From Ignavibacteriales bacterium (GTDB lineage: Bacteria; Bacteroidota; Ignavibacteria; Ignavibacteriales; Melioribacteraceae): a stretch of 64,000 nucleotides of DNA. Made by a program: the position numbers and the translations under genes. The notes beneath the pieces were generated by a model. The model was not told the DNA's origin, searched no databases, and saw nothing but the letters and a program-made list of their open reading frames with translations. The stretch covers positions 372,001 to 436,000 of the forward strand of contig JAPLFF010000007.1 in the NCBI GenBank assembly GCA_026390775.1, in the 5' to 3' direction. Below are positions 1 through 64,000 of the stretch, one piece after another (position 1 is the stretch's first letter; every line of letters begins with the position of its first letter).

Positions 1-248
1 GATAAAGTTTGGAGTAAAATTGCCATCAAGTTAGACATTAACAAAACCCAAATCAGCGTATATCCAAACCGTGCGCCTCCTTCTAAATCTGTTGCCCAGT
101 TGCCCGGGTCCATATATCCAATACTTACTAAATATGCTGGACCGGCAAATGCAAAGAGCCGCCGGAACCATCCGCGTTTTTTTACTGATACGGAATTTTC
201 GAGTTGATCTAAATTATTTTCTTTTGAAGTGTTCTTTATTTGATTCAT
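1..248 (-). CDS. mntH: Nramp family Mn2+/H+ symporter MntH, N-terminal part (runs off left edge)
   Basis: The minus strand is open from an ATG at 248 to the window edge, giving 82 residues without a stop. After a polar 30-residue N-terminus comes the first membrane segment with the Nramp signature: the DPGNW motif at about residues 47-51, then [11 protein letters not shown] and a hydrophobic stretch ([18 protein letters not shown]). In this family the DPGN motif of TM1 binds the metal ion. The protein should sit in the inner membrane and import manganese (or iron) with protons. It is divergent from the mrp gene. A GTTTG/CAAAC inverted repeat lies 15 bases upstream of the start. The C-terminal nine-tenths are outside the window, so specificity cannot be judged further. 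Confidence 0.9.
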
Positions 249-262
249 TATCCATCTAAATA

Positions 263-276
263 GTTTGAGAACAAAC
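263..276. promoter_or_regulatory. small inverted repeat upstream of mntH, possible operator
   Basis: GTTTG-AGAA-CAAAC is a perfect 5-bp inverted repeat with a 4-base spacer, placed just upstream of the transporter start codon. Metal transporters of this family are often controlled by a metal-sensing repressor, so this could be an operator. It does not match a consensus I can name with confidence, and short AT-rich palindromes are common by chance. Confidence 0.25.
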
Positions 277-467
277 AATCTGTTAGCAATTTACTTGAAC
301 AATATTTCTATATCAAGAAAGGAATTTTCTATTTGAGTATTTTAAGTTTATCAATCGGTTTTCAATTTTAATGATTTTGGATTATGAACCTCTTAAAAAT
401 AAATTTTGTTTACAAAGATGTGTAACATAAAAAATTGCTATTTTTGAAACCAAATTTTGGAGTTATA

Positions 468-1568
468 ATGTTAACTAAAGAATCAATCTTGAATACATTG
501 AGAAAAGTAAACGATCCGGATTTGCATAAAGATATTGTTACTCTTGGAATGGTAAAAGAAATAAATATAATTGGAGATAACGTTTCTGTAACTGTTGAAT
601 TAACAACTCCCGCATGCCCGCTTAAAGAAAAAATAGAACAAGATTGTGTTAATGCAATCAAAAAAGAAAACCCTTCGGTAGGAAAAATCTCAATCACAAT
701 GAATGCAAAAGTCCAACATAGCACGAACCAAAGAATGAGTGAGATTTTACCCGGAGTAAAAAATACAATTGCTGTTGCAAGCGGAAAAGGTGGTGTTGGA
801 AAAAGTACAGTTGCTGTAAATCTTGCCGTAGCTCTTGCACTGGAAGGCGCTAAAGTCGGATTGATTGATGCAGATATTTATGGGCCAAGCGTTCCAATGA
901 TGCTGGGAATAAATGGTAAACCAAAAATTTTTCAAGATACTGCTACTGCAAAAATGGTTCCTCTTGAAAATTATGGTGTAAAAGTAATGTCTATTGGATT
1001 CTTAATTGATGATGATGCACCGGTAATTTGGCGGGGGCCAATGGCAAGCGGAGCTATAAAACAATTTATGAGTGATGTACATTGGGATGAACTCGACTAC
1101 TTGATTTTTGATTTACCTCCGGGAACTGGTGATATTCAACTTACACTTGTGCAAACAATTCCCCTATCTGGTGCTGTTGTTGTTACTACTCCGCAAGATG
1201 TTTCTATTATTGATGTAAAAAAAGCTTTAAAAATGTTTCAACGTGTTAATGTTCCTATACTTGGCATTGTAGAAAATATGAGTTATTTTATTGCACCCGA
1301 TACAGGCAAACGATATGATATTTTTGGAACCGGCGGCGGGAAAAAACTTGCTGAAGAATTATCTATTCCGTTACTTGGTTCAATCCCGATCAATCAAGAA
1401 ACTCGTGAGGGTGGCGATAAAGGTAAACCGGTTGTTTTTGATAAACCGAATTCTGAACAATCTAAAAAGTTTTTAGAGATCAGCAGAAACATGGCGGCTG
1501 AAATTAGTAAAAATAATTACTCATCCACTTCACCAAAAATTGAAATATCTTTGAATGATGAAAATTAA
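468..1568 (+). CDS. mrp: Mrp/NBP35 family Fe-S cluster carrier ATPase (ApbC-like)
   Basis: P-loop ATPase that carries and transfers Fe-S clusters in the cytoplasm. Residues 1 to about 75 form a DUF59/MIP18 domain with the conserved TTPACPLK stretch. The deviant Walker A GKGGVGKST is at about residues 106-114, followed by DADIYGPSVP and the DLPPGTGD motif typical of Mrp. I take ATG 468 as the start because GGAG lies just before it; an upstream in-frame ATG at 435 has no such site. The CPxC motif that usually follows ENMSYF near the C-terminus, and which bridges the cluster between subunits, is absent (IAPDTG instead). The Nfu-type scaffold gene follows after 12 bases, so the two probably work together in Fe-S assembly. 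Confidence 0.93.
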   Translation: MLTKESILNTLRKVNDPDLHKDIVTLGMVKEINIIGDNVSVTVELTTPACPLKEKIEQDCVNAIKKENPSVGKISITMNAKVQHSTNQRMSEILPGVKNTIAVASGKGGVGKSTVAVNLAVALALEGAKVGLIDADIYGPSVPMMLGINGKPKIFQDTATAKMVPLENYGVKVMSIGFLIDDDAPVIWRGPMASGAIKQFMSDVHWDELDYLIFDLPPGTGDIQLTLVQTIPLSGAVVVTTPQDVSIIDVKKALKMFQRVNVPILGIVENMSYFIAPDTGKRYDIFGTGGGKKLAEELSIPLLGSIPINQETREGGDKGKPVVFDKPNSEQSKKFLEISRNMAAEISKNNYSSTSPKIEISLNDEN

Positions 1569-1580
1569 AAGGAGTAAATG

Positions 1581-1817
1581 ATGAACGAAGTTCTTCACGA
1601 GAAAGTTGAAAAAGCTTTGCAGACAATTAGACCTTATCTTAAAGCTGATGGCGGTGATGTGGTGCTTGTACAAGTAACCAATGAAGGTATTGTGGAAGTT
1701 AGACTTACCGGAGCTTGCAGCGATTGTCCTATGTCTCAGATGACATTACGTGCCGGTGTTGAACGCGCACTTATAAGAGAAGTTCCGGGAATAAGAAGAG
1801 TTGAAGCTGTCAATTGA
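1581..1817 (+). CDS. NifU C-terminal (Nfu) domain Fe-S scaffold protein
   Basis: A stand-alone Nfu domain of 78 residues. The body LKADGGDVVLVQV...GIVEVRLTGAC is typical, and the cluster-binding CxxC is present as C46-S-D-C49. Nfu proteins hold a [4Fe-4S] cluster at a dimer interface and pass it to target enzymes. Two adjacent ATG codons occur at 1578 and 1581; GGAG at 1571-1574 is only 3 bases from the first and 6 from the second, so 1581 is preferred. It is co-transcribed with mrp. Its stop codon lies inside the stem of a terminator. Confidence 0.93.
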   Translation: MNEVLHEKVEKALQTIRPYLKADGGDVVLVQVTNEGIVEVRLTGACSDCPMSQMTLRAGVERALIREVPGIRRVEAVN

Positions 1818-1829
1818 CAGCTTTTTTTT
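1804..1829 (+). terminator. intrinsic terminator overlapping the nfu stop codon
   Basis: A perfect 20-base palindrome occupies 1804-1823 (arms AAGCTGTC and GACAGCTT around AATT) and is followed by eight T residues at 1822-1829. The TGA stop of nfu (1815-1817) is within it, so the last codons and the terminator share sequence. tpiA starts only 22 bases downstream and so probably has its own promoter or lives on read-through. Confidence 0.8.
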
Positions 1830-1851
1830 CGTAATAAATTAAGGATCAGCC

Positions 1852-2607
1852 ATGCGTAAAAAAGTAATTGCCGGAAATTGGAAAATGAATAATGATCTTC
1901 ATGGAACTGTGAGTCTTATCTCAGATCTCAAAAAAGAATTGAATGGAAAGAATGTTGAAGCCGAAGTAATTATATGTCCACCATTCACAAGTTTGGAAAC
2001 TGCATCTACATTATTAAAAGATTCTACTATCAAACTTGGTGCGCAGAATATGAGTTTCGAAGAAAGCGGTGCTTTCACAGGCGAGGTATCTGTTTCAATG
2101 CTAAAAAGTGTCGGTTGCGAATATGTAATTCTTGGTCATTCGGAAAGACGAATAATCTTTGGTGAAGGCGATCAAGTCATTAACAAAAAAATCAAAACAG
2201 CAATTAAGTTTGGACTAAAACCAATTTTTTGTATCGGCGAAACTTTAGAAGAGAGAGAAAAAGGAATTATATTTAAAGTTGTTGAGACTCAGGTTCAAAA
2301 TGGATTAAAAGATTTAAGTGAAAGTGATTTATCGAACCTAATTATAGCTTATGAACCTGTATGGGCAATCGGCACCGGAAGAAATGCTACCCCTCAGCAA
2401 GCACAAGAAGTTCATCAATTTATCCGTGGATTAATTTCCAAATTGTACTCTGCAAATTTTGCCCGTCAATTAGTCATTCAATACGGCGGAAGTGTAAAAG
2501 CGGATAATGCTAAAGAACTACTTTCTCAACTCGATATTGACGGCGCTCTGGTTGGAGGAGCCTGCTTAAAAGCAGATTCATTTATTAAAATCATTAATGC
2601 CGCTTAG
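1852..2607 (+). CDS. tpiA: triosephosphate isomerase
   Basis: Interconverts dihydroxyacetone phosphate and glyceraldehyde 3-phosphate in glycolysis and gluconeogenesis. All catalytic landmarks are visible: GNWKMN with the active-site Lys near residue 13, ILGHSERR with the catalytic His, AYEPVWAIGTG with the catalytic Glu, and the phosphate-binding YGGSV and GALVGGA loops. At 251 residues it has the normal length. An AAGGATC ribosome site precedes the ATG. Confidence 0.97.
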   Translation: MRKKVIAGNWKMNNDLHGTVSLISDLKKELNGKNVEAEVIICPPFTSLETASTLLKDSTIKLGAQNMSFEESGAFTGEVSVSMLKSVGCEYVILGHSERRIIFGEGDQVINKKIKTAIKFGLKPIFCIGETLEEREKGIIFKVVETQVQNGLKDLSESDLSNLIIAYEPVWAIGTGRNATPQQAQEVHQFIRGLISKLYSANFARQLVIQYGGSVKADNAKELLSQLDIDGALVGGACLKADSFIKIINAA

Positions 2608-2675
2608 GCAATTTTGAATGCTTTGATTTTATTTCAAAATAAGCTCAATTAGAACCTATATTTTTAGGATTTTTA

Positions 2676-2707
2676 TTGATACCCCCCCCCTCGATTTTGT
2701 ATATTTG
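2676..2707 (+). promoter_or_regulatory. Bacteroidetes-type promoter with a C9 tract in its spacer
   Basis: TTG at 2676-2678 and TATATTTG at 2700-2707 fit the Bacteroidetes sigma-A pattern TTG-N(17-23)-TAnnTTTG with a 21-base spacer. The spacer contains nine consecutive C residues at 2682-2690, which stands out in very AT-rich DNA. Transcription would begin near 2714, giving a short leader to the ATG at 2737. The elements match by eye; use of this promoter is inferred. Confidence 0.5.
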
Positions 2708-2736
2708 TATGATTCTTTCGATAAATTATTGGTATT

Positions 2737-5301
2737 ATGACAAAAGTTCTTATTCGTCTCTTCATTCTTATAATTTTACTTCAAAACCTACTTTTAGCTC
2801 AGATTAAAGTAACATCTCTTCCTCAAAATCAACGAGGTATTTTTGATCCAATTTTCTTTGACAAGAATGATTACCGCAATGTGGAATTGATGAATACTGA
2901 TTGGAAAGTATATTATGAGAGTGACTCCGAGAAAAAAGTCTCTGTTTCAATACCGGCAATTTTTGAAGGTGAAGAATCACTAATATTTGAAAAACAAATC
3001 TCTTTATCTCAAACTCAAATTCAAAGTTCGCAACTCGTTTTGGGATTTCTTGGGATAAATTACTCAGCAGAAATCTCAATCAACGGTTACAATATTTATA
3101 AACATTCCGGCGGTTCATATCCTTTTGAACTTATTCTTCCAAAAGATATCTTAAAAGAAAATTCAGTTATAACTATAAAAATCAGTAACAAACTTGATTC
3201 GGAATATTCAATTCCATCAACTCAAAGATTTTTATTTTCAAGTCTAAGCGGTGGAATTATTAGGGATGTCTATCTTAAAACCGTCTCAACAATTCATATT
3301 ACTAATAATTCTTTTTCTTATTCGTTTGATCTGAATCTATCAAAAGCAGTTATAAATTTTAATATTGGAATTGCAAACTCAGATTTCAAAACGAATTCTC
3401 TTTCCAGCGATGTAATTATCAGAATAAATTTATTTTCGCCTGGTTCTTCATCCCCACAAGCTAAAGGAGATTTTGTTCAAAAAATTTCTCAAGAAGAAAA
3501 CGAAGTCACGTGCAGATTAGAAATTAGTAATCCGCAATTATGGTCGCCTCAAACACCGATCAATTATTTATGTGATGTAAGTTTAATGCGTAATGGCCAG
3601 ACAATAGATAAATCCATTCAACAGATTGCATTCTATCAATTAAAAAAAGATGAAAGTGCTTTAACATTAAACGGGAGTCCATTTTCACTTCAAGGTACTA
3701 CATATTTATTCGATGAAACCTCGCTTCGCAAAATGAATGCTTACGATAAAATAAAAGATGATCTTACTTTGATTAAGAATACCGGTTTCAATGCAGTTCG
3801 TTTTTCAAAACAATTTCCTAACCCTTATGCCGTTAAACTTTGTCAGGAACTCGGAATGTTTGCGATGATCGAACTTCCAATAAATTCTGTTCCTGAAGGA
3901 ATTATATCTCATAATGATTTTCAATTAAGAGCAGCACGACTTACTAAAAATTTTCTTTCTAGTTACAGCGAGTATTCTAATACTATTATAGTTGGAGTTG
4001 GAAGCTCTTTCATTCCTAATTCTGAGATAAGCAGCAATTTTATTTCGAGTCAAGCTAGTACAATAAAAGGAAAGGGATTTTTGTCTTATGCATCTTTTGT
4101 TGGAACTCAGACTACGCAAATTAAGGATTTAGATTTTTATGGAATTGAATTGTACTCATCGCCAATTGATGAAACAAAAGATCAATTACAAAAATCAATT
4201 GATGCATTAGGTAAGAATTCAATTTTCATTAGTGAAGTATCATATCCTAATTATAAGGGGAATATGAGCGGATATTTAACAAAATATTCCTCTGATGCCC
4301 AAGCAAAATATTTGGGTGATATGATAGATTTATCGAGCCAATTAAAATTATCCGGAATTATTATTAACAGTTTATTTGAATATAAAGGCGAGTATGCATC
4401 GCTGTACGGTGGTTATTCAGAAAATTACATTTACAAATTTGGATTGCTGGATAAATCCCGTAATCTAAATAGTATTGGTTACAAAGTTCTCGCTGCTAAA
4501 CTAAGCGGCAATAGTAAAGTTACAATTCCAATTGGGACTCGTAAAGATGATAACCCAATAATATTTATAATTCTTGCACTTTTGATTTCTATAATTATGG
4601 CGGTACTGATTAACACCAAGAAGAAATTTCGTGAAGATTGTACTCGTGCATTGTTACGCCCGTACAATTTTTTTGCCGATGTGCGCGATCACAGAATTAT
4701 TTCCGGTGTTCATACTGCAATATTAATGTTAATACAGGCCGGTTCAGTTTCTCTTTTGATGACTATATTATTATACTTTTATAAATCAAATATTTTATTA
4801 GAAAAAATTGTCTTATCATTTGGTCATCATAGTTTATTAAAATTTATCTCCTACCTTTCATGGAATCCACAAGTTTGTTTCGCTGTACTATTTGTTTTAA
4901 TCATAATAAAGTTTGCTTTGATTTCATCAGTAATAAAATTTGCTTCGCTTTTTATAAAGACAAAAGTAGAATTTACCAGCATATTTTATACGGTTGTTTG
5001 GACTTTTTTACCATTTACAGTTCTGCTACCGGTTGAGTTAATTCTATTTAAGATTTTAGTAAACGGAAATTTTAGTGTTATCGTAATTATCTTTTTAATT
5101 CTATTCATGTTATGGATACTTCAAAGAATACTTAAAGGCATTTACGTAATTTTTGATGTTCGTCCAATGAAGGTTTATATCTATAGTTTTCTCACTATCA
5201 TTATTGTCGTCGGGGTGATTCTGCTAAAGTATCAACTTTCCAGTTCCACACTCTATTACATTAATAACACATTTAAACAATACAACTCAATGATTTTCTA
5301 G
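2737..5301 (+). CDS. exported GH2-like (beta-galactosidase fold) protein with a C-terminal multi-pass membrane domain
   Basis: An N-terminal signal peptide (about residues 1-21, ending LLLAQ) leads into a region like the GH2 sugar-binding jelly-roll (WKVYYES ... VLGFLGINYSAEISINGYNIYKHSGG), then an Ig-like sandwich (about 165-300) and a TIM-barrel-like part (GFNAVRFSKQFPNPYAVKLCQELGM). At the place where GH2 enzymes carry the acid/base NE, this protein reads VGVGSSF (about 419-425); a candidate nucleophile Glu survives at about residue 500 (FISEVSY). It may therefore be a non-catalytic carbohydrate-binding protein. From about residue 606 to the end there are five or six hydrophobic segments, an unusual fusion that would anchor the domain outside the inner membrane. 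smc follows after 9 bases. The family call is by motif style only. Confidence 0.6.
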   Translation: MTKVLIRLFILIILLQNLLLAQIKVTSLPQNQRGIFDPIFFDKNDYRNVELMNTDWKVYYESDSEKKVSVSIPAIFEGEESLIFEKQISLSQTQIQSSQLVLGFLGINYSAEISINGYNIYKHSGGSYPFELILPKDILKENSVITIKISNKLDSEYSIPSTQRFLFSSLSGGIIRDVYLKTVSTIHITNNSFSYSFDLNLSKAVINFNIGIANSDFKTNSLSSDVIIRINLFSPGSSSPQAKGDFVQKISQEENEVTCRLEISNPQLWSPQTPINYLCDVSLMRNGQTIDKSIQQIAFYQLKKDESALTLNGSPFSLQGTTYLFDETSLRKMNAYDKIKDDLTLIKNTGFNAVRFSKQFPNPYAVKLCQELGMFAMIELPINSVPEGIISHNDFQLRAARLTKNFLSSYSEYSNTIIVGVGSSFIPNSEISSNFISSQASTIKGKGFLSYASFVGTQTTQIKDLDFYGIELYSSPIDETKDQLQKSIDALGKNSIFISEVSYPNYKGNMSGYLTKYSSDAQAKYLGDMIDLSSQLKLSGIIINSLFEYKGEYASLYGGYSENYIYKFGLLDKSRNLNSIGYKVLAAKLSGNSKVTIPIGTRKDDNPIIFIILALLISIIMAVLINTKKKFREDCTRALLRPYNFFADVRDHRIISGVHTAILMLIQAGSVSLLMTILLYFYKSNILLEKIVLSFGHHSLLKFISYLSWNPQVCFAVLFVLIIIKFALISSVIKFASLFIKTKVEFTSIFYTVVWTFLPFTVLLPVELILFKILVNGNFSVIVIIFLILFMLWILQRILKGIYVIFDVRPMKVYIYSFLTIIIVVGVILLKYQLSSSTLYYINNTFKQYNSMIF

Positions 5302-5310
5302 AGGCATATT

Positions 5311-8300
5311 TTGTTTCTATCCAAATTAGAAATATTTGGTTTTAAATCTTTTGCTAATAAAACATTCATAAATTTTAACCGCGGTATTACGGGAATTGTT
5401 GGTCCCAACGGCTGCGGTAAAACAAATATAGTTGATGCGATCCGCTGGGTTCTTGGCGAACAGAAGACAACGACTCTCCGCAGCGACAAGATGGAAAACG
5501 TAATCTTCAATGGTACAAGAGAAAAGAAGCCAATGGGTATGTCGGAGGTTTCTCTTACACTTGTAAACGATCAAGGCGTTCTTCCAACAGAATATACTGA
5601 AGTGACTATAACCAGAAGAATCTTCCGTTCCGGTGAAAGCGAATATCTGTTAAATAAAAATATTTGCCGCTTGAAAGATATTACTAACCTTTTCATGGAT
5701 ACCGGAATGGGCACAAACGCTTATTCAGTTATTGAATTGAAAATGGTTGAAACTATTCTTAGCAGCAAAACAGAAGAACGAAGAAAAATGTTTGAAGAGG
5801 CAGCAGGCGTTAATAAATATAAATTACGGCGCCGTCTTTCTCTAAAAAAACTTGACGATGTAAAATCCGATCTTACGCGTGTTAATGATATTGTCTCCGA
5901 AGTTGAAAAAAATGTTCGATCTCTCGAACGCCAGGCAAAACGTGCCGACCAGTATAATCAAATCCAAGTTGTTTTAAGAGAAAAAGAAATTGACCTTGCC
6001 GAACGCGATCTTGCTTCGTTAAATCTAAAATTAAGCATATTAAAAAATGATATTTCAGAATACTCGGTAAAGAAAGATCAGATTGATCTTGATATTAGAA
6101 AAATTGAAAATGAATTGATCGAATACCGGAATAGAATTAATGCTATTGATTCTGAACTACAGGATAAGCGGGACGAACTTTCTTCGAACACTGAACAACT
6201 CCATAATACTCAAAAAAATATTTCCGTTTCAGAAGAACGATTTAAATCTCTTTTAAATAACCACGAACGGTTACAAACAGAAATTGCAGAACTGCAGCAG
6301 TCATTTGAAGATGCTGATCAGTATATATTACGAAGTAACAACGAACTTAAATCTCACTCGAATAGTTTATCAGATAAGAACAATGAAATTATTGATAACG
6401 AGCAAACCATAGTTGAAAAAAAGGAATCTTCAGAGAATAAACGTGCACTGCTAAAGCAGACTAACGAAGAAAAATTTGATCTTGTTCGCGAAATCTCCGA
6501 CAAGGAAAATTATTTAGCTAGTATTAAGAAAGAGCTTGCTAGTCATAATTCTAACATTGAAAAACTTAATCATAAAATTCAAAGTATTACTAATACAATT
6601 GCAAAGACAGTCGGATTTATAGAAGAACTCAACGCTGAAAAATCCAACGCGGAGAATAAACTTAAAGAAGCAGGTTTATTAATAGCTCATCGTGAAAAAG
6701 AAAAACAAGAACTCGAACATGAATTAAATTCACTTAAACAAAAAGAGATTGAAGAAAAAACTTTACTTGCCGGACTCAAAGAAAAGATTGCTTTCATTCA
6801 AACGCTGATCGCTAATCTTGAAGGTATTTCGAAAGGCGCTAAAGTACTTTTAGAAAATAAAGAGTGGACTAAGAAGAATAAAAATATTTTTGCCGATGTT
6901 GGAAACACACAAGAAAAGTACAGGTTCGCTCTTGAAGCCGCATTAAAGTCTGTTTTGAATAACCTGCTCGTAGATAGTTTTGATGATCTTCAAAATGCAA
7001 TCAACTACTTAAAGAAAAATGATCTTGGTAAAGCTTCATTTTATCTGCTTCGCTCGAATAACAATTCTAAAAAATCTCTTCTTGATAGTTTAACATCGTT
7101 CAATCTAAAGAGAAAAGAAAAAAAACTTGTGAAGGAAGAATCATTTCTGGGTTGGGCAAAAGATTTTGTAGAAACAGAAAACAATTGGCTCCCTTATTTT
7201 GAACAAGCCTTATCTAAAATTGCTGTTACTACCGATCTTAAATCTGCAATAGAACTGAATTCAAAATATCCGGATTTTAATTTTACAACTTTAGATGGTG
7301 ACTTTGTAAAACACGATGGAGTTGTAGAAGCTGGTTCACTGCCTAAACAAGATGAAACTATTTTTGGACGAAGACAACTTCTTGATAATTTGATCAAAGA
7401 GTATCCTAAACACGAATCTAATCTTGCCAAACTGCATGCTCTTATAGCAGAGACAGAAGGCAGAATAGCCCGAATTGACTTAAAGAATCTTAGCGACAGC
7501 GAAAAACTTATTTCGAATGATATTTCAAACATCGAGAAACAAATTTCTCAATTCGAATTTGAAAAGAATAAAGCCAATGAAGAGATCGAGTCTTCACAAA
7601 AAGATATTCAAGAACTTGCCGATAAATCAAATTCGCTTTTTGTCCAAACTTCAGGATTAGAAAAAGAGATCAATGTTCTTCTTGAGAAAAAGAATTCCGT
7701 TGACGAAAATATTTCAAAGCATGAAAATGAATTGAGCGACCTTGAAAATGATTTTAATCAATTTGTTAATCTTCAGAACGAAAGAAAACTTGAACTTGAA
7801 AGATTAAAAGGGCAAATCGAAAATATTCACAATGCGATAAAGCGAACCGTAGCAAATCAGTTATCAATTACAAACGGAATAGAAAAACGTAAGACCGATT
7901 TGCAATCAAATGAAGTTGAGACTAATTCTCTTCAGAAAAATATTGATGAATCGAATTTATCGTTAGTTCAGATTAATTCATCCCGGACAACACTACTTAC
8001 AGAAGAAAAAGAGATTAATGACAAATTAAAAGTTGTTAAGGATGAAGCCGCGCAATTTGAAAATCAGCTTAATGCATTAAGAAATGAACGGCAAACGGTT
8101 TCGGATCAGGTTCATTCTTTTGAAATAAAAGAAAATGAATTCAAACTTCGTACAGAAAATTTGATCGAACATATTAAAGAAAACTATTCGATCGAATTGG
8201 TGCTAAAGCAATTTGACGATCTTGATACTTTTGATTTCGAAGGTACAACACATGAAGTTCAAAATCTAAAAGAAAAAATAAGGAACATCGGTCCCGTCAA

Positions 8301-8910
8301 TTTGCTGGCTTATTCAGAATACGAAGAAGAGAAAAAACGTTTAGACTTTTTACATAAACAACGCGATGACTTGGTCAATTCGGAAAAAGATCTCATCAAA
8401 ACAATTAATGAGATCAATGAAACAGCCCAGCAGTTGTTTATGGATACGTTTGAAAAAATTCGGCAGAACTTCACAACAATCTTTCAAACATTATTTGATC
8501 CCGGTGATGAAGCAGATCTATATCTCGAAGAAGGAATTGATCCGTTAGAAGGAAAGATCGAGATTATGGCTAAACCGAAAGGCAAGCGTCCAACTTCGAT
8601 CGAACTTTTATCCGGAGGGGAAAAAACTTTAACAGCAACAGCACTTCTGTTTGCAATTTATTTAGTCAAACCAAGTCCGTTCTGTATCATGGACGAAGTT
8701 GATGCACCACTGGATGATGCCAACATTGATAGATTTACAAAACTTATAAAAGAGTTCAGCATAAAAACTCAATTCATTATAGTAACACACAACAAACGCA
8801 CAATGGAATCTTCCGAGACTATGTACGGTATTACAATGCAGGAAGAAGGAATTTCAAAATTAGTCGGTGTTAGTTTTGAAGAGATACCGGAGAATGAAGT
8901 AAAAGAATAA
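5311..8910 (+). CDS. smc: chromosome segregation protein SMC
   Basis: Full-length bacterial SMC ATPase (1199 residues) that compacts and organises the chromosome with ScpA/ScpB. Walker A GPNGCGKT is at residues 31-38 with the WVLGEQ that follows it. Two long charged coiled coils flank a hinge (about 500-660). The C-terminal head has the signature LLSGGEKTLTA near residue 1100 and Walker B CIMDEVDAPLDD near 1130. The start is TTG at 5311 with GAGG at 5301-5304; the alignment of MFLSKLEIFGFKSF with known N-termini supports it. It is translationally close to the preceding membrane protein gene. Confidence 0.97.
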   Translation: MFLSKLEIFGFKSFANKTFINFNRGITGIVGPNGCGKTNIVDAIRWVLGEQKTTTLRSDKMENVIFNGTREKKPMGMSEVSLTLVNDQGVLPTEYTEVTITRRIFRSGESEYLLNKNICRLKDITNLFMDTGMGTNAYSVIELKMVETILSSKTEERRKMFEEAAGVNKYKLRRRLSLKKLDDVKSDLTRVNDIVSEVEKNVRSLERQAKRADQYNQIQVVLREKEIDLAERDLASLNLKLSILKNDISEYSVKKDQIDLDIRKIENELIEYRNRINAIDSELQDKRDELSSNTEQLHNTQKNISVSEERFKSLLNNHERLQTEIAELQQSFEDADQYILRSNNELKSHSNSLSDKNNEIIDNEQTIVEKKESSENKRALLKQTNEEKFDLVREISDKENYLASIKKELASHNSNIEKLNHKIQSITNTIAKTVGFIEELNAEKSNAENKLKEAGLLIAHREKEKQELEHELNSLKQKEIEEKTLLAGLKEKIAFIQTLIANLEGISKGAKVLLENKEWTKKNKNIFADVGNTQEKYRFALEAALKSVLNNLLVDSFDDLQNAINYLKKNDLGKASFYLLRSNNNSKKSLLDSLTSFNLKRKEKKLVKEESFLGWAKDFVETENNWLPYFEQALSKIAVTTDLKSAIELNSKYPDFNFTTLDGDFVKHDGVVEAGSLPKQDETIFGRRQLLDNLIKEYPKHESNLAKLHALIAETEGRIARIDLKNLSDSEKLISNDISNIEKQISQFEFEKNKANEEIESSQKDIQELADKSNSLFVQTSGLEKEINVLLEKKNSVDENISKHENELSDLENDFNQFVNLQNERKLELERLKGQIENIHNAIKRTVANQLSITNGIEKRKTDLQSNEVETNSLQKNIDESNLSLVQINSSRTTLLTEEKEINDKLKVVKDEAAQFENQLNALRNERQTVSDQVHSFEIKENEFKLRTENLIEHIKENYSIELVLKQFDDLDTFDFEGTTHEVQNLKEKIRNIGPVNLLAYSEYEEEKKRLDFLHKQRDDLVNSEKDLIKTINEINETAQQLFMDTFEKIRQNFTTIFQTLFDPGDEADLYLEEGIDPLEGKIEIMAKPKGKRPTSIELLSGGEKTLTATALLFAIYLVKPSPFCIMDEVDAPLDDANIDRFTKLIKEFSIKTQFIIVTHNKRTMESSETMYGITMQEEGISKLVGVSFEEIPENEVKE

Positions 8911-8912
8911 TT

Positions 8913-8929
8913 CGGAAGGTATGCCTTCG
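8913..8929. repeat. small intergenic palindrome
   Basis: CGGAAGG-TATG-CCTTCG forms a short hairpin (stem GAAGG/CCTTC) directly after the smc stop. No T-run follows, so it is not a standard terminator. It may be a remnant of a short palindromic repeat family, but I see no second copy in this window. Confidence 0.3.
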
Positions 8930-8942
8930 ACAGATTAAAATT

Positions 8943-9665
8943 ATGTTTGATAAATCCTTTAAAATATTTGTTGACTTCGATGGTACAATTTCTCAGAAGG
9001 ATGTTGGCGAAGCGATGTTCCTTCATTTCGGCGATTCTGAAAAAGCTCTTGAGATTGCAAACGAATGGATGAGTTATAAAATTAAAGCGACAGATGCATG
9101 GACAGCCACTTGCAAAACAATAAAGAAATTAGACCATGCTGAATTCGATAAATTTCTTACATGTATTCAAATTGATCCCGGTTTTGTAAAATTTGTTGAT
9201 TGGTGCAGTCAAGGACAATCCGAATTAAGAATTCTAAGCGATGGATTTGATTATTACATTGATAAATTTCTCAATAGAGAAGGATTGAGTCACGTTGAAG
9301 TCCGAACAAACAAATTATTTTTTGGAAATGAAAATCAGTTAGTACCTGTTTTTCCATTCACAGATGAAGAATGCACAAAATGTGCGAACTGCAAACGCAA
9401 TCATATTCTCAATTTTAGCGGCGATGAGGATTATACGGTTTATGTTGGTGATGGATTTACAGATTTCTGCCCGGCACAATTCTGTGATTTTATTTTTGCG
9501 AAGAACTCTCTTTTAAAATATTGCGAAGTAAATAGAATTACCTATTTCCCATATTCAACTTTTCACGATGTGATTGAAAAGTTAGAAGAGCTTAAAGGCA
9601 AAAAACGTCTTAAGAAAAGACATCAAGCAGAACTTAAACGCAGAGAAGTTTTTATTCAAGGATAA
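8943..9665 (+). CDS. HAD-IB family phosphatase, MtnX-like
   Basis: A 240-residue HAD-superfamily hydrolase with FVDFDGTIS (residues 8-16: nucleophile Asp and acid/base Asp), a helical cap, LSDGFDYYI as motif II, and YVGDGFTDFCPA as motif IV. It resembles MtnX (2-hydroxy-3-keto-5-methylthiopentenyl-1-phosphate phosphatase) and related phosphoserine-phosphatase-like proteins. A CxxCxxC cluster (CTKCANCK, about residues 145-152) could hold a metal. No other methionine-salvage gene is nearby, so the substrate is open. The strongly basic C-terminus (KGKKRLKKRHQ) is unusual. It is followed closely by a membrane methyltransferase and lpxB. Confidence 0.75.
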   Translation: MFDKSFKIFVDFDGTISQKDVGEAMFLHFGDSEKALEIANEWMSYKIKATDAWTATCKTIKKLDHAEFDKFLTCIQIDPGFVKFVDWCSQGQSELRILSDGFDYYIDKFLNREGLSHVEVRTNKLFFGNENQLVPVFPFTDEECTKCANCKRNHILNFSGDEDYTVYVGDGFTDFCPAQFCDFIFAKNSLLKYCEVNRITYFPYSTFHDVIEKLEELKGKKRLKKRHQAELKRREVFIQG

Positions 9666-9669
9666 ATTG

Positions 9670-10251
9670 ATGAATAATTTTGCTCAAAAAATTTTCAAGT
9701 ACAGAAGTTACACACCACTTCCATTTGTATTGCTAATGCTGATTTTTCAAAAAGCTACTGTCACAAGCATTTTAATTGGTTTTGCAATTGTACTCTGTGG
9801 AGAGTTTTTCCGATTGTGGGGCGTTAGTTATGCAGGAAGTGAAACAAGAACAACTGATGGAGTCGGCGGGACATATTTAGTTGTATCCGGTTCATTCGCA
9901 TACGTACGCAATCCGCTTTATCTGGGCAACATGCTGATGTACCTCGGTGTTGGAATTATGTCTATGGCGTTATTCCCTTTTCTTCAAATTGCTGCACTTC
10001 TCTTTTTTTTCTGGCAGTATACAGTAATCATAAAAGAGGAAGAAGGATTTCTTCGAACAAAGTTCGGGAAAAACTATGAAGATTATTTAAAAGTTGTTCC
10101 GAAGTTTATTCCAAGTTTAAGTAAGTATAGCAATTCCGGAATTGAACAGCCGCCATTAAATATAAAAGCCGGCCTGCGTTCAGAAATTAGAACTATGCAG
10201 GCAATTTTAGCAATCTCTTTTTTAGTAATAATCCGTTTTGTATTGAATTGA
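9670..10251 (+). CDS. isoprenylcysteine carboxyl methyltransferase (ICMT)/phospholipid methyltransferase-like membrane protein
   Basis: A 193-residue integral membrane protein with several hydrophobic segments and the family hallmark region GTYLVVSGSFAYVRNPLYLGN followed by an EEEGFLRTKFG...Y stretch. These motifs bind S-adenosylmethionine and the lipid-like substrate in the ICMT/PEMT superfamily. Bacterial members act on unknown lipids or isoprenoids. I use ATG 9670 rather than the TTG three bases before it. The gene ends inside the start of lpxB (overlapping TTGA), so it is probably translated together with lipid A genes, hinting at an envelope lipid substrate. Confidence 0.75.
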   Translation: MNNFAQKIFKYRSYTPLPFVLLMLIFQKATVTSILIGFAIVLCGEFFRLWGVSYAGSETRTTDGVGGTYLVVSGSFAYVRNPLYLGNMLMYLGVGIMSMALFPFLQIAALLFFFWQYTVIIKEEEGFLRTKFGKNYEDYLKVVPKFIPSLSKYSNSGIEQPPLNIKAGLRSEIRTMQAILAISFLVIIRFVLN

Positions 10252-11384
10252 ATAAAAAATTAATGATAATTGCCGGTGAGGCATCGGGTGATTTACACGG
10301 TGCTAGTTTGATCAAGGAATTGTTCAAGTTAGATCAGTCGTTACAGATTTTTGGAATTGGCGGAGACAAAATGATTTCAGCCGGAATGAATGCACAATTC
10401 CATATTAAACAAATGGCATTCCTCGGATTTATAGAAGTGTTAAGACATCTTCCGTTTATATCGAAAGTAAAAAAAGAATTACTTCGTAAAATTGCTGAAG
10501 AAAAAATTGAAACAATTGTATTGATAGATTATCCGGGTTTTAACTTGAACATTGCTAAAAAACTGCACGAGCTTGGTAAGAAAGTTATCTATTATATATC
10601 ACCGCAAGTATGGGCTTGGGGTAAAGGTAGAATAGATAAGATTAGAGAAGTGGTTGATAAAATGCTTGTTGTATTTCCGTTCGAAGAAAAAATGTATCGT
10701 AATTATAATGTTGATGCAGAATATGTTGGTCATCCTTTAGTTGAACACGTTGAGAATTATTCATTAATGAACAAAGAAGAACTTTACAAAAAACTAAATC
10801 TGGAAAAAGGAAAAGAAATATTGCTTCTTTTGCCCGGCAGCAGAAAACAAGAGATTAAAAAAATTTTTCCAAAGTGTATAAACGCTGCGGTAAAACTTTC
10901 AAAAGATTTTAATTTACAGACTGTTGTTGCATGTTCGGAAAATATAGAGGAAAGTATCTTCACAAACTTAACTACAGAAAATAATTACAAGCTGGTAAAA
11001 GGATATACTTACGATCTGTTGAAGAATTCTCATTTCGGAATTATTAAATCCGGGACATCTACACTTGAAGCGGGATTGTTTCAGCTTCCTTTTATTGTGG
11101 TTTATTCAACTAATTATTTAACGTATATGCTCGGAAGAATTTTAGCTCAGATTAAAAATATTGCAATGGCTAACATAATCCTTGGTGAGAATGTAATTGA
11201 TGAATTGATTCAGCACGATGTTAATACAAAAAATATATATTCAAAATCTGAAGCAATATTAAAAGACAAGCAAAGATATAATTCCATCAGGAGCAAACTT
11301 GGTTTGATAAAAGAAGAACTTGGCGGAAGCGGAGCTTCAAAAAAAACCGCCCAAAAAATATACACATTGTTAAATGAAGCTTAG
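10248..11384 (+). CDS. lpxB: lipid-A-disaccharide synthase
   Basis: GT19 glycosyltransferase joining UDP-diacylglucosamine and lipid X to form the lipid A disaccharide at the inner membrane. Recognised by IAGEASGDLHGASL at the N-terminus, IDYPGFNLNIAKKLHE, YYISPQVWAWGKGRI, VGHPLVE, LLPGSRKQEI and KSGTSTLEA. Length 378 is normal. The likely start is TTG at 10248, overlapping the previous stop; ATG 10263 is a possible alternative but would remove residues just before the first strand. First clear gene of a lipid A block with the next two genes. Confidence 0.95.
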   Translation: MNKKLMIIAGEASGDLHGASLIKELFKLDQSLQIFGIGGDKMISAGMNAQFHIKQMAFLGFIEVLRHLPFISKVKKELLRKIAEEKIETIVLIDYPGFNLNIAKKLHELGKKVIYYISPQVWAWGKGRIDKIREVVDKMLVVFPFEEKMYRNYNVDAEYVGHPLVEHVENYSLMNKEELYKKLNLEKGKEILLLLPGSRKQEIKKIFPKCINAAVKLSKDFNLQTVVACSENIEESIFTNLTTENNYKLVKGYTYDLLKNSHFGIIKSGTSTLEAGLFQLPFIVVYSTNYLTYMLGRILAQIKNIAMANIILGENVIDELIQHDVNTKNIYSKSEAILKDKQRYNSIRSKLGLIKEELGGSGASKKTAQKIYTLLNEA

Positions 11385-12033
11385 TGATTTTCAGAGAAAT
11401 ATTCTTCGATATATTGGAATACAATTTGCAAGTGCTGCAATTAGGGTTCTAATCAAAACACTGCGAATTAAAATTATCAACGGCGAAACAATTTCAAAGT
11501 TCGCAAGCGAAAAGAAAAATTTTGTTTCTGCTTTCTGGCATGGCAGTATGATGATCGGCTGGTATATACATAGGAACGAAAATGCTGCCGCACTTGTTAG
11601 TCAAAGCAAAGACGGCGAAGTACTTGCAAAAATACTTGAGAAATGGAATTATAAAGTTATACGAGGTTCCAGTTCGATTGGTGGAAATGAGGCGTTATCT
11701 GTTATGATTGATTTAATCCGCGAGAACCATTCTCTTGCAATTACACCGGACGGACCGCAAGGACCTATTTACAAAATGAAAGCCGGTGCTGTGGTTTCGG
11801 CAAAAAAAACTAATGTGCCCTTATTCTTAACAGGCATTGGCATTAAGAAAAAATTTATTCTAAAAAGTTGGGATCATTTCGAAGTGCCCAAACCTTTTTC
11901 CAAAGTTGTTGTGCTTTATTCTGATCCGGTATTAATTGATGACAGTTTTAATTATGATGAAACAAATCAAAAAATAATTGAGTGCGAAGCACTCCTAAAT
12001 AAATTGCAGAAGGATGCGTTGCAGTTGTGTTAA
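11374..12033 (+). CDS. DUF374 lysophospholipid acyltransferase-like protein
   Basis: A 219-residue protein of the DUF374 (PF04028) branch of the lysophospholipid acyltransferase superfamily. The N-terminus is mildly hydrophobic; FWHGSMMIGWY contains the presumed catalytic His, and ITPDGPQGPIYKMKAGAV is the family signature. It overlaps lpxB by 11 bases and lpxK by 7, so all three are translationally coupled. The position suggests that it acylates, or otherwise acts on, a lipid A or lipid A-Kdo intermediate, but this is inference. No waaA (Kdo transferase) gene, often found in such blocks, is present here. Confidence 0.8.
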   Translation: MKLSDFQRNILRYIGIQFASAAIRVLIKTLRIKIINGETISKFASEKKNFVSAFWHGSMMIGWYIHRNENAAALVSQSKDGEVLAKILEKWNYKVIRGSSSIGGNEALSVMIDLIRENHSLAITPDGPQGPIYKMKAGAVVSAKKTNVPLFLTGIGIKKKFILKSWDHFEVPKPFSKVVVLYSDPVLIDDSFNYDETNQKIIECEALLNKLQKDALQLC

Positions 12034-13082
12034 AATTTTTCAGATTGATATTATCTCCTTTAGTGTTCGTCTATTCTTTTATAATAAAAGTTAGAAACTG
12101 GTTCTTTGACAAAAATATTTTCAGTGCTGTTAAAGTAAATGCAAAGATAATATCTGTTGGTAATATAACAGTCGGTGGTTCCGGAAAAACTCCAACTGTT
12201 ATGATGATCGCTTCATACTTGAAATCTATAAATAAAAAAGTCGGAGTTTTAAGCCGCGGTTACGGCAGAAATTCTCTCGGCTACATATATGTTAGCGATG
12301 GAAAAAATATCAATTCAACTGTTGATGAATGCGGAGATGAAGTGTATTTCATGTCTGAGGAACTAAGAGTTCCCATTGCCGTTTCTGAAAGACGCGTTGA
12401 CGGAGCTCTTCAATTTATTAAGGATGCTGAAGTTGATACAATAATCCTTGACGATGCATTTCAACATAGATGGATTCATCGGGATGTTGATGTTCTGATT
12501 TTTGATCAAAATTTTTTGGATAAACCCGGGCAGATTGAACAGCATTTGCTTCCTCTTGGTTCGATGAGAGAACCTTTTGATTCTATGGAGCGGGCAGATA
12601 TTATTATCATTAATAGAAAATTTTCCGAGAAAATTAAGATACCGGATAAATTGAAAAGATATTTCGAAAACAAAAATGTGTTTAACGGTTTTTATCAAGC
12701 TGATGGAATTTACGATGTTAAGTCACATAACTTTTTTAATATGAATGAATTTCAAGGGCAGAAAAGTTTGGTCGTTTGCGGTGTGGCGCTTCCCTTCTCA
12801 TTCTTAAATGCACTTGAAAAGAACAAAATTGATATTACTAATAAAATGATTTTCCCGGATCATAAAAATTATACTCTTAAAGAAGTACAGGATATCAGAA
12901 AGAAATTTTACGATACAAATTGCTATTCTGTTTTAACAACTCAGAAGGATGCAGTTAAACTGAATAAATTCTCTAAAGATTTAGATGATATAGATATTTT
13001 TTATTTGAAGATCGAACTAAAACTCGATGAACAAGATTTATTTAATAAATTAATCCTAAAACAAATGAACAAAACAAAGTAA
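12027..13082 (+). CDS. lpxK: tetraacyldisaccharide 4'-kinase
   Basis: Phosphorylates the 4' position of the lipid A disaccharide. The N-terminal membrane-associated helix is followed by the P-loop SVGNITVGGSGKTP, then VGVLSRGYGR, VDTIILDDAFQHR and LLPLGSMREP, all standard for LpxK. GTG at 12027 is the start, overlapping the DUF374 stop by 7 bases. At 351 residues it is complete. Last gene of the lpxB-DUF374-lpxK unit. Confidence 0.95.
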   Translation: MLKFFRLILSPLVFVYSFIIKVRNWFFDKNIFSAVKVNAKIISVGNITVGGSGKTPTVMMIASYLKSINKKVGVLSRGYGRNSLGYIYVSDGKNINSTVDECGDEVYFMSEELRVPIAVSERRVDGALQFIKDAEVDTIILDDAFQHRWIHRDVDVLIFDQNFLDKPGQIEQHLLPLGSMREPFDSMERADIIIINRKFSEKIKIPDKLKRYFENKNVFNGFYQADGIYDVKSHNFFNMNEFQGQKSLVVCGVALPFSFLNALEKNKIDITNKMIFPDHKNYTLKEVQDIRKKFYDTNCYSVLTTQKDAVKLNKFSKDLDDIDIFYLKIELKLDEQDLFNKLILKQMNKTK

Positions 13083-13110
13083 AAGAAAACTACTATTGGA
13101 GGAATGATCA

Positions 13111-15918
13111 ATGGCTCGAGCAACACAAAAGTATGTTTATTATTTCGGCGGCAAACGTGCTGAAGGTAAAGCAGATATGAAAGAACTTCTAGGAGGTAAG
13201 GGTGCGAACTTGGCTGAAATGGTTAACATCGGTTTACCGGTTCCGGCCGGCTTCACAATTACAACAGAAGTCTGTACGGCATATTATAAAAACAATAAAA
13301 AATATCCTAAAGAACTAGATAAACAAGTTAAAACTGCTCTTGCAAAAGTTGAAAAAGAAATGGGTGCAAAGTTTGGAGACAAAATAAATCCGTTGCTTGT
13401 TTCGGTTCGTTCCGGTGCGCGTGCATCAATGCCCGGTATGATGGAAACAATATTAAATGTTGGATTGAACAATGAAACGCGTGAAGCTTTAATAGCAAAG
13501 ACAAATAATCCCCGTTTTGTTTATGATTCACACCGCCGCTTGATCCAAATGTATTCAGATGTTGTAATGGAAAAAGCTGCCGGCATCGAACCGGAAGAAG
13601 GTAAAGGTGTCCGTCATCAATTAGAAAAAGAACTTTACAATATGAAAGAAGTTCGCGGTGCAAAAAATGATACTGATCTAAGTTCGGAAGATTTAAAAGA
13701 ACTTATAGAAATTTACAAAGCTAAAGTTTATGAAGTACTCGGTAAACCTTTTCCAGAAAATCCTATGGATCAATTATGGGGAGCTGTCTCTGCCGTATTC
13801 CAAAGCTGGATGGGCAAACGTGCATGCTCTTACAGAAGAATTGAAAATATTCCCGATGAATGGGGTACCACAGTAAATGTTCAATCAATGGTATTTGGAA
13901 ATATGGGAGATACATCGGCAACGGGTGTTGCGTTTACACGTAATCCTGCAACAGGAGAAAATTATTTTTATGGTGAATGGCTGCCGAATGCACAAGGTGA
14001 AGATGTTGTTGCGGGCATCAGAACACCAAACCCTATTAATGAAATTGGTAAGAGTGAGCACACAGCACATCTTCCATCACTTGAAACAGCAATGGTTCCG
14101 GCTTACAAACAACTTCATGCAATAGAACGCTCACTTGAAAAACATTATCACGATATGCTTGATATTGAATTCACAATTCAAGAGACAAAGCTTTATATGC
14201 TTCAATGCCGTGTTGGAAAAAGAAACGGACCGGCTGCTGTAAGAATGGCTGTTGATATGTACAAAGAAAAATTAATTACCAAAGAAGAAGCTGTAATGCG
14301 GGTTCAACCTTCTCAGTTGGATGAACTTCTTCACCCGATTATAGATCCGAAAGCCGAACTTACATCTAATGTTGTTGTAAAAGGATTACCTGCAGGACCT
14401 GGCGGTGCATCTGGACAAGTTGTTTTCTCAGCGAATGATGCTGTAGCTTGGGCTAAAGAAGGTAAGAGAGTAATTCTTGTGCGTGAAGAAACAAATCCGG
14501 AAGACATTGAAGGAATGCGAGCCGCACAAGCAATACTAACAGGCCGCGGTGGAATGACATCACACGCTGCACTCGTTGCCAGAGGTTGGGGTAAATGTTG
14601 TATCGTTGGCGCAGGTGCCGTTAAAATAAATTATCATGAAAAATATTTTACTGTTGGAAATTACACGGTGCGTGAAGGTGAATGGCTAACTCTAAACGGT
14701 TCCAAAGGAACTGTATATCTTGGTGAATTACCAATGATTAAAGCCGCCGAAGAGAATCCCGACTTCCAGGCATTTATGAAAATTTGCGATGCCGTTAGAA
14801 AATTAAAAGTTAGAACAAATGCAGACACACCAGAAGATGCAGCACGCGCACGAGCATTCGGCGCTGAAGGTATTGGATTATTTAGAACCGAGCATATGTT
14901 CTATGGAAAAAATTCTGAAGAGCCGTTATTTAAACTTCGTAAAATGATCCACTCAAATACCGAAGTTGAAAGAAGAGGCGCTTTGAATGAACTTTTCCCT
15001 CATGTTAAACACGATGTAAAAGGAACTATGGAAGCTATGGATGGTTATCCAGTAACATTTAGAACTCTAGATCCCCCACTTCATGAATTCGTTCCTACAC
15101 GTCAAGATGAAAGAGAAAAACTCGCAAATAGTTTGGGTATCTCTCTTCAAGAATTAAATAAACGTGCTGATTCATTACATGAAAACAATCCGATGATGGG
15201 ACACCGCGGTGTACGTCTTGGAATTACATTTCCCGAAATTACCGAGATGCAAGTTCGTGCAATCTTTGAGGCAACTGCAGAATTACTGCAAGAAGGGAAA
15301 AAACCATTTCCTGAAATCATGATTCCGGTAACTTGTCATGTTAATGAGATCAAACATCAGTACAAAATAATTACCAAAGTACATGCAGAAGTTTGTGAGA
15401 AATTCGGATTAAAAAAAATTCCACATCTTATTGGAACAATGATAGAAATTCCTCGTGCTTGTTTAACAGCTAACAAGATTGCCGAGGTTGCTCAATTTTT
15501 CTCCTTCGGAACGAATGATCTAACTCAAATGGGATTTGGTTTCTCAAGAGATGATATTGGTGGATTCTTACCAGAATATCTCGAACAAAAAATCCTTCCG
15601 GTTGATCCATTCCAAACAATTGATCAAGAAGCAATTGGTAAGCTGATGATGATGGCTGTCGAAGGTGGACGTGCTACTCGTCCTGATCTTAAAATTGGAA
15701 TTTGTGGCGAACATGGAGGCGAACCAAAATCAGTTGAGTTCTGTCATAAGATCGGATTGAACTATGTAAGCTGTTCTCCTTTCCGTGTTCCAATTGCAAG
15801 ACTTGCAGCCGCTCATGCTGTAGTTAAGGAATCAAAAAATGTAAAACCGACGGTTAAGAAAGCTGTAGTAAAAAAATCAAATAAGAAAAAAGTAAAAAGA
15901 ACCACAAAGAAGAAATAA
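13111..15918 (+). CDS. ppdK: pyruvate, phosphate dikinase
   Basis: Interconverts pyruvate + ATP + phosphate with phosphoenolpyruvate + AMP + PPi. The N-terminal ATP-binding domain has ELLGGKGANLAEM and PVPAGFTITTEVC; the swivelling phosphohistidine domain has GGMTSHAALVARGWGK with the catalytic His near residue 485; the C-terminal PEP/pyruvate barrel has GIGLFRTEHMF, MIEIPRA, FSFGTNDLTQM and GICGEHGG. A GGAGG site sits 7 bases before ATG 13111. Beyond the usual end, from about residue 908, is an added tail of about 27 residues made almost only of Lys, Val, Thr and Arg. Confidence 0.97.
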   Translation: MARATQKYVYYFGGKRAEGKADMKELLGGKGANLAEMVNIGLPVPAGFTITTEVCTAYYKNNKKYPKELDKQVKTALAKVEKEMGAKFGDKINPLLVSVRSGARASMPGMMETILNVGLNNETREALIAKTNNPRFVYDSHRRLIQMYSDVVMEKAAGIEPEEGKGVRHQLEKELYNMKEVRGAKNDTDLSSEDLKELIEIYKAKVYEVLGKPFPENPMDQLWGAVSAVFQSWMGKRACSYRRIENIPDEWGTTVNVQSMVFGNMGDTSATGVAFTRNPATGENYFYGEWLPNAQGEDVVAGIRTPNPINEIGKSEHTAHLPSLETAMVPAYKQLHAIERSLEKHYHDMLDIEFTIQETKLYMLQCRVGKRNGPAAVRMAVDMYKEKLITKEEAVMRVQPSQLDELLHPIIDPKAELTSNVVVKGLPAGPGGASGQVVFSANDAVAWAKEGKRVILVREETNPEDIEGMRAAQAILTGRGGMTSHAALVARGWGKCCIVGAGAVKINYHEKYFTVGNYTVREGEWLTLNGSKGTVYLGELPMIKAAEENPDFQAFMKICDAVRKLKVRTNADTPEDAARARAFGAEGIGLFRTEHMFYGKNSEEPLFKLRKMIHSNTEVERRGALNELFPHVKHDVKGTMEAMDGYPVTFRTLDPPLHEFVPTRQDEREKLANSLGISLQELNKRADSLHENNPMMGHRGVRLGITFPEITEMQVRAIFEATAELLQEGKKPFPEIMIPVTCHVNEIKHQYKIITKVHAEVCEKFGLKKIPHLIGTMIEIPRACLTANKIAEVAQFFSFGTNDLTQMGFGFSRDDIGGFLPEYLEQKILPVDPFQTIDQEAIGKLMMMAVEGGRATRPDLKIGICGEHGGEPKSVEFCHKIGLNYVSCSPFRVPIARLAAAHAVVKESKNVKPTVKKAVVKKSNKKKVKRTTKKK

Positions 15919-15924
15919 ATAAAT

Positions 15925-16013
15925 TGTCATTCTGATCCCGCTTTAGAGCGGGAGATGAATCTCGAATAAAATATTAACAGAGATTCTTCATACTTATACT
16001 CCACAGAATGACA
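15925..16013. repeat. nested palindromic intergenic element (REP/MITE-like)
   Basis: An 89-base element bounded by a 10-base terminal inverted repeat: TGTCATTCTG at 15925-15934 and CAGAATGACA at 16004-16013. Inside are a strong hairpin CCCGCT-TTAG-AGCGGG (15937-15952) and a second inverted pair GAATCTC (15957-15963) and GAGATTC (15980-15986). It fills the ppdK-queA gap. Elements starting GTCATTCTG are familiar to me as dispersed repeats in several bacterial phyla; only this copy is seen here. It may also attenuate transcription between the two genes. Confidence 0.75.
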
Positions 16014-16041
16014 GGAAAGAAGAACTTAAAGAGGAGAATAA

Positions 16042-17079
16042 ATGAAGTTATCAGATTTCAAGTACAACTTACCAAAAACTGCGATCGCAAAGAATCCAGC
16101 TAATCCGCGCGATAAAGCAAGCATGATGGTTCTTAACCGTGCAACCGGTGAAATTGAACATCACAAATTTTCAGATCTTGTAAACTACATACAGAAAGGT
16201 GATGTAGTTGTTGTTAATCAAACAAAAGTTATGCAAGCCCGTTTGTTCGGAAAAAAAGAACGGACAAATGCTAAGATTGAAGTTTTCGTTCTTAGAGAAT
16301 TGAACAAGGAGGAAAACATTTGGGATGTAATTGTTGATCCTGCACGTAAAGTTAGAATCGGCAACAGAATTTATTTTAATGATAAACTCTGGTGTGAAGT
16401 AATTGATAATACAACATCCCGAGGAAGAACCGTCCGCTTTAATGAAGATGCCGGAGATATTTTTAAGGCGATTGAAAAGATCGGGCACACTCCTTTACCG
16501 CCTTACATTAAACGCGATGCAGTTCCATCGGATAAAGAACACTATCAGACAATATTTGCTCAAACAGATGGATCGGTTGCCGCTCCTACAGCCGGTCTGC
16601 ATTTTACTCCTGCTCTTGTTAAGAAAGTTGAAAAGATTGGCGCTAAGGTTGTCCCTGTTATTCTGCATATCGGTCTTGGTACTTTCCGTCCCGTTGAAGT
16701 AGAAGATCTAACAAAACATAGAATGGATTCTGAATATTTTGAAATCTCTGAAGAGACAACAAAAATTATTAATAAAGCTCTTGAAGATAAGAAAAATGTT
16801 TTTGTGATTGGAACAAGTACTTGCAGAGCACTTGAAAGCAGTGTTACAGCAGATGGATTTGCAAAACCAAATTCAGGATGGACTGATAAATTCATTTTTC
16901 CACCTTACGAATTTAGAGTGACAAAAAAATTGGTAACAAATTTTCATCAGCCGGAATCAACTTTAATGATGCTGGCTGCCGCATTTGCCGGTTATGATTT
17001 TATCATGAAAGCTTATAAGAAAGCATTAAAAGACGGCTATCGCTTCTTAAGTTATGGCGATGCAATGTTAATTGTCTAA
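16042..17079 (+). CDS. queA: S-adenosylmethionine:tRNA ribosyltransferase-isomerase
   Basis: Transfers and isomerises the ribosyl part of SAM onto 7-aminomethyl-deazaguanine in tRNA, giving epoxyqueuosine. Signatures: KLSDFKYNLPKTAIAKNPANPRDKASMMVLNR at the N-terminus, GDVVVVNQTKVMQARLFG, TPLPPYIKR, QTDGSVAAPTAGLHFT, LHIGLGTFRPV and a C-terminal NFHQPESTLMMLAAAFAG. Length 345 is normal. GAGGAG precedes the ATG. The stop TAA overlaps the ispD start (TAATG). Confidence 0.97.
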   Translation: MKLSDFKYNLPKTAIAKNPANPRDKASMMVLNRATGEIEHHKFSDLVNYIQKGDVVVVNQTKVMQARLFGKKERTNAKIEVFVLRELNKEENIWDVIVDPARKVRIGNRIYFNDKLWCEVIDNTTSRGRTVRFNEDAGDIFKAIEKIGHTPLPPYIKRDAVPSDKEHYQTIFAQTDGSVAAPTAGLHFTPALVKKVEKIGAKVVPVILHIGLGTFRPVEVEDLTKHRMDSEYFEISEETTKIINKALEDKKNVFVIGTSTCRALESSVTADGFAKPNSGWTDKFIFPPYEFRVTKKLVTNFHQPESTLMMLAAAFAGYDFIMKAYKKALKDGYRFLSYGDAMLIV

Positions 17080-17780
17080 TGAAAGTATTTGCAATAATTC
17101 CTTCGGGCGGCTCTGGTTTGCGAATGAATAATCCGCCCTGCCTGCCGGACAGGCAAGTTCCTAAGCAATATATCCGTATCAACGGAAAAGAAATTATTGC
17201 TTACACTTTAGAAGTCTTTCAAAAATGCGAATCGATTGATGAGATAATTATCTCTGCCTGCAAAGATTATTTTGATCTCCTTCGAACAATAAAAAACAAT
17301 TATTCATTCTCTAAGATCTCAAAAATTGTAGAAGGCGGAGATGAACGCCAGCATTCGGTTCTTAATGCATTAAAATCTACCAATGCAAAGGATAATGATT
17401 TAATAGTTGTACATGATGCTGTCCGTTCGCTACTTCCGAATGATATTCTTATCAAGTCAATAGAGACAGCAAAAATATCCGGAAGTGCTGTGGTTGCTAT
17501 CAAAGCGAAAGATACGCTGATCAAAGGAATGGATTCTGTTGTTTCATATATTGATCGGCAAGATGTTTATTATGCACAAACTCCGCAAGTATTCCAATAT
17601 AAAATTCTTTTGGATGCTATGAATCAAGCTGAAAAGGAAAATTTTATCGGAACGGATGAATCTATGCTTGTTCAACGTGCTGGTTATAAAGTAAAAATAG
17701 TTGAAGGTTCATCGCTGAATTTCAAAATCACGAATAAGGACGATATTAAACTTTTTGAATTAATCACCCGCACCAAATAA
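17079..17780 (+). CDS. ispD: 2-C-methyl-D-erythritol 4-phosphate cytidylyltransferase
   Basis: CTP-dependent step of the non-mevalonate isoprenoid pathway. Seen: IIPSGGSGLRM near the N-terminus (CTP loop), PKQYIRINGKEII, GGDERQHSVLNAL, VVHDAVRSLLP, KAKDTLIKG and YYAQTPQVFQY, all in family order. Between the RM and PKQ parts of the CTP-binding loop there are 11 residues where about 4 are usual; the extra part (around PPCLPDRQ) is encoded by a GC-rich palindrome, so this looks like an in-frame insertion. Translation is coupled to queA. If the loop tolerates it the enzyme is active. Confidence 0.93.
   Translation: MKVFAIIPSGGSGLRMNNPPCLPDRQVPKQYIRINGKEIIAYTLEVFQKCESIDEIIISACKDYFDLLRTIKNNYSFSKISKIVEGGDERQHSVLNALKSTNAKDNDLIVVHDAVRSLLPNDILIKSIETAKISGSAVVAIKAKDTLIKGMDSVVSYIDRQDVYYAQTPQVFQYKILLDAMNQAEKENFIGTDESMLVQRAGYKVKIVEGSSLNFKITNKDDIKLFELITRTK
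17139..17155. repeat. palindromic element inserted in frame in ispD
   Basis: TGCCTG-CCGGA-CAGGCA is a GC-rich hairpin that differs sharply in composition from its surroundings. It accounts for most of the seven extra residues seen in the CTP loop of IspD, so the insertion including flanks is about 21 bases and keeps the frame. Confidence 0.65.
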
Positions 17781-18105
17781 GAAATATTTTTCTCTTGACT
17801 TAAATTCATATTAACAATACCTTATTCAAGAAATTATTGGCTAATCTTTTCTGTTTCGATTTAATCTTCTTTCTGGGGTTAACTGATTAAAAATTGTGGC
17901 GGGAGTTTTTAATGAGCAATATTTTTTTCATAATTAATTTCTCCTTCGAAATTTAATAGGAAATATTTATATCCAAGCGCTTCATGCGTTATAGATATTT
18001 TTATTTTGTATAGCTCTGTGTGAGATATTTAAAATCTTAAAAATGACCAGCATGCTTTACAAAGCATATACAATGTGATTTAATAACTTTCGATGGGAGC
18101 GAAAA
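17781..18105. other. 325-base AT-rich intergenic region before the T9SS cargo genes
   Basis: No gene or tRNA is visible on either strand. A 7-bp inverted repeat ATGCTTT-AC-AAAGCAT lies at 18052-18067, and the palindrome AAGCGCTT is further upstream. TTATTTTG near 18002-18009 is one base away from the TAnnTTTG consensus. GGGAG at 18095-18099 is the ribosome site for the gene at 18106. The region presumably holds the promoter for the two secreted-protein genes. Confidence 0.4.
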
Positions 18106-19239
18106 ATGAAAAAATTATTATTTTTACTAATTTTATGTAATCTCATTAATGCGCAGCACATTAATAACCCGCTAATACTTGGAGAGCTACTCATTCATGT
18201 TTCAAATAATCCACAAAATGTGAGTCTAACTTTCCAGTCTGTAAAAATTCAAAATACTACACATTGGAATTTCCAAAACAATATTGTATGGAATTCAGAT
18301 TATACCGGACAAACGCAAACTGGTGTTACCACCAGTACATTTATGTACTGGAGAGATGGTTATCCAATTGGAATGGGTAAAGGTATTTATTATATTTATG
18401 CGGAAACAAGCGATAATACTATAAGGACTTATTTTATATATGATATTAGAACATCAAAAGATTGGGATCATCATATTAGTCCTGACCTACACGTGGTATA
18501 TAATTATGGACTAAACGAATTCTCTATTGAGTCTTCAGGGGAAGATATAACTGGATCCATAGTAAATGCATGGGATTATACACCAGGTTTAACGCCGACA
18601 CAAGAAACTGATAAATTTGAACCAAGACCGCCAACGAATCTTTCAGTATCTAACTTAGGTGGTCACCCGCTATTAGTATGGAATAATAATGAACTTGAAG
18701 ACTATTGGACAGCCGTAGAAGTTTATCGTGCTTTAACGTATTCGGGTCCACCAAGTAATTGGAATAGCATAGCTACCTTAAGCGCGGGCAGCACTTCTTA
18801 TTACGATACAAGATACACCGTAGGCCAAGGAGCGATTGCGTGGTATAAAGTTTGCAAAAGAAATGCGAATAAATTATCTCAATTTTCGAATGTAGTCAGT
18901 ATAAATATTATACCTCAATCAATAGCACAATTTAAACCGGTTGACGAAACAAACGCAACCTGCGAGAAAATTGAATTTGACAATTCTCTTTTTCAAAACT
19001 ATCCGAACCCTTTTAATCCATCAACAGAAATCAGTTTCAGCTTAAAGGAAGATAGTCATATTACTATCAAACTCTATGATGTCCTTGGAAAAGAATTATT
19101 AACTATAGCGAATGGTGATTATGCAAAAGGAATTCATAGGATTAATTTTAATGGTTCCTTTTTGTCATCCGGTGTTTATATTTATTGTATTAAGAGCCAA
19201 CTATTTACAACTTCAAAAAAATTAATAATATCTAAATGA
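18106..19239 (+). CDS. secreted protein with FN3-like domain and type IX sorting domain
   Basis: A signal peptide (residues 1 to about 17, ending INAQ) is followed by an unrecognised region of about 150 residues rich in Trp and Tyr, then a fibronectin-III-like domain (about 175-275, starting RPPTNLSVSNLGG). The last 80 residues are a type A T9SS sorting domain: LFQNYPNPFNPSTEISF, then KLYDVLGKEL and SSGVYIYCIK. Such proteins cross the outer membrane through the type IX system and are released or anchored at the surface. A similar cargo gene follows after 7 bases. The cargo function is unknown. Confidence 0.85.
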   Translation: MKKLLFLLILCNLINAQHINNPLILGELLIHVSNNPQNVSLTFQSVKIQNTTHWNFQNNIVWNSDYTGQTQTGVTTSTFMYWRDGYPIGMGKGIYYIYAETSDNTIRTYFIYDIRTSKDWDHHISPDLHVVYNYGLNEFSIESSGEDITGSIVNAWDYTPGLTPTQETDKFEPRPPTNLSVSNLGGHPLLVWNNNELEDYWTAVEVYRALTYSGPPSNWNSIATLSAGSTSYYDTRYTVGQGAIAWYKVCKRNANKLSQFSNVVSINIIPQSIAQFKPVDETNATCEKIEFDNSLFQNYPNPFNPSTEISFSLKEDSHITIKLYDVLGKELLTIANGDYAKGIHRINFNGSFLSSGVYIYCIKSQLFTTSKKLIISK

Positions 19240-19246
19240 GGTTGAT

Positions 19247-20869
19247 ATGAAAACAAAAATAATTTTAATTCTTTTTGTTTCCTGCCTTTATTCAATATCT
19301 GCTCAAAATATTACTTATAAACGTCTGGATATAAACAATATACATCTGTATCTGCAGAACATTGGAAATCTAAAATATGTAGATGGTGTTGGAGGCGGAT
19401 ATTGGAATTCATTACCAAGTGTAGAGCGTTGGGATTCGGTGATTGTATTTGATCAAGGTCCGTGGGTAATTGGCAAAATAAAAAACAAAGTATATGTTGG
19501 AATGGTACAATGGTGGGATGTCCCATCTTCAATTTTTTCACCCGGTCCCATAATTAACAACAAACCCGCTATGTATACCGCTCCTCAAGACTCAATGCGG
19601 TATAGATGCTACAAAATTTCAAGGGGAGATAATGCTAGTAATCCGGATTATAGTAACTGGCCTGTAGATTTTGGGGCGCCGGTTAATTCAAACGGCAGCC
19701 CTAAACTTTACGGCGACCAAACAATTTGGACTGTTTACAATGCATTGGATTCGACAAGGAGTTACCGGGAGTATTGGAACACACACTTGGATTCTTTACC
19801 CGTTATGCCTGTAGAAATACAACAAACAGTGTTCGCGAGAAAAGGAAATTTGAACGATGAAGCTGATATTTTTTCTAATATAGTTTTTGAAGAATGGACA
19901 ATCATCAACAAAGGAAATGAAACAATTGATTCCACTTATTTTTCTTTGTGGACAGATATTGATCTTTGGTTGAATTCAGCTTATAATATTCCGCAGGTAG
20001 ATACATCCCTTGGTTTAGGATATTTATGGTCTAATAATTCTCAGACTCCTCAATTGACAGCTGGCTATGCATTATTATACGGCCCGTCTGTTTCATCAAA
20101 CGGAGATCGTGCAGTTTATAAAGGAAGGTTGAAAAACAATTTTAAGAATCTTGATATGTCGTCTTTCCATTCAATATTTGGAGACGCTGCAGTTGGAAAT
20201 CTAGGCGAACCTGCTTTCACAAGACAAAAAGCTTGGAATATTGCCCGGGGTTATTATCCCGACGGCACGGTAAAAATTGATTCAACAACAGGAAAGAAAA
20301 CTAAATATACATTTTCCGGAGATCCGGTTACCAATTCAGGGTGGATTCGGAAGGAATACACAGGTGGCGGTGCTGGATTCAATATGTTCAGCGGCCCATT
20401 TACTTTGGCTCCTAACGACACACAATGGGTAATGGTTGCTTTAGTTCCAGCGCTCGGCAAAGATTATAAAGAAAGCATAACAAGATTACGAAAAAAAGTT
20501 GCACTGTTAAAATCTTTGCCTTATGATAGTCTTGCATTTGGTAAAACTCCTTTAGTTGTTGATGTAAAAGAGAATCAGGGTGTTATACCAAATTCTTTTA
20601 TGCTTTACCAGAATTACCCCAACCCATTTAATCCAAGTACAACAATAAAATATTCCATTCCTCATATAGGAACAGGACATGTTGTGCCCGCACAATTAAA
20701 AGTTTATGATGTATTAGGTCGTGAAGTTGCTATTCTTGTTAACGAAGAAAAATCTCCGGGTAATTATGAAGTGAAGTTTGACGGAACAAATATCTCGAGT
20801 GGAGTTTATTTTTATACACTGAGTGCAAACGGATTTTTCCAATCGAAAAAGATGCTGCTGATGAAATAA
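19247..20869 (+). CDS. secreted protein with type IX sorting domain, function unknown
   Basis: 540 residues with a signal peptide (1 to about 19, ending ISAQ). The body of about 420 residues is rich in Trp, Tyr, Gly and Asn (for example GGGYWNSLPSVERWD, SWTDIDLW-like repeats, TGGGAGFNMFSGPF) and matches no enzyme family I know. The C-terminal sorting domain begins LYQNYPNPFNPSTTIKYSIP and contains KVYDVLGREVAILVNEE and SSGVYFYTL. About ten extra residues (HIGTGHVVPAQ) lie between the first and second strands of this domain. GAGG precedes the ATG. Likely co-transcribed with the preceding cargo gene. Confidence 0.85.
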   Translation: MKTKIILILFVSCLYSISAQNITYKRLDINNIHLYLQNIGNLKYVDGVGGGYWNSLPSVERWDSVIVFDQGPWVIGKIKNKVYVGMVQWWDVPSSIFSPGPIINNKPAMYTAPQDSMRYRCYKISRGDNASNPDYSNWPVDFGAPVNSNGSPKLYGDQTIWTVYNALDSTRSYREYWNTHLDSLPVMPVEIQQTVFARKGNLNDEADIFSNIVFEEWTIINKGNETIDSTYFSLWTDIDLWLNSAYNIPQVDTSLGLGYLWSNNSQTPQLTAGYALLYGPSVSSNGDRAVYKGRLKNNFKNLDMSSFHSIFGDAAVGNLGEPAFTRQKAWNIARGYYPDGTVKIDSTTGKKTKYTFSGDPVTNSGWIRKEYTGGGAGFNMFSGPFTLAPNDTQWVMVALVPALGKDYKESITRLRKKVALLKSLPYDSLAFGKTPLVVDVKENQGVIPNSFMLYQNYPNPFNPSTTIKYSIPHIGTGHVVPAQLKVYDVLGREVAILVNEEKSPGNYEVKFDGTNISSGVYFYTLSANGFFQSKKMLLMK

Positions 20870-20897
20870 TCTATAATCAAGAAAAGTAAACCGACAG

Positions 20898-20922
20898 AAG
20901 ACGGCAATGACTAGCCGTCTTT
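20898..20922 (+). terminator. hairpin after the T9SS cargo genes, weak intrinsic terminator
   Basis: AAGACGGC (20898-20905) and GCCGTCTT (20914-20921) form an 8-bp stem with an 8-base loop 28 bases after the stop. Only three T residues follow, so it is a weak terminator by sequence. Confidence 0.5.
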
Positions 20923-20979
20923 GCTATTCAAACAAAATTTTTATAATCAATCACTTAAACATATTTGGAAATCTATTCC

Positions 20980-21010
20980 TTGTTTATAAAATACTTTTTC
21001 TCTAATTTTG
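20980..21010 (+). promoter_or_regulatory. Bacteroidetes-type promoter for plsY-gpsA
   Basis: TTG at 20980-20982, a 20-base spacer, and TAATTTTG at 21003-21010 match TTG-N20-TAnnTTTG exactly. A start near 21017 would leave about 16 bases before the plsY ATG. Confidence 0.6.
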
Positions 21011-21032
21011 ATCCAAAATTTAGGAACATTTA

Positions 21033-21704
21033 ATGTTGAATTTAGCTTTTGTTGTAATCCTTTCTTACTTAGTCGGTTCGATTCCTACTAGTATTATAGT
21101 TAGCAAACTTGTTCGTGGAATAGATATAAGAGAACACGGAAGTGGTAATGCCGGCGGATCAAATGTTTTTAGAGTATTAGGTTGGAAATTCGGCATACTG
21201 GTTATTTTGCTGGATGCTCTAAAAGGAGCGCTTGCCGTTATTGTTGTAGCTCGTTTTTATTTAGATAGTTTTCCTTTCAAGAATATAACTCCATTTGATG
21301 ATTTTACTCTCGTTCAAATTATTTGCGGTGTAGCCGCTGTAATTGGACATGTATGGACCGTCTTTGCAGGATTCCGAGGTGGAAAAGGTATTGCTACCGG
21401 ATTAGGCGTTCTAATAATGTTAGTTACAATTGATATGGCTCTTGCACTAGGAGTATTTTTTATTGTTGTGGCTTTATCTCGATATATCTCGCTTGGTTCT
21501 TTAGCTGCTGCAGTTGCTGTTCCTTTAATACTTGTTATAAGAGAAAATATTTTTGGCGTTGATATACCTGGCTACAATACAGTTCTTCCATTCTGTATAA
21601 TGCTTGCTCTATTAGTAATTTATACACACAGAAAAAATATTGACCGCCTTATCAACGGCAGCGAAAGTAAAATTTCATTTGTAAAAAAGAAATCAATAAA
21701 ATGA
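21033..21704 (+). CDS. plsY: acyl-phosphate:glycerol-3-phosphate acyltransferase
   Basis: Inner-membrane enzyme making lysophosphatidate from acyl phosphate and glycerol 3-phosphate. Family motifs: YLVGSIPTSIIVSKL, GSGNAGGSNVFRVLGWK and HVWTVFAGFRGGKGIATGLG, with five or more hydrophobic segments. Length 223 is normal. Its stop overlaps the gpsA start (ATGA), linking substrate supply and use. Confidence 0.96.
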   Translation: MLNLAFVVILSYLVGSIPTSIIVSKLVRGIDIREHGSGNAGGSNVFRVLGWKFGILVILLDALKGALAVIVVARFYLDSFPFKNITPFDDFTLVQIICGVAAVIGHVWTVFAGFRGGKGIATGLGVLIMLVTIDMALALGVFFIVVALSRYISLGSLAAAVAVPLILVIRENIFGVDIPGYNTVLPFCIMLALLVIYTHRKNIDRLINGSESKISFVKKKSIK

Positions 21705-22702
21705 GAATTTCCGTTCTCGGCGCCGGAAGCTGGGGAACTACTTTAGCTATTCTTCTTCATTTTAACGGGCATGATGTTACTCTTTGGGAATACAAACGAA
21801 GTTATGCTAAAGTTCTTAATCGTTCCCGTGAAAATAAAGTTTACCTACCTGGAATAAAAATTCCTAAAGAAATTACAATTTCACATTCACTTTCAGAAAG
21901 CTGCGAGAATAAACATATGATCGTTCTCGCTGTCCCGTCTCAATTTATCCGTAGTGTATTGCGGGAAATGAAGAAAATTAATTTTAGCGATACAACTTTT
22001 GTTAGTGTCGCTAAAGGTATTGAGAAGGATACTTTATTGACAGTTTCACAAATAATTAAAGACGAATTGAAAAATATATCCGATTCCAGCATTGGAGTTT
22101 TATCCGGACCAAGTATTGCAGGTGAAGTGTCAAGAAAAATTCCTACAGCTGTAGTTGCCGCTTCAAAAGATTCATTTACTGCCAAACAAATTCAATCGGC
22201 TTTTATTACATCATATTTCAGAGTTTATTCATCAACAGATATTGTTGGTGTTGAATACGGCGGAGCTTTAAAAAATGTAATGGCAATAGGTGCCGGTATA
22301 ATAGACGGGGCAAAATTTGGCGACAATACAAAAGCTGCAATCATGACTCGAGGTATTGCAGAAATATCCCGACTTGGAATTGCTCTCGGTGCTCGTCCGG
22401 AAACGTTTGCCGGCTTATCCGGAGTGGGCGATCTAATTGTTACATGTATGAGCAAGCATAGCCGTAACCGTTTTGTCGGTGAACAACTTGGTAAAGGAAT
22501 TGTACTAAAAAATATTCTGAAGAAAATGCAAATGGTTGCAGAAGGTGTTGAAACTTGCAGATCGGTTTGTCAACTTTCTAACAAGTATAAAATTGAAACA
22601 CCGATTGCCAATGCAGTCTACAAAATTTTATTCGAAGAGAAAGACCCAACCAAAGCCACATACGAATTAATGACCCGCGATATGAAAGCCGAAGAGGAGT
22701 AA
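21701..22702 (+). CDS. gpsA: glycerol-3-phosphate dehydrogenase [NAD(P)+]
   Basis: Makes sn-glycerol 3-phosphate from dihydroxyacetone phosphate for phospholipid synthesis. N-terminal Rossmann motif VLGAGSWGTTLA, then LSGPSIAGEV, EYGGALKNVMAIGAGI with the catalytic Lys, and GLSGVGDLIVTC. Length 333 is normal. Coupled to plsY, whose product consumes its output. Confidence 0.97.
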   Translation: MRISVLGAGSWGTTLAILLHFNGHDVTLWEYKRSYAKVLNRSRENKVYLPGIKIPKEITISHSLSESCENKHMIVLAVPSQFIRSVLREMKKINFSDTTFVSVAKGIEKDTLLTVSQIIKDELKNISDSSIGVLSGPSIAGEVSRKIPTAVVAASKDSFTAKQIQSAFITSYFRVYSSTDIVGVEYGGALKNVMAIGAGIIDGAKFGDNTKAAIMTRGIAEISRLGIALGARPETFAGLSGVGDLIVTCMSKHSRNRFVGEQLGKGIVLKNILKKMQMVAEGVETCRSVCQLSNKYKIETPIANAVYKILFEEKDPTKATYELMTRDMKAEEE

Positions 22703-22767
22703 TATACTTCTTACCTTCCATTTTTTTATTTATATTTCCTTCAATCCAAAACGAAATCATTTGATTC

Positions 22768-24945
22768 ATGCCCGAAAAACTTTCTACATCAGTTCAATAT
22801 TTGAAATCTGTCGGACCAAAACGGGCTGAATCGTTTGCTAAGATTGGTATAAACACAATTAAAGATTTACTCTTCTACTTTCCTACCAGATATTTAGACC
22901 GCTCTACTCTTTTAAACACTGTAAAGGTTGTGCAGCATTTAATCGAAGGTTATCAAGGTGAAGTAACTATAATCGGTCAAGTGATAGATTCCGAAGTGCA
23001 TTACTATCATAAGAAACAAATTTTTAAGGTCCGGATGAAAGACGCTTCCGGGTTTTTTGAATGCGTCTGGTTTCAAGGTGCAAAATATTTCAAGAATGTT
23101 TTCGAAACCGGCAATCACTTTGCAATCTCTGCTAAACCGGTCTTAACTAAATACGGACATTTGCAATTTGTCCATCCGGATTTCGACAGACTAGCTGAAA
23201 AAGAATCAAAAGATTTCTTAAACACAGGAAAGATTATTCCTTTCTATAGAATGGCAAAAGAACTGCGGGAAACAAATCTTGGCGATCTTAGTTTACGGCG
23301 AATCATCCACCAAGCTGTTGAATCATTTTCGAACGATCTTACTGAAACTCTTCCCGATCATATTATAAAAGAAAAAAATCTTCTTGCTTTGACTGAAACT
23401 GTCAGCAATATGCATTTCCCAAAAGATTACCCTTCTTTGGAAATTGCAAAATACCGTTTAAAGTTTGAAGAGCTATTTTATCTTGAATGCCTTGTAGCTC
23501 TAAGAAAGAAATTTTATAGTGAAAAGAAAAAAGGTTTTTCTTTTAAAGCTCAAGCCGTCCCTTTGAAAAATTTTCTAAAGTCATTACCCTTCACCCTCAC
23601 TCCTTCACAGTTAAAAGTCTTAAGTGAGATAAGAAAAGATCTTGAAAGCAGTAAACCGATGAACCGGTTGCTTCAAGGTGACGTTGGCAGCGGTAAAACT
23701 ATTGTTGCTTTGATCAGTATGCTGATTGTTGTCGAGAACGGTTATCAGGCGGTTCTTATGGCACCAACAGAAATTTTAGCTGATCAGCATTTTAAGAGAA
23801 TTACGGAAATGATGAAGCCGTTTGGATTTATTGTGGATGAATTGATCGGCGGGCAGAAAAAATTCGAACGGGAAAAAGTTTTGCGAAATATCCGGGAAGG
23901 AAAGACAAACATAATTATCGGCACTCACGCATTGATCGAAGAGAATGTTGAGTTTCAAAAACTCGGTTTGGTTGTGATAGATGAGCAACACCGCTTCGGA
24001 GTGATGCAGAGATCAATCTTAGTTCAGAAAGGATTCCAGTCTGATGTTCTAATTATGACTGCTACACCGATACCGCGTACACTTTCGATGACAATTTACG
24101 GTGATCTTGATATTTCTGTTATTGATGAAATGCCGTTGAATAGAAAACCGATTAAAACATATTTACGTGGTGAGAGTAAGTTGCCCGACATATATGACTT
24201 CATAAAATCAAAAGTTAAAAATGGTTACCAAACTTTTTTAGTTTACCCGCTTGTTGAAGAATCAGAAAAGATAGAATTGAAAGCCGCTCAAACATATTTT
24301 AACGAACTAAGCACTAACCAATTAAAAGATTTGAGATTATGCTTGATTCACGGACGACTGAGCTGGCAAGAGAAAGAAAAGATAATGTTCGAGTTTGCTG
24401 CCAAGAAATATGATGTGCTCGTTTCAACCACAGTAATTGAGGTTGGGATTGATATCCCCGATGCGAATATAATTGTCATCAATGATGCATTCAGATTTGG
24501 CTTATCACAACTTCATCAATTACGTGGAAGAGTTGGAAGAAGCGACAAACAAGCTTACTGCTTACTTATTGCCAAAGATGAACTTGCTGTAAAGTCAAAT
24601 CAATTCAATTTTAATTTTGATTATTTATCTCCGGAACAAATTGAAAGGAATAAATCAATCATACGTTTGAACTCGATGGTTAAATACTCAAGCGGGTTTG
24701 ATCTTGCGGAGATAGACTTAAAATTACGCGGACCGGGAAATATTTTTGGTACTCAGCAAAGCGGTTTACCGGAATTAAAATATGCTAATGTTATTGAAGA
24801 CATAAAAATTTTATCTGACGCAAGAGAAACTGCTTTTAAAATTATTGAGAGTGACAGCAATCTCTCCGATCAAAATAATTTAATCATAAAAAAAACTCTC
24901 ACGGAAAATTATTCCAATCATATTCACTTCGCTAGGATAGCATAA
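22768..24945 (+). CDS. recG: ATP-dependent DNA helicase RecG
   Basis: Branch-migrating helicase that remodels stalled forks and Holliday junctions. An N-terminal wedge/OB-fold domain precedes the helicase core: LLQGDVGSGKT (Walker A), MAPTEILADQHF, VVIDEQHRFGV (DEQH box), LIMTATPIPRTL, then TTVIEVGIDIPDANI and QLHQLRGRVGRS. The C-terminal KLRGPGNIFGTQQSG is specific to RecG. 725 residues, slightly long but typical for this group. It stands alone; the next gene has its own promoter. Confidence 0.96.
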   Translation: MPEKLSTSVQYLKSVGPKRAESFAKIGINTIKDLLFYFPTRYLDRSTLLNTVKVVQHLIEGYQGEVTIIGQVIDSEVHYYHKKQIFKVRMKDASGFFECVWFQGAKYFKNVFETGNHFAISAKPVLTKYGHLQFVHPDFDRLAEKESKDFLNTGKIIPFYRMAKELRETNLGDLSLRRIIHQAVESFSNDLTETLPDHIIKEKNLLALTETVSNMHFPKDYPSLEIAKYRLKFEELFYLECLVALRKKFYSEKKKGFSFKAQAVPLKNFLKSLPFTLTPSQLKVLSEIRKDLESSKPMNRLLQGDVGSGKTIVALISMLIVVENGYQAVLMAPTEILADQHFKRITEMMKPFGFIVDELIGGQKKFEREKVLRNIREGKTNIIIGTHALIEENVEFQKLGLVVIDEQHRFGVMQRSILVQKGFQSDVLIMTATPIPRTLSMTIYGDLDISVIDEMPLNRKPIKTYLRGESKLPDIYDFIKSKVKNGYQTFLVYPLVEESEKIELKAAQTYFNELSTNQLKDLRLCLIHGRLSWQEKEKIMFEFAAKKYDVLVSTTVIEVGIDIPDANIIVINDAFRFGLSQLHQLRGRVGRSDKQAYCLLIAKDELAVKSNQFNFNFDYLSPEQIERNKSIIRLNSMVKYSSGFDLAEIDLKLRGPGNIFGTQQSGLPELKYANVIEDIKILSDARETAFKIIESDSNLSDQNNLIIKKTLTENYSNHIHFARIA

Positions 24946-25054
24946 CTATCTCTCAAAAAAATTTTCTTCAGACACACCGGTCATAAATATTTTTTTCACC
25001 TCTACATTACTCGTGCCAAAAAATATTTTTCCAAAAAAAATTTCGAACAATTTC

Positions 25055-25084
25055 TTGCATAAAATTTTTAAATGGTTATATTTC
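25055..25084 (+). promoter_or_regulatory. probable promoter for the ATP-grasp/GNAT/KamA cluster
   Basis: TTG at 25055-25057, a 19-base spacer and TATATTTC at 25077-25084 match the Bacteroidetes promoter pattern in all but the last base of the -7 element. Transcription would start near 25091, just before AAGGA at 25099-25103. This places the nearest upstream ATG (25072) outside the transcript. Confidence 0.45.
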
Positions 25085-25109
25085 AATCAGAAAAAATTAA
25101 GGAAAAGTT

Positions 25110-26186
25110 ATTAGTTCTTATCTACCAAATAAAAAATTAAAAATTGCTCTGACATATAACGTAAAACCGGAAGAAAAAAAATTTTCCGACCCTACACCTC
25201 TCACTCTAAACTCAAAATCACCAATTTCTTACAACGAAACTTATGCTGAGTGGGATACCATCGAGACAATTAATGCTCTAAAAGATTCCTTGGAACTGTT
25301 TCATGACGTAACTTTGATCGAAGCTGACAATAACGCATTCGAAAAATTTAAAAAGTTACGACCAGATTTGGTTTTTAATGTAGCCGAGTGTTTAAACGGT
25401 ATAAGTCGTGAGGCTCAGATACCTGCAATGCTCGACATGCTGCAAATTCCTTACACCGGATCCGATCCTTTAACATTAGCTACTTGTCTTGACAAAGCCA
25501 GGACCAAAGAAGTTTTATCATATCACAACGTTCCAACTGCAAAATTCCTTTTTGTAGAATCAATTTCCGATTTGAAGGACTTTGATTTACGTTTTCCGGT
25601 AATTGTGAAGCCAGTTGCAGAAGGTTCCGGCAAAGGTATTTTCAATTCTTCCCTATTAAACAGTTTGGATAAACTAAAAGAGAATTTGATTAACAATCTT
25701 CAATCCTATAATCAACCGTTCCTTGTTGAGGAATTTCTTCCGGGACGTGAATTTACCGTTGCTATTATTGGAAATGGTGAGGATGCTGAAGTTTTGCCTA
25801 TTGTAGAGATAAATTTAAGCGAGTTGCCAAAAGAATTGGCTCCTATCTACTCGTACGAGGCAAAGTGGATTGTTGATACACGCGATAACCCGTTGAATAT
25901 CTTTTCCTGTCCTGCTCACATAGATGCAAGTCTGGAAGAAAAAATTAGAAATATAGCTTTGAGAACTTATAAAGTATTACGATGCCGCGATTGGAGTAGA
26001 ATAGATATCCGCCTTGATTCGAACGGTGAACCGAATATAATTGAAATCAATCCGCTGCCGGGAATTCTTCCCGATCCGAAGGACAATTCATGTTTTCCTA
26101 AAGCTGCAAGAACCAGCGGTCTATCTTATGAAGAAATGATAAACAAAGTTTTATTCACTGCAGCAAGAAGATATAGCTTAATATGA
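25110..26186 (+). CDS. D-Ala-D-Ala ligase-like ATP-grasp protein, probable AUU start
   Basis: The open frame begins after a TAA at 25098 and contains no ATG, GTG or TTG before a TTG at 25290, which would cut off the first strand of the fold (KIALTYNVKPEE) that the paralogue downstream also has (KILICYNEP). AAGGA lies 6 bases before an ATT at 25110, so I propose AUU initiation (358 residues). The ATP-grasp core is clear: IPYTGSDPLTLATCLDKARTK, FPVIVKPVAEGSGKG, LVEEFLPGREFTVAI and RIDIRLDSNGEPNIIEINP (metal ligands). It probably forms an amide bond from an amino acid and a carboxylate. It is the first gene of a unit with a second ATP-grasp, a GNAT and KamA. True Ddl activity is possible but two tandem copies here argue for another substrate. 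Confidence 0.8.
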   Translation: MSSYLPNKKLKIALTYNVKPEEKKFSDPTPLTLNSKSPISYNETYAEWDTIETINALKDSLELFHDVTLIEADNNAFEKFKKLRPDLVFNVAECLNGISREAQIPAMLDMLQIPYTGSDPLTLATCLDKARTKEVLSYHNVPTAKFLFVESISDLKDFDLRFPVIVKPVAEGSGKGIFNSSLLNSLDKLKENLINNLQSYNQPFLVEEFLPGREFTVAIIGNGEDAEVLPIVEINLSELPKELAPIYSYEAKWIVDTRDNPLNIFSCPAHIDASLEEKIRNIALRTYKVLRCRDWSRIDIRLDSNGEPNIIEINPLPGILPDPKDNSCFPKAARTSGLSYEEMINKVLFTAARRYSLI

Positions 26187-27241
26187 ATTTTGAACAAAAA
26201 ATATTGATCTGTTATAATGAACCAACCAGATACTATGACAACTATCTTGGTAAGAATATAACTGATTCAAAAGATAATATTGATCTTTCCGAAAGGGAAT
26301 TCTTAAAACAGATTGCAATGATCAAGAAATCCCTTTCAAAGAAATATATGAGTGTAGAAACACTTCCCGTTAACAGCGATATCAAGAGTGCAATTAAAAA
26401 AATATTAAATTATTCTCCCGATGCAATTTTTAATTTCGTTGAATCGGTAGAAGGTAATACAAATCTAGAAAGCTACATAGCGGGACTTTTTGATATTCTC
26501 GGAATACCTTACACAGGCAACGGAGCTATCGCTCTTGGTAATTGCCTGATCAAATCCAGAACAAAACAGATTCTTCAATCACACGGTATAAGAACTCCAA
26601 AACATTTTATTACTGAAGTAAATGAAATCCCAGATAAAAATAAATTCTCTTTGAGATTTCCGGTTATACTAAAACTTGCGCGTGAAGATGCAAGCATCGG
26701 CATTTCGGAACTTTCAGTTGTACAGAATTTCGATACTATGTTGGAAAGATTAAATTATCTCTACACTTCTTTTAACCAGGAAGTTTTGATTGAAGAATAT
26801 ATTGAAGGACGCGAATTGAATGTTGCGATACTTGGTGATAAAATTCTTCCGATATCCGAAATCCGTTTCGACGGATTACCGGATGAACTTCCTAAGATAG
26901 TTACCTACGAAGCTAAATGGTCACCGGAGAGTACATATTTTAAACATACAACCCCAAAGTGTCCGACAGATTTGGATGATACTCTAAAACTTAAAGTTGA
27001 AAAAATGGCGCACGAAGCATTTGAAGCATTAGAATGCAGAGATTATGCTCGCGTTGATATAAGATTGAACCAAAGAAATGTTCCTTATGTTATTGAAGTA
27101 AATCCTAATCCGGATATCTCTCCGGATACCGGTTTCGTTAGATCAGCTGCTGCTGCAGGAATTAGTTATGATCAATTGCTCTACACACTTTCAAAGTTCG
27201 CATTGAAGAGAATAGCTTATGATACGCAAGCTGCAAGCTAA
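26183..27241 (+). CDS. second D-Ala-D-Ala ligase-like ATP-grasp protein
   Basis: 352 residues, paralogue of the preceding gene and overlapping it by 4 bases (ATGA). N-terminal strand KILICYNEPTRYY, then IPYTGNGAIALGNCLIKSRTK, FPVILKLAREDASIGI, LIEEYIEGRELNVAILG and RVDIRLNQRNVPYVIEVNPNPDISPD with the Mg-binding residues. The VESVEGN segment replaces the HGxxGEDG-type loop of classical Ddl, so the first substrate pocket is different. The glycine-rich lid (EDASIGI) also differs from its partner (EGSGKGI). The two enzymes may act one after the other on a growing short peptide or conjugate. Confidence 0.85.
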   Translation: MNFEQKILICYNEPTRYYDNYLGKNITDSKDNIDLSEREFLKQIAMIKKSLSKKYMSVETLPVNSDIKSAIKKILNYSPDAIFNFVESVEGNTNLESYIAGLFDILGIPYTGNGAIALGNCLIKSRTKQILQSHGIRTPKHFITEVNEIPDKNKFSLRFPVILKLAREDASIGISELSVVQNFDTMLERLNYLYTSFNQEVLIEEYIEGRELNVAILGDKILPISEIRFDGLPDELPKIVTYEAKWSPESTYFKHTTPKCPTDLDDTLKLKVEKMAHEAFEALECRDYARVDIRLNQRNVPYVIEVNPNPDISPDTGFVRSAAAAGISYDQLLYTLSKFALKRIAYDTQAAS

Positions 27242-27692
27242 TGATCGGGAACAATTAGTCTCTATCATTAATAAAACAGATAATTTTAATGATGAAGAGA
27301 AGAACGTTGCAGTTGAATTAATTGATGAAGCGATTGCAAATCCGAACGATGAAGATTACAATGTTTATATCTATGAAAATGATGGAAAGATTGCCGGATA
27401 TCATTGTATCGGCAAGAGAGCATTAACCGACGGTGTGTTTGATCTGTTCTGGATTGTTGTTGATAACAGCGGACAGAATAAAGGAATAGGAAAGCAATTA
27501 TTAGATCACGCAGAAAATTTTGTAAAAGAAAATAAAGGACGATGGATTCTTGCTGAGACATCTTCCAAAGATGATTACAACGCTACAAGAAATTTTTATA
27601 TGAGGAATAATTACTCGATAGTCTCACAGATAAAAGATTTTTACGCAATCAACGATAACTTGATTGTATTTGGTAAATACATAAAAACATAA
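27219..27692 (+). CDS. GNAT family N-acetyltransferase
   Basis: 157 residues. The acetyl-CoA motif A is visible as WIVVDNSGQNKGIGKQLLDHAE (Q-x-x-G-x-G near residues 86-91), with motif B around NATRNFYMRNNY. It overlaps the second ATP-grasp gene by 23 bases, so it belongs to the same unit. GNAT proteins acetylate or acylate amines; given the KamA gene next door, a beta-lysine or a product carrying it is a reasonable substrate. It is shorter than AblB-type beta-lysine acetyltransferases, to which I see no specific likeness. Confidence 0.85.
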   Translation: MIRKLQANDREQLVSIINKTDNFNDEEKNVAVELIDEAIANPNDEDYNVYIYENDGKIAGYHCIGKRALTDGVFDLFWIVVDNSGQNKGIGKQLLDHAENFVKENKGRWILAETSSKDDYNATRNFYMRNNYSIVSQIKDFYAINDNLIVFGKYIKT

Positions 27693-27720
27693 AATGGAAT
27701 AAATATAAAGGGTAACTATC

Positions 27721-28941
27721 ATGGAACTCTGGCAGCAAATGGTTAGAGATAGCGTTCACTCTGTTGATCAACTTGTTGAAAAATTCGGGATTGATAGAAC
27801 AGTAGCAGAAGGTTTGGATGAATTTTTCCAAGCTCGAATAAATCCATACTATCTTGGTTTAATTCGATATCCGGGTGATCCGATCTGGAAACAATGCGTA
27901 CCCGATAAAGCTGAATTAGATGATCTGGAAGGATTTTCAGATCCGCTTCAAGAAGATAGAATGAGCCCCGTTCCTAATATTACACATAGATATCCGGATC
28001 GAGCATTATTCCTAACAACAAGCCAATGCGGAATGTATTGCCGTTTTTGCACAAGAAAAAGAAAAGTAGGAAACTCAGATAAAATTTCGATGAAAGAACT
28101 CGAATCCGCTTTCAAGTATCTGGAACAGCATACCGAAATCCGCGATGTAATTATGTCCGGCGGCGATCCGCTGATGCTTACAGATGTTATGCTTGAAAAA
28201 ATCTTAAAGAGATTGAGACAAATTCCTCACATCGAGATTATTCGTATCGGTTCAAAAATGCCGTGCGTCCTTCCGCACCGCATCACACCAAAATTGGTTG
28301 AGATGATCAAGAAGTATCACCCGGTTTATGTTAACACACACTTCAATCATCCGTGGGAAATTACTCCTGAAAGCAGCAAGGCTTGCGAGATGCTCGCTAA
28401 TGCCGGGATCCCGGTTAGTAACCAGGCAGTTCTTATGAGAGGCGTAAATGATGATGCTGAGGTAATGAGAGAGCTTTTCACGAAACTTCTCAAGATAAGA
28501 GTAAGACCTTACTATTTATATATGGCAGATGAAACACGCGGCGCTAATCATTTCAGAACTTCTCTCGAAACCGGTCTTGAGATAATGCAGAAGCTCCGCG
28601 GTTATACAAGTGGACTTGCAATACCGCATTTTGTAATTGATGCACCAGGCGGCGGCGGTAAGATTCCTATTCTTCCGCAATACGTTCTGCATCGCGATGA
28701 AGACAGAGTTGTAATGAAGAATTACAAAGGTGAGATCTTTGTTTACAAAGAAGCACACAACGGAGAAGCTAAACCGGATGTGAAAATTCCAGTAGAACTA
28801 GTTGACAAGAAAAACGGTAATGGCTCAAACGGAAATGGTTCTAACGGTTCCAATGGGAATGGATCGAACGGTTCATCGAAGAAACCGAAGAATTACAAAG
28901 AGAAAGTTGAAGTTACCGAAGTTGCCACGAGCAATAATTGA
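27721..28941 (+). CDS. kamA: lysine 2,3-aminomutase (KamA family radical SAM)
   Basis: Radical SAM, PLP-dependent enzyme converting L-lysine to L-beta-lysine. The [4Fe-4S] ligands are C103, C107 and C110 (CGMYCRFCTRKR). The PLP-binding Lys is K314 in DAPGGGGK. D270 (YMADETRG) and D307 (FVIDAPGGGG) match the two Asp that hold the lysine side-chain amine in clostridial KamA, favouring lysine over glutamate. At 406 residues it is of the long KamA type rather than short EpmB. The C-terminus has a flexible Asn-Gly-Ser repeat (about residues 365-386) and a charged tail. The gene lies 28 bases after the GNAT gene. Confidence 0.92.
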   Translation: MELWQQMVRDSVHSVDQLVEKFGIDRTVAEGLDEFFQARINPYYLGLIRYPGDPIWKQCVPDKAELDDLEGFSDPLQEDRMSPVPNITHRYPDRALFLTTSQCGMYCRFCTRKRKVGNSDKISMKELESAFKYLEQHTEIRDVIMSGGDPLMLTDVMLEKILKRLRQIPHIEIIRIGSKMPCVLPHRITPKLVEMIKKYHPVYVNTHFNHPWEITPESSKACEMLANAGIPVSNQAVLMRGVNDDAEVMRELFTKLLKIRVRPYYLYMADETRGANHFRTSLETGLEIMQKLRGYTSGLAIPHFVIDAPGGGGKIPILPQYVLHRDEDRVVMKNYKGEIFVYKEAHNGEAKPDVKIPVELVDKKNGNGSNGNGSNGSNGNGSNGSSKKPKNYKEKVEVTEVATSNN

Positions 28942-28972
28942 CTTGTTCTTAGGAATCAAAAAAATAGAATAT

Positions 28973-28999
28973 AAAAACCCCGTGATGAGCGGGGTTTTT
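28973..28999. terminator. strong bidirectional terminator
   Basis: A perfect 10-bp stem (AAAAACCCCG and CGGGGTTTTT) with a 7-base loop lies between the converging kamA (ends 28941) and thioredoxin-like gene (ends 29019). A and T runs at the two stem bases give a U-tract in either direction. Confidence 0.9.
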
Positions 29000-29018
29000 A
29001 ATTTAGCGACAAACATCC

Positions 29019-29522
29019 TTATTTAACAATTATCTTTACCAAATCAGTTTCTAAAGTTTCTTTAGGTGTTTCAACTATTCTTCCAATTTCTTTATCATCC
29101 CTAATAAAAATAATAGTAGGTACTAATTTGATATCGAGTTTTTCAACAAGATTATCCGGAGCTGTTTTATTTCTATCAACACAAATCACAGTTAAATTTT
29201 TTGTGTTGAAACCGACTTGGTCTAATATTCTATAGAATCTTGGTATTTCTCTTCTGCTGTCGCTGCACCAGGTACCCATTACAATTGTAATTTTCACATC
29301 TTGAAGTTTTTTTGAGAATCTTACTACTGCTACAGAATCAGCCGGGTAATAATCATATTCTGAATTGAACCACCATGAAAAATTTGAATCGGCAAATGCG
29401 GTTCTATCACAGAGACCGATAAGCATCGGTTTGCCGGATTTTTCCTCCGTAACCAATTTGTTTTTTTCTTGAGCGTAAATTACTGCGGATAGGATCATCA
29501 ATAAAAGAAAAAACTTTTTCAT
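29019..29522 (-). CDS. exported thioredoxin-like protein with a single active-site cysteine
   Basis: 167 residues with a signal peptide (about 1-18, ending IYAQ) and a thioredoxin fold: ITIVMGTWCSDSRREIPRFYRIL, a central strand NLTVICVDRN, and LVPTIIFIRDDKEIGRIVE with the cis-Pro. The usual CxxC is CSDS, so there is only the first Cys and the protein cannot form the normal disulfide. It may act as a periplasmic reductase, isomerase or peroxidase-like partner using one thiol. ATG 29522 has GAGG upstream; the GTG one codon earlier is less likely. It follows nadK by 8 bases. Confidence 0.8.
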   Translation of the reverse strand: MKKFFLLLMILSAVIYAQEKNKLVTEEKSGKPMLIGLCDRTAFADSNFSWWFNSEYDYYPADSVAVVRFSKKLQDVKITIVMGTWCSDSRREIPRFYRILDQVGFNTKNLTVICVDRNKTAPDNLVEKLDIKLVPTIIFIRDDKEIGRIVETPKETLETDLVKIIVK

Positions 29523-29530
29523 CACTACCT

Positions 29531-30412
29531 CTATTTAGAATTATTCGATTTGCGAACGTCAAGTCCCCAATACAATTTATTGCGTAGGATTTCAAAATAG
29601 TTGGTACGGTTGGAATGAATTAATCTGACCGGCTGTTTATTTTTTTCTATTGTAAGTTGAGCCGGTGAATTAAAAAAGTTAACGCGCTGTCCGTCACAGC
29701 TTACTTGAATTTTTTCGGAAGGTGAATTAACCATCACTGTTATTTTTTGTCCGCTTGAAATAACTAATGGACGCATTGTAAGAGTATGAGGAGCTATAGG
29801 ACTGAGTGTAATCACATCAGCTTTAGGGTTCACTATCGGTCCGCCTGTTGACAATGAATAGCCGGTAGAGCCTGTAGGTGTTGCAATTATCAAACCATCT
29901 GCTGAAAAAGTAGAAACATAATCATCATCAACTTTTATCGTCAGCTCAATCATTTTTGGCCAAGGACCTTTATCAATTACAATATCATTGATCGCGTATA
30001 ATTCATCATTAACCGATCCTGAGCTTTTGGCAATCAAAGCCATTCTTTCTTCAATTGTATAATTTTTTGTTTTTATATCGTGGAGAAGTTCGGAAAAACT
30101 GGTAAGATCGAACTCAGCAAGGAAACCAAGTTTACCAAAATTAACTCCAATGATAGGAGTACTTGAGTTCCTTACTTCAAACGCTGTGTTTAACATTGTA
30201 CCATCACCGCCGATAGATACTAGCATATCGCAGTTCTTACTTAGATCAGTGTAAGATAAAAACTTAGCTGCATTGTCAAATTCATTTTTATATTTTAAGA
30301 TAGAATCGCTTAAGATGAAGTCGAATCCGTTTTGTTGAAGTTGCACAATGATTTTCTTTACGATACCAAGAATATCGCTTTTCGAAGTATTTGGAATTAT
30401 CCCTATTGTCAT
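29531..30412 (-). CDS. nadK: NAD kinase
   Basis: Phosphorylates NAD to NADP. The signature SIGGDGTMLNTAF with the catalytic Asp is present, as are VNFGKLGFLAEF, IATPTGSTGYSLSTGGPIV and LSPIAPHTLTMRPLV. At 293 residues it is complete. The start overlaps the upstream glycosyltransferase stop (ATGA). Confidence 0.97.
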   Translation of the reverse strand: MTIGIIPNTSKSDILGIVKKIIVQLQQNGFDFILSDSILKYKNEFDNAAKFLSYTDLSKNCDMLVSIGGDGTMLNTAFEVRNSSTPIIGVNFGKLGFLAEFDLTSFSELLHDIKTKNYTIEERMALIAKSSGSVNDELYAINDIVIDKGPWPKMIELTIKVDDDYVSTFSADGLIIATPTGSTGYSLSTGGPIVNPKADVITLSPIAPHTLTMRPLVISSGQKITVMVNSPSEKIQVSCDGQRVNFFNSPAQLTIEKNKQPVRLIHSNRTNYFEILRNKLYWGLDVRKSNNSK

Positions 30413-31182
30413 TTTGATCTTTCTCTATTCATTTCCCAAAGTTTGCAATACTTTGTAAATACATACGAAGATGAGAACACAGCCAGTATCAATCCATGAA
30501 GTCCGTCAAGAAATCCTAATCGAAAGATATACATTTTGCAAAAAAGAAAAATTGGGCGGATGAGTATGTCTATAACAGTTGCACGTTTACCTTTTTCGAA
30601 TAGTTCCTTAGCTGCAAGTGAAGTATAAGAATTGTATTTAGTGAAGTAATGTTCAATTGAAGGATCGGTATAATGATTAAGATCATTTTGGAGTTTGCCA
30701 ACAACTCCTTCAACCTTTAGATGCTCGTGAACTTCTTTTTCATTGAAAAACACAAATTTTTTATTGAAGAGTCTTGTAACACGTGAAGGATACCAGCCGC
30801 TGTGTTTAATCCATTTACCAAGGAAAAATGCTCTTCGCGCTACATCGTAAGCATGATACTCAAGTGCAGACTGTTTGAATTGTTTCAGTTCTTCAGCTAG
30901 ATCAGAAGTAATTTCTTCATCGGCATCAATCCAAAGAACCCAATCAAATTTTGTTTTAGATAAAGCATAAATTTTAGTTCCGGCAAATCCTTTCCATCCT
31001 ACAATCTCGCAGTTAACATTTTGGAATGATGATGCAATCTGTTTTGTTTTATCAGTCGTTCTTGAGTCAACAATAACAACAATATCATCAACAATATTTA
31101 CCTGGCTTTTGATACAGCGATTAATATTGGCTTCTTCATCGCGTGCAATTATTATGGATGATATTTTAATGTTTTCAGCCAT
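30409..31182 (-). CDS. family 2 glycosyltransferase, WaaE/KdtX-like
   Basis: 257 residues with a GT2 nucleotide-sugar fold: SSIIIARDEEANINRCIKS, DIVVIVDSRTTDKT and DWVLWIDADEEI (DxD). The C-terminal part with RAFFLGKWIKHSGWYPSRVTRLF is characteristic of LPS inner-core glucosyltransferases of the WaaE type. It probably adds a sugar to lipopolysaccharide at the cytoplasmic face. It is upstream of nadK in one unit and downstream of the MsbA-like exporter gene. Confidence 0.88.
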   Translation of the reverse strand: MAENIKISSIIIARDEEANINRCIKSQVNIVDDIVVIVDSRTTDKTKQIASSFQNVNCEIVGWKGFAGTKIYALSKTKFDWVLWIDADEEITSDLAEELKQFKQSALEYHAYDVARRAFFLGKWIKHSGWYPSRVTRLFNKKFVFFNEKEVHEHLKVEGVVGKLQNDLNHYTDPSIEHYFTKYNSYTSLAAKELFEKGKRATVIDILIRPIFLFCKMYIFRLGFLDGLHGLILAVFSSSYVFTKYCKLWEMNRERSK

Positions 31183-31320
31183 CTTAAGTTTAATCTGCCT
31201 TTGTGTTTTTTAGATCTGATTTACAAAGATCGAGTTAGTAAGAGTAACAACAAAAAGTGAAATTAATTCTAAAATAATTTTATCAATCGTTTTAATTCCG
31301 GTGAAGTGTTTTGTAATCAT

Positions 31321-33174
31321 CTAATCTCTGAATTGTAATTCATATAATTTTTTATAAATGCCATTTACTTGAGAAAGAAGTTGCTCATGTTTTCCATCCT
31401 GAACAATTTTACCGCGGTCAAGTACAATTATTCTGTCTGCATTTCGAATTGTGCTTAGACGATGTGCAATAACAAATGTAGTGCGGTCGTGCATTAATCT
31501 TTCAATAGCTTCTTGAACCAATACTTCCGATTCATTATCAAGAGATGATGTTGCCTCATCAAGTATCATTATAGGAGGATTCTTTAATAATGCACGGGCT
31601 ATTGAGATTCGTTGACGCTGACCACCGGAAAGCTTTGTTCCCTTCTCGCCAATGATAGTATTATAACCATTCGGTAGTTCTAGAATAAAATTGTGCGCAT
31701 TAGCAGCTTTTGCTGCGGCTATTAATCTTTCTTCAGAGCAATCATCTAATCCATAAGCTATATTATTGCGGGCGGATTCATTGAAGAGGACGGTTTCTTG
31801 TGTAACAATTCCCATAAGCTTACGCAGATCTTCAATTCGTATAGTACGAATGTCAATTCCATCTAACAAAATTCTACCATCTGCTGGATCAAAGAACCGG
31901 GGCAATAAATCTGCAAGAGTTGTTTTACCTGCACCACTGCTGCCTACAATCGCTAATACCTTTCCCTTCTTAACTTGTAGATTGACCTTATCCAGAACCA
32001 GTTCTTCAGAATCATCATAATGGAATGATACATTAAGGAATTCGATCATATCTTTAAATTTAGTAACAGATACAGGTGATTCGATATTTTTTATTCTTGG
32101 TTCCGTATCAAGGATTTCAAAAACTCTTTCTGCAGCTGCGCTTGATTCTTGAATTCTATTATTAACGCTGCTTAATTCTTTTATTGGAGGCATCATTTGA
32201 AAAATGGCAAGTAGAAATACAATAAACTCGCTTGCGTTAAGAGTTTTATTAACAAGGACAAGTTCGCCACCGTAATAAATCATTGCTACACCAAGTACAA
32301 CACTTAAAAATTCGGTTACGGGCGATGCAGTATTTCTAACACGTGCCATTTTCAGTACTAATTTGAAATAATTTTGTGTTTGAGTTTTAAATTTTTCATT
32401 CTCGTAGTCTTCCATTCCAAACGCTTTTACAATTTTTACACCTGTAATAGTCTCATGTAATAATGTAGTTATATTCCCCATCTTTTCTTGAAGCAGTCCG
32501 CTTTGTTTTCTAAGAATTAGACCGATCCAACTAATTATTCCAATAGTAGGAGGCAAAACCAGAAGCGAAAAAAGTGTTAACCGCCAGCTTATTGACATTG
32601 CCAATCCGATAAAAAATAAAATTGTAAGAGGTTCACGAATCATATTTAGAAAAACTGCAGAAACGCTAGACTGAACTACGTTAACATCATTAGTTATTCT
32701 GGAAATTAAGTTACCCGTCTTTTCGTTCTTGAAATAGCTCATCGGCAATTTATGCAAATGTATATAAGATTGATTCCGTAAATCACGGATCATTCCCTGT
32801 TCAACATAAGCAAGGAAGTATGCTTGTAAGTATCCAAAAATATTTTTTAGAAAGAATGCGAGCAAAATTAAAAAACAAATTTTAAGGAGAATTTCCCTTT
32901 CGGTCCCGCTAAAAACATAATTTTTAAACGAGTCGGTAATTTCGGTTCCAATTTTTGAAAACCAATTACTTACAGGATTATCTACTGTGTGGGTGATTGT
33001 CTTAGACTGTAACTGTAAAGCGCCCTTCTCTTGAAAAAGTGTGCTGAGTAAAGGGCTCAACATATAAACGGAGACTGTATTGAGAAGAGCATATAGAATC
33101 GAAAAAAACACCGACGCAGATAAATGTTTCCGGTAAGGTTTAACATAAGAAAGAACTCTTTTGTAGGTAGTCAT
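31321..33174 (-). CDS. MsbA-like ABC transporter (fused permease and ATPase)
   Basis: 617 residues: six membrane segments in the first 330, then an ATPase domain with Walker A GSSGAGKTTL, signature LSGGQRQRISIARALL, Walker B PIMILDEATSSLD and the H-loop IAHRLST. The half-transporter layout and context (glycosyltransferase downstream, lipid A genes elsewhere in the window) suggest export of lipid A core or another lipid, but multidrug transporters look alike. 138 bases without a clear feature separate it from the glycosyltransferase gene. Confidence 0.88.
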   Translation of the reverse strand: MTTYKRVLSYVKPYRKHLSASVFFSILYALLNTVSVYMLSPLLSTLFQEKGALQLQSKTITHTVDNPVSNWFSKIGTEITDSFKNYVFSGTEREILLKICFLILLAFFLKNIFGYLQAYFLAYVEQGMIRDLRNQSYIHLHKLPMSYFKNEKTGNLISRITNDVNVVQSSVSAVFLNMIREPLTILFFIGLAMSISWRLTLFSLLVLPPTIGIISWIGLILRKQSGLLQEKMGNITTLLHETITGVKIVKAFGMEDYENEKFKTQTQNYFKLVLKMARVRNTASPVTEFLSVVLGVAMIYYGGELVLVNKTLNASEFIVFLLAIFQMMPPIKELSSVNNRIQESSAAAERVFEILDTEPRIKNIESPVSVTKFKDMIEFLNVSFHYDDSEELVLDKVNLQVKKGKVLAIVGSSGAGKTTLADLLPRFFDPADGRILLDGIDIRTIRIEDLRKLMGIVTQETVLFNESARNNIAYGLDDCSEERLIAAAKAANAHNFILELPNGYNTIIGEKGTKLSGGQRQRISIARALLKNPPIMILDEATSSLDNESEVLVQEAIERLMHDRTTFVIAHRLSTIRNADRIIVLDRGKIVQDGKHEQLLSQVNGIYKKLYELQFRD

Positions 33175-33181
33175 CTAATTC

Positions 33182-34426
33182 TCACATTGGAAGATTATTT
33201 ATACCGCATCCGCCGTATATTGAAATTGAATTCAATAATTTATCTCGAGTATAATCATAAACTGCAATTTGGGCTATATCTTTTAAGCGCTCATCAAAAA
33301 ATAATAACTTTCCATGAACTAATACATTTTCGAAACGAAATCCGGAAAAAATTTTGACAATTTTCATCTTAAAAGCATCTATTATGATTAATTCCCCGGT
33401 TTTTTCCGCTTTAACACCTTTAGAATCAACAGTCAGGTTATCAGTAATTAAGAAAAGGTAATTCCCATTTTCAGACCAACGTGCATCGTTAATATTTCTT
33501 TTTGTTGTAACTACTAATTCTTCGGAATGCTGTTTTAGATTTTTTAAGTAAATATTTGATTCGCCATCTGATCGAACATTTCTAAATTGGAATTCCTTGT
33601 TCGGTGAATATTCAACCGGGTTTCGTCTTGGGACGGAAGGAAATCCATGTTTGAGTATATCAAATTTTCTTTTTTGAATCGAACCCAGTTTACCATTTAT
33701 ATCAAATGGATAAATATTTTGTATTACAATTTTAGTATTAATAGAATCTAACATAGAAAAATTAACCTTAAACGTATCGCTCGATTCCCAATATGTATAA
33801 AGCTGAACTCCATCGCCCGGTTCAGCAAGTTCATCTGCTTGATCAATGGCCCTATTCAAAAAATAAATTTTTGCTTCATGAATATACGTGAACCCGTTTT
33901 GTCTTTCGTAACCAAGCACGGTTGTAATGAATGCGCTTTGATTATCAATCGAATTATTTAATGAAATTACTTTCCTTTCCCATTTACTCCACTCAATTGA
34001 ACTTTGTTTTGTTAATAAATTGTAACTATAAACCGATGGTCTTCCTATATACTTTGCAACAAATAATACATTTGTGAAAACATCATCCACCGGTTTTCCG
34101 TTTTGTACTATTTTGTAATCTTTAATTAATGAATTAGAATAAATATCAAAAGCAGTTTCACCCGCTTCAAACGAAGAGACAAAATCGCCGAATAATAGTT
34201 GGAATTTATTTTTAACAGTTTTCTCAATTCTTAATGATGAATTTAATTTGCTTTCCAGAATGGGTTTTAGCTTAACAGCTTCTTCTTCAGTTTTGAATTC
34301 ACCAAGTAAGATTGAATATTTAATTTTAGTGTTTAGGTCAATATCATGGTCAGATTTGGTACATTTATTCAAGATAAGAACCATAAAAATAAATGAGATC
34401 AATATTTTATAACGATTACGGTTCAT
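33182..34426 (-). CDS. exported protein with SPOR-like domain and possible beta-propeller
   Basis: 414 residues. The N-terminal hydrophobic segment (about 7-20) ends near a Cys (ILNKC), a poor lipobox but possibly a lipoprotein. Residues about 36-95 look like a SPOR repeat (YSILLGEFKTEEEAVKLKPIL ... FQLLFGDFVSSFEAGETAF), a fold that binds peptidoglycan stripped of side chains. The rest has blade-like strands (DARWSENGNYLFLITDN, GELIIIDAFKMKIVKIFSG) suggesting a TolB/WD-type propeller. I know no named family. The MsbA-like gene follows after 7 bases and xerD precedes it. Confidence 0.6.
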   Translation of the reverse strand: MNRNRYKILISFIFMVLILNKCTKSDHDIDLNTKIKYSILLGEFKTEEEAVKLKPILESKLNSSLRIEKTVKNKFQLLFGDFVSSFEAGETAFDIYSNSLIKDYKIVQNGKPVDDVFTNVLFVAKYIGRPSVYSYNLLTKQSSIEWSKWERKVISLNNSIDNQSAFITTVLGYERQNGFTYIHEAKIYFLNRAIDQADELAEPGDGVQLYTYWESSDTFKVNFSMLDSINTKIVIQNIYPFDINGKLGSIQKRKFDILKHGFPSVPRRNPVEYSPNKEFQFRNVRSDGESNIYLKNLKQHSEELVVTTKRNINDARWSENGNYLFLITDNLTVDSKGVKAEKTGELIIIDAFKMKIVKIFSGFRFENVLVHGKLLFFDERLKDIAQIAVYDYTRDKLLNSISIYGGCGINNLPM

Positions 34427-34456
34427 GATCTAAAGATAAGAAATGTGGATTCAATA

Positions 34457-35347
34457 TTAACCGCGCGGATGATGATCTTTGTGTTCTTGTTTTATATAAT
34501 TCCGGTCAACATGTGTATAGATTTGAGTAGTAGAAATATCCGCGTGCCCTAACATTTCTTGAACAGCTCTTAGATCGGCTCCTCCTTCTAAAAGATGTGT
34601 CGCAAAAGAATGCCGGAAAATATGAGGATGAATATTTTTACTTATGCCTGCTTCTTTTGCATAATGATCAAAGATTTTCCAAATCCACATGCGTGAAAGT
34701 TTTGTACCGCGTTTATTTAGAAATACAAAATTCTGACTCTTAGTTTTTTTCTCTAAGTGCGGTCTTGAACGAATTAGATACTCCTTAATCCAATTTATTG
34801 CACTGCTTCCAATTGGAACTATTCTTTCTTTTGAACCTTTACCTAATACTCTTATTACTTCATCATCAAAAAAAAGATCGTTTATTTTTAGGTTGAGAAG
34901 TTCAGATACACGTAGACCTGAAGAATAAAATGTTTCGAGAATTGCTTTATCACGCAAACCTGTTGTATCACCTGTCTGCGGTGCATTAAGGATCATCTCT
35001 ACTTCCGGTAGAGTTAATACAGATGGCAGCTTACGAGCTTTTTTAACTCGAGAGAGTTTTTCTGTTGGATTTTTTTCGATGTAACTGTTGTTTTCTAAGA
35101 ATCTAAAAAAACCTTTAATGGAGGACATATAACGAGCTGATGTTGCGCTGTCTGCACCAGACTTTCGCTGACGTTCAAAGAATTTTGCAATTATGTTTGA
35201 TGTAACTTCACTAAAATCTTTTACTTTGGTTTCAGAGAGGAATGTTAAAAATTTTTGAAGATCGTTTTTATATGATTTAGTAGTATTCTCGGAAAGATTT
35301 TTTTCGTAACGAAGAATAGTTAAATATTCTTTTAGAAATTCCTCCAT
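34457..35347 (-). CDS. xerD: site-specific tyrosine recombinase XerD
   Basis: 296 residues, with an N-terminal SAM-like core-binding domain and a catalytic domain that shows the full set: Arg in YSSGLRVSELLNL, Lys in VLGKGSKERIVP, HIFRHSFATHLLEGG (His-x-x-Arg), LGHADISTTQIYTHV with the final His and the nucleophile Tyr. It resolves chromosome dimers at dif together with FtsK, whose gene is also in this window. The five residues after QEHKDHHPRG mark the usual end. XerC versus XerD was chosen by sequence feel only. Confidence 0.9.
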   Translation of the reverse strand: MEEFLKEYLTILRYEKNLSENTTKSYKNDLQKFLTFLSETKVKDFSEVTSNIIAKFFERQRKSGADSATSARYMSSIKGFFRFLENNSYIEKNPTEKLSRVKKARKLPSVLTLPEVEMILNAPQTGDTTGLRDKAILETFYSSGLRVSELLNLKINDLFFDDEVIRVLGKGSKERIVPIGSSAINWIKEYLIRSRPHLEKKTKSQNFVFLNKRGTKLSRMWIWKIFDHYAKEAGISKNIHPHIFRHSFATHLLEGGADLRAVQEMLGHADISTTQIYTHVDRNYIKQEHKDHHPRG

Positions 35348-35352
35348 CGCAT

Positions 35353-37545
35353 TTATTCTTCACTCTTAGTGTTTTCCAATTCCTCTTGCTTTGGATATCT
35401 AATTCTCTTGTGCTGATGACCAACGAGAATACTTAAAAACGATTCTTTAATTTGTTTGATATCCTTAAACGTAAGCGGAGCTTCATCAAGTTGTCCGTCA
35501 TCTATTCTGCTGTTGATCAAATTGTTAATAACATTTTCAATTTTTTGTGAATCGGCTTCATTTAAAGAACGTACAGTTGATTCACACGCATCAGCCAGCA
35601 TAACGACTGCCGTTTCTTTTGTGTTCGGCTTTGGTCCCGGATAGCGATAATCATTCAAATCAACCTTAGCTTCTCCATACAACTCTTTTGCTTTTTCATA
35701 GAAATAAGATATTATCATTGTACCGTGATGCATCGGGATAAAATCTATTACCTCTTTTGGAAGTGAATAATTTTGACCCAATTCAATTCCCTTTTTAACA
35801 TGATCTAAAATAAGTTTAACACTTCTTTCCGGAGATAATTGCTCATGAATATTTTTAGAATCAATCTGATTTTCAACAAAACTTTCCGGGTCAATCGTTT
35901 TGCCTATATCATGATAATATGCGCCAACACGTGCAAGTGTAGAATTGGCTCCAATTGCTTCTGCAGTAGTTTCAACAAGTGTTCCAATAGTAATCGAATG
36001 ATTAAAAGTTCCGGGTGCGCTCTTGGCTAATTCTTTTAATAACGGCTTATTAAAATCTGTTAATTCCAGCAAAGTTAAATCTGTAGTGATTTTAAAAATC
36101 CTTTCGACAAAAATTATAAGACCATAAGTTAAAACCGGACTCATCAAAGCATTCGAAATAGCAAAAGCAAAAGAAGAGAGGAGTTGATTAAAAGAATCAA
36201 ATCTTTCAAAGCCAAAGGCAATAATACTTAATGCATAACCGATAAAGATATAAAGAAATGAACGGAAAATTTGAGTACGATTCTTAATATCACGTACAGT
36301 AAAAGCTGCAAGTCCGCCAGCGATGATATTGGTTAGAGCAAATGCATAGTCGTTACCGCGTAGACCTCCTACTATTAGAGAAATAATTACAGTTCCATAA
36401 AATCCTACACGTGAATCGAAAATAATTGTTAACAGCATTGATGCAACGGGAACAAGTACGAGAAATTCTACAGGTGAAGGAACATCAAGTTGATAAATAA
36501 GAAAAGTTAAAAAACTTATGAATAGAATAATGCAGGCGATGAGAACTATTTTAAGGTTATCGCCATAAATTCTTTTTCTGAAAAGAACGATATAAATAAT
36601 GAACGGTAATAGAACAATCAGAATATGTAAAAACTTACCGAAATTTTGAGAGAAGCGTTCCCAGTATCCGGTTCCCTGCCCTTTTGCAATTTTATATGAA
36701 TCTATTTTTAATTTTACATCAGGAGTAATGCGGTCATGTTTTGCAACAATGCGTTCGTTTTCATTGACTATACCGACATTTGGCGGAACTTTATCTTTTG
36801 CATTTTGAACAGCTGCATCTGTTAATTGCCTGCTAAAAACCAAGTTCGGTTTAATAAAATTAGCTATGTATTCCTCAATAGCAACATTTAATTCCGTATC
36901 ACTGCTTACGTTTCCATTTAGATAGAATTGAATAAAATTATTTACAGAATTACGATCCAGATAATTTGTCTTGGGAAAAGCGTTTTCAAACTTGCCGTCT
37001 CTTAATGCAATGCTGTCTCTTGGAATATCTTTATAGCTAACACTAAGCAGTCCGCGTTGATAAATCTTATTTAATATTTGTGAAGCATTACTAAAAACTT
37101 GTGTGATCGAGGAAATTCTTGATCCGGTAAATGGTTTTTGTTTATGTGTAAATTTATAAAAAGTAGAATAAGATCCATCGCTAAGTAATTTAGTTGAGTT
37201 TTGAGCATTATTGTTTTTAGATAACACTTTGGTAAGAAATAAATTTGAATCTTTCAGTGAATCCAAATACAATTTTTCTAAACTGATATCTCGGAGAAAG
37301 ATAGGAAGTATTGCTCTGGCAACTTGAATTTTTTCTCGTTCATAAGTCTTAAGATCTTTTAAGATTTCAAAAGTGGTTGAAGAAATAAGATCTTCATGAA
37401 TCCAAACGGAGCCAACCGTAACTTCAGATTCAATTGATTCACCCCTTGGAAACATTAATACTATTAATAAAGCTGTAATAAGAATGATCGCAAACTTAAC
37501 GTGTAAACTAGATCTTAATTTTTCAACCATTTTTGAATTCATCAT
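35353..37545 (-). CDS. 7TM-HD domain phosphodiesterase, PgpH/YqfF-like
   Basis: 730 residues. After one membrane segment (about 18-33) comes a long extracytoplasmic 7TMR-HDED domain (about 40-300), then seven hydrophobic segments (about 305-480), then a cytoplasmic HD domain with NHSITIGTLVE, GAYYHDIGKT and PMHHGTMIISYF. PgpH-type members break down cyclic di-AMP; this protein has the HDxxxK and HH motifs needed. It is a likely second-messenger control point for envelope or osmotic state. It begins two bases downstream of the stop of a decayed HAD hydrolase. Confidence 0.88.
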   Translation of the reverse strand: MMNSKMVEKLRSSLHVKFAIILITALLIVLMFPRGESIESEVTVGSVWIHEDLISSTTFEILKDLKTYEREKIQVARAILPIFLRDISLEKLYLDSLKDSNLFLTKVLSKNNNAQNSTKLLSDGSYSTFYKFTHKQKPFTGSRISSITQVFSNASQILNKIYQRGLLSVSYKDIPRDSIALRDGKFENAFPKTNYLDRNSVNNFIQFYLNGNVSSDTELNVAIEEYIANFIKPNLVFSRQLTDAAVQNAKDKVPPNVGIVNENERIVAKHDRITPDVKLKIDSYKIAKGQGTGYWERFSQNFGKFLHILIVLLPFIIYIVLFRKRIYGDNLKIVLIACIILFISFLTFLIYQLDVPSPVEFLVLVPVASMLLTIIFDSRVGFYGTVIISLIVGGLRGNDYAFALTNIIAGGLAAFTVRDIKNRTQIFRSFLYIFIGYALSIIAFGFERFDSFNQLLSSFAFAISNALMSPVLTYGLIIFVERIFKITTDLTLLELTDFNKPLLKELAKSAPGTFNHSITIGTLVETTAEAIGANSTLARVGAYYHDIGKTIDPESFVENQIDSKNIHEQLSPERSVKLILDHVKKGIELGQNYSLPKEVIDFIPMHHGTMIISYFYEKAKELYGEAKVDLNDYRYPGPKPNTKETAVVMLADACESTVRSLNEADSQKIENVINNLINSRIDDGQLDEAPLTFKDIKQIKESFLSILVGHQHKRIRYPKQEELENTKSEE

Positions 37546-37546
37546 A

Positions 37547-37730
37547 TTATTTTTTTGAATGAAGAAGCATTTTCAAAAATTCTGCAACTCCATCTTCATT
37601 GTTCGATCTCTTAGTTACAATATCTGCCATTTTTTTAGTTCAGGAATAGCACTTGCAACGGCAATCTTTAGAGCGTCTGTATCAAAGAGTGATTTATTAT
37701 TATACCAATCACCAATTACAACTAAGATTG
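37547..37730 (-). pseudogene. remnant of a Cof/HAD-IIB hydrolase, frameshifted and truncated
   Basis: Read on the minus strand, 37730 to about 37634 encodes LVVIGDWYNNKSLFDTDALKIAVASAIPELK, and the other frame from about 37630 to 37547 gives MADIVTKRSNNEDGVAEFLKML with a TAA stop. Joined, this is the C-terminal end of a HAD-IIB phosphatase (GDxxND ... AVANA..ELK..ADxVT...DGVA). The frames break at a run of seven A residues (one base short). The metal-binding GDxxND has become GDWYNN. Upstream to about 37800 only stop-broken sequence is left. The gene had stood directly before the 7TM-HD gene. Confidence 0.8.
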
Positions 37731-37849
37731 TGTAAAAATAATGATTTCAAAGTTAATTGAGGCAAATTCTTGTGATGATTTCAAATTATTATTTTCACCA
37801 CGTTTTGTTGAGGGTGTTTATTAGAATTGATTAAAGTAGTTGCAATCCT

Positions 37850-38209
37850 CTATAAATTCTCTAATTCTTTTAATGCTTCGTTTACAGTATTACAAACATG
37901 AAGGACTCTATCAAGCTGAGAAATTTCAATAAGAGTCTTAACATTCTTTGTCGGAGAAGCAATGCGAATATGACCTTCATTTGATTGGAGAATTCTAAAA
38001 GCCAGTAGGATAGCACTTAATCCCGAACTGTCGCAATAATCAACTTCGGAAAGATCAATAATAAGTTTTTTTACATCTTCAGTATGAAGAAGTATGGTAA
38101 ATTCACCTTCTACAAATCCGGCGATGGAAGCATCAAAACGCTTTTCATTTAACTTAAAAATTGCGCTATCGCCTATTTTTTTTAATTCGTAATTGAAATT
38201 CTCGCTCAT
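37850..38209 (-). CDS. STAS domain anti-sigma factor antagonist
   Basis: 119 residues forming one STAS domain of the SpoIIAA/RsbV type. LIIDLSEVDYCDSSGLSAILLAFR contains the conserved Ser that a partner kinase would phosphorylate. Such proteins free a sigma factor or act in two-component-like switches. No anti-sigma kinase of the RsbW kind is adjacent; the ECF/anti-sigma pair at 43524-44777 is of a different type. It stands alone between the HAD remnant and an unknown gene. Confidence 0.88.
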   Translation of the reverse strand: MSENFNYELKKIGDSAIFKLNEKRFDASIAGFVEGEFTILLHTEDVKKLIIDLSEVDYCDSSGLSAILLAFRILQSNEGHIRIASPTKNVKTLIEISQLDRVLHVCNTVNEALKELENL

Positions 38210-38281
38210 CTTTCGCTACTATAAAGTATAATTTTACACCTCTAATCTACAAATTCGGTTAAATAATCCCAACGTTTTTAA

Positions 38282-38812
38282 TTAGAACATTTGTAGGTAA
38301 TTTAAAAAATTTTTATATGAGATTTCAGAATCACCTTGTTTACCAACTATTTGAAGGTTGTAATAACTTTCAGACAGCTCTTTTACAAAACTGATACGGA
38401 TTTTTGATTTTACAATATTAGAAATCGCACTGAAAAAAATATTTTCAGAACGGTTTAGATCAATAACTACATCAAATTCTTTTGTATTAAGTCTCGCAAC
38501 AAGACTTTTTTCAGGCAAATGAAATCTTGAAACTTGGTGCGGAAGAAAAGAAATAAATTTGTATTTCTCTTTATCGGGGATCAAATTGTATTTATGTTCA
38601 GGTAAAAACAATGTTATCACTTTTTTCTGGTTTTGATAATATTTTAATATTTCAAGAGTATGATAAAAATCTTTGTCAAAACTCGGCATTACAAAAAAGA
38701 AATCTTTTGCACTACTTATGACGTTGTTATAAGTAAGTTGTTCGATATTTTTGCGCAAATATTTTCTTTTTACAACAAAATGACCAATCTTTCGTTTTAT
38801 TCCTTCAAACAT
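38282..38812 (-). CDS. conserved hypothetical protein, possibly glycosyltransferase-9-like fragment
   Basis: 176 residues that I do not firmly recognise. The order of alternating strands and helices (DFFFVMPSFDKDFYHTLEILKYY, KKVITLFLPEHKYNL, FDVVIDLNRSENIFFSAISNIVKSKIRISF) recalls the N-terminal half of heptosyltransferases, where a DLN(R) stretch precedes a helix and a GF/F strand. It has no catalytic C-terminal half. The gene starts 3 bases after the ligA stop, so it is probably co-transcribed with ligA. Confidence 0.6.
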   Translation of the reverse strand: MFEGIKRKIGHFVVKRKYLRKNIEQLTYNNVISSAKDFFFVMPSFDKDFYHTLEILKYYQNQKKVITLFLPEHKYNLIPDKEKYKFISFLPHQVSRFHLPEKSLVARLNTKEFDVVIDLNRSENIFFSAISNIVKSKIRISFVKELSESYYNLQIVGKQGDSEISYKNFLNYLQMF

Positions 38813-38815
38813 TTT

Positions 38816-41708
<2,893 letters not shown>

Positions 41709-41724
41709 TGAGTTAACTTAATTC

Positions 41725-43117
41725 TTAATAACTCTTTTCTAATTTTGCTGCAAACGAACCATCAAGTCCATGTAAGTGAGTTAAAGTTCTAACGCAGCCA
41801 TTTTCATCTATAAGCTCTGCTGAAAGCGCATTACCCGGATTAATCAACTTAAAGTTGGGAAAATCTAATAAGAATTTTTTTATGATTTCAAAATTCTCTT
41901 CTGGTTCAATAGTACATGTGCTATACACTATGAAACCGCCGTTACTTAATAATGATGCGCCCTTCTTCAGTAACTCGTATTGAATATTAACAATTTTTCT
42001 GATATCCCCCAAGTCCAATTTTTCTGATATCCCCCAAGTCCCTTTTCCATTTTAGATCTGGTTTTTTGGTCAATGTTCCCAATCCGGAACAAGGTACATC
42101 AACTAAAACTCTGTCAAATCCTTGCTCATCTTCGTATTCATTAGCATCAATAGTAATTGTTTTTACATTGGTTACTTTCAGTCTATCCAAATTTTTCTGT
42201 AATATTTTCAACCTGCTCTCAAATCTGTCTAAAGCAATTATTTCTCCGGAGTTTTGCATTACATCAGCAATGAAGGCCGTTTTTCCTCCGGGAGCGGCAC
42301 ATAAATCCAATACTCTCATTCCCGGTTTTACATCTAATAATTTAATCGGTAGTCCGGTGCTTTCATCTTGAACAGTAAAGTAACCTTTATGAAAATATTC
42401 CCAATCTGTAATATTTGAAAGAACGTTAAGACGAATAAATTCCGGCAAAAATTTTCCATTTGTAAATTTCAGATCTACACTGTTTAGTAAAGAATTCATT
42501 TCTTCATAATTGGAAACTAATCCATTAACACGAATTGTTAGTATAGGTTTATTGTTATTCGAAATTAACAGCTTCTCTGTTTCATCCTTTCCGTATCTGG
42601 TGATCCATCTTTTAACCATCCAACTAGGATGAGAATAATAAGCGCTGAAGTAGGCAATGATATCCTCGTTAGGATCCGGATAACGAATTGAATCTTTGCT
42701 TCGAATGATATTTCTTAATACACCATTTGTTATATCGGCAGGCTTTTGTCCTTGAAGTTTTTTAACAAACTCAACGGCTTCGTTAACGGCAGCATATTCC
42801 GGAACCTTGTCAAGAAACAAAATTTGATACAAGGCTACTCGCATAGCATTCTTAACATTAGGAATACATTTTGAAAATTGTCCTTTATAAAAACCATTAA
42901 GTATCCAATCGATTCTACCAAGCCAGCGAGTTACACCATGCACTATTTCGAAGAGTAATGATTTATCGAGTCCCGAAAGGTTGGAATTTTTTAACTCTAT
43001 ATCGAGGAGTTTATCTAGATAAGCATCTGTTCTATCAATGCGGTTTAAGATTTTTACAGCATGCCCTCTTACGCCTTGATAAAGATTGAGTTCAAATGAA
43101 TCGTTATTCTGTTCCAT
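41725..43117 (-). pseudogene. rsmB: 16S rRNA m5C967 methyltransferase RsmB, frameshifted by a 25-bp tandem duplication
   Basis: The first part (from ATG 43117) has the NusB-like N-terminal domain and the SAM fold with LDLCAAPGGKTAFIAD and DVPCSGLGTL (motif IV Cys). After KWKRDLGDIRKI it runs into a duplicated 25-base block, reads GLGGYQKNC and stops at 41987. The rest (VNIQYELLKKGASLL, YSTCTIEPEEN with the motif VI Cys) continues in another frame to 41725. Removing one copy restores a single 455-residue RsmB. As written the product lacks motif VI and should be inactive. I prefer ATG 43117 over the ATG at 43192, which lies inside the rpmE terminator. Confidence 0.88.
41991..42040. repeat. exact 25-bp tandem direct repeat in rsmB
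   Basis: Positions 41991-42015 and 42016-42040 are identical (unit begins CAATTTTTCTGATAT and ends CCCAAGTC). The unit length is not a multiple of three, so it shifts the frame. The exact identity says the duplication is recent, or it could be a slippage or assembly error. Confidence 0.95.
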
Positions 43118-43182
43118 ATCAAACAATAATTTTAGGTGCTGTAAATTAATTAATCTATACCTTGAATAACGGGAAGGGTATT

Positions 43183-43213
43183 TAAAAAGCAAAAGGGCTG
43201 GTAATACAGCCCT
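43183..43213 (-). terminator. intrinsic terminator of rpmE
   Basis: On the minus strand AGGGCTG-TATTAC-CAGCCCT (43213-43194) is a 7-bp GC-rich stem, followed by TTTGCTTTTT. It begins 21 bases after the rpmE stop. Confidence 0.8.
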
Positions 43214-43233
43214 CTAACTGAAAGCTGAAAAAT

Positions 43234-43440
43234 TTATGCTTCTTTCAAACCGTATTTTTTCTTGAATCTTTCTACTCGTCCGGTTGAATCAACAATTTTT
43301 TGTTTTCCGGTAAAGAAAGGATGACAATTCGAACAAAGCTCAATCTTAATACTGCTGACAGTTGAACGTGTTACAAATGTATTTCCACAAACACATGTAA
43401 CTTCACATCTCTTATAATTTGGATGAATACCTTTTTTCAT
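43234..43440 (-). CDS. rpmE: 50S ribosomal protein L31
   Basis: 68 residues starting [16 protein letters not shown]. It has the zinc-binding cysteine set of the C-plus type: C12 and C16/C18 in CEVTCVC, and CSNC near residues 36-39, followed by HPFFTGKQK. An AAGGAAG site lies upstream of the ATG. Flanked by a good promoter and a terminator, it is a single-gene unit. Confidence 0.97.
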
Positions 43441-43470
43441 TTACTACTACTTCCTTGATTATTTTGGGCA

Positions 43471-43502
43471 CAAATTTAGCTATGCTGAAGCTAAAAAACA
43501 AA
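43471..43502 (-). promoter_or_regulatory. Bacteroidetes-type promoter of rpmE
   Basis: On the minus strand TTTG (43502-43499), a 20-base spacer, then TAAATTTG (43478-43471) is a perfect match to the FCB-group sigma-A consensus. The start would be near 43465, about 25 bases before the rpmE ATG. Confidence 0.7.
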
Positions 43503-43523
43503 CTGCTATTACTTTGATAAAGC

Positions 43524-44189
43524 TTATTTCCGAACCTTTTTTAAAGAATCTGCTTTCAACTGTGCTTTTTTGATTGAGTCAACAACAGCTCGGTACCTCT
43601 CTAACGTTTTTTTGTCTGGTTTTTCTGAAACAATTAATCCATCATATTGTGAAGATTCTTCACCGTTGTTTACAATATTACCTCTATTCGTATTATTTTG
43701 GTTCTTATTAGATCCTGAAATGTAATCATCAAGTTTGATTGATCTTGAATCATATAATGGAGACCGTGCACTGGGTTTAGTTACTCGATCATTTGATCCC
43801 AAGAGACTGGATGAATTAGATTGTAATTTGGTGGTAGATGGAACTGATTGCTGATTATTCAATTCATTCTTAGCAGATGTGGAATTATTAACTGCTGACT
43901 GTTTATCCTGCAGTTTGGTCTGCTGTAATATTTGATTATTATTTTCCTGTGATGAAGGAAAGAAAATAAAAAAGAGAATAATTGCTGAAACAACTACAGC
44001 CGAAGGAGCGAGAAATTTTGCCCAATTGAATTGTGGTCTTTCTTTTTCCGTCTTTCCAAAATTTTTATTTTGAATACGTGTTAATAAATTATATTCAAAA
44101 TTATCGGGTGCTTTAATCTTGGGTAATTCTTTTAGATCCTTCAACATTTCTGAAAATTTATTTTCTTCATTGTTGTAGATTTTTTTCAT
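43524..44189 (-). CDS. probable anti-sigma factor partner of the adjacent ECF sigma
   Basis: 221 residues with no recognised catalytic domain. A cytoplasmic N-terminal segment of about 60 residues (NKFSEMLKDLKELPKIKAPDNFEYNLLTRIQNK) is followed by one membrane segment (about 68-85, FLAPSAVVVSAIILFFIFF) and a low-complexity Asn/Ser/Gln-rich periplasmic part, ending in a Lys-rich helix. It starts 3 bases after the ECF sigma stop. This order and layout are typical of membrane anti-sigma factors, though it lacks a clear zinc-binding HxxxCxxC motif. Function is inferred from position. Confidence 0.65.
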   Translation of the reverse strand: MKKIYNNEENKFSEMLKDLKELPKIKAPDNFEYNLLTRIQNKNFGKTEKERPQFNWAKFLAPSAVVVSAIILFFIFFPSSQENNNQILQQTKLQDKQSAVNNSTSAKNELNNQQSVPSTTKLQSNSSSLLGSNDRVTKPSARSPLYDSRSIKLDDYISGSNKNQNNTNRGNIVNNGEESSQYDGLIVSEKPDKKTLERYRAVVDSIKKAQLKADSLKKVRK

Positions 44190-44192
44190 AAG

Positions 44193-44777
44193 CTACTCTC
44201 TGTAGATATGTTTTAAAAGTTTTTGTAATTGTGCTCTTCCGCGATTAATTCTTGATTTAACTGTCCCGATTGCAAGTCCGGTAATTTCAGAAATCTCTTC
44301 GTACGAAAGATCTTGTATATCTCTTAAAATAACAACCTCACGATAAACAGGTTTAACTTTCAATAGCGCCTTCTGAATAATCTCATTGCGTATTGTACCA
44401 TCCGCAGCTTTATCGGGAGCTATGAACATCTTGTCTTCAATCTGAGGCGATCTTTCATCATCACTGTTATCAATTGAAAAAATAATTCTTCTTCGTCTTC
44501 GCTTCAGTTCGTTCTTGGCAAGATTCCCTGCAATTGTGTAAATCCACGTTGAAAATTTTGCAAACGAACGGTAAGAATCTTTGTTCAAATAAAATTTTAT
44601 CATAGTATCTTGAACAACATCAGTGCAAATATCGCGATCACCAACAAATCGGTAAACAAAATTCATTAATGGATCCTTGTAACGTTTAACTAAAATATCG
44701 TACGCTTCAGGAGTATTATTATCCTGATACTCTTTAATTAAATCTTCATCCGAAAGTTCTGTCAAAAGCTTACTCAA
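44193..44777 (-). CDS. ECF-family RNA polymerase sigma factor
   Basis: 194 residues with the sigma-70 region 2 (YDILVKRYKDPLMNFVYRFVGDRDICTDVVQDTMIKFY ... STWIYTIAGNLAKNELKRRRRR) and region 4 (KVKPVYREVVILRDIQDLSYEEISEITGLAIGTVKSRINRGRAQL). The start is TTG at 44777. Upstream on its strand lies TTGAAA, 19 bases, TATAAT, which could be a promoter but ends only a few bases before the start. It likely controls an envelope-stress set with the next gene as its membrane inhibitor. Confidence 0.93.
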   Translation of the reverse strand: MSKLLTELSDEDLIKEYQDNNTPEAYDILVKRYKDPLMNFVYRFVGDRDICTDVVQDTMIKFYLNKDSYRSFAKFSTWIYTIAGNLAKNELKRRRRRIIFSIDNSDDERSPQIEDKMFIAPDKAADGTIRNEIIQKALLKVKPVYREVVILRDIQDLSYEEISEITGLAIGTVKSRINRGRAQLQKLLKHIYRE

Positions 44778-44861
44778 CGAAAATTATACCCTTTTTAGAT
44801 AAAAATGTTTCAAAATTTTTGATTTAATTTTAGCTATTCAATAAAAAAATGCAATAATTGG

Positions 44862-45899
44862 TCAGGAAACAATACTTGATGTTACTTCCTCACCCAGAAT
44901 TTCACAAATTAACATTAATAAAACTGTATGGTAGTCTGTTGCGGTCGTTTTTACGGCTAAATCTGCATTTAATAAAGCTCTGGAAGCATTTAGAAGCCGA
45001 TCATCCGACATAAGATATTTTGCTTTTTTACAATTAAAATAATATCCCCAACTAACACCAACCAGTTTAACTGCTTCATTATCATTTACTTTTGATCTGA
45101 CGAGATCGGTAATTTGAGCGACCGTAAGAACGAATTTCGCCAGCATATTTATTATAAAAACTATTTCAACACCGGCATCTAAAAGATTGTAAGCGACTTC
45201 AATTGATCGTGATTTATCACCTTTTCCAAGAGAGTCTTGTAAATCAAAAATTGAATATTCTTTGGTCGGAGAAGAGATTTTTTTGATATCATCATAAGTA
45301 ATTTCATTCTTGCCGTTCATGTAATTAATTATTTTTTGGAATTGCATTTCAAGAAGCGATTTATCTTCACCAACAATTTCAATTAAAGCCCTTGCATTAT
45401 CTTGCGAAAAATTTATTCCAAGTTTCTTGGTTTTTTTTACAACCCAATCAACTAATTCTTCGCCTGTTGCAATGCGTGCTTCAAAGAGTTTTTTTTTCTC
45501 TAATAAAATTGAGTATGGTTCCTTTGAAATATCAGAAATTTTTCCGAATTGAATAACTATAAGAACTGTGAATTCAGATGGACTATTAACGTATGAAACG
45601 AGTTCTTTTTTATCACCAATTTTCTCAAAGTTTTTTAGGATAATTAATTTCTTCCCTCCGCCAAATGGAAATGAGTATGCAAGATCTAAAACTTGTGTAA
45701 GGCTTAAATTCTTATCCGCTGATATGATTTCTTTATCAAAATCCGAAAGAAGGTGTGGCGTTACAGCTTTCTCTAATGTCTCAACTGCAAGATCTATCGT
45801 GTATTGATCTTCTCCGCATAAAAAATAAATCGGAAGAAAATTTTCCTTAGAAAGAAATTTTGCAATTTCAGTTATTGAGGGTAATTCTTTTTTTGCCAT
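44862..45899 (-). CDS. holA: DNA polymerase III subunit delta
   Basis: Clamp-loader subunit, 345 residues. N-terminal LPIYFLCGEDQYTIDLAVETLEKAV, FPFGGGKKLIILKNFEKI, a middle helical lid (KKLGINFSQDNARALIEIVGEDKSLLEMQFQKI) and a C-terminal collar helix set (YSIFDLQDSLGKGDKSRSIEVAYNLLDAG) follow the delta family order. It starts 6 bases after the cyclophilin gene on the other side, i.e. the cyclophilin gene lies upstream of it, and it ends before the sigma factor gene. Confidence 0.9.
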   Translation of the reverse strand: MAKKELPSITEIAKFLSKENFLPIYFLCGEDQYTIDLAVETLEKAVTPHLLSDFDKEIISADKNLSLTQVLDLAYSFPFGGGKKLIILKNFEKIGDKKELVSYVNSPSEFTVLIVIQFGKISDISKEPYSILLEKKKLFEARIATGEELVDWVVKKTKKLGINFSQDNARALIEIVGEDKSLLEMQFQKIINYMNGKNEITYDDIKKISSPTKEYSIFDLQDSLGKGDKSRSIEVAYNLLDAGVEIVFIINMLAKFVLTVAQITDLVRSKVNDNEAVKLVGVSWGYYFNCKKAKYLMSDDRLLNASRALLNADLAVKTTATDYHTVLLMLICEILGEEVTSSIVS

Positions 45900-45905
45900 T
45901 GATGC

Positions 45906-46529
45906 TTAAAAAATGTGTTTTTCAATTGTAATATTTTTCATAACAATATCTTTTACGGGTTTATCACCGCGACTGGTTTGGACATTACTAATTTGGTATA
46001 CAACATCCATCCCATCAGTTACTTTACCAAAGATTGTATGCTTTCTATCAAGCCATAAAGTTGGTGCTACAGTTATAAAAAATTGGCTTCTATTTGTATT
46101 TGGTCCCGCATTTGCCATTGAAAGAATACCGGGGGTATTGTGGTGCAAACTGTTAACAAACTCATCTTCAAAATCATTTCCATAAATACTTTTCCCTCCC
46201 ATTCCGGTACCGGTTGAATCTCCGGTTTGAATCATAAAATCTTTTATTACCCTGTGAAAAATTACTCCGCTATAATATCCTTCAAGAGCTAAACCAACAA
46301 AATTTTTAACAGTTTTGGGTACTTCTTTTGCATATAGTTCAATTTCAATTTTACCAAGACTGGTTTCTATTGTTGCAACGAGTTGTTCATTATCTTTAAG
46401 ATTCATTAATGTATCCAAGCTAACTCCTTTTTTATATTCATTATTAAGAATAATAGTTTTATAATTTCTCTGGCAGGAAAAAAATATGAATGTAAATAAA
46501 ACAACTAAAATAATTTTACGTAAAAACAT
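45906..46529 (-). CDS. peptidyl-prolyl cis-trans isomerase, cyclophilin type, lipoprotein
   Basis: 207 residues with a lipoprotein signal peptide ending FIFFSC (Cys at residue 19). The cyclophilin core shows [62 protein letters not shown] and [12 protein letters not shown]. It catalyses proline isomerisation during folding of exported proteins, most likely anchored in the periplasm. It lies between uppP and holA with short gaps. Confidence 0.92.
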
Positions 46530-46539
46530 TTTTAATCCA

Positions 46540-47388
46540 TTAAGGTTGTAAAATACCTTTACTCAATAACAACAATATTATGATACCTGCAATTATGCGA
46601 TAAATAATAAATATTAAAGTGGAATTCTTCTTTAAGTACCTAAGTAAAAACTCTATCGAAATATAACCAACGATGGCTGAGACTATTGTAGCCGCAATAA
46701 GATTAATTATCTCCATCGAATTAATGTATTTGAGAGATTGATAAAATTCCAACAGACCGCTAGCGGCTACCGCTGGAATGCTCATCAAAAAAGAGAATCG
46801 TGCAGCAGTCTCTCGCTTTAATCCAAGGAATAATCCTGCTGTAATAGTTGTTCCGGAACGCGATGAACCAGGTATTAACGCAAATGATTGAGCTATTCCG
46901 ATTATTAATGCATCGTACCATTTTATATCTTTTGTCTCGCGGTTAAATTTACCAAGTTTCTCTGCAATAGTAAGAATAACAGCAAGCACTATTAAACTGG
47001 ATGCTATTACATATAAATTTTTTGTTAGCACTCCTTCTATGATATGCTTGAATCCTAATCCAATTATAGCAACGGGAATTGTTGCAATAACTATATACCA
47101 ACCCATCTTAGAATTAATTGTTTGATCACGAAAATTTTTTCTTTGAAAAAGATTATCGTTTAAAAAATCTTTTATGATAAGTATTAAATCCTTCCAGAAA
47201 TAAATTAATACTGCTAACAAAGTACCGAGCTGTATAACTGCAATGAACGCTGTCCAATGTTCGGGATGATCTAATGAAATTAGATTCATCAACTTTCCCG
47301 CAATTGTTAAGTGGCCGGTACTGCTGATCGGAAGAAATTCTGTTATTCCTTGTATGATTCCTAGAATTATTGCTTCTAATATATTCAT
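46540..47388 (-). CDS. uppP: undecaprenyl-diphosphatase
   Basis: BacA/UppP family, 282 residues with about eight membrane segments. [24 protein letters not shown] and [37 protein letters not shown] are the two conserved blocks holding the active-site residues. It recycles the lipid carrier used for peptidoglycan and O-antigen. It lies between the beta-barrel and cyclophilin genes with gaps of about 10 bases. Confidence 0.96.
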
Positions 47389-47397
47389 GTTAATCCT

Positions 47398-48039
47398 TTA
47401 CAATGTTAGAGTAATACCTAAATAAATTCCGACTGAAATAGAATTCAAGTTTAATTTTTGACCGGAGACATTATTAATAAGCGACTTACTTCCATTTGAT
47501 AGCTCACCAGGCAAATCATATCTAAGATCGGCTCCAATCAAAACATAAAAATCTTTGCTGAGTAATGTGTTTCCAATTGCTCGTAACAAAAATCCTACAC
47601 CGGAAGCATTATAATTTGTACTTGTAAAGACTTTTTCGCTAAGTGCGACGTATCTGTAACCAAGTCCGCCGCCAAATTTGAATTGATAACCATTTCCCGG
47701 AATAACATAATATGCAATTATACTTGGACGATGCTGATAGTAAGAAATTTCATACGCACCACCGTTTCCAAAAGGAGCTGTGTAAGAATCAATTTGGAGA
47801 TTATATTCAATACCTATTGCAAAGTTATCGTGAATTTTATAATCAGCTTCAGTCGAAAATCCGACAGAACTTTTAAAAGAAGTAACTTGATTACCCGGCA
47901 AAGCATAACTTGAATTAACATAATCTCGAAATGACGGCGAAGATTTAAAATCGAGTCCCATAGCAAAATTTAGATTCCACTGTGCATCAACTTTACTAAG
48001 CGATACCAAAATAAAAAGTAAAATTAAAATCCGTTTCAT
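47398..48039 (-). CDS. outer membrane beta-barrel protein
   Basis: 213 residues with a signal peptide (about 1-19, ending VDAQ). The rest is alternating strands with many aromatic and Gly residues (GGAYEISYYQHRPSIIAYYV, FKFGGGLGYRYVALSEK, DFYVLIGADLRYDLPGEL) and ends SISVGIYLGITLTL, typical of small 8-stranded OMPs. No substrate can be named. The start overlaps the stop of the flippase-like gene (ATGA). Confidence 0.75.
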   Translation of the reverse strand: MKRILILLFILVSLSKVDAQWNLNFAMGLDFKSSPSFRDYVNSSYALPGNQVTSFKSSVGFSTEADYKIHDNFAIGIEYNLQIDSYTAPFGNGGAYEISYYQHRPSIIAYYVIPGNGYQFKFGGGLGYRYVALSEKVFTSTNYNASGVGFLLRAIGNTLLSKDFYVLIGADLRYDLPGELSNGSKSLINNVSGQKLNLNSISVGIYLGITLTL

Positions 48040-49109
48040 TTTTCTTCCGTATTGAGATTAAATACCGAAAGGAAAGTTTCTTTCTGTAATCCTTTTTTTT
48101 CTCTTTGTCTGTTAACTATAAAAATAAAGAGAAGAGTTGAGAGAATGAACAATACATAATTAATAAAATGAGTAAGAATAGCATAAGCGGCGCTAATCTC
48201 ATTGCTGAATAAAAATAATTGTGTTAGTACTAAAATTGTAATTGCATGGTATGGTCCGGTTCCTCCGGGAGTAGGAATCATAACGCCGAATGAAGTGATT
48301 GTCATTAAAATCCAAGCCATCTTAAATGTAACCGAACCGGAAGAATCCATTCCTAAAATGTAAAAACCGACATACGAACTAAGTGCATATAAAAGAAGTA
48401 TTAGTATTGTCCATATAACAATAAAAATAATATTTTTTGTTCCCTTTATACTTGATAGCCCGCTTAGAAGAGTATCAAAAATTGATTTCATACGGTTTGC
48501 TATTTTATCGCTAAATTTTTTAGAAATTTTAATTAAACCATTTCGAAATCTTTCTTGAAATTTTACAAGGAAGATTAGAAATAATGTAAGACAGAACATA
48601 AGCGAGAACCCGATGATGAGTGAAGTTTTTAACCACAGAATTTTATCATATAGATTAACCTGAAAAATACTTACACTTATCAATGCGGCAAATGCAAATG
48701 CCGCGATATCAATAATTCTTTCGACTACTATTGTTCCAATTACTGTAGAACGTGAGATTCCTTCCCACTTACCTAAAAATAATCCTCGGTATAATTCCCC
48801 TAACCTGGGTACAACACAACTAACACCATAACTAACCATAACTGATCCGAAAAGATGAAACATGGAAACATCTTTCTTTACAGAATTAATTATGTATTTC
48901 CATCTGATTGCCCTTGCGAGATGTGAAAAGAAAAAAACAACTATATAAAGTATTAGAGGTAGGATTGCGGATTTTGCAATAATCAAAAATGATTCACTAA
49001 GATTTACACCTCTGAAAGCAAAATAAAGGAACAGAATTGTAATTAAGATTGGAAAAGTATAACCGACAACCTTTGTGAGTTGATTATTATTTACATTATC
49101 TGAGGTCAA
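48036..49109 (-). CDS. flippase-like membrane protein (LPG synthetase TM region family, UPF0104)
   Basis: 357 residues with about eight membrane segments; HLARAIRWKYII, GYGVSC-like VSYGVSCVVPRLGELYRGL and PTPGGTGPYHAITIL are hallmarks of the PF03706 family. These are relatives of the membrane half of MprF and of AglD and are thought to move lipids or lipid-linked sugars. The start is TTG at 49109, overlapping lolA by 14 bases. Placement next to lolA and an OMP suggests an envelope lipid role. Confidence 0.85.
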   Translation of the reverse strand: MTSDNVNNNQLTKVVGYTFPILITILFLYFAFRGVNLSESFLIIAKSAILPLILYIVVFFFSHLARAIRWKYIINSVKKDVSMFHLFGSVMVSYGVSCVVPRLGELYRGLFLGKWEGISRSTVIGTIVVERIIDIAAFAFAALISVSIFQVNLYDKILWLKTSLIIGFSLMFCLTLFLIFLVKFQERFRNGLIKISKKFSDKIANRMKSIFDTLLSGLSSIKGTKNIIFIVIWTILILLLYALSSYVGFYILGMDSSGSVTFKMAWILMTITSFGVMIPTPGGTGPYHAITILVLTQLFLFSNEISAAYAILTHFINYVLFILSTLLFIFIVNRQREKKGLQKETFLSVFNLNTEEK

Positions 49110-49716
49110 TAACTTGTATCCCTTTGGGAGTAATAAAAGTAAATTTTGTGTCAGGTAAATCTTGATTTATTTTAATCTCAGAGAACTGAAATGCATATCG
49201 CATTTCACCTCTATCCACAATTTCTAATTTGTTTACCATTCCGTCTGCGGAAACCCAAATTTTTACAATCTTAAATTGAAGATCTTGGTCTTTAGGAACC
49301 ATTTCCATTAAGAATTCTCCGCTTGTTACAGTTTCATCTTTCACCACGCGGCTTTTACAAAGCGGCGGATAATCGAAGATAAACTGTTCCAGCGAAAAAG
49401 ATGTTGGGTCATCGGATAAATTACTGATAACTACTCTGTTAAATCTCTTATCGTTATTCCAAATTGTTTGACCATCTGAAATAATTAATTGAGATTTTAA
49501 ATCAACGATAAATTTATTTTTTCTTTTGTAGGAGAATTTGCCGTTAGTCTTACCGACATCATTTCCTTTGGCATTAAAATAATTTTGTGCGAAGTTCGCT
49601 GTAAAATTATTTATTGAGCTAAACTTGTTCTGGATTTTTTTTAGTACATCATTAGCAGATTGAGCAAAGATCAGCGATGATATTACAAAAAGAAAAAATA
49701 TTAGTTTAGTTTTCAT
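49096..49716 (-). CDS. lolA: outer membrane lipoprotein carrier protein LolA
   Basis: 206 residues with a signal peptide (about 1-18, ending IFAQ). The body NDVLKKIQNKFSSINNFTANFAQNYF, GKFSYKRKNKFIVDLKSQLIISDGQTIWNNDK and YAFQFSEIKINQDLPDTKFTF fits the LolA fold that ferries lipoproteins across the periplasm. It sits directly downstream of ftsK by 1 base, an order common in this group. Confidence 0.92.
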   Translation of the reverse strand: MKTKLIFFLFVISSLIFAQSANDVLKKIQNKFSSINNFTANFAQNYFNAKGNDVGKTNGKFSYKRKNKFIVDLKSQLIISDGQTIWNNDKRFNRVVISNLSDDPTSFSLEQFIFDYPPLCKSRVVKDETVTSGEFLMEMVPKDQDLQFKIVKIWVSADGMVNKLEIVDRGEMRYAFQFSEIKINQDLPDTKFTFITPKGIQVIDLR

Positions 49717-49717
49717 T

Positions 49718-52189
49718 TTATAACGATCTTAATATTGTTTCCAATTGTTCTTCATTATCAACAATAACTTCGCGTGCTTTACTTCCTTCCGAAGGTCCAA
49801 CAATGCCTGCTTGTTCAAGTTGATCTACAATTCTAGCCGCTCGTGAATAACCTAATTTTAATCTTCTCTGAAGCAAAGATACCGAACCTTGCTGATGCCG
49901 TACAATCACTCTTGCAGCGTCTTCAAACATCGGATCAAGATCATTCAGAAAATCACCCAGTGCTTCTTTCTTCTTATCATACAAAGACGGAAGAAAATAT
50001 CTTTTTGAAAATCCTTTTTGAACGTAAATGAAATTAGTAAACTTTTCAACTTCTTCTGTAGAAATAAAAGCATTTTGAATACGGATCGGCTTCGGCATTC
50101 CGCCAGGTAAAAACAACATATCGCCCTGTCCCAACAACTGTTCGGCACCGTTCATATCAAGAATTGTTCTTGAATCTATCTTTGTTGCAACTTGGTAAGC
50201 CATCCTTGCGCTGAAGTTTGCTTTAATTACGCCGGTAATAACATTAACTGAAGGCCGTTGCGTTGCAAGAATTAAATGTATTCCAACAGCGCGTGCAAGT
50301 TGAGCAAGACGGGCAATAGGTTCTTCCACTTCTTTACCTGAAGTGATCATTAGATCTGCCAATTCATCAATAACAATAACAATGTAAGGTAGTTTGTAAA
50401 ATTTCATCTCGTCTGTATCTTTAGGTCTCGATTTCGGATTCAGAACTTTTTTATTGTAGTCAATAATATTTCTAACTCCGACCTTAGCAAGTTTATCATA
50501 TCGTTTTTCCATTTCATATTCTACAGCTTTAAGAATAAGAAGAGCGTTAGATGGATTGGTTATAATTTCTTCTTCAAGGTCAGGTGAGACTGCAAGGAAA
50601 TGTTTACTTAATCTTTTATATAATGATAGCTCAATTTTTTTAGGATCAACAATCACAAATTTTACATCTGACGGATGTTTAGCATAAATTAAACTGGCAA
50701 GAATCATATTAAGGCCAACACTCTTACCCGAACCTGTTGACCCTGCAATCAGCATGTGAGGCATCTTAGCTAAATCAGTAATGTAAACTTCGCCGGAAAT
50801 TGTTTTACCTAATGCCATCGGTAATTCATCTTTAGATTCACTTAATTTTTTCAGTACAGAACTTGCTCTTACAATAGTAGCGTGCGCATTGGGAATCTCA
50901 ACACCTATTGCACTCTTCCCGGGAATAGGTGCAATAATTCGGATTCCACGCGCAGCTAACGCTAATGCAATATCATGTTCAAGACTTACAATGCGGCTGA
51001 TTTTAACTCCGGGTGCGGGAACAATTTCATAAAGTGTAACAACCGGTCCCGGTGTAACAGTAATATCATCAATCTGAATATCAAACAAAGCTAATTTATC
51101 TTTAAGCAATGCAGCATTTTTCTTTAATTCGCTTTCGTTCACTTTAATTTCTTCATCGCCGGGTGGAATTAAAAGATCTAAAGTTGGTGGAGTATAATTA
51201 ATTTTTTCATCCCATTGATCTGGCATAGCAGCTTCAGCATCTTTATCTACTGCAGGAATAATTTCATCATCATCCTTCAGTTTTGATTCAGTTTTTTTAG
51301 ATTTAAGCTGATCACTTATTTTATCGGCTGATTCAGAAAATTTTTCCGGCTGATCTTTTTTAACGATTGTAATTTTTGTTTCTGCGGGAGTTTCATCTTC
51401 TGCATCTAATTCTTCATCCTTACTCTTAAATAGAGATCTTAATTTACTCTCACCGCGTAAATTTTTAATCTTCGAAATATTTTCATCTGATTTATCATCT
51501 GCGGGAACTTTAATTTTTATTTCTTCATCAGTTTCTTCCCTGCTGAAAAGACCTTTTAGAAATTCCCACACCGAACTAAACTTAAAATCAAACGCAATGA
51601 TCATTGTAACCAACATAGCAGTGCTAAGAAATATTACACTTCCAAGACCACCTAACAATCTGCTGATCACAGTTCCGAAGAAAAATCCGATCTTACCTGA
51701 TAGCTCATAATAATCAGTTAAAAGAGAAATCTCGGGAGTAAATTGAATCATCCCAAAAAATGTTGAGAGTAAGATTCCCATTACGATTAAAAAATTGGAT
51801 AGATAAAGGGGAAGTTTATACTCATTGACCCTACGTAATATAGAATAACCCCAGATAAACATTATTACCGGGAATATAATAGAAAAGTAACCGATGGTTG
51901 AGCGAATCAAAAAATGGGAGACGTATGCACCCAATATTCCAAGCCAATTATGCGTGGTAGCAGCTTTATTTGCTAATTCGGGATTTGATCCGAATCCAAA
52001 CAGGTCTAAAAATTTATATGAGAAATATGATTCATCATATCTTGAGTACGTAAGAATGCTTAAAAAAATTAGAAGTGCAAGAATAACTAAGAATATACCA
52101 AGCAGCTTTTTTTTCTTTTCCGGAGAAACAACAAAAAAATTTTCTCCCACGGAAGAAGAATTTTCTTTTGATTTATTTTTCTTCGGCAT
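49718..52189 (-). CDS. ftsK: DNA translocase FtsK/SpoIIIE
   Basis: 823 residues. Four membrane segments (about 28-200), an acidic and Lys-rich linker (about 215-330), then alpha and beta motor domains with Walker A GSTGSGKSVGLN, VKFVIVDPKKIELSLYKRL, Walker B IVIVIDELADLM, and LILATQRPSVNVITG. The C-terminal gamma domain (RRLKLGYSRAARIVDQLE ... GPSEGSKAREV) reads KOPS-type sites. It pumps the chromosome terminus during division and activates XerCD. The comB stop is 2 bases upstream of its start. Confidence 0.96.
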   Translation of the reverse strand: MPKKNKSKENSSSVGENFFVVSPEKKKKLLGIFLVILALLIFLSILTYSRYDESYFSYKFLDLFGFGSNPELANKAATTHNWLGILGAYVSHFLIRSTIGYFSIIFPVIMFIWGYSILRRVNEYKLPLYLSNFLIVMGILLSTFFGMIQFTPEISLLTDYYELSGKIGFFFGTVISRLLGGLGSVIFLSTAMLVTMIIAFDFKFSSVWEFLKGLFSREETDEEIKIKVPADDKSDENISKIKNLRGESKLRSLFKSKDEELDAEDETPAETKITIVKKDQPEKFSESADKISDQLKSKKTESKLKDDDEIIPAVDKDAEAAMPDQWDEKINYTPPTLDLLIPPGDEEIKVNESELKKNAALLKDKLALFDIQIDDITVTPGPVVTLYEIVPAPGVKISRIVSLEHDIALALAARGIRIIAPIPGKSAIGVEIPNAHATIVRASSVLKKLSESKDELPMALGKTISGEVYITDLAKMPHMLIAGSTGSGKSVGLNMILASLIYAKHPSDVKFVIVDPKKIELSLYKRLSKHFLAVSPDLEEEIITNPSNALLILKAVEYEMEKRYDKLAKVGVRNIIDYNKKVLNPKSRPKDTDEMKFYKLPYIVIVIDELADLMITSGKEVEEPIARLAQLARAVGIHLILATQRPSVNVITGVIKANFSARMAYQVATKIDSRTILDMNGAEQLLGQGDMLFLPGGMPKPIRIQNAFISTEEVEKFTNFIYVQKGFSKRYFLPSLYDKKKEALGDFLNDLDPMFEDAARVIVRHQQGSVSLLQRRLKLGYSRAARIVDQLEQAGIVGPSEGSKAREVIVDNEEQLETILRSL

Positions 52190-52191
52190 TT

Positions 52192-52959
52192 TTATATAGT
52201 TTTAGGTTCGTTAACGTTATCGTTCAGGGGTGCTGCAATTTCTAATTTTTTAATAGCACCCGATAGATAATACGGAATCATATCTGTAGTTCCAAACTGA
52301 GCGCATTCTTTGATGTCGGCAGTAAATCCATTTTCAACCAATAGCTTACCGTGTTCGGTTTGCTTTAACATCTTTGCAATACTTTTTCCAAAAGATTTAT
52401 AAAGAACAGAACTAGCTCTTCCGGAATCAGTGATTTCAATGGTCTTATCAACTTTTTGTAATTCGCTAACTAAATTACCGGCGCAAACCGCATCTTCCAT
52501 ATTAAAATTTCCGTTTGAACCACCGCAAACAATTTCTACATCTTTATTAAGTTTTAACAGCTGATCAGCTATTGCCGGTAGATTATTGAAACAACAGATA
52601 TAAAGATTTTCCGAAAACTTTGCTTTTACAATTGCTTTAGTGCCATTAGTTGTATAAAGGATAATTGATTTACCTGATACGATTTCAGGTTTATATTCTA
52701 ACGGGGAATTACCAAGATTGAATCCCTCAACTTTTTTTGTGTTGCGCTCACCGCCAAGAATTGTCTGCCCGCCAAATGCATTACCGGAAACCTTCATAGC
52801 AAAATCAACGGTACCAACCGGAATAACTTCGCGTGCACCGTTTTTTAACGCTGTAACTATTACTGTTGAAGCACGCAGAACATCAATTACAACGGAAGTC
52901 TTTCCCGTAAAATAGAGTTCATCAAATTGTTGATGTGTATAATGAATGTTTATTTTCAT
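52192..52959 (-). CDS. comB: 2-phosphosulfolactate phosphatase-like protein (ComB)
   Basis: 255 residues of the ComB family: KTSVVIDVLRASTVIVTALKNGAREVIPV, GGERNTKKVEGFNLGNSPLEY, ILYTTNGTKAI and CGGSNGNFNMEDAVCAG. In methanogens ComB acts in coenzyme M synthesis; bacteria with lone comB genes usually lack that pathway, and no comA/comC is seen here. It probably dephosphorylates a related sulfonate or sugar phosphate. It lies between gcvT and ftsK with 1-2-base gaps. Confidence 0.88.
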   Translation of the reverse strand: MKINIHYTHQQFDELYFTGKTSVVIDVLRASTVIVTALKNGAREVIPVGTVDFAMKVSGNAFGGQTILGGERNTKKVEGFNLGNSPLEYKPEIVSGKSIILYTTNGTKAIVKAKFSENLYICCFNNLPAIADQLLKLNKDVEIVCGGSNGNFNMEDAVCAGNLVSELQKVDKTIEITDSGRASSVLYKSFGKSIAKMLKQTEHGKLLVENGFTADIKECAQFGTTDMIPYYLSGAIKKLEIAAPLNDNVNEPKTI

Positions 52960-52960
52960 A

Positions 52961-54043
52961 TTAGTTTTTCACAAAAGGTAGTTTAGTAATAATAGCAGGT
53001 ACTTCCTTGCCCCGAATTAAAAAATTTATTTTTCCGCCTTCTTTAGCATGCTGAATTTCAACATAACCTAACGCAATTGCTTTTTCTAGTATTGGACTTA
53101 CTGTTCCACTTGTTATATGCCCAACAACTTTACCGTCTACTGATAAATCATAACCATGTCTTGGAAACGCTTTCTCATTGGAAACAATTGGTACTAATTT
53201 TCTTTTCAATCCTTCTTCCTTAACTTTCACCAAAATATCTTTAGAAATAAATTCTTGCTTTTTCAATTTTGTTATCCAGCCAAGTCCGGCTTCCAAAGTA
53301 TTTGTTGTTTGATCAATATCGTTTCCGTAAAGGCAAAAACCCATTTCCAAACGAAGAGAATCGCGGGCACCTAAACCAACGGGTTGAATATCATATTCTT
53401 TACCGTTTTCGAATAAAGCATTCCAAACTTTTTCTGCATCGGTTTCGTTACCTTTGAAATATAATTCATAACCAAGTTCGCCAGTGTATCCTGTGCGGGA
53501 AATGATCATATCAATTCCGGCAACTTTGGCAAAGAAGAAATGATAGTATTCTAAATCCAAAGGTTTATCACAAATTTTTTGAATTACGTTTTTTGAGTTT
53601 GGTCCTTGAACTGCCAGAAGAGAATATTCGTCGCTCTCATCATTAATTTGAACACCGAACTTATTATTTTCTTGCATCCAATTAAAATCTTTATCCTTGT
53701 TAGAAGCGTTAACTACAAGCATAAATTCTTTTTCATTGATTCTATAAACAAGAAGGTCGTCAACAATTCCGCCGTCAGGATAACACATTGCGGAGTATTG
53801 TACTCTTCCGTTTGTAAGAAGAGATGCATCGTTCACAGTAATATGTTGAACAAAATTCAATGCTCTGTCTCCCTTAATAAATATTTCACCCATATGGGAA
53901 ACATCAAACACTCCAACAGAAGTACGAACAGCTTTGTGTTCCGCAATAATAGATGAATACTGTACGGGCATACTATAACCGGCGAAATCTACAATTTTAG
54001 CACCAAGTTTTTCGTGAATCGAATAAAATTTTGTTTTCTTCAT
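52961..54043 (-). CDS. gcvT: aminomethyltransferase (glycine cleavage T protein)
   Basis: 360 residues. MKKTKFYSIHEKLGAKIVDFAGYSMPVQY is the usual N-terminus; GVFDVSHMGEI, LLAVQGPNSKNVI, RTGYTGELGYELYF and GLGARDSLRLEMGFCLYGNDID follow. It moves the methylene group of glycine to tetrahydrofolate. I choose ATG 54043, 5 bases after the fsa stop, instead of an ATG at 54070 inside fsa that adds nine non-conserved residues. gcvH and gcvP are not in the window. Confidence 0.95.
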   Translation of the reverse strand: MKKTKFYSIHEKLGAKIVDFAGYSMPVQYSSIIAEHKAVRTSVGVFDVSHMGEIFIKGDRALNFVQHITVNDASLLTNGRVQYSAMCYPDGGIVDDLLVYRINEKEFMLVVNASNKDKDFNWMQENNKFGVQINDESDEYSLLAVQGPNSKNVIQKICDKPLDLEYYHFFFAKVAGIDMIISRTGYTGELGYELYFKGNETDAEKVWNALFENGKEYDIQPVGLGARDSLRLEMGFCLYGNDIDQTTNTLEAGLGWITKLKKQEFISKDILVKVKEEGLKRKLVPIVSNEKAFPRHGYDLSVDGKVVGHITSGTVSPILEKAIALGYVEIQHAKEGGKINFLIRGKEVPAIITKLPFVKN

Positions 54044-54048
54044 AACAA

Positions 54049-54693
54049 CTATTGATTTAATTTTTTCCAATCGCTCAAGAATTTTTCCAGACCCAGATCA
54101 GTAAGCGGATGTTTAAATAATTTATTAATTACATCAAACGGCATTGTTGCAACATGTGCACCCATCATTGCTGCATCAACCAAATGAAGAGGATGGCGGA
54201 TACTTGCAACAAGAACTTGAGTCTTATAATTATAGTTATTGTATATCTGGACAATCTGCTTAATCAATCCCATTCCATCTTGGCTAATATCATCTAATCT
54301 TCCAACAAACGGGGAGATATAAGTTGCGCCTGCTTTTGCAGCTAGCAATGCTTGTGAAGGCGAGAAGCACAAAGTAACATTTGTATTGATTCCTTCCCCG
54401 CTTAAAGATTTAACTGCTTTGATTCCTTCTTTGATCAGCGGAACTTTAACAACAATATTTTTATGGATCTTTGCCAGCTCATGCGCTTCTTTCATTATTC
54501 CATCGTAATCTGTGGAAACAACTTCCGCGCTGATTGGTCCGTCTACTATCTTTATGATTTCAGCAAGAAGTTCACGAAAGTTTTTTCCTTCCTTTGCAAC
54601 TAGAGACGGGTTCGTTGTTACACCATCCAGCAAACCATAAGAAGCGGCTTCTTTAATCTCGTTAATATTTGCGGTATCAATAAAGAATTTCAT
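54049..54693 (-). CDS. fsa: transaldolase / fructose-6-phosphate aldolase family
   Basis: 214 residues of the short transaldolase family: [43 protein letters not shown] with the Schiff-base Lys near residue 83, [31 protein letters not shown] and [11 protein letters not shown]. It works in the non-oxidative pentose phosphate pathway or as an aldolase; motif data do not separate the two. Upstream of gcvT in the same unit. Confidence 0.92.
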
Positions 54694-54778
54694 AATATTC
54701 TCTTACTATATTAATAAATAATTTGTTGTTTGAAAATTAATAAAAATTGATCTTAATTATACGGGTTAAGATTTTCTC

Positions 54779-56398
54779 TTAATTAAAGTCGTTAGTTATA
54801 TCTTTGCCCGTTTTAGTTGTTAAGAAATAATAATTCTGAGGATTTATTTTTTCTTCTTCTTGAAGTTTTATTTTTACAAAATATTTTAATTGGAATTTCG
54901 TCAGTCGAGAAATAAATCCTTCTTTAAGTTTTAATCCAAGTGAAGGATGAACTTTTAAGGTTAATGATTTGGATTTCCCTTCAACATGATAACGTTTTAA
55001 CCAATGCTCAATTTCATGAATCAAGTTTGACTTTTTAGTAAGCAATCCTGTACCTGCACAATACGGACAAGCATCATTCATAGACTGCATAATGTTTTCG
55101 CGGATTCGTTCGCGTGTAATTTGCATCAACCCAAAATCCGTCATCGGAAGCAATGCAATCTTTGCGCGGTCTTTCTTGAATTCTTTTTTAAGTTCATCAT
55201 AAATCTTTTTACGATTCTTTTCATCTTCAAGATCAATGAAATCTACAACTATCAATCCTCCGATATCACGTAGACGGAGCTGGCGGACAATTTCCCGCGA
55301 TGCTTCCAAATCCGTTTTGAGAGAATTAAGTTCTTGTTCTTTTTTTGCTGCATAACGACCGCTATTAACATCTATAACAACCATTGCTTCAGTATGTTCA
55401 ATTACAATGTGTCCTCCGCTTGGCAGAGAAACCTTTCGTCCCATCAAACCTTTAATCTGTTCATCAATTTTAAATGCTTCAAAAATCGGTTCATCTTGTT
55501 TAAATAATTCTATCCTATCAAGAAGTGCCGGTTGAATGAACTGAACATAATTGCGTATTTCTTTGTAAAGTTTTTTAGAATCAACGAAAATTTTTGAAAC
55601 ATCAGGAGTAAATAGATCCCGTATAACGCTGATTGTAGTACTAAGATCTTTATATAAAAGCGCAGGCGGTTCTTGTTTCTTTGCATCTTCCTGCATGTCT
55701 TCCCAAATTTTTACAAGATATTTCAAGTCGCCGGAAAGCGCTTCTTCTGTTTGATCTCTAGCTGCAGTCCTAATTATCAATCCGCAATTGGAAGGAATTA
55801 TTCCCCGTGCAATTCTTCGTAATCTTTTTCGCTCTCTAAAATCGTAGATCTTCTTTGAAACTCCAACCTTATTATCTAAAGGGAGTAAAACACAAAATCT
55901 TCCTGGAATAGAAATAGATGAAGTACATCTAACGCCTTTATCTTTAACAGGCTCTTTAATAATCTGAATTAATATTGATTCCCCTTTATGCAGTTTAGGA
56001 ATTTGTCTCTGCTCTCGATGTTCGTGTCTATCTTTATCTCTTACCGGTTTTTGTTCCTGCGGTTGAGTTTGTGCAGTAGTTTGATCTTGAGCTTGAGGTT
56101 CCGCTTCTTCTTCGTCCGTTCCGTCATCTGCTTCTTCATCTTCATCAAGCATATTTTTTAATGCATCGGTACGGTCGCCAATATCAGAAAAGTGAAGAAA
56201 AGCATCATGCTTTAATCCGATATCTATGAATACTGCGCGGATGCCGGGTAATACTCTGGCAACTTTTCCTAAAAATACATCTCCCACCATTCTTCTTTTT
56301 TCCGGATGATCTACGAAGAAATCAACCAGATTGCTGTCTTCAGTTATCGCAACATGGTTCTGCGATGTTGAAGAACTAATAATTATTTCTTTATTCAT
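54779..56398 (-). CDS. rng: ribonuclease E/G family endoribonuclease
   Basis: 539 residues. S1 domain at the N-terminus (VGDVFLGKVARVLPGIRAVFIDIG), RNase H-like and DNase I-like core with TEAMVVIDVNSGR and IGGLIVVDFIDLE (catalytic Asp residues), and CPYCAGTG, the Zn-link. It processes rRNA and mRNA. Within the S1 domain (about residues 78-133) there is a long acidic, Gln-rich and Arg/His-rich low-complexity insert not found in the E. coli enzyme. dusB lies upstream by 19 bases. Confidence 0.94.
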   Translation of the reverse strand: MNKEIIISSSTSQNHVAITEDSNLVDFFVDHPEKRRMVGDVFLGKVARVLPGIRAVFIDIGLKHDAFLHFSDIGDRTDALKNMLDEDEEADDGTDEEEAEPQAQDQTTAQTQPQEQKPVRDKDRHEHREQRQIPKLHKGESILIQIIKEPVKDKGVRCTSSISIPGRFCVLLPLDNKVGVSKKIYDFRERKRLRRIARGIIPSNCGLIIRTAARDQTEEALSGDLKYLVKIWEDMQEDAKKQEPPALLYKDLSTTISVIRDLFTPDVSKIFVDSKKLYKEIRNYVQFIQPALLDRIELFKQDEPIFEAFKIDEQIKGLMGRKVSLPSGGHIVIEHTEAMVVIDVNSGRYAAKKEQELNSLKTDLEASREIVRQLRLRDIGGLIVVDFIDLEDEKNRKKIYDELKKEFKKDRAKIALLPMTDFGLMQITRERIRENIMQSMNDACPYCAGTGLLTKKSNLIHEIEHWLKRYHVEGKSKSLTLKVHPSLGLKLKEGFISRLTKFQLKYFVKIKLQEEEKINPQNYYFLTTKTGKDITNDFN

Positions 56399-56417
56399 TT
56401 TAAAACCTTTTTAGTTC

Positions 56418-57485
56418 CTATCCAAGTGCGCTGATATTTTGATCAGCAAGCCAGAACAGAACTTTCTTTTGAAATTTTTTGTGGATCTCTTCCTTAATAT
56501 GAATTTCTTTTGAACCTTTCATTATTTTTTCCGCATGATCCGTAATGAGTCCGCGAAGTGTATCCAATTTTTTTACAGAAAAAACTTTTTCAAGTAGAGA
56601 ATTAATTCCAGTATAATTTTTGAAATACCAGATAGAATGTTTTTTAGCTTTATCTAAAGCCAGCAGTTCACCGAATTCTTCTTCCAAATATTTTATATGT
56701 TTTAATAAAGTATCTCTAATAACAAAAGCATCAGGTTCTCCGGGATCAATTCCTTTTTCCATCAAAACATTAAAACGTGAAAATATAAACGGATTACCTA
56801 GCGCACCGCGTGCTATCATTGCAGAATCACATCCGGTTGAATCAATCATTTCTTGAATATCATGAGGCGTAAACATAGATCCGTTTCCAACTACAGGAAT
56901 ATTTACGGCTTCTTTAACTTTTTTAAGCCAGCTCCAGTCAGCGCTCATATTATATTTATCCGCACGCGTTCTTGCGTGGACAAAAATTAAAGCTCCGCCG
57001 TTATCTTCAACTACTTTTGCATTTTCCAAAATATTTACTGTTGATTTATCTTTTCCTAATCTAAGTTTAACTGATATAGGAACCCCATTTGATCCGTCTA
57101 CCATTTTGCGAACTAAGTTAGAAAGTGTTTTAGGATCATCTAATAATGCTGCGCCCATCTTTTTAGAACAAACTTTATCAACGGGACAACCGCAATTTAG
57201 ATCAATTAAATCGGGTTTCATTTTAGAAATTTCTTTTACTGCTTCAAACAAAGTTTCCGGATGATTTCCTAAAATTTGAACACCGATTGGTTTTTCAGAA
57301 CGGCTAAATGAGAAATGGCGAAGAGTTTCAAAATTATTATTTACGACACCATCCGCACTTACCATCTGCGTAAAAGTTATACCCGCCTGCTGCTCTTTAC
57401 ATATTTTTCGAAAAGAAGAGTCGGTGACTTCAGCCATTGGGGCTAAAAATAGTTTTTTACCTATATCGAGATTTCCGACTTTCAT
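56418..57485 (-). CDS. dusB: tRNA-dihydrouridine synthase
   Basis: 355 residues. FMN-binding TIM barrel: LFLAPMAEVTDSSFRKIC, LIDLNCGCPVDKVCSKKMGAALLDDP with the catalytic Cys, VSVKLRLGKD, VHARTRADKY, PVVGNGSMFTPHD and ARGALGNPFIF. It reduces uridine to dihydrouridine in tRNA. The C-terminal helical domain is present. Upstream is the pnp terminator. Confidence 0.95.
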   Translation of the reverse strand: MKVGNLDIGKKLFLAPMAEVTDSSFRKICKEQQAGITFTQMVSADGVVNNNFETLRHFSFSRSEKPIGVQILGNHPETLFEAVKEISKMKPDLIDLNCGCPVDKVCSKKMGAALLDDPKTLSNLVRKMVDGSNGVPISVKLRLGKDKSTVNILENAKVVEDNGGALIFVHARTRADKYNMSADWSWLKKVKEAVNIPVVGNGSMFTPHDIQEMIDSTGCDSAMIARGALGNPFIFSRFNVLMEKGIDPGEPDAFVIRDTLLKHIKYLEEEFGELLALDKAKKHSIWYFKNYTGINSLLEKVFSVKKLDTLRGLITDHAEKIMKGSKEIHIKEEIHKKFQKKVLFWLADQNISALG

Positions 57486-57531
57486 TTAATAACTCTTACC
57501 AAAATTTCCAAAAAACAATTTGCTGAATTAT

Positions 57532-57560
57532 AATGAATCCCAATTAAATTGGGATTCATT
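57532..57560 (-). terminator. hairpin after pnp
   Basis: A perfect 14-bp inverted repeat with a single-base centre (arm AATGAATCCCAATT) starts 10 bases beyond the pnp stop. The longest T-run follows on the plus strand, but the minus strand also has a short T/A-rich exit, so it can end pnp transcription before dusB. Confidence 0.65.
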
Positions 57561-57569
57561 TTTATTTAA

Positions 57570-59675
57570 CTATTCTTTTTCCTCTGAATCCTGACTTACG
57601 GATTCATTCAATAATGCTTTCCTAGAAAGAGAGAATTTTCCACCTTCAATTGCAAGCAATTTAACTTTTATCATTTCTCCTTCTTTCAAAACATCCGTTA
57701 CTTTATTAACACGTTTGTTATCTATCTGCGAAATATGGAGAAGTCCTTGGGTCCCGGGTATAATTTCAACAAAGGCGCCAAAGTCAGTAATCTTCATAAT
57801 TTTACCGGTATAATTTTTTCCAACTTCAGGTTCTGAAACAAGTAGTTTAATATATTCTTTTGCAGCTTTGGCAAGTGTTGCATCTTGTCCTGCTATGCTT
57901 ACTGTTCCATCGTCTTCAATATTAATATCTACACAAAAATCTTTTTGCATCTTCTGAATAACTTTTCCACCAGGTCCGATAACCGCACCAATTTTTTCTG
58001 TTGGAACTTTAGTTGTAAAAATTCTTGGTGCATAATTGGAAATATTTGGTCTTGCTTCGGCTATTGCTTCATTCATGATCTTAAGAATATGCAATCTTCC
58101 TTCTTTTGCTTGAGCCAGAGCTTTTTCCATGATCTCGTATGAGATACCTTGAATTTTAATATCCATCTGCAAGCCGGTAATTCCATTTTCAGAACCTGAA
58201 ACCTTAAAATCCATATCACCAAGATGATCTTCGTTTCCAAGTATATCGGTAAGAATTGCAAATTTTTCCTTTTCTTTAACAAGTCCCATTGCAATTCCCG
58301 CAATAGCACATTTAACCGGAACCCCGCCTTCCATCAATGCAAGTGAACCTGCACAAACAGTCGCCATAGATGATGATCCGTTCGATTCAAGAATATCCGA
58401 GTTCAAGCGAATGATGTAAGGAAATTTTTCCTCTGATGGAATAATATTTTTTAGTGAGCGTTCTGCCAGATTACCGTGTCCGACTTCTCTTCTTCCAACG
58501 CCGGAGAATCTTCCGGTTTCACCAACGCTGAATGGCGGAAAGTTGTAATGAAGTAGAAATCGTTTTTTATATTCCGGTTGAAGTCCGTCAATAATTTGTT
58601 CATCGCCTTTAGCGCCCAAAGTTAAAGTAGTTAAGCTTTGAGTTTCTCCGCGTGTGAAAAGAGCTGTTGCATGCGGGCGCGGCAGAATTCCAAGTTCGAT
58701 TGTAATTGGTCTTATCTGAGTTGTATTTCTTCCGTCAAGACGTAACCCTTCATCAAGAATTCTTTTACGCATCAAATCTTTTTCCATATCATGAAGAATT
58801 TCTTTGATTGCAACTTCTTGTTCAGGATATTTTTCAGCGAGTGCTGCTAGAACTTCATCTGTTAAAGCATGGTTCTGTGCCGATCTTTCTTCTTTTGCCA
58901 AAACTGATGAGACAATCGTTTTGAATTTATCATGTGCAAGTGCTGTGATATCGTTCAGTAAATTTTGATCAACAACTTTTTCAGCAACTACCATTTTGGG
59001 TTTACCGCAAAGTTGTCTTAGTTCTTTTTGAACTTCAATAATTTTTTTGATTTCAGTGTGAGCAAATTTAAGAGCATCGAGCATAACCTGTTCGCTCAAT
59101 TCTTTTGCTTCGCCTTCAACCATCATGATCGAACTTTCAGTTCCGGCAATAACTAATTCAAGATCGCTCTCTTCAGTTTCTTTAAGAGTGGGATTGATTA
59201 TTAATTCGCCGTTGATTCTTCCAACACGAACTTCGCCAATCGGTTCGAGAAATGGAATGTCTGAGATAGTAAGTGCTGCTGATGCGGCACATGCTGCAAT
59301 TACATCCGAATCATTTTCACTGTCGTAAGAATAAACGAATGCGGCAACTTGAGTATCGTTTTTGTAATTATCAGAGAAGAGTGGACGAAGCGGTCGGTCA
59401 ATTAATCGTGATGTAAGAACTTCTTTATCTGTAGGTTTGCCTTCGCGTTTAAAAAATCCACCGGGAACCTTTCCGGCAGCAAATGCTTTTTCTCTATACT
59501 CAACACTGAGCGGAAAGAAATCAATACCCGGTCGTAATTCTCCTGCTACAGCAGTAACTAAAACCATTGTATCGCCATAGCGAACCATAACAGCGCCGTT
59601 TGCCTGCTTGGCAAGTTTTCCTGTTTCAAAAATTAATTTTTGTTTTCCTATTTGTACTTCTTTGGTATAAACCAT
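57570..59675 (-). CDS. pnp: polyribonucleotide nucleotidyltransferase
   Basis: 701 residues. Two RNase PH-like domains (GAVMVRYGDTMVLVTAV ... GGFFKREGKPTDKEVLTSRLIDRPLRPLF; and RPHATALFTRGETQSL ... GRREVGHGNLAERSL), then a KH domain (GAVIGPGGKVIQKMQ) and an S1 domain (GKNYTGKIMKITDFGAFVEIIPGTQGLLHISQI). It degrades RNA from the 3' end with phosphate. It follows rpsO by 12 bases, the usual order. Confidence 0.97.
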   Translation of the reverse strand: MVYTKEVQIGKQKLIFETGKLAKQANGAVMVRYGDTMVLVTAVAGELRPGIDFFPLSVEYREKAFAAGKVPGGFFKREGKPTDKEVLTSRLIDRPLRPLFSDNYKNDTQVAAFVYSYDSENDSDVIAACAASAALTISDIPFLEPIGEVRVGRINGELIINPTLKETEESDLELVIAGTESSIMMVEGEAKELSEQVMLDALKFAHTEIKKIIEVQKELRQLCGKPKMVVAEKVVDQNLLNDITALAHDKFKTIVSSVLAKEERSAQNHALTDEVLAALAEKYPEQEVAIKEILHDMEKDLMRKRILDEGLRLDGRNTTQIRPITIELGILPRPHATALFTRGETQSLTTLTLGAKGDEQIIDGLQPEYKKRFLLHYNFPPFSVGETGRFSGVGRREVGHGNLAERSLKNIIPSEEKFPYIIRLNSDILESNGSSSMATVCAGSLALMEGGVPVKCAIAGIAMGLVKEKEKFAILTDILGNEDHLGDMDFKVSGSENGITGLQMDIKIQGISYEIMEKALAQAKEGRLHILKIMNEAIAEARPNISNYAPRIFTTKVPTEKIGAVIGPGGKVIQKMQKDFCVDINIEDDGTVSIAGQDATLAKAAKEYIKLLVSEPEVGKNYTGKIMKITDFGAFVEIIPGTQGLLHISQIDNKRVNKVTDVLKEGEMIKVKLLAIEGGKFSLSRKALLNESVSQDSEEKE

Positions 59676-59687
59676 TTAGATACTCCG

Positions 59688-59957
59688 TTACTTTCTTATG
59701 TTCAATTCTTTAATTATGCTGCGGTATTTTTCTATGTTTTTACTAGCTAAATAATCAAGCAGCCTTCTTCTTTTTCCAACCATCTGCATCAATCCGCGTC
59801 GCGAAGCATGATCTTTTTTATGCGCTTCGAAATGACTGGTGAGACGATTTATTTCTGCTGTTAATAATGCTATTTGAACTTCGGCAGTTCCGCTATCTTT
59901 TTCTCCTTTACCGAATTTTTTGATGATCTCAAGTTTTTCTTCTTTTGACAAAGACAT
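59688..59957 (-). CDS. rpsO: 30S ribosomal protein S15
   Basis: 89 residues with the canonical sequence: [59 protein letters not shown]. It binds the central domain of 16S rRNA. Its leader (59958-60039) has room for autogenous control. Confidence 0.98.
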
Positions 59958-60001
59958 TGTGTTACTCCTTAAGTTGATTGTTCGATAAAACCCCAGAATT
60001 A

Positions 60002-60018
60002 ATCCGCCTACGGTGGAT
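60002..60018. repeat. short palindrome between ribF and rpsO
   Basis: ATCCGCC-TAC-GGTGGAT is an imperfect inverted repeat (one G-T pair) of higher GC content in the 82-base leader of rpsO. It may be a decayed dispersed palindrome or a structure used in rpsO leader control. Confidence 0.35.
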
Positions 60019-60039
60019 AAACCGGGATCTATTAGTTAA

Positions 60040-60969
60040 TTAATTTTCTATAAATTTTTGTGCTTCTTTTTTGTCAGCTTCAATTTGATGAATCAGGTCT
60101 TCCTTTGATTCAAATTTCTTTTCGTTACGAAGACGTTTCAAAAATTCTACCTTAAAATACTTTCCGTAAATATCTCTGTCGAAATTTAATATATGTACTT
60201 CGGAAACTACTTCATGTTTATTTTCGAATGTTGGTCTGTAACCTATATTCATAATTCCAAAATGAGTTTCATTTTCAAGCAAACATTTTACAATGTACAC
60301 ACCGTTCATCGGCAAAGCCTTATTTTCATCATCCGGTTGAATGTTTGCAGTTGGGAAACCGAGTAATCGTCCTCGCTGCATTCCTTTAACAATTATTCCG
60401 GCTAATGTATAATTTCTTCCAAGCAGTAATCCTGCTTTTTCAATATCACCTGCAAATAGTGCATTTCTAATTTTTGTACTGCTAATAATTTCTCCATCCA
60501 ACATTTCCGGAGGAACGGTAGTTACATCAAGATTGTAAATCTTACCAACTTCCCGCAATTTCTTTTCATCTCCAAGCCTGTCCTTGCCAAACTTATGATC
60601 GTGACCAATTACCATTTGTGATGAACCGATCTTATCCACAATGTATTGTTTGATAAACTTATCAGATGTTAATTGAGAAAATTCTTTTGTAAAGTTTACC
60701 ACCATCAAATTTTCAATACCGATTTTTTCAAGAACATCTTTCTTCTCATCAAGCGATGTTAATATTTTCAAATCAAAATCTTTTGAGATTACGGAACGAG
60801 GATGCGGTTCAAAAGTAATTACAAAGCTTGTTCCGTTGTTCTTATTAGAAAGTTCAAGAACTTTCTCAAATATTTTAATGTGTCCTTTATGTAAACCGTC
60901 AAACGAGCCGACGGTTATAACCGCTTTTTTTATTTTAACTATTTCAGAATTATCTGTATAAACTTTCAT
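60040..60969 (-). CDS. ribF: bifunctional riboflavin kinase / FAD synthetase
   Basis: 309 residues. The N-terminal adenylyltransferase domain has TVGSFDGLHKGHIKIFEK, FEPHPRSVI, VIGHDHKFGKDRLGD and ISSTKIRNAL; the C-terminal kinase domain has GRNYTLAGIIVKGMQRGRLLGFPTANIQPD, GVYIVKCLL and NIGYRPTF. It makes FMN and FAD. Its ATG overlaps the stop of truB by one base. Confidence 0.96.
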   Translation of the reverse strand: MKVYTDNSEIVKIKKAVITVGSFDGLHKGHIKIFEKVLELSNKNNGTSFVITFEPHPRSVISKDFDLKILTSLDEKKDVLEKIGIENLMVVNFTKEFSQLTSDKFIKQYIVDKIGSSQMVIGHDHKFGKDRLGDEKKLREVGKIYNLDVTTVPPEMLDGEIISSTKIRNALFAGDIEKAGLLLGRNYTLAGIIVKGMQRGRLLGFPTANIQPDDENKALPMNGVYIVKCLLENETHFGIMNIGYRPTFENKHEVVSEVHILNFDRDIYGKYFKVEFLKRLRNEKKFESKEDLIHQIEADKKEAQKFIEN

Positions 60970-61697
60970 TATGCTATTTCTGGTTCGGCAATAAAATAAT
61001 TTTTTGCGAATTCTTTAAATTCTTCGATTGATAATGCATCATCAACATCAAACTCGCCAATATGTGTACGCCGTAATTCTTTTAGATAAGCTCCGCATCC
61101 AAGTTGTTCGCCAAAATTACTTGCAAGTACTCTAATGTATGTTCCTTTAGAACAAGTAATTTCAAAGTAGATATCAGGAAGATCAATTTTCTCAATTTCA
61201 AATTTTGAAATAAAAACTTCACGTACTTCACGATCAACTTCAATTCCTTTTCTCGCTAAGCGATAGAGCGATTTGCCGTTCCTTTTAACAGCCGAGTACA
61301 TTGGCGGCGTTTGAAATATCTTCCCGATGAATTTGTTACGCACCTTATCAATTTTATCTTCAGTTACATCATCAAAATTATTTTTCGTATCAAAATCTGT
61401 TTCCGTATCGAATGAGCGTGTCGTTCTTCCGAGAGTAATAATGCCTTTATACGTTTTCTCAAGATTTTGAATTTCAGAAATTCTTTTTGTCATTTTTCCC
61501 GTACAAACAATCATCAATCCAGTTGCCATCGGATCAAGCGTTCCTGCGTGTCCAACTTTTTTAACACCAATAGTTTCCCTTACCCTATAGACACAATCGA
61601 AAGCACTTTTTAACAATGCTTTATCAAAAAGAATAATTTCTCCGTCAACAAAGTTCGGATCAATTTCAGCTATCGTGTTTTTCGTTATCGCTTTCAT
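60969..61697 (-). CDS. truB: tRNA pseudouridine-55 synthase TruB
   Basis: 242 residues. KVGHAGTLDPMATGLMIVC contains the catalytic Asp, with YKGIITLGRTTRSFDTE, QTPPMYSAVKRNGKSLYRLAR and CSKGTYIRVLASNFGEQLGCGAYL further on. It makes pseudouridine at position 55 of tRNA. It overlaps rbfA by 32 bases. An alternative in-frame start is not obvious. Confidence 0.96.
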   Translation of the reverse strand: MKAITKNTIAEIDPNFVDGEIILFDKALLKSAFDCVYRVRETIGVKKVGHAGTLDPMATGLMIVCTGKMTKRISEIQNLEKTYKGIITLGRTTRSFDTETDFDTKNNFDDVTEDKIDKVRNKFIGKIFQTPPMYSAVKRNGKSLYRLARKGIEVDREVREVFISKFEIEKIDLPDIYFEITCSKGTYIRVLASNFGEQLGCGAYLKELRRTHIGEFDVDDALSIEEFKEFAKNYFIAEPEIA

Positions 61698-62025
61698 GAA
61701 TTTTCTTAAATAAATCTTCCATTTTTTCTACGTAGTCTAAAGTATCATCAATAAAAAAATGAAGTTCAGGAACAAATCTAACTTGAATCCTTCCTGCTAA
61801 TTGCGATCTGATCATTCCTTTTATTTCATTTACTTTTTCCAGAACTAAAGCACGTTTTTCTTTATCATAAACTGATAAATAAACTTTTGTGTGTTTCAAA
61901 TCCGGACTCATCTTCACGTTCGTAACAGTGATCATTCCGAAATTTGGATCCTGAACTTTGTGAAGAAAAATCAAACTCAATTCTTCTTTAATCAAACTTG
62001 AAACTTTATCTATTCTATGAGTCAT
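61666..62025 (-). CDS. rbfA: ribosome-binding factor A
   Basis: 119 residues with the KH-like RbfA fold: RIDKVSSLIKEELSLIFLHKVQDP, ITVTNVKMSPDLKHTKVYLSVY and VRFVPELHFFIDDTLDYVEKMEDLF. It helps mature the 30S subunit. The start overlaps the infB stop (TAATG). Confidence 0.96.
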   Translation of the reverse strand: MTHRIDKVSSLIKEELSLIFLHKVQDPNFGMITVTNVKMSPDLKHTKVYLSVYDKEKRALVLEKVNEIKGMIRSQLAGRIQVRFVPELHFFIDDTLDYVEKMEDLFKKIHESDNEKHDS

Positions 62026-64000
62026 TACTCTAATTTCTTTTTGGTTTCTATCATTTTATAAGCTTCAACAACATCGCCTACTTTAATATCATTAAAGTTT
62101 GCAATGCTGAGACCGCATTCATAACCTTTCTCAACTTCACGGACATCATCTTTAAATCTTCTTAATGAACTGATCTCGCCTTCGTAAACAGCAATTCCTT
62201 CTCTGAACAACCGTACTTTATTTCCTCTAGTAATTTTACCATCTTGAACAGAACATCCGGCAATTGTTCCCGCTTTCGGAACTTTGAAAATATCTCGGAC
62301 TTCAAGAGTAGCAACAACTTCTTCGGAAACAACAGGAGAGAGTAATCCTTCTAGAGCAGATTTGACTTCGTTGATTGCATCATAAATAACATTGTAGAGA
62401 CGAATGTCTACTTTTTCGGCTTCAGCAAGTTTTCTTGCATTTGTATTTGGGCGTACGTGGAATCCAACTATAATAGCACCGGATGCTGCCGCTAAAAGAA
62501 CATCACCTTCTGAAATTGCACCAACACCTTTGTGAATAACACGAACCGAAACTTCTTGATTTGATAATTTCATTAACGAATCTGATAATGCCTCAATAGA
62601 ACCATCCACATCGCCTTTAACGATTACCGGAAGTTCCTTAAATCCGCCATGACTAATTTGACTTGCAATTTCGTCAAGAGTAATATGATGTACTTGACGA
62701 TGATCTTGTTCGCGTTTCAACTGCATTCGTTTCAAACTAATTTCGCGCGCTTCTCTTTCAGATTCTGCAACTGTAAAATTATCTCCTGCTTGAGGTGCTG
62801 ATTCAAAACCAAGCACAAGTACAGGTGTTGATGGTCCGGCTTCAAAAACTTTTTTATTCCGTTCATCGAACATTGCTCGCACACGTCCGTGTACAACACC
62901 AGCAATGAACGGATCGCCTATCCTTACAATGCCTTTTTGAACAAGGACAGTGGCAGTAATGCCTTTTCCTTTATCGAGCTGAGATTCAATGATTGTACCG
63001 CGTCCCAACCGTGCCGGGTTTGCTTTTAATTCCAGCAATTCTGCTTCAAGAGCAATTTTTTCTAAAAGAAGGTCAACATTTTTTCCGGATTTGGCAGAGA
63101 TTTCAACACACTGATATTTTCCGCCCCATTCCTCAACTAAAACATTTCTATCAGCAAGCTGTTGTTTGATCTTTTCTATGTTGGAATTCGGTTTATCTAT
63201 TTTATTGATAGCAATTATTATTGGAACATTTGCCGCTTGAGCATGATTGATCGCTTCGACAGTTTGAGGCATCACTGCATCATCTGCGGCTACGACCAAA
63301 ACTACAATATCTGTAACTCTTGCACCGCGTGCACGCATAGCAGTAAATGCTTCGTGACCAGGAGTATCGAGAAATGAAATTTGTTTGCCGTCTTCGGTGA
63401 TTACTTTGTAAGCACCTATGTGCTGAGTTATTCCGCCGGCTTCACCAGCAACTACGTTGGCTCTGCGGATGTAATCCAGCAAAGATGTTTTACCGTGATC
63501 AACGTGGCCCATAATTGTAACAACAGGCGGACGGGGCTTGAGCGACTCAATAGTATCCGGAACATCTGCATCAATATCAGCTTGATATGCAGCTTGAAGT
63601 TCAATTTCAAATCCAAATTCATCAGCAACAAGTGTAATTGTTTCAACATCTAGCCGTTGATTAATAGAAACCATCAATCCAAGTGAAATACATTTTGAAA
63701 TTACATCGCTTACTGAAACACTCATAAGATTTGCAAGTTCGTTAACAGCAATGTATTCCGTTACTGAAATTTTTGTTTTGTCTAATTCTTTCTGCTGTAG
63801 AATCTGATCTTGAATATCTTGTTTCTCTTTTCTCTTTCTTTTACGGATTGATGCTCTATCTCCAACTGCAGATTCATCCATACTTAGTAATGTTCGCTTA
63901 ATTGCATCTTCAACTTCACGTTTATCAATTTCCAGACGTTTTATTTTTCTTTTCTTCTTAGCAACTGTAACTTCCTCGGGACCTTCACCGGGTCCGGCTG
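62025..64000 (-). CDS. infB: translation initiation factor IF-2 (N-terminus beyond right edge)
   Basis: The frame is open to the window edge; the ATG at 63881 is internal, since PEEVTVAKKKRKIKRLEI and other basic IF-2 sequence runs on upstream to 64000. The G domain is intact: VTIMGHVDHGKTSLLDYIR (G1), GGITQHIGAY (G2), SFLDTPGHEAFTAMRARGA (G3) and INKIDKPNSN (G4). Domains C1 and C2 are complete, ending VVEAYKMIETKKKLE. It brings initiator tRNA to the 30S subunit. First visible gene of the infB-rbfA-truB-ribF-rpsO-pnp run. Confidence 0.97.
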   Translation of the reverse strand, partial: AGPGEGPEEVTVAKKKRKIKRLEIDKREVEDAIKRTLLSMDESAVGDRASIRKRKRKEKQDIQDQILQQKELDKTKISVTEYIAVNELANLMSVSVSDVISKCISLGLMVSINQRLDVETITLVADEFGFEIELQAAYQADIDADVPDTIESLKPRPPVVTIMGHVDHGKTSLLDYIRRANVVAGEAGGITQHIGAYKVITEDGKQISFLDTPGHEAFTAMRARGARVTDIVVLVVAADDAVMPQTVEAINHAQAANVPIIIAINKIDKPNSNIEKIKQQLADRNVLVEEWGGKYQCVEISAKSGKNVDLLLEKIALEAELLELKANPARLGRGTIIESQLDKGKGITATVLVQKGIVRIGDPFIAGVVHGRVRAMFDERNKKVFEAGPSTPVLVLGFESAPQAGDNFTVAESEREAREISLKRMQLKREQDHRQVHHITLDEIASQISHGGFKELPVIVKGDVDGSIEALSDSLMKLSNQEVSVRVIHKGVGAISEGDVLLAAASGAIIVGFHVRPNTNARKLAEAEKVDIRLYNVIYDAINEVKSALEGLLSPVVSEEVVATLEVRDIFKVPKAGTIAGCSVQDGKITRGNKVRLFREGIAVYEGEISSLRRFKDDVREVEKGYECGLSIANFNDIKVGDVVEAYKMIETKKKLE

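Follow-up and report, generated by a model that had tools for sequence, protein, structure and literature searches.

The rsmB gene of this Ignavibacteriales draft genome is, as assembled, interrupted by an exact 25-bp tandem duplication that is private to it. The event is an ordinary one-off: either the assembly was joined wrongly or the gene has very recently undergone a loss-of-function mutation, and there is no sign of a genetic switch. We give about an even chance to the duplication having been made in assembly, in which case it is no working genetic device and the rsmB of the organism is normal and single-copy. On evidence that is circumstantial and in part noticed post hoc, this reading is slightly likelier than a real mutation.

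The duplication and its effect on rsmB

The window (the whole stretch of DNA analysed, 64,000 nucleotides) carries rsmB on its minus strand, where NCBIfam and Pfam matches identify it as encoding RsmB, the 16S rRNA m5C967 methyltransferase. The relevant features are as follows.

41991..42015, minus strand: the 25-bp unit GACTTGGGGGATATCAGAAAAATTG, in the copy that is transcribed second
42016..42040, minus strand: the copy of the unit that is transcribed first; exact identity with the congeners G011, G005 and G003 starts at its 5' edge
41987..43117, minus strand: rsmB 5' piece of 376 aa, with NusB-like, ferredoxin-like and Rossmann-fold parts and motif IV (DVPCSG); 349.6 bits against NF011494
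41725..42018, minus strand: rsmB 3' piece, read in the shifted frame over 97 codons that start at a TTG, with motif VI (YSTCT)

The two identical adjacent 25-mers of the original prediction are indeed present: the unit CAATTTTTCTGATATCCCCCAAGTC lies twice head to tail at 41991-42015 and 42016-42040, the copies are 100% identical, and the repeat match extends a single base past the unit, to 42041, giving a junction microhomology of 1 nt. Each copy contains one GGGGG and one AAAAA run. The 25 bp, a length not divisible by three, shift the frame between motif IV and motif VI, and the minus-strand open reading frames bear out the earlier claim that the shift sets the two motifs apart. The 5' piece starts at a conserved ATG (43117; an alternative, longer form with a TTG start would have 401 aa) and ends at a TAA (41987-41989) just past the junction. 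The first reading frame thus stops at 41987, and the cysteines of motifs IV and VI do not fall within one polypeptide.

The motif VI cysteine is the nucleophile in the RsmB family. If the duplication is real, the 5' piece would therefore be inactive, having lost that motif. On its own the 5' piece exceeds the equivalog cut-off of 319 bits for NF011494, and the 3' piece covers the rest of that model (349-443); on the full-length protein of relatives the two align to residues 1-368 and 356-455, respectively. The domain composition is that of RsmB (Fmu/Sun; E. coli structures 1SQF and 1SQG, with 1sqf the best solved relative), the first piece supplying the DxPCSG of motif IV and the second the STCT of motif VI, but in contrast to known RsmB the frame is broken between the two cysteine motifs and no complete enzyme is encoded as written.

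A survey for exact tandem duplications combined the window with sampled stretches, together 1.35 Mb or 45% of the 3.01 Mb genome, and the rsmB case was the sole exact tandem duplication of at least 13 bp. A chance origin can be dismissed because no other exceeds 12 bp in that sample. The earlier part of the sampling contained three out-of-frame 10-bp tandem duplications; two fall within long open frames or on their border, and the third is in no such frame. In 1.27 Mb from relatives, a single locus had an exact tandem duplication of at least 15 bp, an in-frame 42-bp array. The unit has no match elsewhere with up to five mismatches in the 951 kb of the genome scanned, and a search of IMG/VR retrieved no independent copies of the duplication site.

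rsmB in related genomes

Intact, full-length rsmB is present in all 11 congeners found, at 81-97% identity. The nearest relative, G008 (94.8% nucleotide identity), has an unbroken reading frame whose protein is 97% identical over residues 1-455. In the order as a whole, 141 of 146 genomes have an rsmB match, as do 107 of the 108 good genomes; a few of the genes are truncated, several of them at contig edges, and only that of the source genome is split at the duplication site. A separate case is G093 (G093:C69:7236-8426), whose match is shortened (9-406) and interrupted by two stops, possibly another broken or misassembled rsmB.

About 100 homologous stretches span the site, a count that includes some genomes two times, with separate locus numbers, and two stretches ending at a contig end on the site, and all are single-copy without a gap. 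The same two copies in relatives, which the original prediction gave as a refuting finding, were thus absent throughout (about 100 loci, 146 genomes, all of other species). Being private to the source genome, the duplication must postdate the split from G008, whether it is a cellular event or a computational one. On the source-genome branch since that split, 25 synonymous and 8 non-synonymous changes lie before the junction, and no changes can be assigned to the 97 codons past it. Neither piece of rsmB has any sequence decay; the gene worked until very recently, if it does not work still.

Assembly context of the site

The source genome is a draft of 8 contigs. The duplication site is the part of rsmB with the most exact k-mers in common with 15 related genomes, reaching 12/15 at k=17, 7/15 at k=21 and 6/15 at k=25, against maxima elsewhere in the gene of 7/15, 5/15 and 4/15. 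Unbroken identity with three congeners, G011 (71 nt), G005 (50 nt) and G003 (38 nt), sets in exactly at the 5' edge of the unit, the base before that edge being G in the source genome and A in G005; by estimate, such a coincidence of edges may occur at random in about 10-20% of cases. Contigs of two unrelated MAGs also end at the unit edges, L091 (DAIERC010000145.1) exactly at the 5' edge and L045 (JAGVBL010000344.1) 2 nt short of the 3' edge, a coincidence spotted post hoc. The shared k-mer peak and these contig ends mark the site as one where assembly graphs branch or break.

Elsewhere in the draft, a near-perfect tandem repeat of about 500 bp (L138 3327-4360, G000:C8) encloses a 34-N gap, the only N gap in the sampled genome. 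Another contig, G000:C5 (L197), ends inside 16S, past two tRNA-like sequences in the 16S-23S spacer, and the assembly lacks the greater part of 16S despite a listed completeness of 99.94%.

Two other assembly faults were considered and rejected. A general homopolymer-error problem does not fit, as the approximately 57 kb aligned to G005 contained no further net frame-breaking indel inside a gene, only a few single-base differences at gene ends. Nor does a chimeric join of two strains, as identity to four congeners has no step at the site.

Explanations for the duplication

An assembly error could have arisen where two pieces, of contig or of graph, had a 25-base overlap in sequence common to related species; if these were joined with the overlap written twice, an apparent tandem duplication in rsmB would result. 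The shared k-mer hub, the breaks of other assemblies at its edges and the breaking of this draft at conserved sequence are observed, while the overlap-doubling join itself is what we infer from them. A metagenome graph is expected to branch at conserved sequence, and a doubled-overlap join gives exactly the picture seen. Our lean towards this reading comes from the k-mer peak, the coincidence at the 5' edge, the MAG contig ends, and the draft state of the genome, which has an N gap and a contig ending inside 16S. False duplications at draft contig joins are similar in being exact short-overlap copies, at a graph node common to related genomes in a MAG-like draft, but differ in that the rsmB case is single in 1.35 Mb and has no N run at the site. 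The absence of a second example in 45% of the genome means that the pipeline rarely made such errors; the clean alignment to G005 and the unchanged relatedness across the site also count against one. To our knowledge, 25 is not a default k of common metagenome assemblers, and a de Bruijn graph would require reads bearing the junction unless the error arose at a join. The edge coincidence, finally, may be chance, and the contig ends were not sought beforehand.

Only a little less credible, though still a tentative reading, is a real and very recent 25-bp tandem duplication, produced by replication slippage or template switching, through which the sequenced strain or population carries an rsmB null. 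Truncated RsmB, without the motif VI cysteine, would then be unable to methylate C967, and RecA-independent slippage between the copies could restore the gene, incidentally and not as a regulated switch. The copies are perfect and private to this genome, both pieces are otherwise intact and under constraint, and the surroundings are of high quality. E. coli without rsmB is viable with mild defects, among them accumulation of 17S precursor and a slight effect on reporter expression (PMC7056703), while loss of RsmB/RsmD leads to cold sensitivity and looser initiation fidelity (PMC7949028), so that a null would be viable but not neutral. Yet rsmB is kept nearly universally in the order, which makes a null unexpected as the assembled allele, and the constraint on the source-genome branch also favours an artefact. 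The 1-nt microhomology is below what slippage or microhomology-mediated duplication normally uses, the latter typically having several nucleotides at the edges. No stable hairpin able to provoke slippage is found at the site (DNA fold z-score +1.33), which moreover coincides with the assembly-break features. The original prediction, a recent null or an artefact, stands in that both fit the privacy, the perfect copies and the lack of decay; its suggestion that the gene can revert as a switch is unsupported.

That switch would turn 16S m5C967 on and off through slippage-driven gain and loss of one copy, polymorphic in the population and selected, and we regard it as very improbable. Precise deletion could plausibly act on two perfect tandem copies, and the idea is not absurd, since reversible tandem duplications creating a premature stop occur in ssp1 of fission yeast (PMC13207564). 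These microhomology-mediated duplications resemble the rsmB case in being short, exact and intragenic, with a premature stop and reversibility in principle, but the latter has 1-nt microhomology and no mixed alleles seen, is bacterial and may not be real. Similarly, phase-variable simple-sequence-repeat contingency loci share the setting of frame by the copy number of a tandem unit, but here there are two copies rather than a hypermutable array, in one genome, and copy number does not vary among the relatives, which are of other species and single-copy throughout. rsmB is also a single-copy housekeeping gene whose loss has no known advantage, and the C967 context of its target is conserved in relatives. 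A literature search found no tandem-duplication switch in bacteria or in rsmB.

Retained function despite the duplication is scarcely less improbable. The G5 or A5 run within each copy might allow transcriptional slippage or a frameshift that restores the frame, or reinitiation at the TTG (42018) might yield a split protein, the downstream reading frame overlapping the upstream one. However, the relatives have no frameshift at the site, so nothing there has been selected for frameshifting, and no signature of a programmed frameshift appears in about 100 of their stretches. The spacing between the RsmB motifs is invariant in all relatives, from which an in-frame insertion of eight residues through slippage would probably disturb the enzyme. 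No Shine-Dalgarno-like sequence was found upstream of the TTG.

Two routes to compensation for rsmB loss were also considered. A second RsmB/F-family protein (C7:716606) is RsmF-like and found in nearly all relatives, so that no replacement has been gained here. Loss of the target base is not indicated either: the 16S of relatives carries TGCAACGCG with C967 retained, the corresponding part of the source genome's own 16S being missing from the assembly, where a search for the h31 segment, with a positive control, also failed to find it.

A real duplication would add one more to the private loss-of-function alleles of dispensable rRNA methyltransferases. An artefactual one would be a caution against giving biological meaning to a single frameshift that a draft genome has at sequence common to related species. 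Switching of rRNA methylation by copy number would be of consequence if true, but nothing supports it.

Other features of the window

The ispD gene (17079-17780, plus strand) has a 21-bp in-frame, partly palindromic insertion at 17137-17158, approximately CCTGCCTGCCGGACAGGCAAG and encoding approximately PCLPDRQ, in the N-terminal part of IspD; it is absent from the congener G005. Similar CCTGCC...GGCAGG palindromes occur in the genome at L125, L158, L160, L161, L170 and L176, and the insertion resembles a mobile repeat, small and palindromic, that gets into coding sequence as well. Downstream, a region of about 3.2 kb (~17780-20980) encodes two secreted-looking proteins (18106-19239 and 19247-20869), each with a C-terminal sorting-like domain, and the syntenic place in G005 is without them.
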